Shown piece by piece: positions 1 to 64,000 of a DNA stretch of 64,000 nucleotides. The position numbers and the translations under genes were made by a program. Within the stretch, counting starts at the first letter, position 1. Each line of letters opens with the position of its first letter. The notes beneath the pieces were generated by a model that was given only the letters and a program-made list of their open reading frames with translations, was not told the origin of the DNA and ran no database searches. The DNA is from Fimbriiglobus ruber (GTDB taxonomy: Bacteria; Planctomycetota; Planctomycetia; Gemmatales; Gemmataceae): assembly GCF_002197845.1 (NCBI RefSeq), contig NZ_NIDE01000010.1:1-64000 (forward strand), written 5' to 3'.

Positions 1-84
1 CGAGAACAATGCGACCGCCGCGGACGGGGGCCGGGACGGTCCTGAGGGGGGGGATCGCTTCGGGTCGCCCGATCGGGCGCCGCC

Positions 85-582
85 TCACCACAGGCAGGGC
101 GGGAACGGCCTCCCGGATCGGCGGGTCAGGCTCGCGCGGAGGGCGTCGCCGCGGTGCGCGACGTCCGCCCGGGCCGCGGCCAGGGACTGCTGGACGGCCG
201 GGTCGGCCGCGATCGGGTCGGGGGGGCGCCGGGCGTCCGGGGGTCGAGATCGGCCCGGCCGTCGAGGTAGTCGGCCACCATGCCGGCCCACGCGACCAGG
301 TCGGGATCGACCCCGGCCGGGTCGGCGGCCCGGATCACCCCGGCCAGCCCGTGTCCATGTCGGGCAACGGGCGGCCGGGCGGTCGCTGAAGTGGTGGATC
401 ATGTTGACCCGGACCCAGTAGTCCAGGGTCGGGTTCCCGGTCGGGACGAACTGGCCGTTCCGGTGGAACGCCACGTAGCCCGGGGGCAACGGGCGGGCCG
501 GTGCGGACGACCCGCCCCCGCAGCCGACCGCCGGGATCGCCAGGACGAGAGCCGCCAACACGGTTTGCCGGGATCGAGACAC
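85..582 (-). pseudogene. Small predicted lipoprotein, frameshifted
   Basis: The reading frame opens at a GTG (582) with a GAGG ribosome-binding sequence just upstream. It begins with a lipoprotein signal: a hydrophobic stretch ending in a lipobox-like AVGCGGG with Cys21 as the expected lipidation site. After about residue 70 the frame stops looking coding, while another minus frame (338-240) reads VDPDLVAWAGMVADYLDGRA, and the first frame looks coding again from about 230. This needs indels near 350-375 and a restoring one in the G run at 221-227. I recognise no family; it is probably a short planctomycete secreted lipoprotein. It is either a pseudogene or carries sequencing indels. Confidence 0.45.
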
Positions 583-708
583 GAGGGAACCTCACGGCGA
601 GGAGTGGGAGAACGGTGGGACCGCCGCGCCACCGGGTCGCGGGCGTATCGCGTGCGACGCCGGGCTAAGACCGGCCGTCAGGAGTTGTGGCGCGGAAGGG
701 CTGCGAAT

Positions 709-1509
709 TTAGGCCGGCCGACGTGCGTTTACGGGATTCGGGACATCGAGCGGTTGTCCGGCCAGGGCCCGGCGGACGAGGGCGTGGGCGTCGTCCAGGA
801 ACGCCTGCCCGAGCATCCACTCCAGGTACCCCGGGTCGGTCCGGGCCACGTCCGCCAGGAGCGGCCGGTGTGCTTGCCGAACGCGAAGTCGACGCCCCCA
901 CCGGAGCCGCGCGAAACCGCCGGCCGACATCGACCTCGACCAGGGTCGCGTGCAGCCCGGCGGGGTCGGCGGGAGCCCGTACCGCCCGACCTGGGCGTCG
1001 AGGACGGCGGCCGCGACCCGGGCGTCGGCCGCGGCCGCGTGGGCGTTCGGGTGGTCTCGCCCGAGGTAGAGCCGGACGGCCGCCCCGAGATCCCGGGGCT
1101 CGTGCCGGTGAAACACGGTCAGGGCGTCGACGACCGCCCGCCCGGCCACCCGGAACGAAACCCCGGCCCGGGCGAACTCGGCGGCCAGGATCGGGAGGTC
1201 GAACCCGGCGATTCCGAACCCGGCCAGATCGGTGTCGGCCAAAAAAGCGGCGAGACTGCGGGCGATGACCCGGAACGGGGGGACGGTGTCGACCATGCGG
1301 TCAGTGATCCCGTGCACGGCGGTCGCGGCCGCGGGGATCGGCACCCCGGGGCGAACCCGCTGGTGACAGAGCTGCGACCGCCCGTCCGGGGCGATCTTGA
1401 GGACGGCGAACTCGACGACCCGGTCCCGGGCCGGGTCGACTTCGGTCGTCTCCAGGTCGAGAACCGCGAGCGGGCGGGCGAGTGCGAGGTGCGCGAACGT
1501 AAGACGCAA
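709..1509 (-). CDS. DnaQ-like 3'-5' exonuclease (DEDDh)
   Basis: This is a 266-aa DEDDh exonuclease of the DnaQ / DNA polymerase III epsilon type, expected to hydrolyse 3' nucleotides of DNA or RNA in the cytoplasm with two metal ions. Exo I is LDLETT (Asp18, Glu20), Exo II is GFGIAGFD (Asp104) and Exo III has His157 and Asp162 in NAHAAAADAR. The C-terminal DPGYLEWM segment is common in stand-alone DnaQ-like proteins. It starts at TTG (1509), 7 nt after GGAGG. Between about 960 and 880 the main frame loses similarity, while the neighbouring frame reads GGGVDFAFGKHTGR, the expected linker. Two compensating indels therefore scramble a short stretch but keep both ends in frame. It could still be functional. 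Confidence 0.75.
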   Translation of the reverse strand: MRLTFAHLALARPLAVLDLETTEVDPARDRVVEFAVLKIAPDGRSQLCHQRVRPGVPIPAAATAVHGITDRMVDTVPPFRVIARSLAAFLADTDLAGFGIAGFDLPILAAEFARAGVSFRVAGRAVVDALTVFHRHEPRDLGAAVRLYLGRDHPNAHAAAADARVAAAVLDAQVGRYGLPPTPPGCTRPWSRSMSAGGFARLRWGRRLRVRQAHRPLLADVARTDPGYLEWMLGQAFLDDAHALVRRALAGQPLDVPNPVNARRPA

Positions 1510-2058
1510 GGAGATCCTCCGATAGGGGACGGCTCAGATTCGCCCGGTGAACGTCTCGTGCGGGGGCAGCCGTGTGGGTTGGAAGCGAACGTGAGACGAC
1601 AACAACCGGACCGAGGGGCTCGGGAGAAGCCCCTCGTCCGGGAATCAACGGGTGTGGACATGCGACGTGTGCCGAACCCGGCGAGACCACACTGGGGGAT
1701 TCGCGCCGGTGGCCGCCGGTGCGGAGCACCGGCGCGAGCCCGATCTGGAAATTCTTTCGTTCAACGACTTGCTCACGGCCGATCCGACGGGATCCTCGCG
1801 AGTGTCGGACACGTGGTCCGGAATTTCGGACCCCGAGGCGAATCGGACCCGATGATTGCGTTCGGGTAAAAGCCCGAACGGGCCGAGAACCCATCGGAAG
1901 TGATCGGAGATGGTCGTCCGGCCGCTTCGAAACGGCCGCGAATCGGTCGGACTTTCCGTTCGGCCGCTCGTCCGGGCGGTAACGTTCTCTCCCCCCGACA
2001 GATCGGGCGAGGAACGGTGGGGGGTGCTGCGATCACCGACGGCCTCGGGCCGGCCCAC
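1510..2058. other. Non-coding interval
   Basis: No convincing coding sequence on either strand; the open frames here are shadows with low-complexity Arg/Gly/Pro translations. The only structure I see is the hairpin at 1606-1641. Confidence 0.5.
1606..1641 (-). terminator. Stem-loop, possible terminator
   Basis: CGAGGGGCT (1612-1620) pairs with AGCCCCTCG (1628-1636) across a 7-nt loop, and CCGGA/TCCGG extends the stem past a one-base bulge. No T tract follows, so this is structure-based only. It lies downstream of the minus-strand recombinase remnant and upstream of the exonuclease start. Confidence 0.35.
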
Positions 2059-4574
2059 TCATTGCTCCGGCGGCGGCCTGCCTCCGGTCGCGTCGACGGA
2101 ATCGGGTGCGACAGGCGGTGCCTGTTGGGCGGCCGGCGGCGCGCCTTTCGCACCGCCCGGCCGTCCGGGACGGTCAACCCCCGACTCGTGTGCCAGTGCC
2201 GCCAGGCCGCCCGGACCATGGCATCCGTCCACCCCTGGAGGTCTCGATCTCCGCGAACGAGCGCCCGGAATCCGACAGATCCTTGACCCGGTCGGCAATC
2301 GCCACATACTGGGGACGGTCGCTTGTTTCGTTGTCAAAATAGTCCGCCGCCCGCGGCCGTCCGGACGCTCCTCCCCGCGCCGGGCGTACCACGCGTCCAG
2401 GGCGTCCATCACCCGGTTCCGGTGGACGCCCAGCCGGGTCGCGATCACCCGAAGTAGGAGACCCTCGTCGTACATCTGTTTCACGTCCGCGATGAACTCG
2501 TCCGGGAGCGCGGGTCCGTCATCCCGGTAGTCGATCACCACGACCGGCGCGTCGTCGACCGCGGCCGCCGGGTGGACGGCGGCGGCCAACCGGAGCCGGA
2601 ATCGGCCCCGCAACCACCCCCGCTTGGCCCGCCGCTCGCCGATCTGTTCGAGATCAATCCGGCCGCCGGTCAACCGGTCGATGAGTACCCGCACCTGACG
2701 CGCGTCCGCGTCCGTACCGCCCGCCAGCCCGGTCAGAATTCGTCCCATGTCGGCGACCAGGGCCCGCACCTCGGCGTCCGACGGAATCGCCACGTCCGCT
2801 GGGGCGTTGGCGGCCGCGAGCATCGCCCGGATGTCGTCTCGTTCCCGCCGCATGCGCCGCAATTCGACCTCGGCCTCGGCCCGGTCGGCGTCCGTCTCGC
2901 CACTGTTCCGAAGGACAAACTTAATCTGGTCGAGCCGATCGATGCGAGTCCGGAGTTCGTCGGCCGGATGTGGGTCGATTTCCTGGAAGCTCTCGGCCGC
3001 GACCCGACACCCGACGATGACGCGCTCGACCAACTCGCCGTCCCGCCGGACGGCCGCGGCGAGGGCCTCACACGTCATCCGGACGGCCAGGGCCCGCGGG
3101 AGTTGCGAATACAACGGCCGGGCGGGGGCCGACACCCCCAGACACGCCTTGCACACCAGGTATTTCCCGCCCCCCCTCCGACGTACAGCCGGCGGTCGTG
3201 CACCGGGCACCGGAACAGGCCGTTGAGACCCGCGGGAGGAATGACGCGTTCTCGTCCCGCGGCTTCCGCCCGACCACCTTGGCAGCCTCCTCGCGGATCA
3301 GCACTTGGGCCGCGTGCCAGTCGGAATCCGGGACCAACCGCAGGTTCTCGACCTGTTGCTCCTTGAGCGGCTCCGGGCGGCGCTTCTTCCGCGCGTAGTC
3401 CTTGGACGAAACCCAACCGACTCGGTCACCCCGTACCGCAGCCACCCGCGGTACAGCGGGTTCCGGAGGACGCGGGCGACCACCTCCCGGGTCCACGCCC
3501 CGGTCTTCGACCGCGGCGGGAGGGGGATGTCGGTGTCGTCGTTCAGCCGGCGAACGATCTCCATCACCGTCAGTCGGTCGTGGACGAACCACCCGAACAC
3601 CCGCCGCACGACGCCCGCGGTCACCGGGTCGGGGACCAGGACGGTCCGCGGCAGGCCGCGGCGGGTGACGGCCCGGGGACCGGTTTGCCCGCGTACCCGT
3701 ACGCGATCGGGCCGCACACGAATCCCTTCTCGATGAGTCCCTCGTGGGCCGCCCGGATGTGCTCCCCGGACGACCCGACGACCAACTCGTCCATCATCGC
3801 GTTCATCGTCAACAGGCTCCGCCACCGCCTCTCGTCCGCGGTATCGACCCCCGACTTGACGAACACCCCGCGGAGCCCCCGGTCGACAATCTCTTCCTCG
3901 ACGAACTGGAGGGACCGGTACGTCTTCCGGAACAATCGGTTGGTAGCGAAGAAGAACGCGACCTGGGCACGCTTGGCCGCCAGGCATTCCCGCAAGGCGT
4001 TCAATCCCGCGCGCTCGTTCTTGCACCCGCGGACGCCCAAATCGAAGAACACATGTCCGAGCGGGATGGAGACGCCTTTCCGGGCGGCGTCGGCGAAGAT
4101 GGCCCGGATTTGGTCGGCAACGGAGTCCTGGTGCTTGGTCGAATACCGGGCGTACGCGGCCCCGATCGGTTGACCCGGCCTCGACGGAGAACGGGCGTGG
4201 AACTCGGCGACGATCTGGCGGACATCCTCCTCCGCTCGCGCCAGCTTGGCCTGCCGCTCCTCCTCATTGCGCTCGCGGGCTCCTGAAGCCGGGGACGAAG
4301 CCGCGGCCACGGCCAGCATTCCGAGGCCGAAAAGAAGTACGCTCGCGATCCCCCACCCACGGGCGTGGGTCTTTCGTTCCGCGCGCGGGGCGTTGTCCCG
4401 GATTTGTCCCGGTGCGGCTCCTCCACAACCGGTAACAACCGGTAACAACGGGGAGCGACCAGAATTGCCGAAGAGTTTGCCCAATCGATGGTTAAGACCG
4501 AAATTGTTGCCAGTTATGGGATTAGAAAATGGCCGGGACTCGAATCCCGCCCTCTCCGCTTCAGATGTACTCAA
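2059..4574 (-). pseudogene. Large serine recombinase, multiply frameshifted
   Basis: Read across frames, this is one large serine recombinase. The resolvase domain (about 4150-3690) has the catalytic-serine motif AYARYSTKHQDS and FFATNRLFRKTYRS. It is followed by a recombinase domain (LTVMEIVRRLNDD, RNPLYRGWLRYG), a zinc-ribbon segment (LFRCPVHDRRLYVGG, then KYLVCKACL) and a long helical and HTH C-terminus (VIATRLGVHRNRVMDALDAW). Frame changes fall near 3685, 3410, 3240, 3175 and again near 2380-2200. Such enzymes move phages and integrative elements; this copy cannot make the full protein. The N-terminal extension contains a hydrophobic segment (ASVLLFGLGMLAVAAAS), which is unusual for the family, so the true start may be downstream of 4574. 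Confidence 0.7.
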
Positions 4575-4657
4575 CGGTCCTCTTTGGTAAAGCTTCGCCC
4601 AACCCGTTCTCTGCGATCCTGGTCTTCCCCTGATTTCCCCGTTTTGGGGTAAGAGGG

Positions 4658-6188
4658 ATGGTCATGGACGACCTCATGGACAAGCCGTTTCGGGACGGGA
4701 CCACCCCACTTGGGGTGTTGGACCTCGTCGCCCAGTTGCACTCGGAAATGGTCGCGTTGCGGGGGGAAGTCGCACGGTTGCGAGCGGAGAACCTCGACTT
4801 GCGGCAGCAAGTCGGTTATTGGAACGTCATGCACGCGGCCGCGACCGAACGCATGGACGTATTGCGGCAGGAACTCGACCACGTCCGGGGTGAGAATCGC
4901 CAGTTGGAGGCCGACCTCTTCGGCCGTCGTTCGGAAAAGCCTTCCACTCTCGGCCGCTCCAACGATCTGGAAGACCGTTCCCCCGATCGCCCGCCTCGAC
5001 GGCGGGGTCCGCAACCGCAACGGCCGGGGCCCAACGCCGGGATTACTCGCACCTGCCGGTCCGCGAGGAGTGGGTCGAACTCCTGGAGGATCGACGCCGC
5101 GGTCCGTGTTGTGCCCAACCCTGGACCGCGTGCGGGAGCGAGGATTCCGAACAGATCAAAGTCCGGACCGATGTTTATCGGCGGGTGATTCATCGGCGCC
5201 GGTATCAACGGACGTGCGACGGTCCGGGACCGCTGACGCGAACCGCCCCCCCGCCCGCCAAGCTCATTCCCAAGTCCCGCTTCGGCACCTCGGTGTGGGT
5301 CGACGTGCTGCTCGACAAATTCGCCAGTCACCGGCCGACCGAACGCCTGTTGCAGGCGTGGGGATTACTGGACTTCGACGTGGCGGCGGGCACGATCGCC
5401 GACGGGTTGCATCGACTCCAACCCCTGTTCCACGGCCTGTACGACGCCCTTCGCGAGCGGAACGGTCTGTCGACACGGGTCCAGGCGGACGAAACGCGGT
5501 GGAAGGTGTTCGAGGTCTGCGAGGGCAAAACGGGCCACGTCTGGTGGTTGTGGGTCTTCCTCGGAGCCGACACGACCGTCTACATCCTGGATGTCTCACG
5601 CTCTCGCAACGCTCCCGCGGCTCATTTGGGCGGAGCCGAAGGCGTGTTGGTGGTCGCGGTACTCGGCCGACAAAGCTCTGCCTGGGGTGAAGGACGGCCG
5701 CTTGGTACTGGTCTTTTGCTGGGCTCCTGTGCGCCGGGATTTTATCCGGGTGGGCAAGGGGTGGCCGGACCGGAGGGAATGGGCTTTGGCCGTGGCTGCG
5801 TCGTATTCGCGCCCTGTATGGTCCCCATCGGCAACGCCTGGCGGCCCCGGCCCACTCGGACCGGCAACTGGCCCTGCGCGACGCCGTCGCCGCGATGCGG
5901 CGGCAATGCCTGGACGAACTCGCCGATCCCGCCCTCCGTACACCGGTCCGCAAAGTCCTGACCAGTTTAGATGAGCACTGGCTCGGTCTCACCCGCTTCG
6001 CGGACGATCCCCGCATCCCGAGGGACAACAATCGGTCGGAACGTCACCTGCGGGGACCCGCCCCGGGCCGGAAAAACGACTCCGGGTCGGGTGCCCAGTG
6101 GAGCGGTCAACTGGCGGCCATGATGTTCACCCTGCTGGCGACGCTCCCGATGTGGGGGTTCACCCCGGTGGCGGCCGCGATGTCCTGA
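4658..6188 (+). pseudogene. IS66-family transposase, frameshifted
   Basis: This is a TnpC-type IS66 transposase. It has an N-terminal coiled coil (VARLRAENLDLRQQV), the LFGRRSEK motif, a zinc-binding-like middle and a DDE core whose first Asp is in VQADETRWKVF and whose Glu is in DNNRSERHLRG. The frame changes near 5035, near 5650 and again between about 5790 and 5890. The indel near 5650 destroys the second catalytic Asp: VVDRYSAY of the family reads as VVAVLGRQS. It is therefore inactive. The copy abuts an IS630 remnant on its 3' side. Confidence 0.75.
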
Positions 6189-6313
6189 TGCGGGAGGTTC
6201 CGGTGGGCCATCAGAATGATTTGCGCGCGGTGTCGCAACTTGGCGTTCGATGTCATCCGCAAGACATCCTCCAATTGCCGCAACTCGGCTTTGGACAAGA
6301 CGATGCGAATCAT
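6165..6313 (-). pseudogene. IS630-type transposase N-terminal fragment
   Basis: About 50 codons from an ATG at 6313 read VLSKAELRQLEDVLRMT and continue into a helix-turn-helix (LPHQDIAAATGVN), typical of the N-terminus of IS630/Tc1-like transposases. Similarity stops where the IS66 end begins, so the IS66 copy probably truncated this gene. No matching C-terminal half follows. Confidence 0.5.
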
Positions 6314-6654
6314 CAAGAACACCTCGGCGCGATAACCGGATTCTCCAGCTGATATACTAGACACAATCACACGGATCGTGAATCAGGAACCGTCCCCGCA
6401 GAACATCAACCTGCTCGTGGACGCCAACCGACTGATCCCCGAATCGGTCCGCGTCCGTTTGGTCGAGACGCGGCTATCGCTCTACAACAAAGCGACCTTC
6501 GCACTGTACCGCCACCTCAGAAAAAACCTCGGCAAACCCCAGTGGATCATCGCACACAGCCAGGGCAACCTCATCACGTGCGACGCGCTGTGGGCCGTGG
6601 TGTACAGCTACGGCGAGTCGGCCCTCAACCAGATGGAAGTGTTTTCCCTCGCGT

Positions 6655-6671
6655 CCCCGTCCCCGGGGTGG
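6655..6671 (+). repeat. 17-bp direct repeat, left flank of ISKra4 element
   Basis: CCCCGTCCCCGGGGTGG occurs here and at 8190-8206, exactly flanking the insertion. It is the apparent target-site duplication. Confidence 0.8.
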
Positions 6672-6761
6672 GCAGCTCAAAAGGGGGCGGATTTTTTGAT
6701 ACTCTAATGGTGGCATTTTGGTGAGGTTAAAAATCCCCGTCCGAACCCCCCGAGCCCCGTC

Positions 6762-7004
6762 ATGGACACACTCACTCTGACCCCGGAACAAGAGCAACGG
6801 GCCGACGAACTCTACCAGCGGTTCCAGGATCTGTTCTGCGAGGAAGCCAAGCGGGTCGCCCGCCTGTTCGCCAGTAAGTCCGACGATCAACTCCTCGGGA
6901 AGACCGAGTTCGAACTCCGGGATCGGGTCCACGAACTGGCCGCCCGGAGTCTTCAGACCGCTCTCGACGAGCGGAAAAAAGGGGGTACCAGGGGTCGACC
7001 ATGA
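6762..7004 (+). CDS. ISKra4 accessory ORF
   Basis: This 80-aa acidic and helical protein (LTPEQEQRADELYQRF near the N-terminus) precedes the transposase and overlaps its start by ATGA, which implies translational coupling. Short ORFs at this position accompany some ISKra4-family transposases; their role is not known to me. It ends in a basic GGTRGRP tail. It lies wholly inside the IS and so has no host role. Confidence 0.65.
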   Translation: MDTLTLTPEQEQRADELYQRFQDLFCEEAKRVARLFASKSDDQLLGKTEFELRDRVHELAARSLQTALDERKKGGTRGRP

Positions 7005-8158
7005 CGTGCCCGCACTGCCGGGAATCGGCCCGGTGCAAGGGATTCAAGTCCCGTCAATTGGTCAGCCTGTTCGGTCCGCTCGAGTACTCCCGGCACTACT
7101 ACTTGTGCCGGCACTGCCACCACGGGATATCGCCCCTGGACGGGGTGCTCGGGTTACGGGCTCACGACCTGACCCCGGCCGCCGACGAGGTCGTCTGCCT
7201 GTCCGGGTTGGAGGATAGTTTCGCCACGGCCGCCGACACGGTGTTGCCGCGGTTGGCCGGTCTGCGAGTGAGTGAGTCGACGGTCCAGCGGGCGACCGAG
7301 GCCGCCGGCGAGCGGTTGGCCGAAGCCCAACATGCGGGCCAGACGTTCGGCCCGTCGACCCCGTGGGCGTGGCACAAGGATGCCGACGGGAAAACGGTCG
7401 GTTACGTGTCGGTCGACGCCACCGGCGTCGGGCAACAAGGTTCCCGCGGTGCCAAGGCCGAGGGGCGGATGGCGTACATCGGGATGATTGACAACCCGGT
7501 CCCCGAGGAACGCCCACGGTGGGCGAATCCGACGGCGGCCAAGCGACCGGAGTGGAAGGCCCGGTACGTGTCCCAGGTGCGGTCGCTCGCGGAGTTGGCC
7601 GAGCCGTTGCGGCGACAAGCCTCCCAGGTGAATCTGGGCGGTGCCGATCGATGGGTCGCGTTGTCCGACGGGGGCATTGGGTTGGAGGACTTCCTGCGGG
7701 CGAATTTCCCCCGTGTGGAAGCCGTCATCTTGGACTTCTACCACGTGGCCGAATACGTCGCCAAACTGTCCCGCGTCCTGCATCCGGGGGACGCGGACGC
7801 GGACCGGCGATGGCGGGAGACGACGTGCGAGGAACTCAAGACCTCCGGCGGATCCGCCGTGCTAGAGAAGGTCCGGTCGTTGGATCTCGCCGACCGGGCC
7901 GGGGCGGCGAGTGTTCGTGCGGAGGTCGTGACGTACTTCACGAATCAGACCCATCGGATGGATTACCCGCACTACTTGGCCCAGGGCTGGCAGATCGGCA
8001 GTGGTCCGGTGGAGAGTGCCTGCAAGACGGTCATCGGGGAACGCATGAAGGGCGGGGGAATGCGTTGGGGCGAGGACGGCGCCGATGCGATGAGCCACTT
8101 GCGCGCGCTGTTTTGTAGCTCGGATAACCAGTGGGCGGCGTTTTGGTCTAAGAATTAG
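7001..8158 (+). CDS. ISKra4-family transposase
   Basis: This is a 385-aa DDE transposase. An N-terminal zinc-finger-like module has CPHC (residues 3-6) and CRHCHHG. The first catalytic Asp is expected in YVSVDATGVGQQG, the second in LDFYHVAEYV, and the Glu in GSGPVESACKTVIGERMK, followed by GGGMRW, the family hallmark. The frame is unbroken from ATG (7001), overlapping the accessory ORF by 4 nt. It would cut and join the ends of the element found at 6672-8189. The reading is direct and the family assignment rests on the C-terminal signature. Confidence 0.88.
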   Translation: MTCPHCRESARCKGFKSRQLVSLFGPLEYSRHYYLCRHCHHGISPLDGVLGLRAHDLTPAADEVVCLSGLEDSFATAADTVLPRLAGLRVSESTVQRATEAAGERLAEAQHAGQTFGPSTPWAWHKDADGKTVGYVSVDATGVGQQGSRGAKAEGRMAYIGMIDNPVPEERPRWANPTAAKRPEWKARYVSQVRSLAELAEPLRRQASQVNLGGADRWVALSDGGIGLEDFLRANFPRVEAVILDFYHVAEYVAKLSRVLHPGDADADRRWRETTCEELKTSGGSAVLEKVRSLDLADRAGAASVRAEVVTYFTNQTHRMDYPHYLAQGWQIGSGPVESACKTVIGERMKGGGMRWGEDGADAMSHLRALFCSSDNQWAAFWSKN

Positions 8159-8189
8159 ACCAGCTTCTGCCCCCTTACGTGACGCTCAC

Positions 8190-8206
8190 CCCCGTCCCCG
8201 GGGTGG
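8190..8206 (+). repeat. 17-bp direct repeat, right flank of ISKra4 element
   Basis: Identical to 6655-6671. The interrupted gene resumes in frame immediately after it. Confidence 0.8.
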
Positions 8207-8557
8207 CCGCTGGGGATTCGCGGCCGGCGGAAAGTCTACGGGTATTACAACGACCCGGTTACGCTCGCCGACCCGCACAACTGGCCGAAGTTGACGCCCA
8301 CACAGTTATTCGGTGGCGGGGACGCCAGTCCGCTCAACCCCTTCGGCCGGACGGCGGGTGACTGGCGGACGTACAATGGCCCCGGGAAGGGGCGTTCGCC
8401 CCACACGACGTGAGCCGGAACACGTACCTGCTGAACTTCGCGGCCCGCATCCGGCAAATGCTCGGACTGCCGGGCCCGATCGAAATTCCCGCAACGGCCC
8501 GGTGAACCGGTAGCCACAATCGCGCGGCCGATAATTCCTGGGGATGACGAGAGACGG

Positions 8558-11500
8558 TCACTTCGACGGCGCTGCCCACAAACAAATAGGATGCTCGAAC
8601 CGGCCGGTCGCGAGGGCTCGGCCGTCCGGTCGGAACGCGACGTGCCCGACATCGCCCGAAGACGTACGCAGTACCCCGCGGGAATGACCCGTCACGGCGT
8701 CCCACAACCGCACGCAGTCGCCCCCGGTGGCCAGGGTCTGCCCGTCCGGCGAAAATGCGGCCGTTTCGACGTACCCGGTGTGCCCCCGCAGTACCGCGAT
8801 GGACTCACCGAGCTGCACGTTCCACAGGATCAGATCGTTGGTTTTCCTGGCCAGAATGACCACGGCCGCCGGATCCTTGCCGTCGGGGGTCAGGCGGAGC
8901 GCCCGCGTGTACCCGGGCATTTCCCATCGCTTCCGCTCCGCCCCGGTCTTGGTATCCCACAACACCAGATCACCATCCCGGAGCCAAGTGAACACTCCCT
9001 CGTCGTCGGCCGTAAACACTATCCTTTCGTCCCACACATCCTTGCTTGGGATCTTCCCACTCACTTTTCCCGTTTGGGCGTCGCGGAGGGTGATCGCGTG
9101 TTCGTCTTCGAGAAGCGCCATGACGCGGCCACCGGGCGAAACGCCCAACAACTTGCCGGCGCCCTTCTCCTTGTGGAGCGTGACCCACGCACGGGCGGTA
9201 CCGAGGTCCGCGAGCGTGAGCGTGTCACGACCTGCTGCGACTTTCGGTTCGGCCGGAGGATCGAAAGTTAATTTGATGTCCGGCATCTCGTTCGTGCGCG
9301 GCTGGAAGCGGACCGCGCCGGTCGTCGCGTCCCAGCGCTCCACGAGGCGGGCGGAGCCAATAATGTGCTGCGAATCGAACGGGTTTCGGATATCCCTGCT
9401 GGTCCCCGCGAGGAGGGCCGACCCGTCCGGTGAAAAGGCGAGATCGGAGAGCGAGTTTGTACCAATTGTTAGCTCGCGGTGGCCATCGCCGAGTGGGAAC
9501 GTCGCGAGCCACGTGTGGTCCTCGTCCGCGGCCACCATGCGAACCACCCCTTCCGGCGTGACCGTGCGCGCGAGTACTCGGTATCCGCGGTGCGCGAGTG
9601 AAAAGACTTCGGGGCGCGGGTGACGACCCGGGATCGCTGACCGTTCGAAGATCGCCAGTTCTTCGCCCGACGCCGAATTCACGAGCGACCAACCCGTCAA
9701 GAAATGTTTGTTGTCGGCGGTGAAGACTGGTTCTTCGCACCCGAGTTCGGAAAAGCTGCGCACCACCTTAGCGGTTGCCACGTCGACGAAAGCCCAGCGG
9801 TTTTCGGTGGCCGCGAGGAGATGTTTGCCGTCCGGTAAGAACATGAGGCCATCGTCACCTAGACCGTCCCGCGGCCTGCCCGTTTCCAATTTTAAGATGT
9901 CCGTTCCTGTATCCAGATCGCGTACGTAAAGGGGATTAAACGGTAACGCTGTTGCGAGGCGTTTCCCGTCCGGCGAGAACGCAACCTTACTGATTATCCA
10001 TTCCCGTTTGAACGTGTGCGTGGGCTTCCAGGTGCCCGTGTCCCAGACGATGACTGCCGTGCTCCGTCCGCCGGAGGCGAGCCGAGTCCCGTCTGGCGAG
10101 AAGGCCAGACTCTCAACACCGTCGCGGTGCCCCGACAGTGAAACGATGTCCCCCGGTGTGGGCATCGACCACCTTCACGTCGGACACGGCGGCGTTGGCC
10201 GAATAGTCCACCACCGCGATGAACTTCCCGTTCGGTGAAAACAACATCTTCCCCGGTGAGTTGCGAAAGCCCTTGCATTCAAAGAGCGGCTTGCCGGTCG
10301 CGGCGTCGAACATGTGGATACTCGCACCCACGGCGGCCGCGAGCTGCGTTCCATCGGGCGAGAACGCGAATCCTTTGACACCGCCGGGGTGCCCTGACAG
10401 TGAAACGATGTCCTTTCCAGTGCGGGCATCGACCACCTTCACGTCGGTCCCGACAGCGTTAGCCGAAGAGTCCACCACCGCGATGGACTTCCCGTTCGGT
10501 GAAAACAGTATGCCCGCCGAGTTGCGGGATCCTTTGCACTCAAAGAGCGGCTTGCCGGTCGCGGCGTCGAACATGTGGACACTCACACCCACGGCGGCCG
10601 CGATTCTCGTTCCGTCAGGCGAGAACGTGGCATGGCGGGCTGGTTTGCCGTCGCAGAGTTCGGTGAACCGGGGCAACCGGGCGTCGAGGAGGTGCCATTC
10701 GAGACCACGCAAGTCGCTTTCGCCTTTCGCCGGCCGCAACCCGTCCAGGAGTTTGCGCGCTTGAGCGAATTGCCAGCGTGCGGCGTGGTCGTTCGCGACG
10801 TGTATGGCGAGTGCGTACTCGGCCCGCCGGGCACGTTCGGTCGCGACGTTTGGATCGCGGTCGCGGACGGCTCGGGCTTGTGCTTGCTCCGCCGCCGTGC
10901 GCCGCAGCGCGGCTTCGCGACGGTCACGTTCCGCGGCCGCTTTCGGGGGCAATCGTTCGCGACCCGAGGGCACGTCCCACAGGCGGACACCGCCGGAGGA
11001 AATGAACACGTCGCCGGTACCGCCCGAGACCGCGAGTGTCTTGCCGTCCGGCGCGAACGCCACCCGGGACAAATTCAGCGGGCCGGTCAGCTCCCTCAAT
11101 TCCTTGCCGGTCTTCGCGTCCCACAGTTTGATGTCACTGGACCGCGCCCCCGAAGCAACGTACTGACCGTCGCGGCTGAAGTGGACACTGACGACCGGCC
11201 CGTCGTGCCCCTTCCAGCGATCCTTGATTTTCCCCTCGGTTACGTCCCAGACCACCAGTTCGCCCGGCGTTTCGTGGTCGCGCCCGGTTCCGGCGACGAG
11301 GGTCTTGCCGTCCGGGCTGTAGGCCAGAGCCGCGACGTAGAACTGGCCCACCGGAATCGTGGCACGGACCTTTTCTTCCGCGATGTCCCACAGTTGCACT
11401 CCCGTTGGTCCTTGCCCGCCCACGGCCTGCGTCTTGCCGTCGGACGATAAGGCAAGTGCCCAGGCGGCGTCGGACCCGACGCGCAGGGTCGCCGTCAGCT

Positions 11501-12005
11501 TGCCCGTGGCCGGATTGTGGAGCGTGACCGTCCCGTCACCGCGGCCCAAAACGAGTTGTTTACCGTCGGCGCTGAACAGCATCGCGCCGGTCGCGCCCGC
11601 TTGCTTCGGGAGTGACTCGATCTCGGCGATCGGCTTACCGGAGGTCACATCGAAAGTGCGGACTTTTGAAAGAGTGGACCGGTCGCCGAGGAGGACGGTC
11701 GCGTGGACACAGAGCGTTTTCCCGTCGGGGGAAATCGCCATCGCGCGCACCATCCCGGTATCGGTCAACCGGACGGCGCGGGTCATCGTGTCGAGGTTCC
11801 AGAACGCGACGTACCCGGTCTGGAGGTTGCCGCCGGCGGTGACGAGTTGCTTCCCGTCCGCCGAAAACGTCACCACGCTGACCGACTCCGTCTGTTCCCA
11901 GAACGAGACGACCGGCGGTTCCGCGGCGAACGCGGCCCCCGCGAAGAGGACAATCGCCAAGGAGACGGTCAACCGGGTGGCGCGCGGACGATCGAGGGAA
12001 AGCAT
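8558..12005 (-). pseudogene. Secreted WD40-repeat protein split by a frameshift
   Basis: The gene starts at ATG 12005 with AGGAGG 6 nt upstream and opens with a signal peptide ending FAGAAFA. It then carries many WD40 blades with FSPDGK-type repeats (for example VKGFAFSPDGTQLAAAV) and a helical insert around residues 360-420. The upstream frame runs to 10113 and the downstream frame (10165-8558) continues the blade: the break is at VVDAHTG/GDIVSLSGH. A paralogous repeat at 10390-10430 shows that 2 nt are missing near 10155. Joined, it would be a protein of about 1,150 aa probably acting outside the cytoplasm as a scaffold. It is the last gene of the PSD1/DUF1501 operon. The two halves could each fold as partial propellers. 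Confidence 0.75.
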
Positions 12006-12074
12006 GGAGCCTCCTTGCCGCTCGCTCGGGATGTGAGTGACGTGGCGAGCAAGTCGCGTCTGCAAGGATTCTAC

Positions 12075-13535
12075 TTACGCCAGCACGTCTTTGACCACGT
12101 GGCCGTGGACATCGGTGAGCCGGTAGTCGCGGCCCTGGAAGCGGTATGTGAGTTTGGTGTGGTCGAACCCGAGCAGGTGCATCAGGGTGGCCTGGAAGTC
12201 GTGGACGTGGACGAGGTCCTTGGCCACGCTGAAGCCGAGGTCGTCGGTCTCGCCGTGGCTGTACCCGTGCTTGACCCCGGCCCCGGCCATCCAGGCGCAG
12301 TAGCAGTCCGGGTAGTGGTCGCGGCCGAGGACCGAGCCGCCGGCCGTCCGGCCTTCGCGGAACGGGGTCCGGCCGAACTCGCCGGTCCAGACGATCAGCG
12401 TGTCGTCGAGCATGCCGAGCCGCTTGAGGTCGCGGATCAGGGCCGCGATCGGCTTGTCCATCGTCGCGCACTTCTTCGTCAGGCCGTCGCGGATGTCCTC
12501 GCCGGGGCCGGTCCCGTGGAAGTCCCAGCCCCAATCGAAGAGCTGGACGAAGCGAACGCCTTTCTGCACCAACCGACGGGCGAGCAGGCAGTTGTTGGCG
12601 AAACTCGCGCCACCCGGCGAGGCGCCGTAATCCTCGATCGTCTGCTTCGTCTCCTTGGTAATGTCCATCACCTCGGGCACGGCCGTCTGCATCCGGAACG
12701 CGAGTTCATACTGGGCGATCCGCGTCTGGGTTTCCGGGTGGCCCAGTTCGCCGGCTTGCAGGTCGTTCAGGTCGTGGAGGGCGTCGATCGTCTTCTTCCG
12801 CATGCCGCGGTCCATCCCGGCCGGGTCGGAGACGTATAGCACCGGGTCACCCTTCGTGCGGCACTGGACGCCCTGGAAGACGCTCGGGAGGAACCCGTTG
12901 CCCCAGTCGTTCGCCCCGCCACTCGGCTGGACCCCGCTCGAAATCAGCACGACGAAGCCGGGCAGGTTCTGGTTCTCGGTGCCCAGCCCGTAGGTCACCC
13001 ACGACCCCATCCCCGGCCGCCCCTGCCGGGCGGAGCCGGTGAATAGCAGCAACTCAGCCGGCGCGTGGTTGAATTCGTCGGTCTTCATCGACTTGATCAT
13101 GCAGATCTCGTCGGCCACCTCATGCAACTTCGGCACGGCGTCCGACATCCAGACCCCGCCCTTGCCCCGCTTTTCGTACTTCCGCGGCGTCCCGAGTAGC
13201 TTGGGCACGCCGGACGTGAATGCGAACCGCCGGCCCTTGAGGAACGAATCGGGCACGTCCTGGCCGGTCCGCTTGACGAGTTCCGGCTTGTAGTCGAACA
13301 GGTCGAGGTGCGGCGGCGAGCCGGACATGTGCAGGTAAATGACCCGCTTGGCTTTGGCCGGGAAGTGCGGCTTCCGCGGGGCGAGCGGGTCGTCGACCGC
13401 CGGCGCGCGGTCGGCCCGCGCCGAGGAGGTGTCACCGAGTAGCGACGCGAGGGCGACCGCGCCGAGACCGGACGACCCGGCGCCGAGGAACTGCCGGCGC
13501 GTCTGGGCCTGGATGGAGGCGAGGCGGGGGTTCAT
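12075..13535 (-). CDS. DUF1501 family protein (Tat-exported)
   Basis: This 486-aa protein is of the DUF1501 family (alkaline-phosphatase/sulfatase-like fold), abundant in planctomycetes and thought to act in the periplasm. The N-terminus has a twin-arginine signal: TRRQFLGAGSSG followed by a hydrophobic stretch and ARA. Family features include HMSGSPPHLDLFDYKP near the start, MIKSMKTDEFNHAPAE, RRLVQKGVRFVQLF and VWTGEFGRTPF, with GRDHYPDCY close to the end. I chose ATG 13535 (MNPRLAS) rather than an upstream in-frame ATG, because it puts the RR motif at the usual distance. It follows the FAD monooxygenase by about 100 nt and precedes the WD40 gene by 69 nt. Substrate unknown. Confidence 0.85.
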   Translation of the reverse strand: MNPRLASIQAQTRRQFLGAGSSGLGAVALASLLGDTSSARADRAPAVDDPLAPRKPHFPAKAKRVIYLHMSGSPPHLDLFDYKPELVKRTGQDVPDSFLKGRRFAFTSGVPKLLGTPRKYEKRGKGGVWMSDAVPKLHEVADEICMIKSMKTDEFNHAPAELLLFTGSARQGRPGMGSWVTYGLGTENQNLPGFVVLISSGVQPSGGANDWGNGFLPSVFQGVQCRTKGDPVLYVSDPAGMDRGMRKKTIDALHDLNDLQAGELGHPETQTRIAQYELAFRMQTAVPEVMDITKETKQTIEDYGASPGGASFANNCLLARRLVQKGVRFVQLFDWGWDFHGTGPGEDIRDGLTKKCATMDKPIAALIRDLKRLGMLDDTLIVWTGEFGRTPFREGRTAGGSVLGRDHYPDCYCAWMAGAGVKHGYSHGETDDLGFSVAKDLVHVHDFQATLMHLLGFDHTKLTYRFQGRDYRLTDVHGHVVKDVLA

Positions 13536-13632
13536 GTCGTCGGCCCTCGGTGAGCGGTCGGGCGGCACGGGAGCGAATCACTCGTACCAACAATGGATAA
13601 TACACAAATCGATCGGCGGCCGAAACCCGGCG

Positions 13633-15174
13633 TTAACTGCCGGCGGCAACTTCGACAACTCGGGGCATTCCGCCGGAGAGCCGTGCGGCCAGATACTTCC
13701 GCAACTTCTCGACATCCTGGGTTCCCCGAGCGAAGCCAATGTGGCCGTCGGGCCGCACCAGATACAGGGCGTTTTTCCGGAGCCCGGCTTGGCGGGCGGC
13801 CTCGGTCCAGGGCCACGCGCACAGCATAACCCCCGAGCCTGTCGTGAAGTCGCGGAGGGCTGCCGTCGGCGTCCCGTAGACGTGGATCTGCCAGTCGAGC
13901 GACTTCAGCGGCTCGTAGTTGTCGGTCCCCTCGACCCACGGCAGACGGTCGCCGGCGTGAACCGTGCCGACGACCCCGTCGGCCAGTGGCCCCTTTCGGT
14001 ACGTAATGCGGGTCTGGGAAACGAGCCGGAACTGGGCCCGGCGGGCGGCCTCGAATCGGAGTACGAGGGGGAGCAGATACGGGAAGCCGACGGAACGAAT
14101 CATGCGGGTCAGGAAGCTGCCGCCGACTATGGCCGCGAAAACCCGATCGGTCGTCGCGACCAGCGCCCGGGCGAATGGGAGCCGTTCTGAGTCGTACGAA
14201 TCGAGCAGGCTGGGGTTGGCCTGGCCCTTGAGAACGGCGGCCAACTTCCAGGCGAGGTTCACCGCGTCGCCGATGCCGGTGTTCATCCCCTGGCCGCCGG
14301 CCGGACTGTGGACGTGGCCCGCGTCCCCGGCCAGGAAAACCCGGCCGTGTCGAAAGTGATCCGCGACGCGGTGATGGACGCGGTACTTTGAAAACCAGTT
14401 GACCTTCGTCACCCGCGTGCCGGTCGTTCTCTCGACGCCTTCGCGGAGGTCGTCGAACCGGAGGTCGTCGCGACCCCGGAGGTCTTCGGGCACGAGGCCG
14501 ATGAGCCGGAACATGCCCGGCTCTCGTACCGGGAAAACCAGGTTCAAGGTTTTCTCGGCGAAGTACGCGGAGATGTCGTGCTCGGACCAATCCCCTTCCG
14601 CCATCACATCAGCGACATAGAACGGTTGGTCGTACGTCCCGCCCGGGAAGCCGACGCCGAGGCCGTGCCGGACCGCGCTGTGGGCGCCGTCGCAACCGCA
14701 AAGGTACGAGCCAGTCCACGTCTCCTCGCCGCCGGGAGAGCGAAGAACAGCCCGCACGCCGTCGTCGTGTTGCGTCAGGGTGGTCAACTCGGTGTCCCAT
14801 TCGACGGCGTGGCCGGCCGCGCGGAGGCGGTCGATCAGGAGACGTTCATGGTCGTCCTGCGGGAAGGTGAGGACGAACGGGTACGGGCTCTCCCCCTTGC
14901 CGACCTCTCCGAGAGGGCTGGTCGCAAGGACGCCCGACTGATTGCGGAGCCGGAACCGATCGATCTTGAACCCGCGGGCGATCACGTCGGCGGCGATGCC
15001 GAGTTGCCGGTAGAACTCCAGGGTCCGGGCCTGAACGGCGATCGCCCGAGACCCTTCCCCCGGCCCGGGCTTCCGGTCGATCAAGCGGAACGGCACACCG
15101 ACCCTCGCCAGCCACAAGGCGAGGACCAGCCCGGTCGGGCCGGCCCCGGCGATCAGCACCTGTGGCTTATCCAT
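13633..15174 (-). CDS. FAD-dependent aromatic-type monooxygenase
   Basis: This is a 513-aa class A flavoprotein monooxygenase (PheA/TfdB, RdmE-like). The Rossmann motif GAGPTGLVLALWLA follows the start; the DG motif is CGCDGAHSAVR (about residue 160), and the GD motif is VFLAGDAGHVHSPAGGQGMN (about 280), continuing IGDAVNLAWK. A thioredoxin-fold-like C-terminal part ends with VLIxRPDG-type YLVRPDGHIGFAR. It would hydroxylate an aromatic or polyketide substrate using NAD(P)H and O2. It starts at ATG 15174 with GGAG upstream, 33 nt after the PSD1 gene, and is followed by DUF1501. This position inside a PSD1-DUF1501 pair is unusual. Substrate unknown. Confidence 0.85.
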   Translation of the reverse strand: MDKPQVLIAGAGPTGLVLALWLARVGVPFRLIDRKPGPGEGSRAIAVQARTLEFYRQLGIAADVIARGFKIDRFRLRNQSGVLATSPLGEVGKGESPYPFVLTFPQDDHERLLIDRLRAAGHAVEWDTELTTLTQHDDGVRAVLRSPGGEETWTGSYLCGCDGAHSAVRHGLGVGFPGGTYDQPFYVADVMAEGDWSEHDISAYFAEKTLNLVFPVREPGMFRLIGLVPEDLRGRDDLRFDDLREGVERTTGTRVTKVNWFSKYRVHHRVADHFRHGRVFLAGDAGHVHSPAGGQGMNTGIGDAVNLAWKLAAVLKGQANPSLLDSYDSERLPFARALVATTDRVFAAIVGGSFLTRMIRSVGFPYLLPLVLRFEAARRAQFRLVSQTRITYRKGPLADGVVGTVHAGDRLPWVEGTDNYEPLKSLDWQIHVYGTPTAALRDFTTGSGVMLCAWPWTEAARQAGLRKNALYLVRPDGHIGFARGTQDVEKLRKYLAARLSGGMPRVVEVAAGS

Positions 15175-15207
15175 CGCACGACTCCGAAAAGATCCCCGAC
15201 ACCCGCA

Positions 15208-18303
<3,096 letters not shown>

Positions 18304-18515
18304 CGCGGGGCACCGTGGGAACGAGACCACAAATAGACGACCGGGTTACGTCCGCGGTCACGAGGCGGGAGGCAGGCGGTGGCGTCAGAGTTATTGTGCG
18401 CGGAAGCCCGTATGTGTGCAACGGGTCCGGGGAGGGAAAGCCGGATAACCGCCGTCGCCCGATCTGGATCGTCGGCATCAGCCGAGTTGAAGTGAGTGAC
18501 CGTGGTTCTTGGCTC

Positions 18516-18545
18516 TTGACGCCTCCGACAAACTCGCGGTACGGT
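18516..18545 (+). promoter_or_regulatory. Candidate sigma-70-type promoter of the TA pair
   Basis: TTGACG (18516-18521) and TACGGT (18540-18545) are 18 nt apart, about 30 nt upstream of the antitoxin start, which has an AAGGAG ribosome-binding site at 18563-18568. Consensus match only. Confidence 0.4.
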
Positions 18546-18576
18546 AATCAAAGTTCCGCCAGAAGGAGTATCGCAC

Positions 18577-18852
18577 ATGCCACGCCACGTTACCGTTCCC
18601 GATGACACCTTCGCCCGGCTGTCTGCCGCCGCCGCCGCTCGGAATCTCACTGTGGACGAATTCGTCCGCCCGCTCCTTGAAACTGTGGTTCCACCCACTG
18701 AGTCGCTTCCGCTCACAGGTGAAGCTTGGCGGGCAGAGCTCGCGGGCTGGAAACAAGACGCCGCCAACCGCTCCGATCGCTACCCTCCGCGGTTTCAACT
18801 CGACGACAGCCGCGACACCATCTACCGCGAGCGCGAGGACGCGCAACTTTGA
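18577..18852 (+). CDS. Antitoxin of a VapBC-type pair
   Basis: This 91-aa protein has an N-terminal ribbon-helix-helix-like segment: a short beta strand (RHVTVPDDTF) followed by two helices (ARLSAAAAARNLTVDEFVRP). Its acidic and Arg-rich tail (RDTIYREREDAQL) would wrap the partner toxin. It is expected to bind and repress its own promoter with the toxin and to neutralise the RNase. The next gene starts inside its stop codon (TTGA), a typical toxin-antitoxin arrangement. Start: ATG 18577 after AAGGAG. Assigned as antitoxin mainly by position and fold prediction. Confidence 0.75.
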   Translation: MPRHVTVPDDTFARLSAAAAARNLTVDEFVRPLLETVVPPTESLPLTGEAWRAELAGWKQDAANRSDRYPPRFQLDDSRDTIYREREDAQL

Positions 18853-19313
18853 TCCTGCTCGACACCAACATTCTCCTTCGGTACGCCAACACCGCCGACC
18901 CGATGTTTGCCGTCGTCGATGCCGCCATCAACGCCTTGCATAACACCGGTGAGCAGCTCTCGATTGTGCCGCAGACCATTTACGAGTTCTGGGCCGTCGC
19001 CACCCGCCCGGTTTCGGCCAACGGCTTGGGATTATCCGTCGTCGAGTGCCAAACCCAGGTGGCCCGCATCCGACGGCTGTGTCTCTTCCTGAACGATCTC
19101 CCGACCCTGTTCGGCGAATGGGAATCACTGGTCGGCACGTTCCAATGTCACGGCCGCGTGGCTTACGACGCCCGCCTCGTCGCCGCCATGCGGACGTACG
19201 GCCTCACCCGGATCTTGACCTTCAACACGGCCGATTTCGTCCGCTACCCCGGACTCGTCGTTCTGGACCCAGCCTCAATTATCGCACCACCATCACTGGG
19301 CGCTACGCCTTGA
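18849..19313 (+). CDS. PIN-domain toxin (VapC-like RNase)
   Basis: This 154-aa PIN nuclease carries the expected acidic residues: Asp5 in LLDTNILLRYAN, Glu in IYEFWAVATRP (about residue 45), Asp in VAYDARLVAAM (about 117) and Asp in LTFNTADFVRY (about 136). VapC toxins cut RNA, usually tRNA or rRNA, with Mg2+. The start is taken as TTG (18849), whose last two bases overlap the antitoxin TGA, giving MILLDTN; the longer open frame upstream reads into the antitoxin and is not used. No transcription signal lies between the two genes, so they are co-expressed. Confidence 0.85.
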   Translation: MILLDTNILLRYANTADPMFAVVDAAINALHNTGEQLSIVPQTIYEFWAVATRPVSANGLGLSVVECQTQVARIRRLCLFLNDLPTLFGEWESLVGTFQCHGRVAYDARLVAAMRTYGLTRILTFNTADFVRYPGLVVLDPASIIAPPSLGATP

Positions 19314-19419
19314 ACCTGTGAATGGGTAGCCCGCATCGAGCCCGCTTGCCCCACTATCCCCAGCCGGTACGATGAGGCTTCATACCCGGGTTCCCCCACG
19401 ACGAAACAGGAGACAGGCT

Positions 19420-20355
19420 GTGGGCAAGCTGTCGGCCACGCGAACCCGCCGCGACTTCCTCCGCGCGTCCGCGGCGACGGCCGCACTGGCAACGGCTGGG
19501 CGCGCCGCCCCCGCGGAACCCGTCCGCGTGGTGGTGTGGGACGAGCAGCAACCGGCCCAGAAGCCGACTTACGACAACTTCCTCGGGAACTGGATCGCCG
19601 ACCACCTGAAAACACGGCCCGGTCTGACGGTCCAGTCGGTCAACATCGGCGACACCGAGAAGGGCTTGTCCCCGCCAGTCTTGCGGGACTGCGACGTGCT
19701 GATCTGGTGGGGCCACCAGCGGCAGGCCGAGATCACGCCGGAGGTGGGGCGGGCGGTCGTCGAGCGGATCAAGGAAGGCACGCTCTCCCTCGTCGCGCTC
19801 CACTCGGCTCACTGGGCCACGCCATTCGTCGAGTCGATGTACGAGTTGGCGCGGGTCTCCACGGCGAAGACCACCGGCCAAACAACCGGAGAGAAGGTCG
19901 AGTTTACTTACGTCGACCCGCCGCGGCGGTACACGGTGCCCAAAGCGGACGCGCGGCCGACGCCGTTCGTGACCCAGCGCAAATTCCCAGGCGGAACGAC
20001 CAAGGCCACGGTCCATCTGCCGCTCTGCTGCTTCCCGGAATACCGGGCCGACGGCAAGCCAAGTACCATCCGCGTTTTGAAGCCGGATCACCCGATTGCG
20101 CGGGGCGTGCCCAAGGAGTTCACGCTGCCCCAAACCGAGATGTACAACGAACCGTTCCACGTGCCGGAACCGGACGAGGTCGTCTTGGAAGAACGGTGGG
20201 CAACGGGCGAGTGGTTCCGCAGTGGGATGGTCTGGAAGGTCGGCGCGGGGCGGGTGTTCTACTTCCGCCCGGGCCACGAGACGTTTCCGGTGTACAAAGA
20301 AAAGCCGGTACTCCAGATACTCGAAAACGCCGTCCGCTGGCTCGGAGCGAAGTAG
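19420..20355 (+). CDS. ThuA-domain protein (Tat-exported)
   Basis: This 311-aa ThuA-like protein has a class I glutamine-amidotransferase-like fold. The GTG start at 19420 follows AGGAG by 8 nt and gives a twin-arginine signal, TRTRRDFLRASAATAALA. Mature features include RVVVWDEQQP, CDVLIWWGHQRQAEITPEVG, LVALHSAHWATPF and GRVFYFRPGHETFP near the C-terminus. ThuA proteins are linked to trehalose or other sugar use, and many planctomycete copies are periplasmic and of unknown substrate. It heads a plus-strand group with an HpcH/HpaI aldolase (115 nt later) and an isochorismatase-like gene; the spacing suggests separate or weakly linked transcripts. Confidence 0.85.
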   Translation: MGKLSATRTRRDFLRASAATAALATAGRAAPAEPVRVVVWDEQQPAQKPTYDNFLGNWIADHLKTRPGLTVQSVNIGDTEKGLSPPVLRDCDVLIWWGHQRQAEITPEVGRAVVERIKEGTLSLVALHSAHWATPFVESMYELARVSTAKTTGQTTGEKVEFTYVDPPRRYTVPKADARPTPFVTQRKFPGGTTKATVHLPLCCFPEYRADGKPSTIRVLKPDHPIARGVPKEFTLPQTEMYNEPFHVPEPDEVVLEERWATGEWFRSGMVWKVGAGRVFYFRPGHETFPVYKEKPVLQILENAVRWLGAK

Positions 20356-20469
20356 GGCACGCGATTGCGTGCCACCCTCTCCGCGACAAAGCCGTTGTGT
20401 CAGCGCTCACTCCAGTTGCTAGTTCACCGGCCACCCCCGTTTTCGCCGACCGTACTCCCGCGAGACGCT

Positions 20470-21267
20470 ATGCGCACCAATACCCTGAAGCAGTTGTTGA
20501 AGTCCGGCAAGCCCGCGGTCGGGACGTGGCTCTCGATGGGGAGCATCACGGCCGCCCGGTTCCTCGCCCGGAGCGGGTTCGACTACCTCACCGTCGACGT
20601 CGAACATTCGCTGGTGAACGTCGAGACGACCACGCACATGATGGCCGCGATCGCGGACGCCGGGTGCGTCCCGCTCGTCCGCGTGCCGGCGGGCAAGCAC
20701 GACCACATCAAGCGCGTCCTGGACAACGGCGGATACGGCGTCGTCGTGCCGATGGTCATGAGTCGGCAGGAGGCTGCCGACGCGGTGGCGGCCTGCAAGT
20801 ACCCGCCGAGGGGGAACCGGAGCGTCGGCGGGAGCGTCCACGCACTGAACTTCGCCGCGTCGCCGGCCGACTACTATGCCAAGGCCGACGACGAGATCGC
20901 CGTCATCCTCCAGTGCGAACACATCCACTCCGTCCGCAATTTCGACGAAGTCTACGGCGTCGGCGGGGTGGACGCGGTGTTCGTCGGCCCGAACGATCTG
21001 ATGGCGAGCATGCGCGGGCCGGACGGCAAGCCGCCCACGCCGGAGGTGTTCCAGCAAGCCCTCGCGGACATCCTGGCCGGGTGCAAGCGGAACGGCATCC
21101 CGGCCGGTATCCACACGTTCAGCTCGGACGAGGCGAAGAAGCGGATCGCCGACGGCTGGCAGTTCATCGCCGTCTCCAGCGAACTCCGGTTCATGACCGA
21201 TGGAGCCGCAAAGATCGTGTCCGACTTGGGCCTCGGCAAGCACGCGGGCGATCTGGCGAAATATTGA
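20470..21267 (+). CDS. HpcH/HpaI family aldolase
   Basis: This 265-aa class II pyruvate-type aldolase has a TIM barrel. GFDYLTVDVEHSLVN carries the catalytic His, PLVRVP the substrate-binding Arg, and CEHIHSVRNFDEV and VDAVFVGPNDLMASM the metal-binding Glu and Asp. Enzymes of this family split or form 4-hydroxy-2-oxo acids (HpaI, GarL and RhmA types), releasing pyruvate. The closest type is not decidable from sequence alone. ATG 20470 starts the conserved MRTNTLKQLLKSGKPAVGTW opening. Cytoplasmic; lies between ThuA and isochorismatase-like genes, which may process one small organic acid or sugar route (inference). Confidence 0.85.
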   Translation: MRTNTLKQLLKSGKPAVGTWLSMGSITAARFLARSGFDYLTVDVEHSLVNVETTTHMMAAIADAGCVPLVRVPAGKHDHIKRVLDNGGYGVVVPMVMSRQEAADAVAACKYPPRGNRSVGGSVHALNFAASPADYYAKADDEIAVILQCEHIHSVRNFDEVYGVGGVDAVFVGPNDLMASMRGPDGKPPTPEVFQQALADILAGCKRNGIPAGIHTFSSDEAKKRIADGWQFIAVSSELRFMTDGAAKIVSDLGLGKHAGDLAKY

Positions 21268-21505
21268 TCTCCAGGGATCGAGCGGAGAGCCGGGTGACCG
21301 CAGTTCCCAGCTTATCCGCTCGCACGCATATCCTGGCCCATGCTTTCTCATTTCACACAAAACACGGTGGACGGCGCAAAAAGCGCAAAAAATCCCCCCC
21401 CGGCACGCTCGTCTTGGTGGTGGGTAGTCCAAACGATTGCCGCGGGTTGTCGCGTCGGCTAAGCTCGGGTTCCCCGATCCGCCCACACACCCGTGGAACT
21501 CGCAC

Positions 21506-22378
21506 ATGTCGTCGCTTTATCGATCCGCCTTGCTCCTGCCGGTTTTCATGGCCGCGACAGCAGCAAGCCTTTGTGGCGCCGACCCCGCGCCGGGCGACAT
21601 CACTACCGTAAAGCGGTTGATCGTACTCCAGAAGGAGATGTCGACGGTCACGAAGGATGGTAAGACGGTCTCCGTCGTCACCGAAGTCCCGATCAAAATT
21701 GAGCAAATCATCACGCTGAACCCGAAGGCGTGCGCGGTCGTGATCTGCGACATGTGGGACAATCACTGGTGCGCGTCCGCCGCCAAGCGGTGCGACGTGT
21801 TGGCGAAGAAGGCCGGGCCGGTGGTCGAGGCCGCCCGCAAGGCCGGCATGACGGTCATACACTGCCCGTCCGACTGCATGGGCTTTTACGCGGACCACCC
21901 CGCCCGCAAGCGCGCCCAGGCGGTCAAGGTCACGCCCCCGCCGGCGGCCAAGGACTTGCCCAACCCGCCGCTCCCGATCGATGACTCCGATGGCGGCTGC
22001 GACGATGCCGGGCCGAGCAAGCAGTTTCGCGCGTGGAAGAAGCAGCATGACGCGATCGGCATCGACGCCGACAAGGATTACATCACCGACGACGGCAAAG
22101 AGGTGTACAGCATCCTCGCCGACCGCGGCATCAAGACCGTGATCGTGATGGGCGTCCACACCAATATGTGCGTCCTAAACCGGACATTCGCAATCAAGCA
22201 ACTGCGGAAGTGGGATGTTGACTGCTTGCTCGTCCGCGACCTGACCGACACCATGTACAACCCGAAGATGAAGCCGTTGGTCGCCCACGACGCGGGCACG
22301 AACCTCGTCATCGATTACATCGAACGGTACTGGTGCCCGACTATTCTGAGCTTCCACATGCCGGCAGCCAAGAAGTAA
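21506..22378 (+). CDS. Secreted isochorismatase-like hydrolase
   Basis: This 290-aa cysteine-hydrolase-fold protein has a signal peptide (ALLLPVFMAATAASLCGA). The catalytic Asp is in VVICDMWDNHW and the nucleophile Cys in VIVMGVHTNMCVLNRTF, with the cis-peptide-like segment before it; the third residue (Lys) is less certain. An insert of about 40 residues with KVTPPPAAKDLPNPPLPID separates strands, which is longer than in nicotinamidases. Family members hydrolyse amides or enol ethers such as nicotinamide or isochorismate, but export argues for another substrate. The strand, the signal peptide and the following strong hairpin (22435-22457) mark it as the last gene of this group. Confidence 0.8.
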   Translation: MSSLYRSALLLPVFMAATAASLCGADPAPGDITTVKRLIVLQKEMSTVTKDGKTVSVVTEVPIKIEQIITLNPKACAVVICDMWDNHWCASAAKRCDVLAKKAGPVVEAARKAGMTVIHCPSDCMGFYADHPARKRAQAVKVTPPPAAKDLPNPPLPIDDSDGGCDDAGPSKQFRAWKKQHDAIGIDADKDYITDDGKEVYSILADRGIKTVIVMGVHTNMCVLNRTFAIKQLRKWDVDCLLVRDLTDTMYNPKMKPLVAHDAGTNLVIDYIERYWCPTILSFHMPAAKK

Positions 22379-22434
22379 GCAGATTGGTGAGCGAGGCTGG
22401 CCCTTTACGAGCAGGAAGTCGACCTCACCCCCAG

Positions 22435-22457
22435 CCCCTCTCCGACGCGGAGAGGGG
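22435..22457 (+). terminator. Stem-loop after the isochorismatase-like gene
   Basis: CCCCTCTCC pairs perfectly with GGAGAGGGG around a GACGC loop, 57 nt beyond the stop codon. There is no T tract. The surrounding text (CTCACCCCCAGCCCCTCTCC) has the look of a dispersed intergenic palindrome, so it may be a repeat that also terminates. Confidence 0.5.
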
Positions 22458-22712
22458 AGACCGACCGAATCGCTCACGGATTGGGGCCGGCGATCCGGTT
22501 CCCTCTCTCTGGAGCCAATTGCGCTGTAGCATTCCAAGTCATCCTGCGGTGGCACACATCCTCGCGGGCGACCCGACTGCGGTTGGCGGAACGCCGACGG
22601 AGTGCCCCCAGCGCGTACCTTCTTCGCCAACGATCCCTCGCTTCTGGTGGCGTCCGGCCTCATTGGATTGTTTGTCTAACGACTCGTCGTCATAGTTGCC
22701 GCAGCGGGTCTC
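22458..22712. other. Non-coding interval beside an IS
   Basis: No coding sequence recognised between the hairpin and the stop of the minus-strand transposase. It probably includes one end of that IS, but I could not fix its inverted repeat. Confidence 0.4.
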
Positions 22713-24098
22713 CTATCCCGGTGCGGGTGCGGGGATCGCGGCGCGGGTCCGCATCGCCTCGCGAATCGCGGCTGCGATCGGTGACAGGGTCATGTTCCCG
22801 AACGACCCCTCGTACCGTTGGGCCGCCGCCAACTGGGTGGCGACCGCCAGGTGAATGACCATCACCGCCCCGACGTGGGCGTGGAACCGGCCGGACCCCG
22901 TCACCTGCCCGTCGTCCAATCCCCAGAAGACTTTGAGCCGGGCGTTCACCCGCTCGACCGCCGTCCGTCCCTTGTACCGTCGCTCGAACTGTTGGGTCGC
23001 CCGGGGGATCGGTGGGAACCGCCGCAGGTCGCGTTCCTTCGGGACCCGGACGGTCATCCCGTACGGGTTGCCGGCGTTGCACTTTTCCTGGCTCCCGCAG
23101 ACGAACCCTTCGACGATGGCCGGGCACCGGTACTTCAACGTCCCCCGGTCCCGCTCGTGGCCGGCGTAACTCATGGCCCGGCGGACCGGGGTCGGCCGGG
23201 TCGTAGCAGAACACCGTGCCGGCTTCATCGTGGACGATGTGGAGGGGATTCGCCCGCCGAGAACGTTCTCCTGCTCCCCGTCCTTCGGCCAACAGTGGCG
23301 GATCTGGATGACCGGCCGGATACCCGCGGCATCAAGGCTCTCGTGGACCTTGATGTCATCGGCCGCCTGGTCGTACGCCAGGGTTTCGATGCGGTCGTCG
23401 GGCAGATTCGCTTGGGCCTGATCGACCGGGGCCGCGATCCGCTCATTGTCCCCGGCGTTGGTATCGGTCACGCGGCACGCGAGCGTCACCTCGTGCCGCA
23501 CATCGACGAGCAAATGGAGCTTGTACCCGAACCACTCGACGATCTTGGTCACCACTCCGTCGTCGTCTTTGTACTCCTTCTTTCCCCCACTCGGCTGGGG
23601 CAACCCCTGGGCGACCTCGGCGGCCACGCGGGTCGGATGGGGATCGGGCTTCCCGGACAGGGCGGTCGAATCCCCGGCCGTGTGCCGACCCAGATCGGGG
23701 ACGGCCGCCCCGAGGGCGCGGACCAGAACGTCGCACGCCTCGCGGACGAGTCCGAGGTACGGTTCGGTCCCGAGGAAGGTCAGGAACCGGGTCAGATTCC
23801 ACCCGTGGGGGACATCGTCTTCCCGCTCGATGCCGATGACGAGTCGGAGCCCCGCATTGCGGCGGAGTTCGGCCAAACAGGCTTCCCTGGTGACGTGCCG
23901 GCGGAGGATCGCGACGAGCAGAACGCCCCACAGGACGTGGACCGGATACCGGTTGCATCCGTTGTGGCGACGGTCGCGGAGGGCGGTGAGGAGGGCGTGG
24001 CCGGGGATGGTGGCGAGGGTGTCGCGGATGGCCTGAAGGGACGGCGAGTCGTCGAGTTCGTCCCACGCGAACAGGGGTTTGGTGGCGGAAATCCGCAT
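22713..24098 (-). pseudogene. IS1182/IS5-like DDE transposase, internal frame slip
   Basis: From ATG 24098 (MRISATKPLFAWDEL) the protein has DDE features: Asp in HTAGDSTALSGKPDP, Asp in IETLAYDQAADDIKV and Glu in AVERVNARLKVFWG, with the usual C-terminal VMVIHLAVA helix. Near 23235-23190 the frame reads nonsense, while the adjacent frame gives LHIVHDEAGTVFCYDPADPG, the expected sequence; after that the original frame resumes at AMSYAGHERDRGTLKYRCP. Two compensating indels alter about 15 residues in a cysteine-rich insert. It may be inactive, though the catalytic residues remain. An upstream in-frame extension to 24215 looks non-coding. Confidence 0.7.
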
Positions 24099-24364
24099 GG
24101 CTGTCTCCGGGGGAAAAAAGGCTCCCCCAGTCCGACGCGCAAGAGAGCCCCGCCTAACCGGGAACGTGGGGTAAAAATCGTAAAAAATGACGATTCCGGA
24201 GACGACGGGCGTCAAAACCCCGTGCGGGTTGGGGGAGAGCCATTTCCAGACGAGAGAACCGGCCTCGAATTACAAGGGAATTTAGAGACGCGCAGTTGGC
24301 TCCGAAATGGAGCCTCACCATTCAACCCCAATGACTGGTAGAGTATTTTCACGCCGCTGCCTTA

Positions 24365-24727
24365 TTGCGCACACGGTACGTGGTGGCGGAGAAGGTGATC
24401 CTGGTGTGCGACAACTTGAACACGCTCACGATCGGCGCGTTTTATGAGACGTTCGATGCGGAAACGGCCCGTGCGTTGGTCCGCCGTCTGGAATTCCGGC
24501 ACGCGCCCAAGCACGGCAGTTGGTTGAACATTGCGGAGAACGAGTTGAGTGCGATGACGAGTCAGTGCGTCGGCGAACGTCGCTTTGGCACAATCGCGGA
24601 GTTGAAGGAGGAGACGGCGGCTTGGCACGAGCACATCAACGACAAGCAACGGGGCGTCGATTGGCAATTCCGCATCGACGATGCCCGGCTCAAGCTGAAG
24701 TCGGTTTACCCTAAAATCGTAACTTGA
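24365..24727 (+). pseudogene. IS630-type transposase C-terminal fragment
   Basis: This 120-aa C-terminal DDE part has VCDNLNTLTIGAF (second Asp) and FRHAPKHGSWLNIAENELSA, where the catalytic Glu follows NIA, as in IS630-family enzymes. The N-terminal half with the HTH and the first Asp is missing upstream, where sequence next to the IS1182-like copy begins. Inactive remnant. Confidence 0.7.
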
Positions 24728-24734
24728 CATCGGA

Positions 24735-24893
24735 CTAGCCGCGCACCTTCCCAGCGGCAGCCCGAAGCACTTCTGCTTGGCTGGTCAAATGGCGGTAGCC
24801 CTTGAGCAGCATGGCTGTGCCAGAGTAGACGAGCCAAGCGACACGGACGTTTCTCAAGAGTTTGCCGGCCGGATGTCCCGCCGTCTGTGAAGT
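24735..24893 (-). other. Open frame directly behind the speA stop
   Basis: In the same frame as speA and immediately after its TAA, 52 sense codons read through to a TAG at 24735. They have a protein-like translation, including LLRNVRVAWLVYSGTAMLL and KGYRHLTSQAEVLRAA. There is no obvious start except an internal ATG. It may be the remnant of another gene's 3' end, a small ORF, or a readthrough tail. I recognise no family. Confidence 0.25.
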
Positions 24894-26846
24894 TTACGGT
24901 TCTTCCAGGTAGGTGTAACCTGCTAGCCCGTTTTCGTAGAAGCCGAGAAATTCACGCGATTCCTGGACCGACAGTTTGCCGTTGCGGACCGCCCGCTCGA
25001 CATCTTTGCGGACTCGGTTCGTCAGGATCTCGGCGTTGTACTGGACGTAGTGCAGCACTTCCGTCACCGAGTCTCCTTTGATGACCGTGTCCACGTTCGC
25101 GGTCCCGTCCGGCTCCATCGTGACGTGGACGGCGTTCGTGTCGCCGAACAGGTTGTGGAGGTCGCCCAGAATTTCCTGGTAGGCGCCGAGCAGGAACGCC
25201 CCGAGGTAGTACGGTTGGCCCTCCGTCACCTGGTGCAGTTCGAGTGTGCTTTGCACGTCGCGTAGGTCGATGAAACGATCGATCTTGCCGTCCGAGTCGC
25301 AGGTGATGTCGCCGAGGACGGCGCGGCGGGTCGGGGACTCGGTCAGTCGGTGGATCGGCATGACCGGGAAAAGCTGGTCGATCGCCCACGAGTCCGGCAT
25401 CGACTGGAAAACGGAGAAGTTGCAGAAATACGTGTCCGAAAGGATCGTGTCGAGGCCTTCCAACTCTTCGGGCACGTAGTCCAGTTCCTTCACCAATCGC
25501 TGAAGTTTTCGGCCGAACGCCCAGTACAGCCGCTCGGCCGTCGCTCGTTGTTCGAGCGACATGTGGCCGAGGGTGAACAGGTTGAGTGTGTTCTCCATTT
25601 GCTCGACGGCGTCGTGGTAGCTCTCGATGAAGTTTTTCTTGTTCAGGTCGCGGTAGATGCCGAACAGGTCGCGGATCGGCGCGGGGGCGTCGGCCGCGAC
25701 TTCGGCCGGCGCGTCGCAGCGGTCGAAGTTCGAGGTACCGAGGACGTCGAACACGAGCAGCGAGTGGTAGGCGACGACCGCCCGCCCGGACTCGGAGATG
25801 ATCGTTGGGTGCGGGACGCCGGCTTCGTCGCACACGGTCTTGATGCGGAAGACGACGTCGTTCGCGTATTCCTGAAGCGTGTAATTCGTTGACGATTCAA
25901 AGTCCGTCTGCGACCCGTCGTAATCGATCCCGAGCCCGCCGCCGACGTCGATCATGGTCAACCCGGCTCCGAGCCGGTGGAGTTCGACGTAGATCCGGGC
26001 GGCTTCGTTCAGGGCGTCCTTCACCTTGCGGATGTTGGACACTTGGCTGCCCATGTGGAAGTGGGTCATCTGGAAGCAGTCTTGGAGCCCGCGGGCTTTC
26101 AGGTACTCGAACGCCTCGATGACTTCGGTCAGCGTCAGGCCGAACTTGGACCGGTAGCCCGCGCTGCCGCGCCACCGCCCGGTGCCGCGGGTCGCCAGCT
26201 TGACGCGGACGCCGATCGGCTGCCGGACGCCGAGCTGTTCCATGTGTTTGACGATGAGTTCCAGCTCCGAAAACTTCTCGACCACCGGGATGATGTTCTT
26301 CCCGATCTTGCGGGCGAGAACCACCATCTTGATGAACTCGTCGTCCTTGAACCCGTTGCAAATGATCGGGGTGTCGTCGCCGCCGTTGGTGACGGCGAGG
26401 ACGGCGAGCAGTTCCGGTTTACTCCCGGCCTCCAACCCGAACCCGTACGGGCGGCCGAACGAGAGGACTTCCTCGACGACGTGCCGCTGCTGGTTTACCT
26501 TGATCGGGTAGACGCACGAATATTTGCCCTGGTAGGCGAACTCGTCGATCGATTTCTTGAACGCCTCGGCGATCTCGCCGATCCGGTGGCGGAGGATGTC
26601 GGTGAAGCGGAGCAGGATAGGGAGTTGAATACCGCGGTGCTGGAGTTGGTCGATCAAATCCTTCAGATCGATGGCCTGTTCCGGATTTTTGTCGGGGTGG
26701 ACGACGACGTGACCCGCGGCGTTGACCCCGAAATACCCCTTACCCCAGTTGGCGACCCCGTAGGTTTCGGCCGCGTCGGACGTGGTCCAGGTGCGGCCGA
26801 CGTCCGCGCTGTCAGGGGTCGTCCGCCGGTCGAGCAATTTGCCCAT
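24894..26846 (-). CDS. speA: Biosynthetic arginine decarboxylase
   Basis: This 650-aa PLP-dependent fold-III enzyme converts arginine to agmatine, the first step of polyamine synthesis in the cytoplasm. The N-terminus has WTTSDAAETYGVANWGKGYF, typical of SpeA. The PLP lysine is Lys116 in CVYPIKVNQQRHV. The glycine-rich phosphate loop is MIDVGGGLGIDYDG, and the barrel ends at SESGRAVVAYHSLLVFDV. The C-terminal region has NLFTLGHMSLEQRATAERLY and the catalytic FCNFSVFQSMPDSWAIDQLF. Length matches the family. ATG 26846 (MGKLLDRR) is preferred to the upstream frame, whose translation is not protein-like. No agmatinase or ureohydrolase lies beside it. Confidence 0.95.
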   Translation of the reverse strand: MGKLLDRRTTPDSADVGRTWTTSDAAETYGVANWGKGYFGVNAAGHVVVHPDKNPEQAIDLKDLIDQLQHRGIQLPILLRFTDILRHRIGEIAEAFKKSIDEFAYQGKYSCVYPIKVNQQRHVVEEVLSFGRPYGFGLEAGSKPELLAVLAVTNGGDDTPIICNGFKDDEFIKMVVLARKIGKNIIPVVEKFSELELIVKHMEQLGVRQPIGVRVKLATRGTGRWRGSAGYRSKFGLTLTEVIEAFEYLKARGLQDCFQMTHFHMGSQVSNIRKVKDALNEAARIYVELHRLGAGLTMIDVGGGLGIDYDGSQTDFESSTNYTLQEYANDVVFRIKTVCDEAGVPHPTIISESGRAVVAYHSLLVFDVLGTSNFDRCDAPAEVAADAPAPIRDLFGIYRDLNKKNFIESYHDAVEQMENTLNLFTLGHMSLEQRATAERLYWAFGRKLQRLVKELDYVPEELEGLDTILSDTYFCNFSVFQSMPDSWAIDQLFPVMPIHRLTESPTRRAVLGDITCDSDGKIDRFIDLRDVQSTLELHQVTEGQPYYLGAFLLGAYQEILGDLHNLFGDTNAVHVTMEPDGTANVDTVIKGDSVTEVLHYVQYNAEILTNRVRKDVERAVRNGKLSVQESREFLGFYENGLAGYTYLEEP

Positions 26847-27187
26847 CAGAACGCGCCTCGATTTCCGGGAGCCAGGGGGGTAGGGGCCGGGCATTTGGGG
26901 CACGGCACTCGGGTCCAGACGGCCACTATCATATGTCCGGCCGTGACCCGTGCAATGCACCGTGTGCGCGGTTCGGAAATCGTTTGGCTTTCGAACCCGA
27001 TGAAAGACGAGTCTGCGCGACCACACTCTCCCACGACTAGGCCAGGGCTCGCCCCAAATTGTCCGCGGGACACTTCTCAACTTCCCCGCACACGCGGTAC
27101 AATCCATCAACTCTGTGTCGACCCAGTACGCTCGCGCCGCATTCGGCCCGCACGGGTTCCGGCCCGCATTACGGAGGACACCCGATC

Positions 27188-27877
27188 ATGCCCAGCCCGT
27201 TCCCCGGGATGGACCCGTTCCTCGAACACCCCAAAATTTGGGCGTCGTTTCAGCATTACATGACGGCCGCCGTCTACCAGCTGTTGCTCCCCGGGTTGGT
27301 CGACCGGTATCGTGCGAAGCTCAACGCTCGGCGGTACGCGTCGGAAACGCCTTTGTTCACATCGATCCTCCGCGAGGAACACGCCGAGGAGTTCATCGAG
27401 ATCTCGTCGCGGACCGACGGGCGGTTGGTGACCCTGGTCGACGTGGTGAGCCCCGCGAACAAAACGACGCCGGCCGGCCGGGCTGCTTATCTGGCGACGC
27501 GGGCACGGGCCGTCGCCCAGCGCGCCGGGGTCGTGGAAATCGATCTCGTGACCCAGGGCAAACCCACCCTCGACTTTTCCCGCGACGGGCTACCGGAATA
27601 CGACCACGCGATCACCGTTACGCGCGGGGCGACGCCGGACCGCTACGAAATTTACACGGCGACGATCCAGAAGCGGCTGCCCAAGTTTAAACTCCCGCTC
27701 GCGGCCGACGACCGGGATACCGTCTTTGATTTGCAGGTGGCCTTGGTCCGGGGTTACGAACAGGGAAATTTCGAGAAGCAACTGAATTACACCGGCCCAC
27801 TCCCTGCGGACGTGAAACTCACCGACACCGCCCGGGCGTGGGTGGATACCTGGCTTAAACAACTCAATGTCAAGTGA
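27188..27877 (+). CDS. DUF4058 family protein
   Basis: This 229-aa protein begins MPSPFPGMDPFLEHPKIWAS, the signature opening of DUF4058, and keeps VTLVDVVSPANKT and VEIDLVTQGKP. The family is widespread in planctomycetes and cyanobacteria, often in many copies, and resembles a nuclease-like fold; its function is not established. ATG 27188 is fixed by the conserved opening. It is divergent from speA and isolated from the next gene by about 280 nt. No signal peptide or membrane segment. Confidence 0.85.
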   Translation: MPSPFPGMDPFLEHPKIWASFQHYMTAAVYQLLLPGLVDRYRAKLNARRYASETPLFTSILREEHAEEFIEISSRTDGRLVTLVDVVSPANKTTPAGRAAYLATRARAVAQRAGVVEIDLVTQGKPTLDFSRDGLPEYDHAITVTRGATPDRYEIYTATIQKRLPKFKLPLAADDRDTVFDLQVALVRGYEQGNFEKQLNYTGPLPADVKLTDTARAWVDTWLKQLNVK

Positions 27878-28155
27878 GCTGGCTTTCTAAGTCGCTGCAC
27901 CAGGTGGCCGACGATCGGCTCTCTCCGAAAATGCCGAGTTTGCGTGTCGAAGAAAAGTAGGAATGCTATTTCATCTCTCAATTTGTCTTCGGGGGGTTCA
28001 TTTTTCTGCTCGGGTCGAATACTCCAGGCGGAATACCGAGTTCTTGGGGAATTCTTTTCCGACGATATTCAGATGTCGAACTCCCCAGAGTGTACACTTA
28101 TCCCAATCGTCCTCTGGCCGTGTTCATCCGGTCAGCCGTGCCACAGGATTCGGCC

Positions 28156-30429
28156 ATGTTCCCGGTTCCGTCCCCGCCAATGAATTCCGACTTGAACACG
28201 AACGAATCCGACCTCGCCGCCGCCGTTCTCGGCAAGTTGTTGACGACGGGAGCGATCCCGGCCGACGCATGGGACCAGGTTCCTCTCGTTGGTCGCGAGG
28301 CATTGGCCCGGCAACCCAACTTACATGCGTTGGCGGACGCCCTACTCACCCGGCGGCTCGTGACTCCGTATCAGGCCGGCCGGATCCGGGCCGGCGTGGT
28401 CAACGGGCTCGTCCTCGGGAATTATCGAATTCTGGGCAAGATCGGGGCCGGCGGGATGGGGACCGTGTTCCGGGCCGAGCACAAGAAGCTCAAAACCCCG
28501 GTCGCGGTGAAGGCGATGTTCGCCGACGGGGCGCCCGGCCACCGGTTGGGGATCGAGCGGTTTTTTGTCGAGGTCCGGGCGGTCGCCGCCCTCCGGCACC
28601 CGAACGTGGTCGCCGCCGTCGACGCGGGCGAGGAACCGCACGCCGGGCCGGACGGGGAAAACGTCCCATACCTCGTGATGGAATACGTTCCCGGGAAAAA
28701 CCTGGACGATTTGGTCACGAACGAGGGCCCGCTTTCGATCGCCGTCGCGTGTCAGTACGCCTACCAAATCGCGGACGCACTGACCGAGGCCCACGGGTAC
28801 GGCCTGGTCCACCGCGACATCAAGCCGTCGAACGTCCTCGTCACCCCGGACGGGCGGGTCAAGCTGCTCGACTTTGGTGTGGCCCTTCTCCCGAACGTGG
28901 ACGGCCGGCTGACGAAGGACGGCGCCCGACTCGGAACGGTCGGGTACATGTCCCCGGAACAAGCCCGCAACCCGCGGGACGTGGACGGCCGGGCCGACGT
29001 GTTCGGGCTAGCCGCCACCATGTATTTTGCGCTGACCGGCCGCGACCCGTTCATGCCGCCGGTCGGGGCGGCGGCCGCGACCCGCCCCCCGTCGTTGATC
29101 GACGCCCGCCCGGACGCCCCGCCGGCGTTGGCCGTCGCCCTCGACCACATGATGGCACTCGACCCGGCCGCGCGGACTGAGACGGCGGCGGCCGCGATGC
29201 GGGAACTGGCCCCGTTCCTCGGGTGGTCGGCCGCCACCGGCCCGGCCCCGCGCATCCCGTCGAAAATCAACGCCCCGATCCCCCGTGACGCGATCGCTCG
29301 TCCGTCGTCGGCGGGGACCGACAAGTCGGCCCGCGGGCACCGCATCCTGATCGTCGACGACGAACACGCGGTCCGCCGCGTCTGTCGGCTCGCGCTCCAA
29401 CCCGAACCGTTCACGTGCGACGAGGTCACGAACGGCCCGGACGCCGTGGCGTTCGGGCTCGCCGGTGGGTACGACCTGATCCTCCTCGACGTCGACCTGC
29501 CCGACCTGGGCGGGGAGGAAGTCCTTCGCAAGCTCCGCGCGCACCCGCCGGCCCCGCACTTGAAGATCATCATGCTCTCGGGCCGGGCGTCCGGGGACGA
29601 CCTGTCCCGCCTGCTGTCGTCAGGCGCGGACGACTACCTGGCCAAGCCGTTCAGTGTCGTCCAGCTCCGGGCCCGGGTGAAGGCCGCGATCCAGCTCAAG
29701 GAAGCCCAAGACCGGTCGGACACGCTCACCCGGCACCTCGCCTCGGCGAACAGCGAACTGGAACGCGCGCTCACCGCGCGGGACGGCGAGCTGATTCATG
29801 CCCGCGGGGCGCTCGTCCTGGCGATGGCCAAACTCGTCGGGCAGCGGTCGACCGAGACGGGTCCGCACCTCATCCGCATCCAGCGATATTGCCGGGTGCT
29901 GGCCGCCGCCGCGGCCGCGACGCCGGCGTTCGACGCCCGACTCGACACCACCTTTGTTCAAACGGTCGAGTCCGCCGCCCCGCTTCACGACATCGGTAAG
30001 GTCGCGGTTCCCGACCACATCCTGAACAAGCCGGGCAAGCTGACGGAAGAAGAACTGGAGGTGATGAAGGCGCACACCACCATCGGCGCGGAGACGCTGG
30101 CCGAGGTGTGTTCCCGGTATCCGTTCGCGACCGGCTTCTTCCACACGGCGATCGAGATCGCCCGCCACCACCACGAGCGGTGGGACGGCACCGGCTACCC
30201 GGACCGACTGGCCGGCGAATCGATCCCGCTCTCGGCCCGCCTGGTCGCGATCGCCGACGTGTACGACGCACTCCGGTCGCGCCGCGTTTACAAGCCGGCG
30301 TACTCCCACCAGACCGCGGTCGAACACATGCTCGACCGGTCGGCCGGCCACTTCGATCCGGCCCTCGTCGACGTGTTCCGCCAGGTCGCCCCGCAGTTCG
30401 ACCGCGTTTTCCGGGACGCGAGCGACTGA
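28156..30429 (+). CDS. Ser/Thr kinase-receiver-HD-GYP fusion
   Basis: This 757-aa cytoplasmic signalling protein has three parts. A Hanks-type kinase (about 90-345) shows GKIGAGGMGTVF, the Lys in VAVKAM, HRDIKPSN, DFGVA and GYMSPEQA. A receiver domain (about 395-515) shows ILIVDDEHA, the phospho-acceptor Asp in LILLDVDLPD, and YLAKPF. An HD-GYP domain (about 548-750) shows HDIGKVAVPD, the metal-binding HHH region and RWDGTGYPDRLAG. All key catalytic residues are present, so it could phosphorylate Ser/Thr, receive a phosphoryl group and hydrolyse cyclic di-GMP. The first about 85 residues match the N-terminal helical region common in planctomycete kinases. ATG 28156 is the most plausible of several in-frame starts; 28180 is possible. 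It appears monocistronic. Confidence 0.9.
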   Translation: MFPVPSPPMNSDLNTNESDLAAAVLGKLLTTGAIPADAWDQVPLVGREALARQPNLHALADALLTRRLVTPYQAGRIRAGVVNGLVLGNYRILGKIGAGGMGTVFRAEHKKLKTPVAVKAMFADGAPGHRLGIERFFVEVRAVAALRHPNVVAAVDAGEEPHAGPDGENVPYLVMEYVPGKNLDDLVTNEGPLSIAVACQYAYQIADALTEAHGYGLVHRDIKPSNVLVTPDGRVKLLDFGVALLPNVDGRLTKDGARLGTVGYMSPEQARNPRDVDGRADVFGLAATMYFALTGRDPFMPPVGAAAATRPPSLIDARPDAPPALAVALDHMMALDPAARTETAAAAMRELAPFLGWSAATGPAPRIPSKINAPIPRDAIARPSSAGTDKSARGHRILIVDDEHAVRRVCRLALQPEPFTCDEVTNGPDAVAFGLAGGYDLILLDVDLPDLGGEEVLRKLRAHPPAPHLKIIMLSGRASGDDLSRLLSSGADDYLAKPFSVVQLRARVKAAIQLKEAQDRSDTLTRHLASANSELERALTARDGELIHARGALVLAMAKLVGQRSTETGPHLIRIQRYCRVLAAAAAATPAFDARLDTTFVQTVESAAPLHDIGKVAVPDHILNKPGKLTEEELEVMKAHTTIGAETLAEVCSRYPFATGFFHTAIEIARHHHERWDGTGYPDRLAGESIPLSARLVAIADVYDALRSRRVYKPAYSHQTAVEHMLDRSAGHFDPALVDVFRQVAPQFDRVFRDASD

Positions 30430-30761
30430 CGCCCGGGTGCGACGTTAACGGGGCATCCCGGGTTGACGTTGGGCATAATCCAACGAAGGGCGTCTGCTGT
30501 GCGACCCCTGGAAATTGACCCTACTGCCGACTCACACGACGAACCGAAGCACCACCCTCAGAATCGCCTTTCCTCCGAGTCCAAGCTCCGCCGCGGCAAG
30601 CGACACTGCCCACTTTGCCTGGCTGCGCTGAAAAAGATCGCGGGTCGCACAAGGCTGATGCGATCTTGCTCCGTTGTCGGACCCATTGTCTAGACCAAAA
30701 AACCGCCGTCCTTAGCTACACTTTGGGGGAGGTGGTCTCACGCGTCGACCCGTTCTGCCGG

Positions 30762-30817
30762 ATGGTTTTTGCCCCGAAGCCCTTCACCCCGCGGAGGGCT
30801 TCGGGGCGGAAAACCAT
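30762..30817. terminator. Long inverted repeat, possible bidirectional terminator
   Basis: A perfect 12-bp stem (GCCCCGAAGCCC with GGGCTTCGGGGC, 30771-30782 and 30796-30807) is extended by ATGGTTTT/AAAACCAT (30762-30769 and 30810-30817). The T and A tracts on the arms suit a bidirectional terminator between the kinase gene and the converging IS3 remnant. It is about 330 nt past the kinase stop; the rest of 30430-30821 holds no gene I can recognise. Confidence 0.5.
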
Positions 30818-30821
30818 CTCC

Positions 30822-30977
30822 TCATCTCCCCGACGTCCCCTCGTACACGGCCGCGGGCGTCTGGTAGTCCAACGACGGATGCAATCGCTGCCCGTTGTCG
30901 AACGCGAAGTACGATCGTAACCCACTCGTCAGTTCCGGGACCGACTCGTACCCCCGCAGGTACACGTCCTCGTACTT
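30822..30977 (-). pseudogene. IS3-family transposase (OrfB) C-terminal piece, first copy
   Basis: Reads KYEDVYLRGYESVPELTSGL and then RSYFAFDNGQRLHPSLDYQT to a TGA at 30824-30822: the end of an IS3-family integrase-type transposase after the catalytic Glu. The upstream portion of the same gene lies at 33477-33764 (RLWRSLK), separated by the recombinase element. Joined at AAG the two halves read ...LWRSLK-YEDVYL..., as expected for an uninterrupted gene. Confidence 0.85.
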
Positions 30978-31018
30978 GGACGAGGCATCATTTCCCTCCA
31001 CTCTGCGAATGTGTTGTC
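30978..31018 (-). repeat. Right terminal arm of the serine-recombinase element
   Basis: On the minus strand GACAAC starts exactly 41 nt before the crossover dinucleotide AA (30977-30976). The same 41-nt spacing is seen at the other end (33436-33476) and in the second copy (57881-57921). It also encodes the last residues of the recombinase. Confidence 0.7.
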
Positions 31019-33168
31019 GGGTGGTCAGATTGCGTTCGGAGTGCTGGTTTGGTCAACTCCACCGGTGGCGTACGCCGCCCGTGGTGCTTGCGCTCGAACG
31101 CGCGGAGTCGGCGGAGCCGACGTATCTCCGTCGCGCTCGCCCACACGATCCACCGACCATTCTCGCCCCGCAGTTGCCGCGCGTGCAACCATCCCGACCA
31201 ACGCCAGCGATGCACCACGATCGGCTTCACGCCCAGACGGTCGGCCAATGTGGGTAACCAGTACTCGTCCGACCCCGGCAAATCGCTCGCGTCCCGGACC
31301 CCGGCCGGGACACCCGACCGACCGAACCTCGCCCACAACTGGCGTACGCGATGACCCGTAAACGTCTCGCCGCGGGCCACTCGATATCCTTCGTCGTTCA
31401 ACACGCCCGCAATCTGATCGGCTGTCAACCCCTCGCCGCGGAGAGTGACCACCCGCTGTCGCAATTCGGCGTACCGTTCGACCGACGTGTCTTTCCGGAG
31501 CCCCTGCCGGACCTCGTGGCGGGTTGTCGTGCCGCCACGCCAGTGAATCGCAACATCGACCCGTTCCGACTCGCCATGTCGTGCCAACTCCACACCCTCG
31601 ATCAACAGCCGCACGATCGCCCGTCGATCGCCTCCCGTCGTTGTCGGGCTTCGCCACAATCCCGGCAGATCGGCCGCCACGGCCACAATCCGCCCCCGGT
31701 CGGAATCATTCAGGTGCCGCGGTTGCTCCACCTGGAAGCGGGCGTAATCCTCCGTCAGTCGTTGGTGTTCGGCCAACTTTTGCTCCCACTGCCGTTCCCG
31801 TTCGCGGGCCACCAGGCGATTGGCGGGATCGACCGCCTCGTACGGCCGCCGCGCCCGATCCGCCTCGTAACCGGCCCGTTCGACCCGCTGCTTCCAGTGC
31901 GTGTGCAACCGCTCCCGGTCCTCCTCCAACCGCTCGGCCGCCCGGAAGCTCAACTCCCGTGACGCGGGTTCGACGGCCCGGAGGACCAGCGATTCGACCA
32001 GGCGGTCCGGGTCGCCAGCGACCACGCTCTGGCAGCGTGCCCCACCGTATTCCTGGAACTCCCGGTCGCAGGCGTAGCGCGGGTTCGCCGACGCCCGCGC
32101 GCTCCTCGCGGCCATTGGTTGGCCACAACGCCCGCACCGGACGATTCCGTTGAGCCGCGTCGGCGCCCGACCCGTTGCCTTCTTCGATCCCGGTCCGCGG
32201 TCATTGGCCGTGAGCCGGCGACCGTTCTCTTCGTACTGTTCCCACGAGATGTCCGCCGGCACCTTGTCCTTGAGCCAGCAGACCCAGTCCTCGGGCGGGG
32301 CAACCCGGCGGCCCGACTTCGGCTTCCCCGCGATCCGTCGCTGGGGGTCGAAGGGGCACCGTCCGAAGGCGTACGCTCCTGCGGAGATCGGGTGCCGCAG
32401 CATCCCGTAGAGGGTGCTGCGGCGTGGCCGCTGCCCCACCAACCGGCCTTTGCCCGGCCCCTGGTACACCCGCAGGCCGAGTGGGATGTTGTTCGCGACG
32501 AAATACGCGTGGGTCTTCGTGAGCGATCCGAGTTCGGCGAACGTGGCGAACACCAACGAGACCACCGAACGCACCTGCTCGTCGGGGTCCCGCGCGATGC
32601 CGTCGTCGGGTGACCGAACGTACCCGATCGGTACGCAGGTAAACAGTTCCCCCCGCCGCGCCTTGTTCAACTTACCCTGGTGCATCCGCGCCTTCAGGAC
32701 GTGAAGTTCGGCCTCGGACATCATACCTCGCAGTCCGAGCAGGAGGCGATCCGAGGGCTCAGTCGGGTCGTACACCCCGTCGGCGTCGGCAATCAGAACT
32801 TGGAAGAGGGCGCACAATTCCAGCAACGGATGCCAGTCCCGGCACGACCGGGACCGTCGGCTCATCTCGCGGCCGAACACGATCCCCACGTGCTCGAGTG
32901 AGACCTCGGCGAGCAACCGCTGAAATCCCGGGCGGTTATCGACCGAGGTGCCGCTGATGCCCTGGTCGTCGTCGATCACCAGCACGCGCTCGTCCGCCCA
33001 CCCCAGCGTGACCGCCCGCTGACGCAGTTGGTACTGGAGGTCGGCCGACTCGCGGTTGCTGACGACCTGATGGGAGGTCGATTGGCGAATGGAAACGACG
33101 GCCAGCCGGTCACGGTGACGGGGCCGAATCTTGTGCCCGAACGGGATGGTGGGATCACTGGGATTCAT
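30988..33168 (-). CDS. Large serine recombinase of the IS3-targeting element
   Basis: This is an intact 726-aa protein. The N-terminal resolvase domain has the nucleophile region LAVVSIRQSTSHQV, then QYQLRQRAVTLGW, DDDQGISG and REMSRRSRSCRDW. The recombinase domain has RSTLYGMLRHPISAGAY, and the zinc ribbon has IVRCGRCGQPM with a second Cys pair in YACDREF and ARCQSV. A long coiled-coil-rich segment (about 410-520) and a C-terminal HTH region (LTADQIAGVLNDEGY, ending WIVWASATEIRRLRRLRAF) follow. The last residues (HPTTHSQSGGK) are encoded within the element's terminal arm. It should cut at a 2-bp core through a Ser-DNA link. The start overlaps the helper ORF. Intact, so the element may be mobile. 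Confidence 0.9.
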   Translation of the reverse strand: MNPSDPTIPFGHKIRPRHRDRLAVVSIRQSTSHQVVSNRESADLQYQLRQRAVTLGWADERVLVIDDDQGISGTSVDNRPGFQRLLAEVSLEHVGIVFGREMSRRSRSCRDWHPLLELCALFQVLIADADGVYDPTEPSDRLLLGLRGMMSEAELHVLKARMHQGKLNKARRGELFTCVPIGYVRSPDDGIARDPDEQVRSVVSLVFATFAELGSLTKTHAYFVANNIPLGLRVYQGPGKGRLVGQRPRRSTLYGMLRHPISAGAYAFGRCPFDPQRRIAGKPKSGRRVAPPEDWVCWLKDKVPADISWEQYEENGRRLTANDRGPGSKKATGRAPTRLNGIVRCGRCGQPMAARSARASANPRYACDREFQEYGGARCQSVVAGDPDRLVESLVLRAVEPASRELSFRAAERLEEDRERLHTHWKQRVERAGYEADRARRPYEAVDPANRLVARERERQWEQKLAEHQRLTEDYARFQVEQPRHLNDSDRGRIVAVAADLPGLWRSPTTTGGDRRAIVRLLIEGVELARHGESERVDVAIHWRGGTTTRHEVRQGLRKDTSVERYAELRQRVVTLRGEGLTADQIAGVLNDEGYRVARGETFTGHRVRQLWARFGRSGVPAGVRDASDLPGSDEYWLPTLADRLGVKPIVVHRWRWSGWLHARQLRGENGRWIVWASATEIRRLRRLRAFERKHHGRRTPPVELTKPALRTQSDHPTTHSQSGGK

Positions 33169-33333
33169 GTGCCCCCTCCGTCGATGGGTCGGGGACGGCG
33201 AGTCGCTCGGCGAGCATGCGGCTGAGCCGACGGAGGAGTTCTTCCTGCTGAGGGGTCGGCAGATCCTGCCACCGAGGCTGCGTCGGTGGAGAGGGATTCA
33301 GGCGCGGGGGGGAGTTGGGGGGCTATGGGACAT
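33155..33333 (-). pseudogene. Helper ORF before the recombinase, one-base slip
   Basis: From ATG 33333, with GGAGGA 7 nt upstream, the frame reads MSHSPPTPPR and stops. If one base is restored in the C run (33307-33322) it continues RLNPSPPTQPRWQDLPTPQQ and EELLRRLSRMLAERLAV, ending 14 nt inside the recombinase gene. Short ORFs with a WQDLP-Q-ELLRRL pattern commonly precede recombinases of this type (recalled, not checked). They may help expression or synapsis. A longer frame from 33413 that ends in ATGA at the recombinase start is less protein-like. Confidence 0.5.
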
Positions 33334-33435
33334 GGTGCGGCTCCTCCGTTGCGAGCGTGGTAGTCCTGATACCATCGGGCGACTTCGAGCAAAGCCCAGG
33401 GGCAGACGATCACCGGAGGTGTTGTATTCGCCCCG

Positions 33436-33476
33436 ACAACGCCTTCATCGAGAGGCGGTGTTTGTCGGCTCTTTTT
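33436..33476 (+). repeat. Left terminal arm of the serine-recombinase element
   Basis: On the plus strand GACAAC starts 41 nt before the crossover dinucleotide TT (33477-33478). It mirrors the right arm at 30978-31018. In plus orientation it reads PDNAFIER, resembling the conserved transposase motif at the target. Confidence 0.7.
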
Positions 33477-33764
33477 TCAGGCTCCGCCACAGGCGTTCGA
33501 CAAACACATTATCCAGACACCGCCCGCGACCATCCATGCTGACCGACACCCCCGCCCGCTCCACCCGGTCGATCCACCCCCCGGCCGTGAATTGGACACC
33601 CTGATCGGTGTTGAACACCTCCGGTGTTCCCCGACCCAGAGCCTCGTCCAACATGTCCTGGCAGAACGACCCGTCGAGCGTGTTCGACAACCGCCAGGCG
33701 ACCACATACCGGCTGAACCAATCGATCGTCGCCGCCAGGTACATGAACCCGGACGGCAGCGTGG
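33477..33764 (-). pseudogene. IS3-family transposase (OrfB) central piece, first copy
   Basis: Contains LPSGFMYLAATIDWFSRYVV (after the first catalytic Asp), FNTDQGVQFTAGGWIDRVER (second Asp) and GRCLDNVFVERLWRSLK (catalytic Glu). It is cut at its 5' side by the left end of an IS21 element and at its 3' side by the recombinase element. The N-terminal part and OrfA are not found beyond the IS21 copy, so a deletion or rearrangement accompanied that insertion. Confidence 0.85.
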
Positions 33765-34312
33765 TGTCATTGAGCGCCCAAACCCAGCCAGTTCTGAGCG
33801 CCTGCAAACCCAGCCACTTTGAGGGGGCGTTGGCGGGGTGGTTTACTACCTGGATCGCCCGATTCCAGGAGTGCAACCGTGTCCCACCAGCTCACAGTGG
33901 CGATGAGCGAATCGATTCTCACACTCCATCAACGGGGTTGGTCGCAGCGTCGCATTGCCCACGAATTGGGCATCGACCGCGAGATCGTCGCCCGACATCT
34001 TCGACTCGCTGCCGCCGAGCCAAACCCCGCCACCGCGGGCACCGGGCCGCAGGCGATTCCGGCCGAGTCAAACCCCGCCACGGCGCTCACCGGGTCGCAC
34101 GCCCTCTTGCCGGAGTCGGCACCGGCCCGTTCCGCGCCCGACACACCCGGCCGGCAGGTCAGTGACTGTGAGCCGTACCGCGACACCATTCGCGCCCAGT
34201 TCGACCTGGGGCTGAGCATTCAACGCATTTTTCAGGATCTGGTCACGGAGTATGGGTTCGCCGGCAGCTACCACAGCGTTCGCCGGTTCGCCAACACGCT
34301 CGGCGTCAAACA

Positions 34313-34320
34313 GGAATTGC
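34313..34320 (+). repeat. 8-bp target duplication, left of IS66
   Basis: GGAATTGC, repeated at 36224-36231. Eight bp is the usual IS66 duplication length. Confidence 0.9.
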
Positions 34321-36223
34321 GTAACTTCTCAATAACCCCGCGGGCGTCGGCATCGCGCGCGGGTGCCCCGCCGAACAGGAAGTTCGGTGGCGTCGAGAGC
34401 TTGAATAGAAGTCTATATCGTTGCGGAACCGGCCGCTCTCTGGCGGACCAACTCCGATAAAGGAAGTAACTCTCCCGCCTTCAGGATTCGATCCTGAAGG
34501 TAGGACGTAAAGCGAACTCCCAGCTTCTTGCACGTCGACTTCAAACTCAAAAACGTATCCCGGCAACGCTTGCCCAACTCGCCACGCGTGCCGGCACTGA
34601 TCTTCCGCTTCGTCGCCCAGTCCCGAAAATCACGCTCGGCCGTGTTGGTGTGCAGCGGCAGGTCCGGACGATCCAGAACCCGTAACAAGTCCGCTTTCTT
34701 GCCCGCCATACGCTGCAACGCCGCGTTCAACTCCGGCCAGATGGTCGTGCGGCCGACGATGGCATCGAAACGCGCTCGCAGCAACTCGGCCTGGCTCGGC
34801 GTCGGCGCCAAACGATACGCCTTCAAGTCGGCGTACAGTTGCCAGACCGCCGTCAACACCTCTTCCATCGCTTGACATTGCTCACGGCCACACGGCGTCA
34901 ACTTGGCCAGATTGCGTTCCTGGTGAATCCAGCACAAGCCATGAACGAACAGGGCATAAATCGCCGAGCCATCGCTGACGAGGCCCAAGTTCGGCGATAG
35001 GCCGTGAGCAATCGCGCTGCCCAGCAACGCCGCCTCCGTCATCGTTTGACGATGCTTCGCGTTGTCGATTCCCAGGCCATCCAAATGCTGATTCCAGGCC
35101 GACACATCCGCGAACGTCCGTGTCACGAACGGACGCTCCCCCACGTCGCCGGTCGACACCTCGGCTTGCAACAACGGCCAGATTTTGGCAGGCAACCCCT
35201 GTCGCGTCAGGTAGGCCCAGGCATGCTCGTTCAGCACATAATCGATCCGACCGCAACGCAGCACATCCAGGAATTTGCTCCGCTCTTTCGTGTCGCTGCT
35301 GTGGAAGGACGTGAAGAATTCATTGCAAATGCACAGACACGAACCGTAACGTCCCTGGTGGGGAGCCCCCGAATCGTCCACGTTCAGGCAGGTGAAAACC
35401 TGCAAGGCCGTCGGCAACAAGGCGTCCTTCTCTGCGTGAAACGCCGCGTGATTCTCGGTCAACATGTTGTTGACTTGGCCCGCGGAAATGTCGACGCCGT
35501 AATCCCGCAATTCTTCGAGAAGGCGACTCTGGGGAACGTGGGCCGCGTAATGCTGTTGCAACACGAAACCAAGCAATCCGGGACCGAAATGCCCGCGAAT
35601 TCCCGCCGGCAGTTCGCCACGAATCCACTCCCCCGTCGGCGCCTGCCAGGTTTCCAACCAATACCGCGTGTTGTGTGTTTTGATCACCAGATCCTGCACG
35701 ACGAACGCATCGCGACGCAACAACTTCGCGTCGGGCGGCAACGGTTTCGGCGTGACCGGAACCTCGGCGTGAATCGGCAGATCGTGGGTCTTCGAACGCT
35801 TCTGCGAACCGGGCCTCTTGCCATCGGGCAATGGAGGAGTGAAGGGCTTGCTTAACTTGCTGGGCTTGCTGTTGGACGCGGGTTTCTTCGGACCTCCCTT
35901 GAGTTGTGTGATCTCTCCCGTGAGTTGCGTAAGTTCGGTTTCGAGATCCGCAATGCGTTGGGAGTACTCTTCGATCACCTTCAGCAAGAGAAGCACGAGA
36001 GGGGTTCTGTCGTCGTCGCGGATGCCCGCGATGACTTCTGGCCATGACGCCGCCGCGGGTGTTGCCACCTCCCGGCCGGAGTCGTTGCCGTCAGTACTCG
36101 CGGAAAGGTTCATGCGGCCAACATAAGAAACCCCCCTTCGATCAGCTGCGCCACGGACCCGGAATTTCTAAACGCAAGCACCCCCTGCTCGGCGACCGTC
36201 GCAGGAAGTTATTGAGAAGTTAC
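34321..36223 (-). mobile_element. Intact IS66-family element inside istA
   Basis: A 1,903-bp element with perfect 16-bp terminal inverted repeats (GTAACTTCTCAATAAC at 34321, complement at 36208-36223) and an 8-bp target duplication. It contains a single full transposase on the minus strand and no visible TnpA/TnpB helpers. Undamaged, hence the youngest layer in this nest. Confidence 0.92.
34413..36113 (-). CDS. IS66-type transposase
   Basis: This 566-aa transposase has an N-terminal coiled coil (RIADLETELTQLTGEITQL) and a Lys/Pro linker. Its DDE core has first Asp in CLNVDDSGAPHQG, second Asp in LVSDGSAIYALFVHGLCWIH and Glu in HTNTAERDFRDWATKRKIS. The frame is unbroken from ATG 36113. It belongs to the single-ORF IS66 branch, since the element has no tnpA or tnpB. 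It should mobilise 34321-36223. Confidence 0.88.
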   Translation of the reverse strand: MNLSASTDGNDSGREVATPAAASWPEVIAGIRDDDRTPLVLLLLKVIEEYSQRIADLETELTQLTGEITQLKGGPKKPASNSKPSKLSKPFTPPLPDGKRPGSQKRSKTHDLPIHAEVPVTPKPLPPDAKLLRRDAFVVQDLVIKTHNTRYWLETWQAPTGEWIRGELPAGIRGHFGPGLLGFVLQQHYAAHVPQSRLLEELRDYGVDISAGQVNNMLTENHAAFHAEKDALLPTALQVFTCLNVDDSGAPHQGRYGSCLCICNEFFTSFHSSDTKERSKFLDVLRCGRIDYVLNEHAWAYLTRQGLPAKIWPLLQAEVSTGDVGERPFVTRTFADVSAWNQHLDGLGIDNAKHRQTMTEAALLGSAIAHGLSPNLGLVSDGSAIYALFVHGLCWIHQERNLAKLTPCGREQCQAMEEVLTAVWQLYADLKAYRLAPTPSQAELLRARFDAIVGRTTIWPELNAALQRMAGKKADLLRVLDRPDLPLHTNTAERDFRDWATKRKISAGTRGELGKRCRDTFLSLKSTCKKLGVRFTSYLQDRILKAGELLPLSELVRQRAAGSATI

Positions 36224-36231
36224 GGAATTGC
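36224..36231 (+). repeat. 8-bp target duplication, right of IS66
   Basis: GGAATTGC, identical to 34313-34320; istA resumes in frame here. Confidence 0.9.
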
Positions 36232-37334
36232 CGTTTCGTCGGCTGGAGTGTGGTGCGGGCGAGGAAGCCCAGGTCGATTTCGGCACCGGCGCGCCGATCG
36301 TCGGGCCCGATGGCCAACGCCGGAAGACGCATGTCCTGCGGGTCGTCCTGAGCTTCTCGCGCAAGGGGTTCAGCGAGGTCGTCTCTCGCCAGACCACCGA
36401 CGATTTCCTGCGTGGCCTCGAAGACGCCGTCTGGCATTTCGGCGGCGTACCTCAGCGACTGGTGCTCGACAACCTCCGGGCCGCGGTCACCACGGCCGAC
36501 TGGTACGACCCGGAGTTGAACCCGCGTGTGCGGTCGTTCGCGGAGCACTACGGCACCGTGATGATGCCGACCGAGCCGTACACGCCGCGGCACAAGGGGA
36601 AGGTGGAGCGGGGCGTCGACTACGTGCAAGAGAACGCCCTGCGTGGTCGCGTATTCGCGAGCCTGGAAGACGAGAACCGGTTCCTGGCCGACTGGGAACG
36701 GACCGTCGCCGGCACGCGGATTCACGGCACCACGCGGAAGCAGGTGGCCGCCCAGTTCGCCCTCGAACGTCCCGCGTTGCGGCCATTGCCGGCCGAGCGA
36801 TTCCCTCACTTCGAGGAGGTGAAGCGGGTCGTGCATCGCGACGGCCACGTCGAGGTGGGCAAGGCGTATTACTCGGTCCCGCCGGAGTATCTGAGTCGGC
36901 CGGTGTGGGTGCGACGCGACACCCGCATGGTCCGGATTTTCGACGCGCGGATGACGCCGATCGCGACGCACGCGCGGCATGAACCGGGGCCGTTCAGTAC
37001 GCAGTCGTCGCACATTTCGGGATGAAGATTAGCAACGTCGAGCACGGCGTCGACTGGTTGTTGCAGCGCATTCGCCGGGTTGGTCCGCACAGTGCGCGTT
37101 GGGCCGAGAGGGTGGTCGCGGGCCGTGGAACGGCGGCCGGTCGGGTGTTACAAGGGTTACTCAACCTGGCCCAACGCTATCCGAGCGACGCCCTCGAGCG
37201 CGTCTGCGACGCGGCGGCCACGCACGGCGCCGATCACCTCGCCACGATCCGCAAACTGCTGGAACGGCCCGCGCCCACGCCCGAACCGCCGCCGTTCCGG
37301 CACGAACACCTGTTGATCCGCAACCTGTCCGAGT

Positions 37335-38255
37335 ATGGCCGGATGGTTTCCTTCCACGACACGGAGGTCGATCAGGACTGAATCGTTACGCGCGGCGCTC
37401 AAAGCGTTGCGCCTCTCGGGTGCCCTGGAGAGCCTCGACGTGCGGTTGCACGAGGCGGCAGGGCATAACCTGCACCACGCCGAGTTCCTGGAATTGCTGG
37501 TCCGGGACGAGTTGGCGGTGCGATCGGATCGGCAACGTCGCCGGCGCATGAAGGCGGCCCAGTTCCGCGAGGCGCGAGCGCTGGAGGACGTCGACTGGTC
37601 GTTCAACCCGTCGATCAAGAGGAGCCAGGTGTACGACCTGGCGACCTGCCGGTTTGTCCGCGAGGCCAAGGATGTTCTGCTGATCGGCCCGCCCGGCGTG
37701 GGGAAGTCGCACTTGGTCCAAGCGATCGGCTACCAAGCGATCAAGTGCGGTCACGCGGTGCTGTACCGGTCGATCTTCGACCTGATCCGCGACTTCCTTC
37801 AGGACGAAGCGGTCGGCGGCGAGGACAAGGTCGTGGCCCGCTATCTCAAGCCCGACCTGCTCGTCATCGACGACATGGGCATGAAGCAGTTGCCGACGCG
37901 GTCGGGCGAGTACCTGTTCGAGATCGTCATGCGTCGTTACGAGACGCGATCGACGGTGATGACCTCGAACCGTCCGTTGGAGGACTGGGGCAAACTCCTC
38001 GGCGACGTCCCCAGCGCCACGGCCATCCTCGCTCGCTTCTTGCATCACGCCGAGACGATCGCGATCACAGGCCGCAGTTACCGCCTGCGGAATCGCGGCA
38101 CGAAAACCGAAGAGCCGGCGAGGGGAGGGGAACTCGCGTCACCGACACGGGGCGACGCTTCCGGGGGACGAAAACCCAACGCCGAAGAGCCGGCGAGGGG
38201 ACGTGAGATGGCGTCGCCGATTCGGGACGAGTCGCCCGGTGAGGCGGACGCCTAA
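37335..38255 (+). CDS. istB: IS21 helper ATPase IstB
   Basis: This is a 306-aa DnaC/IstB-like AAA+ ATPase. Walker A is LIGPPGVGKSHL, Walker B is LLVIDDMGM, and sensor-like MTSNRP follows. The N-terminal helical domain (RLSGALESLDVRLHEAAGHN) is typical of IstB. The frame is intact, with an extended, low-complexity C-terminal tail of repeated EEPARG(G/R)E-MASP units. The start is uncertain: the listed ATG overlaps istA by 47 nt, and the conserved part begins near 37383. It assists IstA in target selection. It could act in trans for other IS21 copies even though this istA is broken. Confidence 0.85.
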   Translation: MAGWFPSTTRRSIRTESLRAALKALRLSGALESLDVRLHEAAGHNLHHAEFLELLVRDELAVRSDRQRRRRMKAAQFREARALEDVDWSFNPSIKRSQVYDLATCRFVREAKDVLLIGPPGVGKSHLVQAIGYQAIKCGHAVLYRSIFDLIRDFLQDEAVGGEDKVVARYLKPDLLVIDDMGMKQLPTRSGEYLFEIVMRRYETRSTVMTSNRPLEDWGKLLGDVPSATAILARFLHHAETIAITGRSYRLRNRGTKTEEPARGGELASPTRGDASGGRKPNAEEPARGREMASPIRDESPGEADA

Positions 38256-38678
38256 GCGATGGGGATTGGGCTCGGCGCGCGTTCCTGCCGGATCAAACCC
38301 CGCCAGGCGCTCACCGGGTCGGCAACCGGTGCATGGGGCGTTCAAACCCAGCCAGTCGTGGTCAGGCGCTCACCGGCTCCTGGAGCCAAGCGGGTGGTTA
38401 CCCATTGCCCGGGAGTCAGGCACCCTGGTCGTGAAACGAGGCAGCCGCGAAGGATTCGGCGGGTGATGCCGAAAATGGCGGTTGAAAGGGTGAAGCCGAC
38501 GGGTGTGTGAGCCGATGAGAGAAATCAGAACGAACGGTTCTAATCCGAAAAACCGTGGCTGGGTTTGAAGCCCATTTCTGGCGCTCAGAGGTGGCTGGGT
38601 TTGAGGCGCTCAGTGACACTCCCGACTTGTCCCGGTTCGACCACTCGTTAACCCGTTCCTCCCGAGGAGATGAAACCG
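38256..38678. other. IS21 right end and leader of a second istB
   Basis: No gene. Contains the multiple GGCTGGGTTTG/GGCGCTCA terminal repeats of the IS21 element up to 38618, then the leader of the next istB with GAGGAG at 38664-38669. Confidence 0.6.
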
Positions 38679-39456
38679 ATGACCGACGCGAACGCCCTGC
38701 TCGTGACGGCCAACCTCAAGACGCTCAAACTTCCGGCCCTGCGGGCCGAGTGGGACCAGCTGGCCCGTGAGGCGGCGGCCGCCGACGAGCCGTACGACGC
38801 GTACCTGGTCCGCCTGACCGAGGTCGAAGTGACCGCTCGGGCGGCCAACGCCGTCGCCGCCCGCATCCGGGCGGCCGGGTTCCCGGTGGTCAAGGATCTG
38901 GACACGTTCGACTTCACCGCGTGCCCGTCCGTGCCCACGCATAAGATCCTCGAACTCGCCCGCGGGGGGGTGGGTCGACCAACATACCAACACGTGTCTG
39001 ATCGGGGGTTCCGGAACTGGGAAGACGCACTCGGCGACGGCCCTCGGACTCGCCCTCGGTCGGGCCGGCCAGCGGGTCCGGTTCGCGACCGCGGCCGGAC
39101 TCGTCACCCAGTTGGAGAAGGCCCAGCAGGAACACCGCCTGGATCGGATGCGGACCACCCTCGACCGCCTCGACATGCTGATCGTCGATGAACGCGGGTA
39201 CCTGTCGTTCAGTCGGGCCGGGGCCGAATTGCTGTTCCAGGTATTCGCCGACCGGTACGAGCGACGGAGCCTGTTGGTCACCAGCAACCTGCCGTTCGGC
39301 GAGTGGGGTCAAGTGTTCCAGGGCGAGCGGATGACGGCCGCCCTGCTCGACCGGCGCACCCACCAATGCGACATCTTTGAGATGTCGGGCGAAAGTTACC
39401 GCTTCCGCGAGTCGATGAAAGCCAAGGCGGGCAAGAACCCGAAGAAGGGGAAATAA
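38679..39456 (+). pseudogene. istB: Second IstB-like ATPase, frameshifted
   Basis: The N-terminal part reads LKTLKLPALRAEWDQLAREA, the IstB helical domain. Walker A (GGSGTGKTHSATALGLAL) and the rest (MLIVDERGYL, LLVTSNLPFGEWGQVF, ESYRFRESMKAK) lie in another frame. The change is at the G run 38963-38970. An istA partner is absent: the sequence upstream is the end of a different IS21 element. It is a remnant of another IS21-family copy whose left part was lost. Confidence 0.8.
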
Positions 39457-39520
39457 CCCTCAACCTCACGGCCGTCGCGTTTTCCTTTCGTGCTGTTCGT
39501 GTTTTCCTTCCCGATGATGA

Positions 39521-40555
39521 TCACCATACACCCGTGTTCGGGCTCGCCGCCAGTCCGCGCTGAACGCCTTCGTAGATCGCCCCGTCCTCAGCGAACACCT
39601 TCTTCCCCACCGCGACGACGGCCGGTCGCAGACAATGGGCCAGCGCCCACGCGAGCGGGTTCCGACGCCGCCCACGCAGCGTGTACACGATGGACCGATA
39701 ACGGCAGGCGGTCGGGGAGATGGGAAATACGCACATCATCATTCGGTGGATGTCGAGAGAGGCGAACGTGACGTGCGGGTGCCGGACGTGGTGCCAGTAC
39801 TCGTTGGTCACCGGTACCCCGAGTTGGCGGACCGCCCACGACAGCCGGCGGTTGAGCCAGTCGTCCGGGGCCATTGTGCGGAACGTCGAATACTGTGGGT
39901 CCAGCACGTGCCAGGAATTCGACTCCTCCGGATACTCCTTGAACGTCTTCGGGTGAACCTGCGGAATGTGGTATGACTCCAGCGAGTTTTCCAGCACCAC
40001 CTTCCAGTTGCATGGGAAGTCTTGCTCCCACGTGGTCGCGTACCGGTAATCCCCGCCGAACCCGGCCGACCAGGTCTCCCACAACGGGCCGAGCCACTCG
40101 CGGAGTGACATCCCGTTGTCACTGAAATTGACGAACACGAGTTCCCCGCACGTCTCCAGCCGGAACCGCCGCAGACACGCGTTCTCGCGGTCCCAGGGGC
40201 GGAACGCCCGCGCGTCGGGGATCTTGCCGGTCCGACCCTCTTGATCGAATTCCCACCCGTGATACTGGCACTTCAGTCGCTCACTGTTCGCCTTCGGTTT
40301 GTCAATCAGGCGGCTGTGTCGGTGCGGGCACACGTTCAGGAACGCACGGAGTTCGCCGTCGAAATTCCGAATGAGGATCGGCGTTTCTAACAGGTCGAAG
40401 GTAAGAATGTCGCCGGGCTTCGCGATGTCGCGGGTCGTCGCCAGCGGGTGCCAAGTGGAATCGAACAGGTGCCGGAGTTCCGTCCGGTACTGACGTTCCG
40501 ACATGTATTGGTCCGGGCGCAGCAGGTGCCGCAGTTGCGTTTGGTTGATGAACAT
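39521..40555 (-). CDS. Rieske non-haem iron oxygenase, alpha-subunit type
   Basis: This 344-aa ring-hydroxylating-dioxygenase-like protein has the Rieske centre ligands CPHRHSRL (about residue 76) and CQYHGWEFD (about 96). The mononuclear iron site is NSLESYHIPQVHP, with two His and a later Asp expected. It would insert oxygen into an unknown substrate with electrons from a separate reductase, which is not visible here. The C-terminus ends abruptly at SPNTGVW, where relatives usually continue for some 15-20 residues, and the downstream side borders IS debris; it may be slightly truncated. It lies 71 nt after the S49 peptidase gene on the same strand, divergent from the lipid-synthase operon. 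It might modify that product (inference). Confidence 0.85.
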   Translation of the reverse strand: MFINQTQLRHLLRPDQYMSERQYRTELRHLFDSTWHPLATTRDIAKPGDILTFDLLETPILIRNFDGELRAFLNVCPHRHSRLIDKPKANSERLKCQYHGWEFDQEGRTGKIPDARAFRPWDRENACLRRFRLETCGELVFVNFSDNGMSLREWLGPLWETWSAGFGGDYRYATTWEQDFPCNWKVVLENSLESYHIPQVHPKTFKEYPEESNSWHVLDPQYSTFRTMAPDDWLNRRLSWAVRQLGVPVTNEYWHHVRHPHVTFASLDIHRMMMCVFPISPTACRYRSIVYTLRGRRRNPLAWALAHCLRPAVVAVGKKVFAEDGAIYEGVQRGLAASPNTGVW

Positions 40556-40626
40556 CTTCGGCCGCCGTATCGGATTGCGAAGTCTGCCTCCTAATTAAGC
40601 GCAATCGAGCGACACATTGCCGCAAA

Positions 40627-41682
40627 TTACTTGCCGCCGAGTTTCTCCATCGTCAACTCGGGTTGCCATACCGACATAAACGTCGGCATCTTACTGCGTT
40701 CCAGTCCCGGCAAGTTCGGGAGCAAGCCGGCCCCCTGAAGGGGGACGTTGGCCGTTACCGCGTACACGGAGTTAGCCGGATCGTTGGCCCGGCGATAGAG
40801 GACGACGGCCGGGCGGCCGGTCGTGTTGGGGCACCCGAGTTGCGCCGCGTGTTGGATCGCTTCATCCAGATCGCCGACCTGGTCCACGAGTCCGTGGGAG
40901 GTGGCCTGGGAGCCAGTGAAAATGCGGCCGTCGAACATGGCTCCCGTCGCTTCATTCAACCTGGGGCGCGAGCGCAAGATGTCTATTCGGAGTTGCTTGT
41001 GGAACTCGTCCGCCATCGACTGGAGGAGTTCTTTTTCCGCCGCCTTGAGTGGACGAGCCGAAGACCCAATGTCCGTGAGTTCCCCCGCCTTGATGGGTTG
41101 TGGGAGGACGTTGAACTGGGCCATCAAATCCTGGAGGTTGAACAAATTGAGAATCACGCCCACGCCACCAGTCACGGTCGCCGGGCCGGCGACAACGTGG
41201 TCGGCTGCCGAGGCCAGATAGTAGGCGCCACCGGTTGCTGTGTCGAGCAAACAGGCGACTACGGGCTTCCCGGATCGAGCCTTGAACCGCTCCAGATCCC
41301 GCCGCATGGCGACACACGCGGCCACCCCGCCGCCGGGGCTGTTGATTCGGAGTACGACGGACTTCACTCGGGGGTCGGCTTCGGTCGCATCGAGTTTCTC
41401 TCGGAACAGGGCGACAGGGTTCTCCCCGAGCGACATCGGGCCGGCGAATGGCGTGTTCAGAATCAGTCCGTCCACGTCCACGATGGCAACTTGTCCGGCG
41501 GCGTCACCCGTTCCAACCACCACCGCTCGAACTGGCCCCGCAACCGGACTGACCGGAGTGATGTCGGTCACTCGCGTGTCAATCGGGGCATCGAAGGCAA
41601 TCCGGTTTTGGGTATGAACCGTGAACCGCTCGCAGCCGGCTCCCGAGAGTAAGACTGCGAACACGATGAGCGTCCCGCGCAT
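40627..41682 (-). CDS. S49-family peptidase (SppA-like) lipoprotein
   Basis: This 351-aa protein has a lipoprotein signal (LIVFAVLLSGAGC, Cys17) and a ClpP/crotonase-fold SppA domain: VKSVVLRINSPGGGV, then LLDTATGGAYYLASAADHVV and TVTGGVGVI, with the general-base Lys region PIKAGELTDIGS. SppA enzymes degrade cleaved signal peptides in the membrane using a Ser-Lys dyad. At the nucleophile position (AASGGYY in Bacillus SppA) this protein has ATGGAYY, with Thr in place of Ser. It is either a Thr-variant or an inactive homologue. Start ATG 41682 follows AGGAG. It may be co-transcribed with the Rieske gene. Confidence 0.85.
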   Translation of the reverse strand: MRGTLIVFAVLLSGAGCERFTVHTQNRIAFDAPIDTRVTDITPVSPVAGPVRAVVVGTGDAAGQVAIVDVDGLILNTPFAGPMSLGENPVALFREKLDATEADPRVKSVVLRINSPGGGVAACVAMRRDLERFKARSGKPVVACLLDTATGGAYYLASAADHVVAGPATVTGGVGVILNLFNLQDLMAQFNVLPQPIKAGELTDIGSSARPLKAAEKELLQSMADEFHKQLRIDILRSRPRLNEATGAMFDGRIFTGSQATSHGLVDQVGDLDEAIQHAAQLGCPNTTGRPAVVLYRRANDPANSVYAVTANVPLQGAGLLPNLPGLERSKMPTFMSVWQPELTMEKLGGK

Positions 41683-42026
41683 GGTCGCTCCTGTAAATGC
41701 CGATTTACCCGAACTACCGATATTATCGGCATTTCCATTCCCCCTGAATTAACGTTCTTACCCGGCACGCCGTATGCTTCTTCCCCTCCCCGTCCCTGGA
41801 TATTACCGGGCTCTGCAGGCCCACCCGATGTCTTCATTGTTCCCCAGACACCCAAATTGCCAATTCGCCTTAGATTGACATTTTTGGGGCATGGATGTCC
41901 AGACGATGCGCTCAAGTCTTACGCCCTGGCCTGTGGCGGAATTCATCTGAATTTCGGGTCACAGAGGAGAGGCCAGTGGGCACCACCGGGACAGGAAGTC
42001 GGGAAGTCCGATGCGCGAGGGAAGTG
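41683..42026. other. Divergent intergenic region before the lipid operon
   Basis: Lies between the S49 start and the chosen synthase start, and is less G+C rich than its neighbours. It should hold promoters for both directions. A TTGACA at 41875-41880 is a possible -35 box on the plus strand, but I see no good -10 partner. An open frame from 41895 extends the synthase but its translation is not conserved-looking. Confidence 0.4.
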
Positions 42027-45000
42027 ATGGAACCGCGAGACCTCATCGTATTGACCCCGGCGAGTCACCTCGACCCCTCCCTCGCAATCGCGGCCTGCCG
42101 GGCTGGGGCGGTTGGGGTGTTAGACCTGGAATTCTTCTCCCTCCACTCAGTTAGAGTTCGAGAGGTGATCGATCGGCTCGCACGGTTTGGGGGTCGCGGG
42201 TTCGGAGTCCAGGTGTCTTCGGACGCGACTGAACTCCTCACGCTCCTACCAACCTGGCCGACGAAGCCGACCACAGTCATCCTCGCGGGGGCCGACCACC
42301 CCACACTCCCCGAAACGATCTCGCGGTTGCGCGAGGCGGGTATCGAGGTTCTGCGCGAGGCGACGAGCCTCGATGAATCGCGGCGCGCCCGCGAATTTGG
42401 CTCGAACGGGTTGATTTTGAAGGGACATGAGGCCGGCGGGCGAGTCGGCCCGGACACGTCGTTCGTTCTCATCCAGAAATGGCGGCGGGTCGCGGATCAG
42501 ACCGGTGTACAGATTCCCTTCTGGGTACGAGGCGGCGTCGGCCCCAATACCGCGGCGGCTTGCCTGGCCGCCGGTGCCCGTGGGGTCGTCCTCGATTCGC
42601 AGGTGTTGCTCGCTCGCGAATCTCCCTTGCCGGAGGACTTCCGCTCCCGGCTCGCGGGGCTCGACGGGAGCGAAACGTCGCTCTTCGGCGCCGGGTGTGG
42701 TGAGGTATATCGCGCGTATGACCGGCCCGATAACCCGGCCGCGGCGCAACTGGCCCGTGAGGAACAACGCCTCCAGTCCGCGGACCTGCCGGCGGACGCG
42801 AAACGGGACGCCTGGCGGGAAGCGGTTCGAAAGCTGGTGGCTGGTCCGCTGGGAGAGTGTGCGTGGCTGATGGGTCAAGACGTGGGGACGGCACCGGGCC
42901 TCGCCGCCCGCGGTGTCACCGTCGCCGGAATCGTTCAGGCCGTCTGCCAGCAGGCCAGGAAACAAGTCGAAGCCATGCGCCGCCTTCGCCCCGTCTCCGA
43001 GGGCGCGCCCCTCGCCAAGTCGCACGGGACACGCTACCCGATCCTCCAGGGACCGATGACGCGGGTGAGCGACACGGCGGCGTTCGCGACCGCCGTCTCG
43101 AACGGGGGCGCACTCCCCTTCCTCGCGCTTGCCCTGCTCCGAAAAACCGAAACGGAACAACTCCTGAAGGAGACGAAGGCCAGGCTCGGGAACAAACCCT
43201 GGGGCGTGGGCATTCTGGGCTTCGTGCCGAACGAGATCCGCAGCGAACAGTTCGAGGCAATTCGCACCCACAAGCCGCCATTCGCGCTGATTGCCGGTGG
43301 TCGCCCGGATCAGGCGAAGGAACTGGAATCGCAGGGTATCCCGACCTACCTCCACGTCCCGTCGCCTGGCCTCCTGCGCATGTTCTTGAAGGACGGCGCG
43401 CGGCGGTTCATCTTCGAGGGCCAGGAGTGCGGCGGTCACGTCGGCCCGCGGGCGAGTTTCGCCCTCTGGGAGACGGCGACCGAGATTCTGGCCGACCACC
43501 TGCGCACGAAACCGGGCGACGACCTGCACGTCGTCTTCGCCGGCGGCATCCACGACGGCCTCTCGGCGGGCATGGTCGCGGCGTTGAGCGCCGGGTTGGC
43601 CGAGAAGGGCGCGAAAGTGGGGGTGCTCCTCGGCACCGCATATCTCTTCACAAAAGAAGCCGTCGAGACCGGGGCCATCGCGAGTCGCTTCCAGCAGGAA
43701 GCCTTGAAGTGCAATGAGACCGTCCTTCTGGAAAGCGGGCCGGGGCACGCCATCCGCTGCATCCCGACGCCCTACGCCGACACCTTCGAGTCCGAGAAGG
43801 CGCGTCTTCTTGCCGATGGGAAACCGCCTCTCGAAATCGGGATTGCGCTGGAGCGGATGAACCTCGGGCGGCTGCGCGTCGCGAGCAAAGGTCTCGACCG
43901 CACGGCCGGCGGCGAGAATGGCACGGGTCTGTCGGCTCTCTCCGGTGACGAACAATTCCGCCGCGGCATGTACATGATCGGCCAGGTCGCCGGGTTGCGA
44001 GACGAAGTCACCACCATCGCCGAGTTACACGCGAACGTCTGTGGCGGTCTCCCGGCTCCAGGACCGGGCACGCAGGACTCAGGGCGCGAGACTCGCGCCT
44101 CGGAACCTCAAGAGCCGCCGCCTCCGGCGCCGTGCGACGTGGCGATCGTCGGCCTGTCGTGCTTTTACCCGAAGGCCACCAGCGTCTGGCGCTACTGGGA
44201 AAACATTCTCGCGAAGGTCAACGCGGTCATCGAAATTCCGCCGACTCACTGGGACTGGCGACCGTACTACGATCCCGACCCCCGCGCCCCGGACAAGATC
44301 ATCTCGAAGTGGGGCGGGTTCATGGACGACATCACGTTCGACCCGTTGACGTTCGGAATCACGCCGAAGTCGATCCCGAACATTGAGCCGCTGCAACTGC
44401 TCCTGCTCGAAGCCGTGCGTCAGGCGATCGGCGACGCGGGTTACCTCGACCGGCCGTTCAACCGCGAGCGCACCTGCGCGATTCTCGGCGTCGGGGGCGG
44501 CGGGATGCCGATGTCGATCGCCTACGGCTTCCGGGCGTGCATGCCGCTGCTCGACTCGATCCCGGGCCTGCCGATCAAGTCGGCCCAGATAGTGGAATCC
44601 GGCAAGGGAATGCTTCCTGAGTGGACCGAGGATTCTTTCCCGGGCATCCTGCTGAATGTCGCCGCCGGGCGGGTCGCGAACCGATTCGACTTGGGTGGTC
44701 CGAACATGGCGATCGACGCCGCGTGCGGGTCGTCCCTCGCGGCCCTTTACGCGGGTGTGCGCGAGCTGAACAACGGGACGAGCGACGTGGCCATTGTGAT
44801 GGGCGGCGACGCCGTCCAGACACCGTTCGCTTACGTCGCGTTTTCGAAAACCCACGCGCTGAGCCCGCAGGGGCGGTGTCGGCCTTTCGACGCGGCCGCC
44901 GACGGGATCGCGCTCGCGGAGGGTATCGGGGTCGCCGTCTTAAAGCGCCTCGCGGACGCCGAGCGCGACGGCGACCGGATTTACGCCGTCGTCCGGGGCG

Positions 45001-48000
45001 TCGGGTCGAGCAGCGACGGCCGCGACAAGGGTCTGACGGCGCCCCGGGCTGAGGGGCAACTCCGCGCCCTCCGCCGTGCATACGCACAGGCCCGCGTCTC
45101 ACCGGCGCAAGTCGGGCTGGTGGAAGCACACGGTACGGGAACGGTCGTCGGGGACCAAACGGAAGCCCGGGCGATCGGGCAACTCTTCAACGAGGCCGGC
45201 GGGCAGCCGCAGTCGTGCGCAATCGGCTCGGTCAAGTCGATGATCGGCCATAGCAAGTGTGCCGCCGGGCTCGCGGGTCTGATCAAAGCGGCGTTCGCCC
45301 TACACCACAAAATTCTCCCCCCGACACTGGCCGAGACGCCGAATCCGAAGGCGAATCTGGACGGTGGACCGCTCTACCTGAACACCGAACCGCGGCCGTG
45401 GGTCCACGGCTCAAATCACCCGCGGGCGGCCGGCGTCAGTGCGTTCGGGTTCGGCGGGACGAACTTCCACGCCGTGCTGGAAGAATACGCGGGCAACTAC
45501 CTGAATCGTCCGGCGACAGGGCTCCGCCACTGGCCCGCCGAATTATTCGTCTGGCGACGAACCGACACCGCCGGGTTGTTGACGGCTGTGAAGCAGTGTC
45601 GCGATGCCCTGGCAGCCGGGGCCACGCCCGCGCTGTCCGACCTCGCCGCTTCTATATGGAAGACGAGTCGCCGCGGGATCGGTCAGCCCACACTCGCGGT
45701 GGTTGCCGCATCACTCGAAGACCTGAAGGAGAAACTGGAAACGGCATTACAGGCCATTCCCAAAGCCGACAAGACGCTTGTCGACCCGCGAGGAATCTAC
45801 TTCACGGCGGAACCGACGGGTGCCGCGGGAAAGGTGGCGTTTCTGTTTCCGGGACAGGGTTCGCAGTACCCGGACATGCTCGCCCAGCAGTTCATGGCGT
45901 TTCCCGAATCGCGTGAAGTTCTCGACCGGGCCGAGCACGCCCTGGCGGATGACCTTGGGAAGCCGCTCGGGAAATTCATCTACCCGCCGTCGCCGTTTTC
46001 TCCCGATCAGGAAGCAATGAACCGGAAGGAACTCCGGCGAACGGAAGTCGCCCAGCCGGCTGTCGGGGCCGCGAGTCTCGGGATGTTCCACTTACTCGCG
46101 GCGCTCGGCGTCGAGCCCGATTATTTGGCCGGACACAGCTACGGCGAATACGCCGCGCTCGCCGCCGCCGGTGCCCTCGCCGAAGCAGATCTGATCCGCC
46201 TGTCGTACCAGCGCGGACGCGTGATCCGCGATGCGGCGGCGAATTCCCCGGGAGGCATGATCGCCGCGGATGGCACCCCGGAGGTCGTGGCGACTGCGAT
46301 GGGAGGCGTCACCGATGCCTGGGTCGCGAATCACAACTCGCCCCATCAGACCGTGATCGCCGGCACTGAACGGGGGTTGAAGGCCGCGGCCGAAAAGCTG
46401 CAAGCGGCTGGCATTCGCGCCCAGCGAATTCCCGTAGCCTGCGGGTTCCACTCGCCACTGATTGCTGGCGCAAAAGAACCGCTTGCCGCGGCTCTCGCGG
46501 GAGTTCAGTTTCAATCACCCCGCAAACCCGTGTACTCGAACACGACCGCCGCGCCGCATGCTTCCGACCCCGACGCGATTGCCCGGCAACTGGCCGAACA
46601 CCTCGTGTCGCCGGTCAGATTCGCCGACGAGATCGACGCGATGTACGAGGCCGGAGCAAGGGTGTTCGTGGAGGTCGGCCCGCAGGCCGTTCTCACCGGG
46701 CTCGCCTCGCAAATCCTTGCCGGCAAACCGCACCTCGCGGTCGCGTCCGACCAGAAGACCCGGCCCGGCCTGGTTCAACTTGCGCACCTGCTTGGGCAGT
46801 TGCTTGCGGCTGGCGTGTCGGCGAACCTCGACCGGCTGTTCCAGGGCCGCGGCGTCCAGGCGTTCGATCTCAGCAAGCTCGGCCCGGACACCGGGAAAGT
46901 GAAGCCGTCGCCGACCGCGTGGGTCATTAATGGCGTGCGTAGCCGGCCGGTGAACGGTCCCGAACCGCGGCTCCTGGGACAGGCGCTCCCCGACGTTCCG
47001 GCGGACAGCGTTCCGGAGTCGGTGGTCAAAAAGCCCGAGCCGGCGGTTGCTTCTCGAACGACTAACATCCGTCCTTCGCCTTCCGACGAGAGTACTCGCG
47101 TATCTAAATCAGTCCCAACCGCAGGCGGTACTCAGCAGCCATCACGCAACACCCCGAGTTCACCGAGAGCGATGATGAATAACCCCGAGTTGAGCTTGCC
47201 TGCCACGCCGTTGGCGAGCGATCAGCCGCACCCGGGCGGACCCGACGGAGCCGCCGCCGTCATGATGCGGTTCCAGGACGTGATGGCCCGCTTCCTCGAC
47301 ACCCAGCGGAGCGTGATGCTCAGCTTCCTCGGGTCGGGCGGGACACCGGTCTCCTCGACGAACGGTCATTCGGCCTACCCTCTGTACGCCTCCGGAAATG
47401 GAAACGGCAATGGAAATGGACGCGCCCAACCTGTTGCCCCACCTCCAATCACCAATCGCCTTGCGGGAACGGCTGATCCGGTTACGCGTCCGGCTTCGCC
47501 GCCCCCCCCGCCGGCGACCCGTGGGAAATCCACCCCCTCGCCGGTCGCTCAGCCCAAGGCGAATGGGAAGCATACTCCCGAAGCGAAACCGCCTGCCGAC
47601 GCCCTCACCCGCGAGGTTCTGCTGGCCCGTCTCCTTGATCTGGTGAGCGATCGGACAGGGTATCCCAAAGAATCGCTGAACGTCGACCTCGACCTCGAAG
47701 CGGACCTCGGCGTGGACTCGATCAAGCGAGTGGAAATTCTCGGGGCGATGGCGGAATCACTCGGCGAAGGGGCCGATCGGAAACAGCCCAACCTCGAAAT
47801 GGAGAAACTCTCCGTCATCAAAACCATCCGCGGCATCGTGGACTACGTCATCACCGCGCTGGGAGAGACTGCCCAACCGCCGTCCGCAGAGGGCTCGCCG
47901 AAGGTAGGTGCGAAACCGAGTCGTAACGGCGACCACCACCCCGGCGCCCGAGAGGGCGAGGTCCAACGGCTCGTCGTCCGGTTGGTCGACGCCCCTCCCC

Positions 48001-49568
48001 CGATTCGTCCCCGGTTCGTTCCGCCGAGCGGCACCATCCTTCTCACCGACGACCGGCGCGGCGTGGCCCATGAACTGGCCGACCGCCTCGCCGAACTGGA
48101 CGTAAAAACCGCGCTCGTGCGAATGACCGGGCCGGGCGAATCGGTCGCCGGGGATGCCTTCGCCGCCGACCTGACTGATCCGGCCGCAGCGGCCGAGTTG
48201 CTCGCCCGCGTCCGCGAGAAGTGCGGCCCCGTGGCCGGGCTGATTCACCTCCTGCCCCTTGCGGAGCCGCCGGAGAGCGAGTCTCCCGAAGAGCGCATTC
48301 GCCGGGAACTAAAGTCGCTTTACCTGCTCGCCCGCGGTCTCGAATCCGACATCCGTGAAGCCGGCAAGAGCGGAGGGGCCGTTCTGCTCGCCGTCACCGG
48401 CATGGGCGGCACGATGGGCTTCGGGGACAACTTGCCCGATGCGTTCTTCGCCGGGCACGGCGGCATCGCCGGTTTCACCAAATGCCTCGGGTACGAGTGG
48501 CCGGAGGTGACGGTGCGGGTCGTGGACGTGGACCGCGAAACCTCGGCGACACGCCTCGCGGAACTCCTCTTGTCGGAACTCGGCGATGCGGACGGACCGT
48601 TCGAGGTCGGCCGTACCAGCGACCGCCGCGTGACGTGGCGGGTCGATCCTGGCCCGCTCGCGAAGGACGCCCGCGCGGTCGAACTCGACACCGATTCGGT
48701 GGTGCTGATGACCGGCGGGGCGCGCGGCATCACGGCGAAAGTCGCCCTCGAACTTGCCTCGCGTTACAAGCCGAGGCTCGTGCTCGTCGGCAGTTCGCCC
48801 CTGCCGGCCGAAGAGCCCGCGGAGACCGCGGGACTCACTTCCGCGGCCGAGATCAAAGCCGCCCTGATGAGTCGCCAGCAGGGCGCGAAACCTGCCGCCA
48901 TCGAAGCCGCGTACAAGCGGTTACTCAAGGACCGCGAAATCCGCGCGAACCTCGACGCGATCCGGCGATCCGGCGGGAAGGTCGAATACCGTTCGGTCGA
49001 CGTGCGAGACCCGTCCGCGTTTGGGGCGCTGATCGACGAACTGAACGCCGCGGGCGGCATCGCGGGCGTGATCCACGGGGCCGGCGTGATCGAAGACAAG
49101 TTGCTCCGCGACAAGACGCCCGAGTCGTTCGACCGCGTGATCGACACGAAGGTCGGCAGTGCGCTGACACTGGCCCGCAAACTCGACCCCGTCAAGTTAA
49201 AGTTCTTCGCGCTATTCGCCTCGATCACGAGCCGGTACGGGAACCGCGGGCAGTCGGACTATGCGGCGGCCAACGAGGTCCTCAGCAAACTGGCCTGCGA
49301 CCTCGACCGAAAGTGGCCGGGCCGGGTGATGTCGATCGCGTGGGGGCCGTGGGCCGAGGTCGGGATGGTCGCCGACCTGGAAAAGCACCTCGTCGCCCGG
49401 GGGCTGAAATTGATCGAGCCGGCGATCGGGGCCGGCTTCGCGGTCGATGAAATCATCTACGGGGCGAAAGGCGAACCCGAAGTGCTTATTGCTGGCGGGA
49501 GCGAGCAGACTGCCCGGCCGACCCGTGCCGAGAAAGCCGGCAATAACATCACAGTGGTGGCGGAGTGA
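42027..49568 (+). CDS. PUFA/polyketide-synthase-like multienzyme: 2x NMO-KS-AT-ACP-KR
   Basis: This 2,513-aa iterative synthase starts at ATG 42027 (MEPRDLIVLTP); an open frame from 41895 is possible. Residues 1-260 and about 333-680 are two nitronate-monooxygenase/PfaD-like FMN barrels (GLILKGHEAGGRVGPDTSF; FIFEGQECGGHVGPRASF; LGTAYLFTKEAVETGA), which would serve as enoyl reductase. The KS (about 703-1150) has nucleophile Cys in DAACGSSLA, then EAHGTGT and GHSKCAAG. The AT (about 1270-1570) has FPGQGSQ and GHSYGEYAAL. A helical FLDTQRSVMLSFL segment and one ACP with DLGVDSIKR (about 1893) follow. A structural half-domain and a KR (about 2224 on, TGGARGI, SDYAAANE) complete it. No dehydratase is here; the next gene supplies one. 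Confidence 0.9.
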   Translation: MEPRDLIVLTPASHLDPSLAIAACRAGAVGVLDLEFFSLHSVRVREVIDRLARFGGRGFGVQVSSDATELLTLLPTWPTKPTTVILAGADHPTLPETISRLREAGIEVLREATSLDESRRAREFGSNGLILKGHEAGGRVGPDTSFVLIQKWRRVADQTGVQIPFWVRGGVGPNTAAACLAAGARGVVLDSQVLLARESPLPEDFRSRLAGLDGSETSLFGAGCGEVYRAYDRPDNPAAAQLAREEQRLQSADLPADAKRDAWREAVRKLVAGPLGECAWLMGQDVGTAPGLAARGVTVAGIVQAVCQQARKQVEAMRRLRPVSEGAPLAKSHGTRYPILQGPMTRVSDTAAFATAVSNGGALPFLALALLRKTETEQLLKETKARLGNKPWGVGILGFVPNEIRSEQFEAIRTHKPPFALIAGGRPDQAKELESQGIPTYLHVPSPGLLRMFLKDGARRFIFEGQECGGHVGPRASFALWETATEILADHLRTKPGDDLHVVFAGGIHDGLSAGMVAALSAGLAEKGAKVGVLLGTAYLFTKEAVETGAIASRFQQEALKCNETVLLESGPGHAIRCIPTPYADTFESEKARLLADGKPPLEIGIALERMNLGRLRVASKGLDRTAGGENGTGLSALSGDEQFRRGMYMIGQVAGLRDEVTTIAELHANVCGGLPAPGPGTQDSGRETRASEPQEPPPPAPCDVAIVGLSCFYPKATSVWRYWENILAKVNAVIEIPPTHWDWRPYYDPDPRAPDKIISKWGGFMDDITFDPLTFGITPKSIPNIEPLQLLLLEAVRQAIGDAGYLDRPFNRERTCAILGVGGGGMPMSIAYGFRACMPLLDSIPGLPIKSAQIVESGKGMLPEWTEDSFPGILLNVAAGRVANRFDLGGPNMAIDAACGSSLAALYAGVRELNNGTSDVAIVMGGDAVQTPFAYVAFSKTHALSPQGRCRPFDAAADGIALAEGIGVAVLKRLADAERDGDRIYAVVRGVGSSSDGRDKGLTAPRAEGQLRALRRAYAQARVSPAQVGLVEAHGTGTVVGDQTEARAIGQLFNEAGGQPQSCAIGSVKSMIGHSKCAAGLAGLIKAAFALHHKILPPTLAETPNPKANLDGGPLYLNTEPRPWVHGSNHPRAAGVSAFGFGGTNFHAVLEEYAGNYLNRPATGLRHWPAELFVWRRTDTAGLLTAVKQCRDALAAGATPALSDLAASIWKTSRRGIGQPTLAVVAASLEDLKEKLETALQAIPKADKTLVDPRGIYFTAEPTGAAGKVAFLFPGQGSQYPDMLAQQFMAFPESREVLDRAEHALADDLGKPLGKFIYPPSPFSPDQEAMNRKELRRTEVAQPAVGAASLGMFHLLAALGVEPDYLAGHSYGEYAALAAAGALAEADLIRLSYQRGRVIRDAAANSPGGMIAADGTPEVVATAMGGVTDAWVANHNSPHQTVIAGTERGLKAAAEKLQAAGIRAQRIPVACGFHSPLIAGAKEPLAAALAGVQFQSPRKPVYSNTTAAPHASDPDAIARQLAEHLVSPVRFADEIDAMYEAGARVFVEVGPQAVLTGLASQILAGKPHLAVASDQKTRPGLVQLAHLLGQLLAAGVSANLDRLFQGRGVQAFDLSKLGPDTGKVKPSPTAWVINGVRSRPVNGPEPRLLGQALPDVPADSVPESVVKKPEPAVASRTTNIRPSPSDESTRVSKSVPTAGGTQQPSRNTPSSPRAMMNNPELSLPATPLASDQPHPGGPDGAAAVMMRFQDVMARFLDTQRSVMLSFLGSGGTPVSSTNGHSAYPLYASGNGNGNGNGRAQPVAPPPITNRLAGTADPVTRPASPPPPPATRGKSTPSPVAQPKANGKHTPEAKPPADALTREVLLARLLDLVSDRTGYPKESLNVDLDLEADLGVDSIKRVEILGAMAESLGEGADRKQPNLEMEKLSVIKTIRGIVDYVITALGETAQPPSAEGSPKVGAKPSRNGDHHPGAREGEVQRLVVRLVDAPPPIRPRFVPPSGTILLTDDRRGVAHELADRLAELDVKTALVRMTGPGESVAGDAFAADLTDPAAAAELLARVREKCGPVAGLIHLLPLAEPPESESPEERIRRELKSLYLLARGLESDIREAGKSGGAVLLAVTGMGGTMGFGDNLPDAFFAGHGGIAGFTKCLGYEWPEVTVRVVDVDRETSATRLAELLLSELGDADGPFEVGRTSDRRVTWRVDPGPLAKDARAVELDTDSVVLMTGGARGITAKVALELASRYKPRLVLVGSSPLPAEEPAETAGLTSAAEIKAALMSRQQGAKPAAIEAAYKRLLKDREIRANLDAIRRSGGKVEYRSVDVRDPSAFGALIDELNAAGGIAGVIHGAGVIEDKLLRDKTPESFDRVIDTKVGSALTLARKLDPVKLKFFALFASITSRYGNRGQSDYAAANEVLSKLACDLDRKWPGRVMSIAWGPWAEVGMVADLEKHLVARGLKLIEPAIGAGFAVDEIIYGAKGEPEVLIAGGSEQTARPTRAEKAGNNITVVAE

Positions 49569-52500
49569 ATATGGTCGTCACGGCCGCGGTGCCTGGTCCG
49601 CGAATCGCCTCCCGCCCCGCGACGGGCTGGGACACGAGGGTGTTCGTCTTGTGCGGCGACGATCGAGTCGACCTGCGCGAGCGCGTGCTCTCCGTCCTCG
49701 AATCCGTCGAGCGGTTGCCCGATATCGCGCTCCCCGACCTCGCGGCGGATCTCGCCGCGGAACTCAAACCCGGCGGCGTGCGGCTCGGGGTTATCTCGGG
49801 AGACGTCGCGGATCTACGCGCGAAACTCCGCCGGGCGGCCGACCGCCTCGCCGACCCCAAGTGCCGGCAGATCCGCGACGCGACGGGCGTCTATTTCTCG
49901 GCCCAGCCGCTCTACCCACAAGGCTCGGTCGCGCTCCTCTTTCCCGGCGAGGGCGCCCAGTACCCGGGCATGCTCCTCGACCTGTGCGGGATCTTCCCGG
50001 AGGTTGAGGAGACGTTCGCGTGGTGCGACCGGCTCGCCGCGGAATCCGGCCGGCCGTCACTCCGTACTGTGATCCATTCGCCGCGGGAGGATAGCGATTC
50101 GACGGAAGCGGAATTACGGAAACTCGGGCCGGCGATCTTAGGCGTCCTCGTCGCCGACCTCGCCATGATCCAGGTGCTGCGGAAATTGGAACTCCCCGTG
50201 TCCGCGGCAGCCGGGCACAGCGCCGGGGAACTCGCGGCACTGATGTTCGGTGGGGCGATGGGGGTCAGGTCGCGGCTCGGGTCCGAGCTAATCAAGATCA
50301 TGGACCTGCTGGAGCACCAAGAGAATGAAGCCACTGGGTCGGACGTGGCGCTGCTGGCGGTCGGGGCGGGGAAGTCGGCGGTGAGTGAGATCGCGGCGGC
50401 AGTTGCGGGCGGGGCCGTCATCGTGGCCATGGACAACTGCCCGCACCAGTGCGTTGCGGTGGGGCCGACGCACCTCGTCGCGGCGGTCGAGTCGGCTCTG
50501 CACGACCGGGGTTTGGTGTGCGAACGGCTGCCGTTCGGCCGGCCGTACCACACGCCGCTATTCGAACCGTGGATGGGGCCGTTGCGCGATCTGTTCGCCG
50601 GCATCCCGTTCGAGAAGCCGCACACGCCGATCTACTCTTGCACGACCGGCGAGCGGTTCCCGGAAGACGCGGCCGCGATCCGCGAACTGGCCGTGAACCA
50701 CTGGGTTAGCCCGGTCGAATTCGCCCGCATGGTAGAGAAGATGTACGCAGACGGGGTGCGCGTGTTCGTGGAAGCCGGGCCGCGCGGAAATCTGTCGGCC
50801 TTCGTCGAAGATATCCTGCGCGGTAAACCGTTCGCCGCGATCCCCGCGAATCTGCTTCGTAAGAGCGGGCCGACCCAGATCAACCACCTCGCGGCGCAAC
50901 TGGCGGTCCATCAGGTGCCGCTGAACCTCGGGCACTTATTCGCGGGACAAACAACGTCGGGGAGTGGTGAGCGGAGGAAGTCGGTCGCTGGCCCCAAAGG
51001 GCAGACGCCTGCCGCCCGCCCGCCCGCCCACCCTGTCGTTCACGCCCCGCGTTCGCCCGCCCAGATCATGGACAGTTATCTCGGGGCGATGGAGCAATTC
51101 ATCGACGTTCAGCGAGAGGTAATGGAAGCCTTCCTCACCGGTCGCACCGCGCCAGGGGCGATCCCGCCCGAGTTCCTCGCGTTCGACGACTTCGCGCCGA
51201 CCTCGGATTCGTTGTTCGTCCCTCACCATTCATCGCCGCCCGAGCCGTTCGCCCTCGTCGGTGAGATCGTATCCTTCGAGCCGGCCCGCGAGGTCGTCGT
51301 CCGCCGCGTGCTGGACGAGAGCGAAGATCGGTACGCCGCCGACCACACGCTTGGCGGTCGTGGCGTGAGCCGCGTCGATCCCGGGCAGAACGGGCTACCC
51401 GTCCTCCCCATGACGTTTAGCCTGGAGGCGATGGCCGAGGCCGCCGCGCTGATCGCGCCGGGGAAAGTGGTGACCGCGATCCACAACGTCCGGTTGTTCC
51501 GCTGGCTGCCCTTTGATCCCGAGCCGACGACCCTTGAAGTCCGCGCTTCGGTCGCCGCGGTGGATGCGGAAACGGGCGTGGTCGAGGTGAAAGTCGACGT
51601 CCGCGACCTCGGCAACTCGTTCGTCCGCGATGGTGCGAACAAGCCGGCATCCGAAGCGGTGGTCATACTCGCGGACGCCTACCCCCCACCGCCGGAGACC
51701 CAGGCGTTCTCCCTCACCGACGAACAGCCCATCAAGATTACCGTCGATGATCTGCGGAGGAATATGTTTCACGGGCCGTTGTTTCAGATGGTCCGGTCCC
51801 TCGACCGCATCGGGAAGGAAGGCATCGAAGGGACGCTGGAAGTGCAACCGCGGGACGGTTGGTTCCGGTCGAATCCCGACCCCGCCATCGTCCTCGACCC
51901 CGTGCTGATGGACGCGGCCATGCACATCTTCGGGGCGTGGCACCTCGAACAACCCGACTGGGCCGGCCGTATCCTCTTGCCGTTCGAGGTGAAGGGCATC
52001 GAGTTTTTTGGGCCGCCGCCGGCCGTCGGGAGTCGCCTCGCGGTCCGCGGGCATAACGAGGAAGAATCCGCACGGCACTTCCGGCATGGGTTGGAGGTAT
52101 ACGCCCCCGACGGGCGGCTCTGGCTCCGGATGACCGGGGTCGGCTACTGGCGGTTCTACCTCCCATTCGGGCACGTCAATTTCTTTGGCCCGAAGGACGA
52201 ATACTACCTGAGCGCGAACTTACCGGAAGCCGTGGCGGAGAATGTCGAACCTCGCACGCCGGGCAGCCCGCGGCTCCCGTTCGCCCGGTGCCACTTCCTC
52301 GAACCGCCGGTCGATTTACTGCAGCCCGTACTGCGGGCCGCCGGGGCGCGCGTGACGATGACCCCGCGGGAGTTAACCGAGTTCCACAACTGGAAGGGGA
52401 CCGACGCGGAGTTAAATGACTGGTTCTTTGGCCGATTGCTCGCGAAAGACGCCGTGCGGGCGGCGTGGAACGAGAAACATGGCGAGGCCATGTTCCCGGC

Positions 52501-52879
52501 CGACATCGAGACGGAAGACGTCGACGGCCGGATCGTCTGCCGGGCGAGGAGCGAAGCGAGGTCGGAACCGCTACCGCCCGTGGCCGTCGCCATTGCGAAT
52601 GGGAAAGTCGCGGCGTTCGCGGCGTTCGCGACCCGCGTCGGCATCGCGGTAGTGCCGGTCACGAAGGGTGAACCAGAAGCGGAGGTGCGAGCCCGCGCGG
52701 CCCGATTCGCCGCCGCCGATGCACTGCGCGTTTCCTCCGACGACCTGGCGGTCGAGCCCAGCCCCCGCCCCGGTCTCTTGATCGTTTCTCACGCCAGCGA
52801 CCGACTCCACGTACAGACCGCCCGGCACAAGGACGTGATCGTTGCTACGGCCCTATACGAGCCCGAACAACATGAGTAA
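49565..52879 (+). CDS. Synthase subunit: AT, dehydratase and PPTase-like domains
   Basis: This 1,104-aa partner of the preceding synthase overlaps it by GTGA, so coupled translation is likely. An acyltransferase (about 115-420) has LLFPGEGAQYPGM, GHSAGELAAL and a catalytic His in GRPYHTPLF. A helix like the pre-ACP helix of the first protein (AMEQFIDVQREVMEAFL, about 510) may dock the two. A double-hotdog dehydratase (about 580-880) has His in ADHTLGGRG and Asp in LDPVLMDAAMHIFGAWH. The C-terminal region (about 900-1104) has NDWFFGRLLAKDAVRAAW and EAMFPADIE, resembling 4'-phosphopantetheinyl transferases (the GR-AKDAVR motif). It could therefore arm its own carrier proteins. PfaB/PfaC/PfaE functions appear merged here. 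Confidence 0.85.
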   Translation: MNMVVTAAVPGPRIASRPATGWDTRVFVLCGDDRVDLRERVLSVLESVERLPDIALPDLAADLAAELKPGGVRLGVISGDVADLRAKLRRAADRLADPKCRQIRDATGVYFSAQPLYPQGSVALLFPGEGAQYPGMLLDLCGIFPEVEETFAWCDRLAAESGRPSLRTVIHSPREDSDSTEAELRKLGPAILGVLVADLAMIQVLRKLELPVSAAAGHSAGELAALMFGGAMGVRSRLGSELIKIMDLLEHQENEATGSDVALLAVGAGKSAVSEIAAAVAGGAVIVAMDNCPHQCVAVGPTHLVAAVESALHDRGLVCERLPFGRPYHTPLFEPWMGPLRDLFAGIPFEKPHTPIYSCTTGERFPEDAAAIRELAVNHWVSPVEFARMVEKMYADGVRVFVEAGPRGNLSAFVEDILRGKPFAAIPANLLRKSGPTQINHLAAQLAVHQVPLNLGHLFAGQTTSGSGERRKSVAGPKGQTPAARPPAHPVVHAPRSPAQIMDSYLGAMEQFIDVQREVMEAFLTGRTAPGAIPPEFLAFDDFAPTSDSLFVPHHSSPPEPFALVGEIVSFEPAREVVVRRVLDESEDRYAADHTLGGRGVSRVDPGQNGLPVLPMTFSLEAMAEAAALIAPGKVVTAIHNVRLFRWLPFDPEPTTLEVRASVAAVDAETGVVEVKVDVRDLGNSFVRDGANKPASEAVVILADAYPPPPETQAFSLTDEQPIKITVDDLRRNMFHGPLFQMVRSLDRIGKEGIEGTLEVQPRDGWFRSNPDPAIVLDPVLMDAAMHIFGAWHLEQPDWAGRILLPFEVKGIEFFGPPPAVGSRLAVRGHNEEESARHFRHGLEVYAPDGRLWLRMTGVGYWRFYLPFGHVNFFGPKDEYYLSANLPEAVAENVEPRTPGSPRLPFARCHFLEPPVDLLQPVLRAAGARVTMTPRELTEFHNWKGTDAELNDWFFGRLLAKDAVRAAWNEKHGEAMFPADIETEDVDGRIVCRARSEARSEPLPPVAVAIANGKVAAFAAFATRVGIAVVPVTKGEPEAEVRARAARFAAADALRVSSDDLAVEPSPRPGLLIVSHASDRLHVQTARHKDVIVATALYEPEQHE

Positions 52880-53150
52880 CCGCACACCCGAACAGATTTA
52901 CCACGACCTCGCCGAGGTGATGGCGGCCGCGTTTCCCAACCACGACATTTCTACCGAGATGGGTTCTGAAACGCGGGTGTTCGCCGACTTGGGGCTCACA
53001 TCGATTGAGTTGGTCGTGCTGGGCGAGCGGGTGGAGCAGTTCTACGGACGGCGCCTCCCGTTCGGGCCGTTCCTCGCCGGGTTGCGCGCCCGCGGGGCCG
53101 ACGATCTCGAACTCGGCGAAGTGGTCGCGTTTTTACAACGGCACGTTTAA
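52872..53150 (+). CDS. Free-standing acyl carrier protein
   Basis: This 92-aa acidic carrier protein has the phosphopantetheine Ser in ADLGLTSIELVVLGER (about residue 42). ATG 52872 lies inside the end of the previous gene (8-nt overlap), so translation is coupled. It would carry an acyl group to or from the two large synthases, or hand it to the hydrolase that follows. The motif reads LTS rather than the common DS, with the Ser conserved. Confidence 0.85.
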   Translation: MSNRTPEQIYHDLAEVMAAAFPNHDISTEMGSETRVFADLGLTSIELVVLGERVEQFYGRRLPFGPFLAGLRARGADDLELGEVVAFLQRHV

Positions 53151-53172
53151 TCGCGACGCAAAGGGAGACAGA

Positions 53173-54015
53173 ATGCCCGACCTGATGGCGAACGGAATAC
53201 GGCTCTTTTATCAGCAATCCGGCGACGGGCCGGACGTGGTACTCGTCCACGCCGTCACGAGCAACCAGGCGGTGTGGGTGTTTAGCGGGTTGTCCGACGC
53301 CCTCGCCTCCGACGGTTTCCGCGTGACCACCTACGACCTCCGCGGGCACGGTATGAGCGACCGCCCGTCGGCGGGTTACACGTCCGCGGTGATGGCCGAG
53401 GACTTGCGTGCCCTGCACGCCGCACTCGGGCTCGCGCCGGCATTCGTGATCGGGCACAGCTTTGGCGGCGTGGTCGGGCTCAACACTGCCCTCCTTTACC
53501 CCGCGTGCGTACGAGGGGTCATGCTGTCCGATTCGTTCTTCCCCGGGTTGCGACACATCGAACCGAACTTCGGCCGGTCGAACGTGTGGCTCGACCTGCG
53601 CGAGACGTTCCGCAAGGTCGGCGTCGATCTCGGCGAAACGGTGGACTTCACCCGTCTGTTCCGGACCGCTGCCGTACTGAGCCCCGATAAAACGAAAGAA
53701 CTCGAAGGCATCGTCGGCGTACTCGGCCGCGGGTGGCTCCGACAGCTCCCGAGGCTCGCGGAAACGACCTGTGGCAACGAGGTGCTGGCCGAGGCCGGAC
53801 TGACTGCCGAACGGATCGCTTCCGTGTCGTGCCCGGTGGTTGCACTGTACGATGAGTTCTCCCCGTTTCTCGCCACCTCCTCGTGGTTGGAACGACACTT
53901 GCCACAGTGCACGGCCGAGATCATCCCGGCGGCGAAGCACCTGGCAGTGGTCGAGAACACCGCCGCGTTTACCGACGCCGTCCGGCGGCACCTGCGGCGG
54001 TTGGCAGACCGATGA
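53173..54015 (+). CDS. Alpha/beta hydrolase (possible thioesterase)
   Basis: This 280-aa alpha/beta hydrolase has oxyanion-side HAVTSNQAVW, the nucleophile elbow IGHSFGGVVG (Ser about 96) and His in AAKHLAVVEN near the end; the acid is probably Asp in VVALYDEFSP. ATG 53173 follows AAAGGGAGA and lies 22 nt after the ACP gene. Its place after an ACP suggests release or transfer of the finished acyl chain, as a type II thioesterase or esterase (inference). No signal peptide, so cytoplasmic. Confidence 0.85.
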   Translation: MPDLMANGIRLFYQQSGDGPDVVLVHAVTSNQAVWVFSGLSDALASDGFRVTTYDLRGHGMSDRPSAGYTSAVMAEDLRALHAALGLAPAFVIGHSFGGVVGLNTALLYPACVRGVMLSDSFFPGLRHIEPNFGRSNVWLDLRETFRKVGVDLGETVDFTRLFRTAAVLSPDKTKELEGIVGVLGRGWLRQLPRLAETTCGNEVLAEAGLTAERIASVSCPVVALYDEFSPFLATSSWLERHLPQCTAEIIPAAKHLAVVENTAAFTDAVRRHLRRLADR

Positions 54016-54052
54016 GACTCCGCTGAAGTAGCGGTAACCAAGAACCTAACTC

Positions 54053-55231
54053 ATGTACTTCGTCACATTCATCTTGAAGAACCTGAGCCGGCGGCCGACC
54101 CGCACGGCCCTCACGGTGCTCGGTCTGGCCGTCGCCGTCGGGAGCATGATCGCGCTACTCGGGATCAGCCACAACTTCACCGCCGCCGCGATTGAATCGT
54201 TCGAGCGGCGCGGCGTGGACCTCATTGTGATTCCCGGCGGACAGGCCGACCAACTTTCCGGCAAGATCGACGAATGGGTCGTCGACCGGGTCCGGGGGTG
54301 GGAGGAGATCGACGGCGTCGCGGCGGCCATCGTAGATGTGGCCGAGATGTGGCGGCGGGACCGGAAGCCCGACGAGCAATCCGCCCCGAGCATGCAGGTC
54401 ATGGTCCAGGCCTGGGCACCCGACAACTTCGTCTTCGACGAACTCGAAATCCTTGAGGGCCATCGGCTCCACGTCGGCGACACCGGCAAGGTGATGCTCG
54501 GCAACATCGTCGCCGATAATCTCAAGAAGGGCGTCGGCGACACCGTGACGATTCTCGGCAAGCCGTGGGAGGTGGTCGCGGTCTTCAAGAGTCCCACGGT
54601 CTTCGAGAGCGGCTCCGTTGTCATGCTCCTGACGGACTACCAGACGGAGGTCGGTGCCGAGGGGAAGGTGACCGGCTTCTCGGTGCGGGTGAAGAAGTCG
54701 GCGGCGAACCCGGACGCGGCCGTGACGGCGGTTCGGGAGAAACTACTCGACCTGAAGGACGCGAAGGGAACTCCGGTGCGGCTGTCCGCCGAGTCCCCCC
54801 GCCAGTACGCCGAAAACTCCTCGCACCTCAAGATCGCCCGAGCGATGGCCTGGCTCGTCTCGCTCATCGCCGTCGTGATCGGCGTCATCAGCATGATGAA
54901 CACGATGGCGATGTCCGTGCTCGAACGAACGCAGGAAATCGGCATCCTCCGCGCCGTGGGCTGGCCGCGGGGCCGGGTCGTCCGGATGGTGTTGGGCGAA
55001 GCGATACTCCTCGGGTTGACTGCGGCGCTCGTTGGGGCCGCGGGCGCCGTCGCGGCGACTTATTCACTCAGCTACATGCCGAAAGTCAACGGGTTCATTG
55101 CGGGGGGCATCGCCCCAGAAGTCATCCTCCAAGGACTTGGTATGACCGTGCTGGTCGGGTTACTCGGCGGCGCGTATCCTGCCTTCCGCGCGGCGAGACT
55201 GTTGCCCACCGAGGCGATCCGCCATGACTGA
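54053..55231 (+). CDS. FtsX/DevC-type ABC transporter permease
   Basis: This 392-aa MacB/FtsX-like permease has an N-terminal membrane helix (ALTVLGLAVAVGSMIALLGI), a large periplasmic domain (about 45-265) and three C-terminal helices: LVSLIAVVIGVISMMNTMAM, then EAILLGLTAALVGAAGAVAA and GMTVLVGLLGGAYPAFRA, ending in the family motif PTEAIRHD. Such permeases work mechanically with an ATPase to move lipids or lipoproteins. It overlaps the ATPase gene by 8 nt and follows the hydrolase by 37 nt. The arrangement recalls DevC of the heterocyst glycolipid exporter, suggesting export of the synthase product. Confidence 0.9.
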   Translation: MYFVTFILKNLSRRPTRTALTVLGLAVAVGSMIALLGISHNFTAAAIESFERRGVDLIVIPGGQADQLSGKIDEWVVDRVRGWEEIDGVAAAIVDVAEMWRRDRKPDEQSAPSMQVMVQAWAPDNFVFDELEILEGHRLHVGDTGKVMLGNIVADNLKKGVGDTVTILGKPWEVVAVFKSPTVFESGSVVMLLTDYQTEVGAEGKVTGFSVRVKKSAANPDAAVTAVREKLLDLKDAKGTPVRLSAESPRQYAENSSHLKIARAMAWLVSLIAVVIGVISMMNTMAMSVLERTQEIGILRAVGWPRGRVVRMVLGEAILLGLTAALVGAAGAVAATYSLSYMPKVNGFIAGGIAPEVILQGLGMTVLVGLLGGAYPAFRAARLLPTEAIRHD

Positions 55232-55955
55232 CGACCCGGCCGAATACCTGCTGTTCGCAGATCGGGTCCACAAGACCTACCCGGACGGGAAGGTCCGCGC
55301 ACTCACCGGCGTGAGCCTGGGCGTGCGGATGGGGGAGTCCGTCGCCATCACCGGGCCGAGCGGCTGCGGGAAATCCACGCTCCTCAACTTGCTCGGGGCC
55401 CTCGACCGGCCGGATTCCGGCGAAGTCTACTTCCGGGGCGAACCGCTCTCGAAACGACGCGACCTCGACCGTTTCCGCGCCCGACAGATCGGGTTCGTGT
55501 TTCAGTCGTTCTTCCTGCTCCCGACGTTGACGGCCCGCGAGAACGTTCAGGTGCCAATGTTTGAGGGGCCGCCACTCTCGGCGCATGCTCGGGCGAAGAA
55601 GGCGGAAAGCCTGCTGGAACTGGTCGGTATGAGCGGCCGTGCGGGGCACCGGCCGGCACAACTCTCCGTGGGCGAGCGTCAACGAGTCGCGCTGGCCCGG
55701 GCTCTGGCGAACGACCCGGTGCTACTCCTGGCCGACGAGCCGACGGGGAACCTGGACTCCGAGAACGCGGCCCGCGTCCTCGACCTGCTGGCGACACTCC
55801 GACAGGATCGCAAACTCGCTTTGCTCGTGGTCACGCACAGCCCGGACGTAGCCCTGCGTGCCGACCGCGTCGTGCGGATGAAAGACGGGCAGGTGCTGTT
55901 GGATGGGGTTGCGGCTGCCGCCGTTGCAACGCGCCGGGAATCGGTCAGCTCATGA
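55224..55955 (+). CDS. LolD/DevA-type ABC transporter ATPase
   Basis: This 243-aa ABC ATPase has Walker A GPSGCGKSTLLNLLG, the Q-loop VFQSFFLLPTLTA, signature LSVGERQRVALARAL, Walker B LLLADEPTGNLDSE and switch His in VVTHSP. The signature has V and E where LSGGQ is usual (LSVGE). It pairs with the overlapping permease to drive export of the lipid made by this operon (inference). No adaptor or outer-membrane component gene follows, so it may use distant partners. Last gene of the operon; the next gene is on the other strand. Confidence 0.9.
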   Translation: MTDDPAEYLLFADRVHKTYPDGKVRALTGVSLGVRMGESVAITGPSGCGKSTLLNLLGALDRPDSGEVYFRGEPLSKRRDLDRFRARQIGFVFQSFFLLPTLTARENVQVPMFEGPPLSAHARAKKAESLLELVGMSGRAGHRPAQLSVGERQRVALARALANDPVLLLADEPTGNLDSENAARVLDLLATLRQDRKLALLVVTHSPDVALRADRVVRMKDGQVLLDGVAAAAVATRRESVSS

Positions 55956-56004
55956 TCCGCGACGCGCTCGGCGCGGGTCTCCGACTCCGCCGTTCGGCGT
56001 CGGG

Positions 56005-56871
56005 TCAGTTGCCTCCCTTGGCCCACTCCCTCCGCATCTTACGGACGTTGTTTTGCACCACCGGTGGGAGCTTCGACCGCAACAGGTTCGCGCCATTGAA
56101 CCACCCGGTCGGTTCCGCGAAGACGACGTGTTGTTCGATGAACAGCGCGCCGACTGGCTCGGCCAACTTTGTGATCTTCAGATAGAACCCGGCCCCGCCC
56201 CAGGGGTTTGCCGCGCCGGCTGCCACCGCCCCACCTTCCTTCGTCAGTGGCTGCCACTGGTTCGGGAAGTCCGCGGCGCCCCGAAACCGCGGGTCAATTT
56301 CCGCCGCCACTACGACCGAATCGTCGGTGCGACTCCACAGCACGCGGCCCGTCGCCCCGAGCCGCACCTTGTCGAGGAAGTCAAACTCGATGTGCCCGAA
56401 CCGCTCACGTTTTTCATCGCCGGGATCGATCTTCCGCTTCACCAGATCCTCCTTCGTCAGCGTGGTTCCTTTGCCTTCGCCACCCCAGGCGTTTGCAATC
56501 CGATCGAGAAACTTCTCGTCGTCGAGCGCCTCCATGCGGCCGTAGGCGATGAACCACACGTCGACTCCGCGGGCGGGTGCTGTTGGGTCGGAGGGCTTCA
56601 CTTCCCGCAGCTTGAGCAGTTGCGGCGCGACTACCGACTTGCGGGTAAAATCCGCGTAGGCGTAGTCGTCTCCGATGAGTGCGGTGATGACCGCTTTTTG
56701 CTTCGGCGCATCCAAACCGTCGGGCATGGTCGGGGTCGGGAATTGCGCCCGCAGATCCGGACCGACGAGGAGCCCAGGGGCGATCAGTGACTTGAAGAGG
56801 GGGTTGAGGCTCTCATGGGTGGCCGACCCTGACATCGCAATGGTGAACACGCCCAGGAGGAATGTAAACAT
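56005..56871 (-). CDS. Hypothetical secreted protein
   Basis: A 288-aa protein from ATG 56871 with a short signal peptide (MFTFLLGVFTIAMSGSA). I recognise no domain. The mature part is soluble, with conserved-looking stretches such as VDVWFIAYGRMEALDDEKFL, IEFDFLDKVRLGATGRVLW and FPNQWQPLTKEGG, and a basic tail (VRKMRREWAKGG). It converges on the lipid operon with a 49-nt gap. It is likely periplasmic or membrane-associated and of a planctomycete-specific family; no function is offered. Confidence 0.75.
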   Translation of the reverse strand: MFTFLLGVFTIAMSGSATHESLNPLFKSLIAPGLLVGPDLRAQFPTPTMPDGLDAPKQKAVITALIGDDYAYADFTRKSVVAPQLLKLREVKPSDPTAPARGVDVWFIAYGRMEALDDEKFLDRIANAWGGEGKGTTLTKEDLVKRKIDPGDEKRERFGHIEFDFLDKVRLGATGRVLWSRTDDSVVVAAEIDPRFRGAADFPNQWQPLTKEGGAVAAGAANPWGGAGFYLKITKLAEPVGALFIEQHVVFAEPTGWFNGANLLRSKLPPVVQNNVRKMRREWAKGGN

Positions 56872-57439
56872 AGTTCGTCCCGCGAAAAATTTGAGACCGA
56901 TCAATCAACCCAAGTTGGCTGCGCGGACGCCTCAGTTTCATTGTGAGGTCTCGTAGCGCAAAAGAAAGCGAATATCGTGCCTAGTCGTCGTCCCCGATCC
57001 ACGCCAACCGACAATCTGGCAGCAGTCCGGATCGACGCCGACCGTAGAATGCGGCATGAACCCTGCTACTCGTAAACCTCCTCCGATTCGACCGATAACT
57101 CATTTCGCTAGTAGGTCGGTTAGTCCTTGAACGCGTTCGGTACGTCTTCACATTCTGAGCCGCCCCGTGCCACTGATTTTCCCGTCTCGACGAACTTTCG
57201 ATAGCCGATCCGGAACCCGGCTGGCTCGGCTGTTCGTCAGGGCAGTCGTCGTCAGGGGCCAGCAGACAGTTACCCGGTGGATTTGGGCGGCCGCGTAGAG
57301 TGACCAGTTCTGACCGCGCTACACGACGGTCGCGGATGGCGGCGTGCGCGACCCGATTGGCGAGCGCGGTTGTCAAGCCCCAGGAGACCGCCGGGAAGCA
57401 CCTCACGGTGGCTCTCGACGAGACATCCCGACAGAGCGG
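56872..57439. other. Non-coding interval
   Basis: No supported gene in either direction. It separates the hypothetical secreted protein from IS debris. Base composition is mixed, with no strong hairpin seen. Confidence 0.45.
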
Positions 57440-57681
57440 TGGGGCCGCACGTCCAGGGAGGCGGGCCGGTACGGGACGTGGTACAGGGGCATCTGCGGGG
57501 CGTACTCGCCGTCTCCGCGAGGCAGACTACATGCAACTACTTGCTCCCTAACGACGAGCGGTTCGCCCTGTGGCTTCTGCGGTGCCGGGATGCAGTTGGG
57601 GCCGATGAGTTCTCCCTCACCCACGAGTTTATGGCGACCACGCTCGAGGGCCACCAGACCACTGTCACGGTTACCGTGTGA
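57440..57681 (+). pseudogene. Crp/Fnr-type regulator remnant
   Basis: The frame reads NYLLPNDERFALWLLRCRDA, then VGADEFSLTHEFMATTLEGH and QTTVTVTV. This matches the C-terminal effector helix and HTH region of Crp/Fnr regulators, where NRLH.VEQRLARWLL and LTQEFLAxMLGVRRxxVT are usual. The cyclic-nucleotide-binding domain and the end of the HTH are missing or shifted out of frame. Non-functional fragment. Confidence 0.5.
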
Positions 57682-57724
57682 GTATACTCTGGGATGCTGA
57701 CGATTTCACGGGCGCAGTGAGTGC

Positions 57725-57880
57725 TTATGCGTTGGCCGTGGTTTGAGTTTCAAACAGGTGTGGGGTGAGGTAGCCGATGGAGGAATGCTTCCGCTCGAAC
57801 CGGTAGTACCGCACGAACTCGGCGATGGTTGTCCGAGCCGCCGCGACCGTGTCGTATTCGGTCATTTCGAGTTCCCGCTT
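57725..57880 (-). pseudogene. IS3-family transposase (OrfB) C-terminal piece, second copy
   Basis: Reads FKRELEMTEYDTVAAARTTI then AEFVRYYRFERKHSSIGYLT to a TAA at 57727-57725: the end of an IS3-type OrfB of a different subgroup from the first copy. The gene is interrupted at the same Lys codon by a second recombinase element (57881 onward). Its upstream part is not present in the window. Confidence 0.8.
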
Positions 57881-57921
57881 GAACGAGGCATCAGCGACCT
57901 CCACTCGGCGAACGCGTTGTT
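57881..57921 (-). repeat. Terminal arm of the second recombinase element
   Basis: AACAAC on the minus strand starts 41 nt before the crossover AA (57880-57879), the same spacing as in the first copy. The final GATGCCTCGT-CAAG is shared by both loci. Confidence 0.7.
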
Positions 57922-58237
57922 GAGCCCTTCGGCACCACTCGTTTTGCCGGGCGCGTTAACTCCACCGGAGGAGTTCGCCGGCCGCGGTACTTGATCTCGA
58001 ATGCCCGGAGCCGGCGAAGCCGTTTCACTTCGCCCGGGTTGGCCCATACGATCCACCGCCCGTTCGGACCCCGTAATTGTCGGGCGTGAACCCATTCCGA
58101 CCACCGCCACCGGTGAACGATGATCGGCTCGATCCCCAGATGCTCCGCCCATTCCGAGAGCCACCACTCGTCAAGCCCCGGCAGATCACTCACGTCCCGC
58201 ACACCCGGGGGAACGCCCGTCTGTCCGAACCGGGCTA
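57891..58237 (-). pseudogene. Serine recombinase C-terminal fragment, second element
   Basis: Homologous to the end of the recombinase at 30988-33168: ARFGQTGVPPGVRDVSDLPG, IEPIIVHRWRWSEWVHARQL, GRWIVWANPGEVKRLRRLRA and RRTPPVELTRP, ending STTRSPSGGR against HPTTHSQSGGK in the first. Upstream it is cut at a TA (58236-58237) by an IS630-type element. Only about 115 codons remain, so it is inactive. Confidence 0.85.
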
Positions 58238-59092
58238 GTGTCCCTGCTACGAAGTCGTGCAACAAATTCGGGTCAGCGGTTATATTGAGGATAGACCGCC
58301 CTTGTCGGAGGCATCCTCATGCGTGGTCGCAACCCCCGTTCGCTGACAATCTCGGCAGTGGATAAGCCGATCCTGGAGTTCGTCGCCCACAGTCGCCATT
58401 TGGCGTGGTTCCAGGTGCCGCATGCCCGTATCGTTCTGGCTGTTGCCGCCGGCGAGCGTGTGAGCGATCGGGCCAACCGCCGGGAGTGCGACCGGACCAC
58501 AATCTGGCGTGTCTGCCGACGCTACGAACACGGTGGCGTGGAGGAACTCCTGCGAGACGACGCACGCCAGGGACATCCGCTGGAGATCTCCCCCCCTTCA
58601 GCGTGCTCAGATCGTCGAACTTGCCTGCCGGGAACCCGTCGCCAAGGGATTGCACATTACCCACTGGTCCCGCGCGGACCTGGCTCGCCAAGCCATCCTG
58701 GACGGGATCGTTGAAACCATCAGCCCGTCCATGGTCCGCCGCATCCTGCAACAGGTGAATCTCCAACCGCACCGCACGCGCTACTGGCGAACAGCCCGTT
58801 TGGATGAGCGGTTCCAGGAACGAGCCGAGAAGGTGCTGTGGTGCTACGGCAACGCCGAGCGATTGGCCCGCGAAGACCTCTGGGTGGTCTGCACCGACGA
58901 GGTTCCCAATCTCCAGGTGTTGGAGCGGGAGCCGCTCCGTAGAGCCCGACCCGACCACATCGAGCAACACGAGTTCGAGTACACTCGGCACGGGACAGTC
59001 AATTTGCTGTTGTTTTTGGCGATCCACACGGGCCAGATGGACCTGACGGTCGTGGCGGCCAACAACGCGACACTGAGGTTCCCCAAGTTTGG
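58238..59092 (+). pseudogene. IS630-type transposase, frameshifted and truncated
   Basis: The coding part starts near 58319. The N-terminal frame carries the HTH (RTTIWRVCRRYEHGGVEELL). After a slip in the C run near 58590 the second frame reads LHITHWSRADLARQAI, ISPSMVRRILQQVNLQPHRT, VVCTDEVPNLQVLE (first Asp) and HGTVNLLLFLAIHTGQ. It ends at the left end of an IS3 element, before the second Asp and Glu region. The left IS boundary lies at a TA in the recombinase gene, the usual IS630/Tc1 target. Confidence 0.75.
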
Positions 59093-59137
59093 TGGAGACG
59101 AAGTTAACGGTGTAGACTCTGCTCAAGGAGTTCACCG

Positions 59138-59434
59138 ATGCCCCGTGCCCGAACGACGTACACGGCCGAGTACAAGCTCTCGGCGGTGAAGATGATCACC
59201 GACCAGAAGTTCTCCGTCGCCGAGGTCGCACGACGACTCGACGTCTCAGAGACCCTGCTCCGCGCCTGGCGCAAGGCCGTCCTCACCGGGGGCAACGCGG
59301 CTTTTCCCGGACACGGTAACCCGCCGCCGGCCGAGGACGAATTGCGTCGTCTCCGCGCCGAGAACACACGCCTCCGGGCCGAGCGGGACCTGTTAAAAAA
59401 AGCCCCCGCGTACTTCGCCAACCCGCCGAGTTGA
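59138..59434 (+). CDS. IS3 OrfA
   Basis: This 98-aa protein has a helix-turn-helix (SVAEVARRLDVSETLLRAW) followed by a leucine-zipper-like coiled coil (LRRLRAENTRLRAERDLLKK), the usual OrfA organisation. It binds the IS ends and can be fused to OrfB by programmed -1 frameshifting. A candidate slippery run, TTAAAAAAAG, occurs at 59394-59403, 30 nt before the OrfA stop. It overlaps orfB by 4 nt. Confidence 0.88.
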   Translation: MPRARTTYTAEYKLSAVKMITDQKFSVAEVARRLDVSETLLRAWRKAVLTGGNAAFPGHGNPPPAEDELRRLRAENTRLRAERDLLKKAPAYFANPPS

Positions 59435-60300
59435 CGTTCCGGTTCATCGCCGACCACACCGACGAATGGTCCGTTACCTGGATGTGCGAGGCGCTGGAGG
59501 TGTCGGCGTCCGGGTACCACGCCTGGGCCGCGCGTCCCGACAGTCCGACCCAGACGTGGCGTCAGGAGTTGGTCGACGTGATCGAGGAGATCCACGCCGA
59601 CGTGAAGCACCGATATGGGAGCCCGCGAATGACCGCTGCGTTGAACGCGCGGGGTCACGAGTGCTCGGAGAACACGGTGGCCGAACTCATGCGCCAGCAG
59701 GGGATCCGTGCGAAAGCTCCCCGGCGGTTCGTCCGCACGACGGACTCGAACCACCGGCTTCCGGTCGCGGAGAATATCCGCGACCGGGACTTCGCTCCCG
59801 CGGGACCGAATGAAAAGTGGTGTACGGATATTACCTACATCCCGACGCGTGAGGGGTGGCTGTATCTGGCGGTGGTCGAGGATCTGTTCAGCCGCAAGAT
59901 CGTGGGCTGGTCGATGGATCAGACGATGGAGAGCCGGTTGGTGGTTGACGCGCGCTCGATGGCGATTACTCGTCGGCGTCCCGATGCGGGTTTGTTGGCG
60001 CACTCGGATCGGGGGAGCCAGTACGCCAGCGAGCATTACCAGCGCGTGCTGAGTGAAGAAGGGATCGTGTGCAGCATGAGCGGCGTGGGCCAGTGCTGGG
60101 ACAACGCCCCGATGGAGTCGTTCTTCGGGCGCCTGAAGTGCGAAATCGCGTCGGGCGAGATGTTCGCGACCCGTGACCAGGCCCGGGCAGAGATCTTCGA
60201 GTACCTGGAAGTGTTCTACAACCGCGTCCGCTGGCACTCCTCGCTGGGGTTTGTTTCCCCCGATGAGTTTGAACGGTCGTACAACCTGAAACGCCGTTAA
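59431..60300 (+). CDS. IS3 OrfB transposase
   Basis: This 289-aa integrase-type transposase has HTH_21-like SPRMTAALNARGH, first Asp in KWCTDITYIPTREGWLYLAV, second Asp in LLAHSDRGSQYAS and Glu in QCWDNAPMESFFGRLKCE, and ends HSSLGFVSPDEFE. The frame is intact. It starts within the orfA stop (ATGA-type overlap), but is more likely made as an OrfAB fusion. It is unrelated in subgroup to the two interrupted IS3 genes. Its own DNAPMESFFGRLK site is not occupied by the recombinase element. Confidence 0.9.
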   Translation: MTFRFIADHTDEWSVTWMCEALEVSASGYHAWAARPDSPTQTWRQELVDVIEEIHADVKHRYGSPRMTAALNARGHECSENTVAELMRQQGIRAKAPRRFVRTTDSNHRLPVAENIRDRDFAPAGPNEKWCTDITYIPTREGWLYLAVVEDLFSRKIVGWSMDQTMESRLVVDARSMAITRRRPDAGLLAHSDRGSQYASEHYQRVLSEEGIVCSMSGVGQCWDNAPMESFFGRLKCEIASGEMFATRDQARAEIFEYLEVFYNRVRWHSSLGFVSPDEFERSYNLKRR

Positions 60301-60324
60301 CTTCGTGTCCACTTTTCTTGGGGA

Positions 60325-60457
60325 AGATCAGTTCGTCATCTGGGCGAATGCCGGCGAATGGGACCGCCTTCGCGAACTCCACCAACTCCCGCGAACGTGG
60401 GCGAATAAAGCCCGGCTGGCGGAACTGAGGACGCCGAACCCGCGGCCGGCGCGGTAG
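60325..60457 (+). pseudogene. Possible recombinase C-terminal remnant
   Basis: Reads QFVIWANAGEWDRLRELHQL followed by PRTWANKARLAELRTPNPRP and a TAG. This resembles the WxVWAxxxExxRLRxL end of the serine recombinases in this window, but is of another branch and on the plus strand. It lies directly against the right end of the IS3 element. Confidence 0.4.
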
Positions 60458-60525
60458 ACTTCGGGTGGCTCGACTCACGGTGGGTCGGGCCACCCCAGTT
60501 CCCTCTTTGAGGGCAGTATGGCTGA

Positions 60526-60915
60526 ATCATCGAACGGTGCTTCCAGGATCAGAAAAGCGAATTGGGATTGGACCAATTTGAGGGCCGACGTTACGTGGGC
60601 CTCAAACGCCACCTGATTGTGACCAACCTCAGTTATCTCTTCTTGGCACAGGTGCGGGAGGAGTAGGGGGAAAAAAATCCGGACCTGACGATGTGCCAAT
60701 TGCACACGGCGATGGCCGAGTTGATTCGTGCGGTGTGGCGTGAGGATGAGGCCGGGATCAGCCGCGTGATGGCGATAGTGGCGCAGAAAATCACCCGGGC
60801 GCAAGCGAGAATAGCTGCGGCTCGCAAAAGCCATACCAAAAAGACACGGGCAAGACTTCGCAAATTGGGAATCAAACTGACAAAACTACCGCGATGTACC
60901 TGGGAGCCGACCTAG
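60526..60915 (+). pseudogene. IS701-like transposase C-terminal fragment with nonsense codon
   Basis: The frame reads IIERCFQDQKSELGLDQFEG and RRYVGLKRHLIVTNLSYLFL, the Glu region of IS701/IS4-type transposases. An in-frame TAG then interrupts at 60664-60666, after which it continues NPDLTMCQLHTAMAELIRAV to a stop at 60915. The N-terminal part is absent. It is distinct from the IS701-like copy that follows. Confidence 0.65.
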
Positions 60916-60999
60916 CGCTGTAGAATTAGGTAGCGACCCTCTGCGCGTGATGGCTTTCGTCAGATCGATCGCAAAGTCCGAGCCTGTACAGGCTACTAA

Positions 61000-62366
61000 C
61001 AGTACAGCGCGTATTTTACGTAACACGTTTGTGCCGCCGCTTCTTATGAGATCGGGTGGCCTGCTTGTTTCGCCGCTGGTGGTATTGAATCACGTCGCTG
61101 GTATGCTGGATGGCCCCGGTTCCCCGTCGCCGCCGGAACAGGATCGCGCACCGGACGTTCAACGCCCGGCACACCTGCTCCATCGTCACGTCCGGGTTTT
61201 TCCCCCGGAGCCGCTCCGTGTGGGCGGCGACGAATCCGAGGACGACCACGGCCAGGGTCAGGTGCCGCATCAACCCCGTATCGTCCCGCCCCTCGTCGTG
61301 CATTAGTCCGACTTCCTGTTTGGCGACCCGGAACAAGTGCTCGACCGTCCACCGGCGGAAGGCGACGGCGAGAATCCGAGCCACCGGCTCGGCCGTGGCA
61401 TTCGTCAGGAAGTACTTGATCTCCCCGGTCGCGTCGTTGCGGGCGACCATCAGGGTGTGCTTGCGGTCGGCCACCCAGACGATGGCGGTGGCTACCCGCC
61501 AGACCGCCGGGTGGGTCGTCTGGCGGGTCAGCCGGTACACCCGCCCCCGCTCGGCGTGACCCCCGGTCAACCGCTCGTCGGCCCGCCGGGAGGGGCCGCC
61601 GGCCGTGTTCCGGACGGCGAAATGCGTCGGGATTTCACCCACGAATCGCTGCCCCATCGTCCCCAGCACGGTCCGGAGCGGAACGGCCGCCCGTACCCTT
61701 CGTCGAACGTCAGCCCGTCGAACGTGATCCCGTTCGTGTTCGCCCGGAAGAGTTGGTCGAGGGCCAGCCGCCACTTCGGGTGGTGCCGGACGGTGTCCGG
61801 GATGCCGGCCGCCTGACACCGCTCGCGGTCCGCGTCCCATGACTCCGGGAGGAACAGGTCGGCGTCCAACAGGGTACGAAAGGTGCCCTTGGTGACCCCC
61901 ACGTGGACGGTCACGATCCCGTTCTCGACCTTGCCCACGCACCCCAGGTACTGCCGCTGGACGCCTGGGGTGTGATCCCCCACTTCCGGCTGCTCGTCTC
62001 GTCAATCACCCCGACCGTCCCGACGGGATCGGCCGGGAGATCGGCCAGCGTGTCGGCCACGAACCGGTGCAACCGGATCCGGGCCGCGTCGAACGACCAC
62101 GCCGAGGTCGTCACGAACAATTGCAGCGTGCGGACCGTCGTCCCGCTCGCCAAAGCGATCGGCTCAATGGATTTGCGGGGTAGGTCGGATAACAGGCCCC
62201 GACAACACGTGTCGAAGTGGGCGGCCGTGCGGTCCTGCCGGAACACGTCCCGATACCCGCCCAGATACCGGGCGAACGCCGGACCGACGCCCACGATCTC
62301 CTGCTCCGTCATGCGAGTCCTCCTAAATCCTTCCCTCCCATCCTATTAAATTACTGCGCTGTACTG
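61000..62366 (-). mobile_element. IS701-like element
   Basis: About 1.37 kb with inverted ends: CAGTACAGCGC at 61000 and its complement at 62356-62366, extended outward by TAA/TTA. Flanks read CTAA on the left and TTAA on the right, near the YTAR targets of IS701. It holds one frameshifted transposase on the minus strand. Its right end interrupts an A+T-rich coding segment. Confidence 0.75.
61016..62312 (-). pseudogene. IS701-like transposase, frameshifted
   Basis: The N-terminal frame (62312-61911) reads VGVIDETSSRKWGIT, carrying the first catalytic Asp. The middle frame (61983 on) reads PGVQRQYLGCVGKVENG and NGITFDGLTFDEGYGR (second Asp region). The last frame reads IVWVADRKHTLMVARND and FRRWTVEHLFRVAKQEVGLM (Glu), ending in a basic tail. 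Frame changes fall near 61980 and 61690. DDE transposase; this copy is inactive unless another supplies enzyme. Confidence 0.8.
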
Positions 62367-62690
62367 TTAAGTAGTGGAGACTTCATCTATGGGACTAATC
62401 CACCTGACAAACATGGTGAGCGCCAATTTTTGACAAAAATTCGAGAGCTTTTTCCAAATCCTGATGGAACGGCTTGTATAATAATCGTGGAGCTGTTTAC
62501 TGAAAGAAAACCCTGTACAACATGCGATGATGTCTTGTCTGGAAGCGAGTTCTTACCCGGCGATAGGAAAGTGCCGGTTTGGTATCTCATTAATGATGGG
62601 AATCCACCCAATGTTTTGATCAAGCGGTATATTGCATTGGGTCTTGCGAAGCAGATTAGCACCGATGGGTTGAATTGGGAGCTTTTGTAA
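62367..62690 (+). pseudogene. Probable deaminase-fold toxin C-terminal fragment
   Basis: An open frame entering directly from the IS701 boundary reads SGDFIYGTNPPDKHGERQFL and CIIIVELFTERKPCTTCDDV, then VPVWYLINDGNPPNVLIKRY, to a TAA at 62690. The HGE and PCTTC motifs, about 35 residues apart, match the zinc-binding HxE...PCxxC pattern of the nucleic-acid/nucleotide deaminase superfamily as found at the C-terminal tips of polymorphic toxins. The segment is A+T-rich, unlike the rest of the window, which points to transfer. The N-terminal delivery part is missing: the IS cuts it off. Family placement is inference from motifs. Confidence 0.5.
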
Positions 62691-62749
62691 TGTACAGAGC
62701 AAAGTGAGATCAAGCATTATATCAAAGACGCAAAATAGGTTGTGATGCA

Positions 62750-63817
62750 ATGATAAATGAAATGAGCATTAGCAAACTGCGAAAATCTGGCAGTCCTACC
62801 AGCTCAATTGCATATCAATTGAATAAGATGGAAGCTAACTCTCTCGTATTCACGGGAGGCACAGAAAAACTATTTGTAGTTGATTCCATATCAAAGACAG
62901 CAGTTATCATCAGTCCAGGCTTGCCAAAATCAACGCCGTTGTCATTGACACAAGAATCAATCGAAAGTTATGCTGCGTCATCAACCACTGACCATGTGGC
63001 AATCTGGTTCCGTAACCGGGTGGGATTGCTGGATATTAATACCAACTCGAAGTACGAAGCTGTACTTGAAAATATAAGCAGCGACGGTTGGATAGAATTG
63101 CATTTTGTCAATCGATCGGGCACGATAGTGGCGAAAGAAGACAGGGGTGTTGAAGGCGTTGCTCGCGGCGATTGGTGCATAGTATGGAATCCCTCACAGA
63201 ATAGTGTTGGCAAATATTCAATGAATGTCGGTGATATCACTTTGTCAGTCGATGTTCGCCTTATCAAGAGCGATATTTTTTTGTATAGAACCGAGATAAT
63301 AACGCATGGCACTAAGCCTCACAGAAAGATCTTTTCGATTTCAAAAATTTCCTCAGCCGATCATGTTTTTGAAGTTGAAGTGTTCCAACCTCCAACGATA
63401 TCTCTCGATGGACAAATCGTTGCATATCGGGCAATTGAAATGCCAGGACAGATTTGTTTCTTTAATGTCACCACGGGACATATTTCAACTTTCGTCACGA
63501 TCGATTTTAGGCATTATATTGATTTTTCATTTTGTGATGACGGTCGGCTGCTTAACTTTACGTATCCCTTCACACCCCTTGTGGGATCAACGACGGCGGT
63601 TTACCCCCCGTCCTGGCCGCTTGAATCGCCTCGGTCAAAAATGCCAGCACGTTCCGCTCTTGCTGGCGACACGACGCGACCACCGTCAAAATCCGCTCGA
63701 CGAACCGGCTCCCGTTCGCACTCGCGGTGCCGTGACTCGTCTTCCGCCAGCACACGGCATGACGCAACGCCCGCTCGGCCGCGTTGTTCGTCGGTTCGAC
63801 GCCGGCCACCCGGGTAA
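62750..63817 (+). CDS. A+T-rich hypothetical protein, propeller-like, 3' truncated
   Basis: The frame starts at ATG 62750, 59 nt after the toxin fragment. Native sequence runs to about 63570 (about 273 codons), after which it reads into an IS66 end. Repeated strands resemble TolB/WD-type blades: SLVFTGGTEKLFVVDSISK, DHVAIWFRNRVGLLDINTNS, TISLDGQIVAYRAIE and GQICFFNVTTGHISTFVTID. No signal peptide. Base composition matches the toxin fragment and not the genome, so the two probably arrived together. It might be an accessory or immunity protein, but it is long for an immunity protein. I do not recognise a family. C-terminus lost to the IS. Confidence 0.55.
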   Translation: MINEMSISKLRKSGSPTSSIAYQLNKMEANSLVFTGGTEKLFVVDSISKTAVIISPGLPKSTPLSLTQESIESYAASSTTDHVAIWFRNRVGLLDINTNSKYEAVLENISSDGWIELHFVNRSGTIVAKEDRGVEGVARGDWCIVWNPSQNSVGKYSMNVGDITLSVDVRLIKSDIFLYRTEIITHGTKPHRKIFSISKISSADHVFEVEVFQPPTISLDGQIVAYRAIEMPGQICFFNVTTGHISTFVTIDFRHYIDFSFCDDGRLLNFTYPFTPLVGSTTAVYPPSWPLESPRSKMPARSALAGDTTRPPSKSARRTGSRSHSRCRDSSSASTRHDATPARPRCSSVRRRPPG

Positions 63818-64000
63818 ACGTCCACAAGGACGTCTCGACCGCCGTCAACTCCCGGCAGGTGGCCGCCGTCTTGGCGCAGCCGCACGCCATTCCGCGGGCC
63901 AGCAGGCGCAGGATCTCCGGCCGCACGAGCGGTTCGTACCGAGCCCGATAGCTGTCCCGCGTCAACGTCCCGTCCCGCACCCGCTGCCAGGGTTCGAACA
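63570..64000 (-). CDS. IS66-type transposase C-terminal part, runs off the window
   Basis: Reads RARYEPLVRPEILRLLARGM, TRVAGVEPTNNAAERALRHA (catalytic Glu), VCWRKTSHGTASANGSRFVE and RILTVVASCRQQERNVLAFL to a stop near 63570. This is the end of an IS66 TnpC-type transposase. The frame stays open to the window edge, so the gene continues beyond 64000. Its IS end truncates the A+T-rich gene. Different from the two other IS66 copies in the window. Confidence 0.85.
   Translation of the reverse strand, partial: FEPWQRVRDGTLTRDSYRARYEPLVRPEILRLLARGMACGCAKTAATCRELTAVETSLWTFTRVAGVEPTNNAAERALRHAVCWRKTSHGTASANGSRFVERILTVVASCRQQERNVLAFLTEAIQAARTGGKPPSLIPQGV

Follow-up and report, generated by a model that had tools for sequence, protein, structure and literature searches.

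Within the window, as we call the whole 64,000-nucleotide stretch of Fimbriiglobus ruber DNA that was analysed, a transposase gene of the IS3 type is split by a short segment that encodes a large serine recombinase (LSR). This raises the question of whether the segment landed there by chance or whether transposase genes are its proper target. The sequence-only reading had proposed that it looks like a pared-down selfish element for which the genes of other transposons serve as safe landing sites. A tiny element of this kind, with little beyond one recombinase and lodged in transposase genes, would be a parasite of parasites.

On the minus strand, one piece of the IS3 OrfB gene ends in CLDNVFVERLWRSL followed by AA, and YEDVYLRGYESVPEL begins after the other AA. 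When the flanks are joined they read CLDNVFVERLWRSL[K]YEDVYLRGYESV, and the core AA supplies positions one and two of the Lys codon. This Lys stands seven residues past a Glu that we take to be the catalytic Glu of the DDE triad, and is presumably the conserved Lys/Arg. The 5' part of the target, through the catalytic Glu, lies at 33478..33813 (minus strand) and has apparently lost its N-terminus already, while the 3' part, from YEDVYLRGYESV to the stop, lies at 30822..30975 (minus strand). The joined gene matches PF13683 (rve_3) across the junction with 41.0 bits, whereas the 5' half alone scores 20.3 bits, below the Pfam cut-off. Seven uninterrupted copies of the gene are found elsewhere in the genome, with 86-87% protein identity. 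When 450 nt about the junction are aligned, five of these copies are gapless (400-401 identities) and the other two need a single gap. These results bear out the proposal that an IS3 OrfB is interrupted past its catalytic Glu, and they supply the empty sites that the proposal called for. At 33760-33900 the N-terminal part of the IS3 gene appears by eye to be replaced by IS21-like sequence, so the target looks truncated; an IS66 transposase (34413-36113, PF03050) is located close to this truncated 5' side.

The core AA/TT is at 33476-33477 and 30976-30977 of the plus strand, as read from the sequence, and the AA that had been assigned to both junctions is present at each. Such a shared dinucleotide is what a 2-bp crossover would leave. 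In the gapless comparisons with empty sites, made for this IS3 insertion and for one ISAs1 insertion elsewhere in the genome, the two junctions share the 2-bp core and there is no other target duplication. Because the core is counted once, the insert, at 30977..33476 on the minus strand, is 2,500 bp long. Its removal restores the gene, as had been claimed, but the claimed length of 2,499 bp is one base short, and removing 2,499 bp would leave a frameshift.

The element carries only two ORFs, the recombinase and a helper, as had been noted, and they occupy nearly all of its 2,500 bp; there is no relaxase or phage gene among them. The LSR (30988..33168, minus strand; 726 aa) contains Resolvase, Recombinase and zinc-ribbon domains (PF00239, 71.3 bits; PF07508, 32.1 bits; PF13408, 27.3 bits), all above the Pfam cut-offs, with the catalytic domain at residues 24-174. 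The small ORF (33165..33413, minus strand; 82 aa) overlaps the LSR start by 4 bp, ATGA. It had no match in NCBIfam (E 0.1) and only weak matches in Pfam, all below the cut-off, and by eye a resembling small ORF occupies the equivalent place in relatives. We would guess that it is a directionality factor. A promoter scan found 0. From the junctions and an inverted repeat, the 5' end (33437..33477, minus strand), with core AA, is assigned to the left half of attP, and the 3' end (30976..31021, minus strand), which closes with GGAAATGATGCCTCGTCC-AA, to the right half. The arms of the subterminal repeat, at 33432-33458 and 30995-31021, are 27 nt long and 74% complementary.

The position of the insertion, which splits the transposase at or beside the catalytic Glu, would also suit a device that benefits the host, retained for inactivating insertion sequences at the catalytic codon and not selfish at all. 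There is a precedent of sorts in the group II intron RmInt1, which has been proposed to limit its host IS (PMC4238363). However, many uninterrupted IS copies persist in the genome, for example the seven of the window's IS3 type, and both the copy number and the carriage on plasmids described below fit self-spread. We regard a host-beneficial device as unlikely.

The IS3 Lys codon is not unique to this insertion. A second element of the same clade has left a 3' remnant in the window at 57894..58241 (minus strand; LSR residues 611-726, 67% identical), followed by the 3' part of another IS3 OrfB (57725..57880, minus strand; rve_3, 29.9 bits), which starts at the same Lys codon with the core AA at 57879-57880. 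The same codon is the junction on contig C6 of this genome, where, as at 57.9 kb, only the right junction is available, and at locus L080 of another genome, where both sides are. The IS3-clade copies (67-77% identical) thus have the Lys codon and the AA core in common, and at L031 (79% identical) the fit is seen on the left side only. The recurrence of one codon in three other clade members makes chance unlikely, and we reject a coincidental single insertion; the fixed codon proposed from the window alone is confirmed. L080, with an LSR 77% identical, is on a 3 kb MAG contig labelled Actinomycetes, which may be a mis-binned planctomycete contig.

When the LSR was used as a query, 38 matches were obtained in the 12.4-Mb genome. 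All 21 copies with readable junctions (three of these junctions one-sided) are in transposase genes at a catalytic-motif codon: the IS3 Lys, the ISAs1 Glu or the IS701-like Glu. The 21 copies are of three types (15, 3 and 3) and leave out the remnants C17:356k and C20:441k and the distant match C9:133k. The ISAs1-type element, whose LSR is 47% identical to that of the window, has both junctions in 12 copies, while C7:444k has only the left one, its right end being missing though the contig continues; the copies at C7:93k and C11:194k are at the same ISAs1 site. Its ends read ATYGA/GAACCCCCAGCC and, where present, GGCCAATCGA/RAAY (the slash marks the junction), and in ISAs1-like genes the junction falls on the codon for Glu in HWGIE(N) or in a variant of that motif. 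The second type (LSR 45% identical; L012, L014 and C9:356k, with a left end common to L012 and L014) is found in three different transposases, at SVE/DCFRQAK, ALE/TTFRDLK and IE/HLFRVAK. The third is the window's own clade, represented by the window element, the 57.9 kb remnant and the C6 copy, all at the IS3 Lys codon.

The ISAs1 copies bear on how the element multiplies. Few insertions might have taken place, after which the host IS, moving with the element on board and a transposase provided in trans, produced the further copies. Five ISAs1 hosts do form one close group (C7:316k, C8:220k, C14:1246k, C20:259k and C14:1296k), and four of these differ by 1-4 bases over ~1,000 bp of 5' flank. 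Yet six ISAs1-type copies with 0 mismatches over 2,521 bp are in different ISAs1 genes, which argues that the element itself moves. Some pairs of host genes that carry identical elements match over only ~18-22 bp beside the core; these ISAs1 genes are clearly different and have only ~20 bp at the site in common. Flank halves are also mixed between ISAs1 hosts, and other recombinase clades are in unrelated IS families. The identical elements in differing hosts rule out composite transposition with the IS as the sole cause of spread, and we consider the broader account distinctly unlikely. The C14:93k copy has an empty relative with a gapless alignment (504/529 nt).

At C8:88k the left flank comes from one host type and the right flank from another; mixed flanks of this kind point to later exchange between copies. 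Flank halves from two hosts were observed at C8:88k, C4:473k (L061, L077), L083, L090, L099 and L143, suggesting recombination between element copies. Flanks were scored as mismatched, partly by eye, at C8:88k, L083, L090, L099, L143 and L031.

A contig scan confirmed 237 relatives, and the analysis continued with the best 80; among the taxa in their record titles are Planctomycetota, Alphaproteobacteria, Acidobacteria and Chloroflexi. A mobile-element gene was matched in the flanks of 63 of the 80 (on both sides in 45, on one side in 18, on none in 17), and in 43 both flanks are of the same family and strand. The 80 include several near-copies (R. altiplani, Mesorhizobium), and the query proteins of the target search came from 33 of the 80 loci, which makes the matches of these 33 in part circular. 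The other 47 loci, from which no query was taken, yielded 30 matches, 28 of them at most 10 residues from the junction. Over all 80 loci the gene is cut within this distance of the junction residue in 61 (28/47 among the non-query loci), the two of the 63 matches that lie farther away being L102 and L158.

Classified by the first matched side, the targets are IstB (41), IS4 (6), ISAs1 (4), IS5 (3), group II intron reverse transcriptase (RT; 3) and IS3 (2), with single loci for an rve transposase, IS630, IstA and an IS1634-like gene. The ISAs1 class includes L099, where the left ISAs1 neighbour is uncut and the cut right half is IS630; the IS630 locus, L102, is not cut at the site; and the IS1634 label was given by eye, Pfam having no match for that half. 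The left side of L083 reads as IS4 by eye and was not counted. L096, L097 and L098, which like L083 are among the loci without a counted target, are in a DUF1257-like gene that is not mobile (19.3 bits, below the cut-off), at the site DNYNGRW(GD). At L096 the element end appears to restore the lost 3' end, leaving the host gene whole, unlike the IS insertions.

Junctions were called with a codon-phase rule, without which wrong frames were chosen. The automatic left ends are wrong for at least L086, L087, L142, L149 and L157, and none were given for L080 and L094; the junctions of L080, L086, L087 and L094 were set by hand. Twenty target proteins (17 joined, 3 halves) were compared with Pfam, and 19 match a mobile-element model at E 0.1 or better; the L159 half had no such model at this threshold. 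In 14 of the 17 joined proteins the model extends across the junction, with high scores for IstB_IS21 (203.5 bits) and RVT_1 (138.1 bits), among others. No Pfam model crosses the junction in L012, L085 and L087, and the matches of L014 (15.7 bits), L087 (18.0), L012 (25.2) and L085 (31.1) are below the Pfam cut-off.

One part of the control for these counts was taken from the same loci. Fragments cut at most 8 residues from the junction residue occur at 96 locus sides in the 67,520 bases of the junction windows, versus 6 places in the remaining ~681 kb, one of which (L137) is probably that element's own other junction. No target match came from eleven further control loci of 2.3-4.0 kb each, whose LSR matches are distant (24-33% identical); one of them, L046, may be a fragment of a true relative. 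A relaxed LSR that lands anywhere is ruled out by this control. The expectation that other copies would not have unrelated flanks was upheld within the IS3 clade, whose copies share the site; it did not extend to the distant relatives, whose flanks differ but are mostly mobile-element genes cut at a residue of their own. It is very improbable indeed that the element is what remains, fixed or decaying, of the integrase of an ordinary prophage or conjugative element that landed in IS genes by chance: LSRs are typical integrases of such elements (PMC10083194, PMC5704250), and the solved structure nearest to this one by sequence is integrase YokA, but the 2.5 kb hold two ORFs only, identical elements are multicopy, the same target logic is found in relatives of several phyla, and the phage collection gave no match covering 80% of the query (12 at 23-28% identity among the matches listed).

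Relatives at E 1e-30 or better were present in 472 plasmid records, mostly rhizobial, 286 of them typed conjugative. Thirteen plasmid loci were examined (12 of 24 spread matches listed and one top match, H3), and eight fit the pattern. L207 is in IstB (right side), L208 in an IS701-like gene (both sides, at Glu), and L209 in a group II RT, where both sides end at the residue also used in L153. For L210 and L211 the right side is IstA, with a cut that lies a few residues at most from that of L138, and L217 and L218 are in IS66, the joined L218 protein scoring 109.5 bits in Pfam. L212 is also in IstB, cut at a different residue ~105 residues before the usual one, and istB may therefore have a second landing site. 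The misses are L213-L216, which had no junction in a mobile-element gene, and L219, where the nearby istA is uncut. In the A. vitis plasmid pAt, the annotated IS21 istA is followed by a recombinase in the expected place of istB. The deeper lineage of L138, L210, L211 and L216 has ORFs annotated as HTH-type or DUF5372 upstream of the recombinase.

In many relatives the two element ends are arranged as a dyad (attP) about the core, GGCATC-ATGA-N10-core-N10-NCAG-RCTGCC, and the attP model GGCATCATGA-N10-core-N10-NCAGRCTGCC fits many mapped ends. In the majority of mapped targets the core occupies positions one and two of the codon for a conserved residue, GA for Glu/Asp or AA for Lys; L085 and the RT group are outside this rule. 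The core letters are unequal between the two sides of L087, and L110 and L149 look alike in this respect by eye. In the information content of 28 distinct istB sites, the second codon position (1.10 bits) exceeds the first (0.73) and the wobble position (0.49), which is what a site that follows the encoded motif should show; a few left halves in the underlying table (L142, L143, L149, L157) were picked wrongly.

In a quick tree of 69 recombinases, with the labels of 12 rows set by hand, the target label changes 23 times, versus a mean of 45.8 after shuffling and a value as low in 0 of 200 shuffles. The ISAs1 recombinases form one clade (98), the IstB ones a single group of 31 rows that includes one unmatched member, and the RT rows cluster; L081 is on a very long branch, and its position is meaningless. 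The recombinase clades track the target gene, and specificity is a property of each clade and is not peculiar to IS3. In serine integrases the core letters set the orientation of insertion. Orientation flips repeatedly inside the IstB group, and L103 (core GA, forward) and L125 (core TC, reverse), whose recombinases are 93% identical, are inserted in opposite orientations. While TC is necessary at a reversed insert in a GA site, a difference in orientation between such close enzymes is not.

Our preferred reading, which we hold to be very probable, is that of an autonomous site-specific mobile element, in which each LSR clade would target the enzyme motif of one kind of mobile element. The element would consist of one LSR, one helper ORF and two attP half-sites. 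It may be excised as a circle; the LSR would cut the circle (attP) and the transposase gene (attB) at the 2-bp core and join both, leaving no duplication beyond the core. Each clade would recognise the DNA that encodes a conserved enzyme motif of one mobile-element kind. Insertion would disrupt the target copy, and the element would gain a repeated, dispensable landing site with which it could spread on chromosomes and plasmids. The support, all of it drawn from sequence, lies in exact junctions, empty sites, independent identical insertions, the match of clade to target and core-linked orientation. Invariant codons would be favoured as targets because the target cannot easily escape by mutation. 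The original idea of a minimal element that lands safely in other transposons' genes is hence supported and widened, though "selfish" is a word that the data suggest and do not record.

There is perhaps an even chance that these elements belong to a widespread class of hyperparasites, with integrases that read the codons of indispensable residues in other mobile elements' enzymes (the DDE Glu and Lys+7, IstB, IstA, IS66, the group II intron reverse transcriptase). Escape would kill the target, clades would radiate by switching target family, and the core dinucleotide would act as an orientation switch. Of 25 plasmid rows listed, 23 are annotated only as "recombinase family protein", and, if our reading is right, many such annotations may belong to transposon parasites. 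Parasites of this sort could naturally restrain IS activity and drive rearrangement. They would also offer a set of serine integrases provided by nature, each with its pair of attP and attB, whose specificity and orientation are readable from sequence.

The machinery is known, whereas for a family specialised on the enzyme motifs of other mobile elements we found no description in the open literature, among the matches listed, as judged by title and the start of the abstract; excerpts of PMC9203015, PMC3091744 and PMC5756416 contain no description of such elements. In the excerpted survey of LSRs (PMC10083194), targets are enriched for magnesium chelatase and competence genes, and transposases are not named as targets. 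The excerpted review of IMEs (PMC5704250) describes elements with a serine integrase that sit in dispensable genes, and others with a tyrosine integrase that sit in ICE oriT. A classical DDE IS is marked by terminal inverted repeats together with a target duplication of several bp; the element does not fit that description, for its junctions share the 2-bp core only. The IS607 serine transposases also mobilise a small element with a serine recombinase, but these enzymes are reported to have an inverted domain order and minimal target specificity (PMC4058570). The window LSR is not a short serine recombinase with an N-terminal DNA-binding domain; unlike IS607, it has 726 aa, an N-terminal catalytic domain and strict sites.

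The use of other transposons as a safe harbour has a parallel in IS4321/IS5075 (IS1111 family), which insert in Tn21-type terminal repeats (PMC8269217) with a transposase of another type, DEDD (PMC11187229); they target terminal repeats, whereas the elements described here target coding motifs. RmInt1, in the transposase gene of ISRm2011-2 (IS630), is likewise a parasite within a transposase gene (PMC4238363), but it is a retroelement that splices out of RNA, while here DNA integration breaks the gene; some relatives of the window element target group II introns themselves. In the multi-targeting LSR clade (TndX-like, DUF4368; PMC10083194), one LSR type also uses several target genes, and an example has a TT core and T/A-rich ends. 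The window LSR differs in that it has no DUF4368 match at E 0.001 and in its specific motifs with a fixed codon. The closest likeness in machinery is to serine integrases of the phiC31, Bxb1 and YokA type, which have the same Resolvase, Recombinase and zinc-ribbon domains, a 2-bp core, no larger target duplication and sites within conserved coding sequence. Unlike those of serine-integrase elements, the contents of the window element comprise two genes without phage or conjugative cargo, and it is multicopy in one genome; unlike those of the phiC31, Bxb1 and YokA type, the landing sites here are mostly enzyme motifs of other mobile elements.
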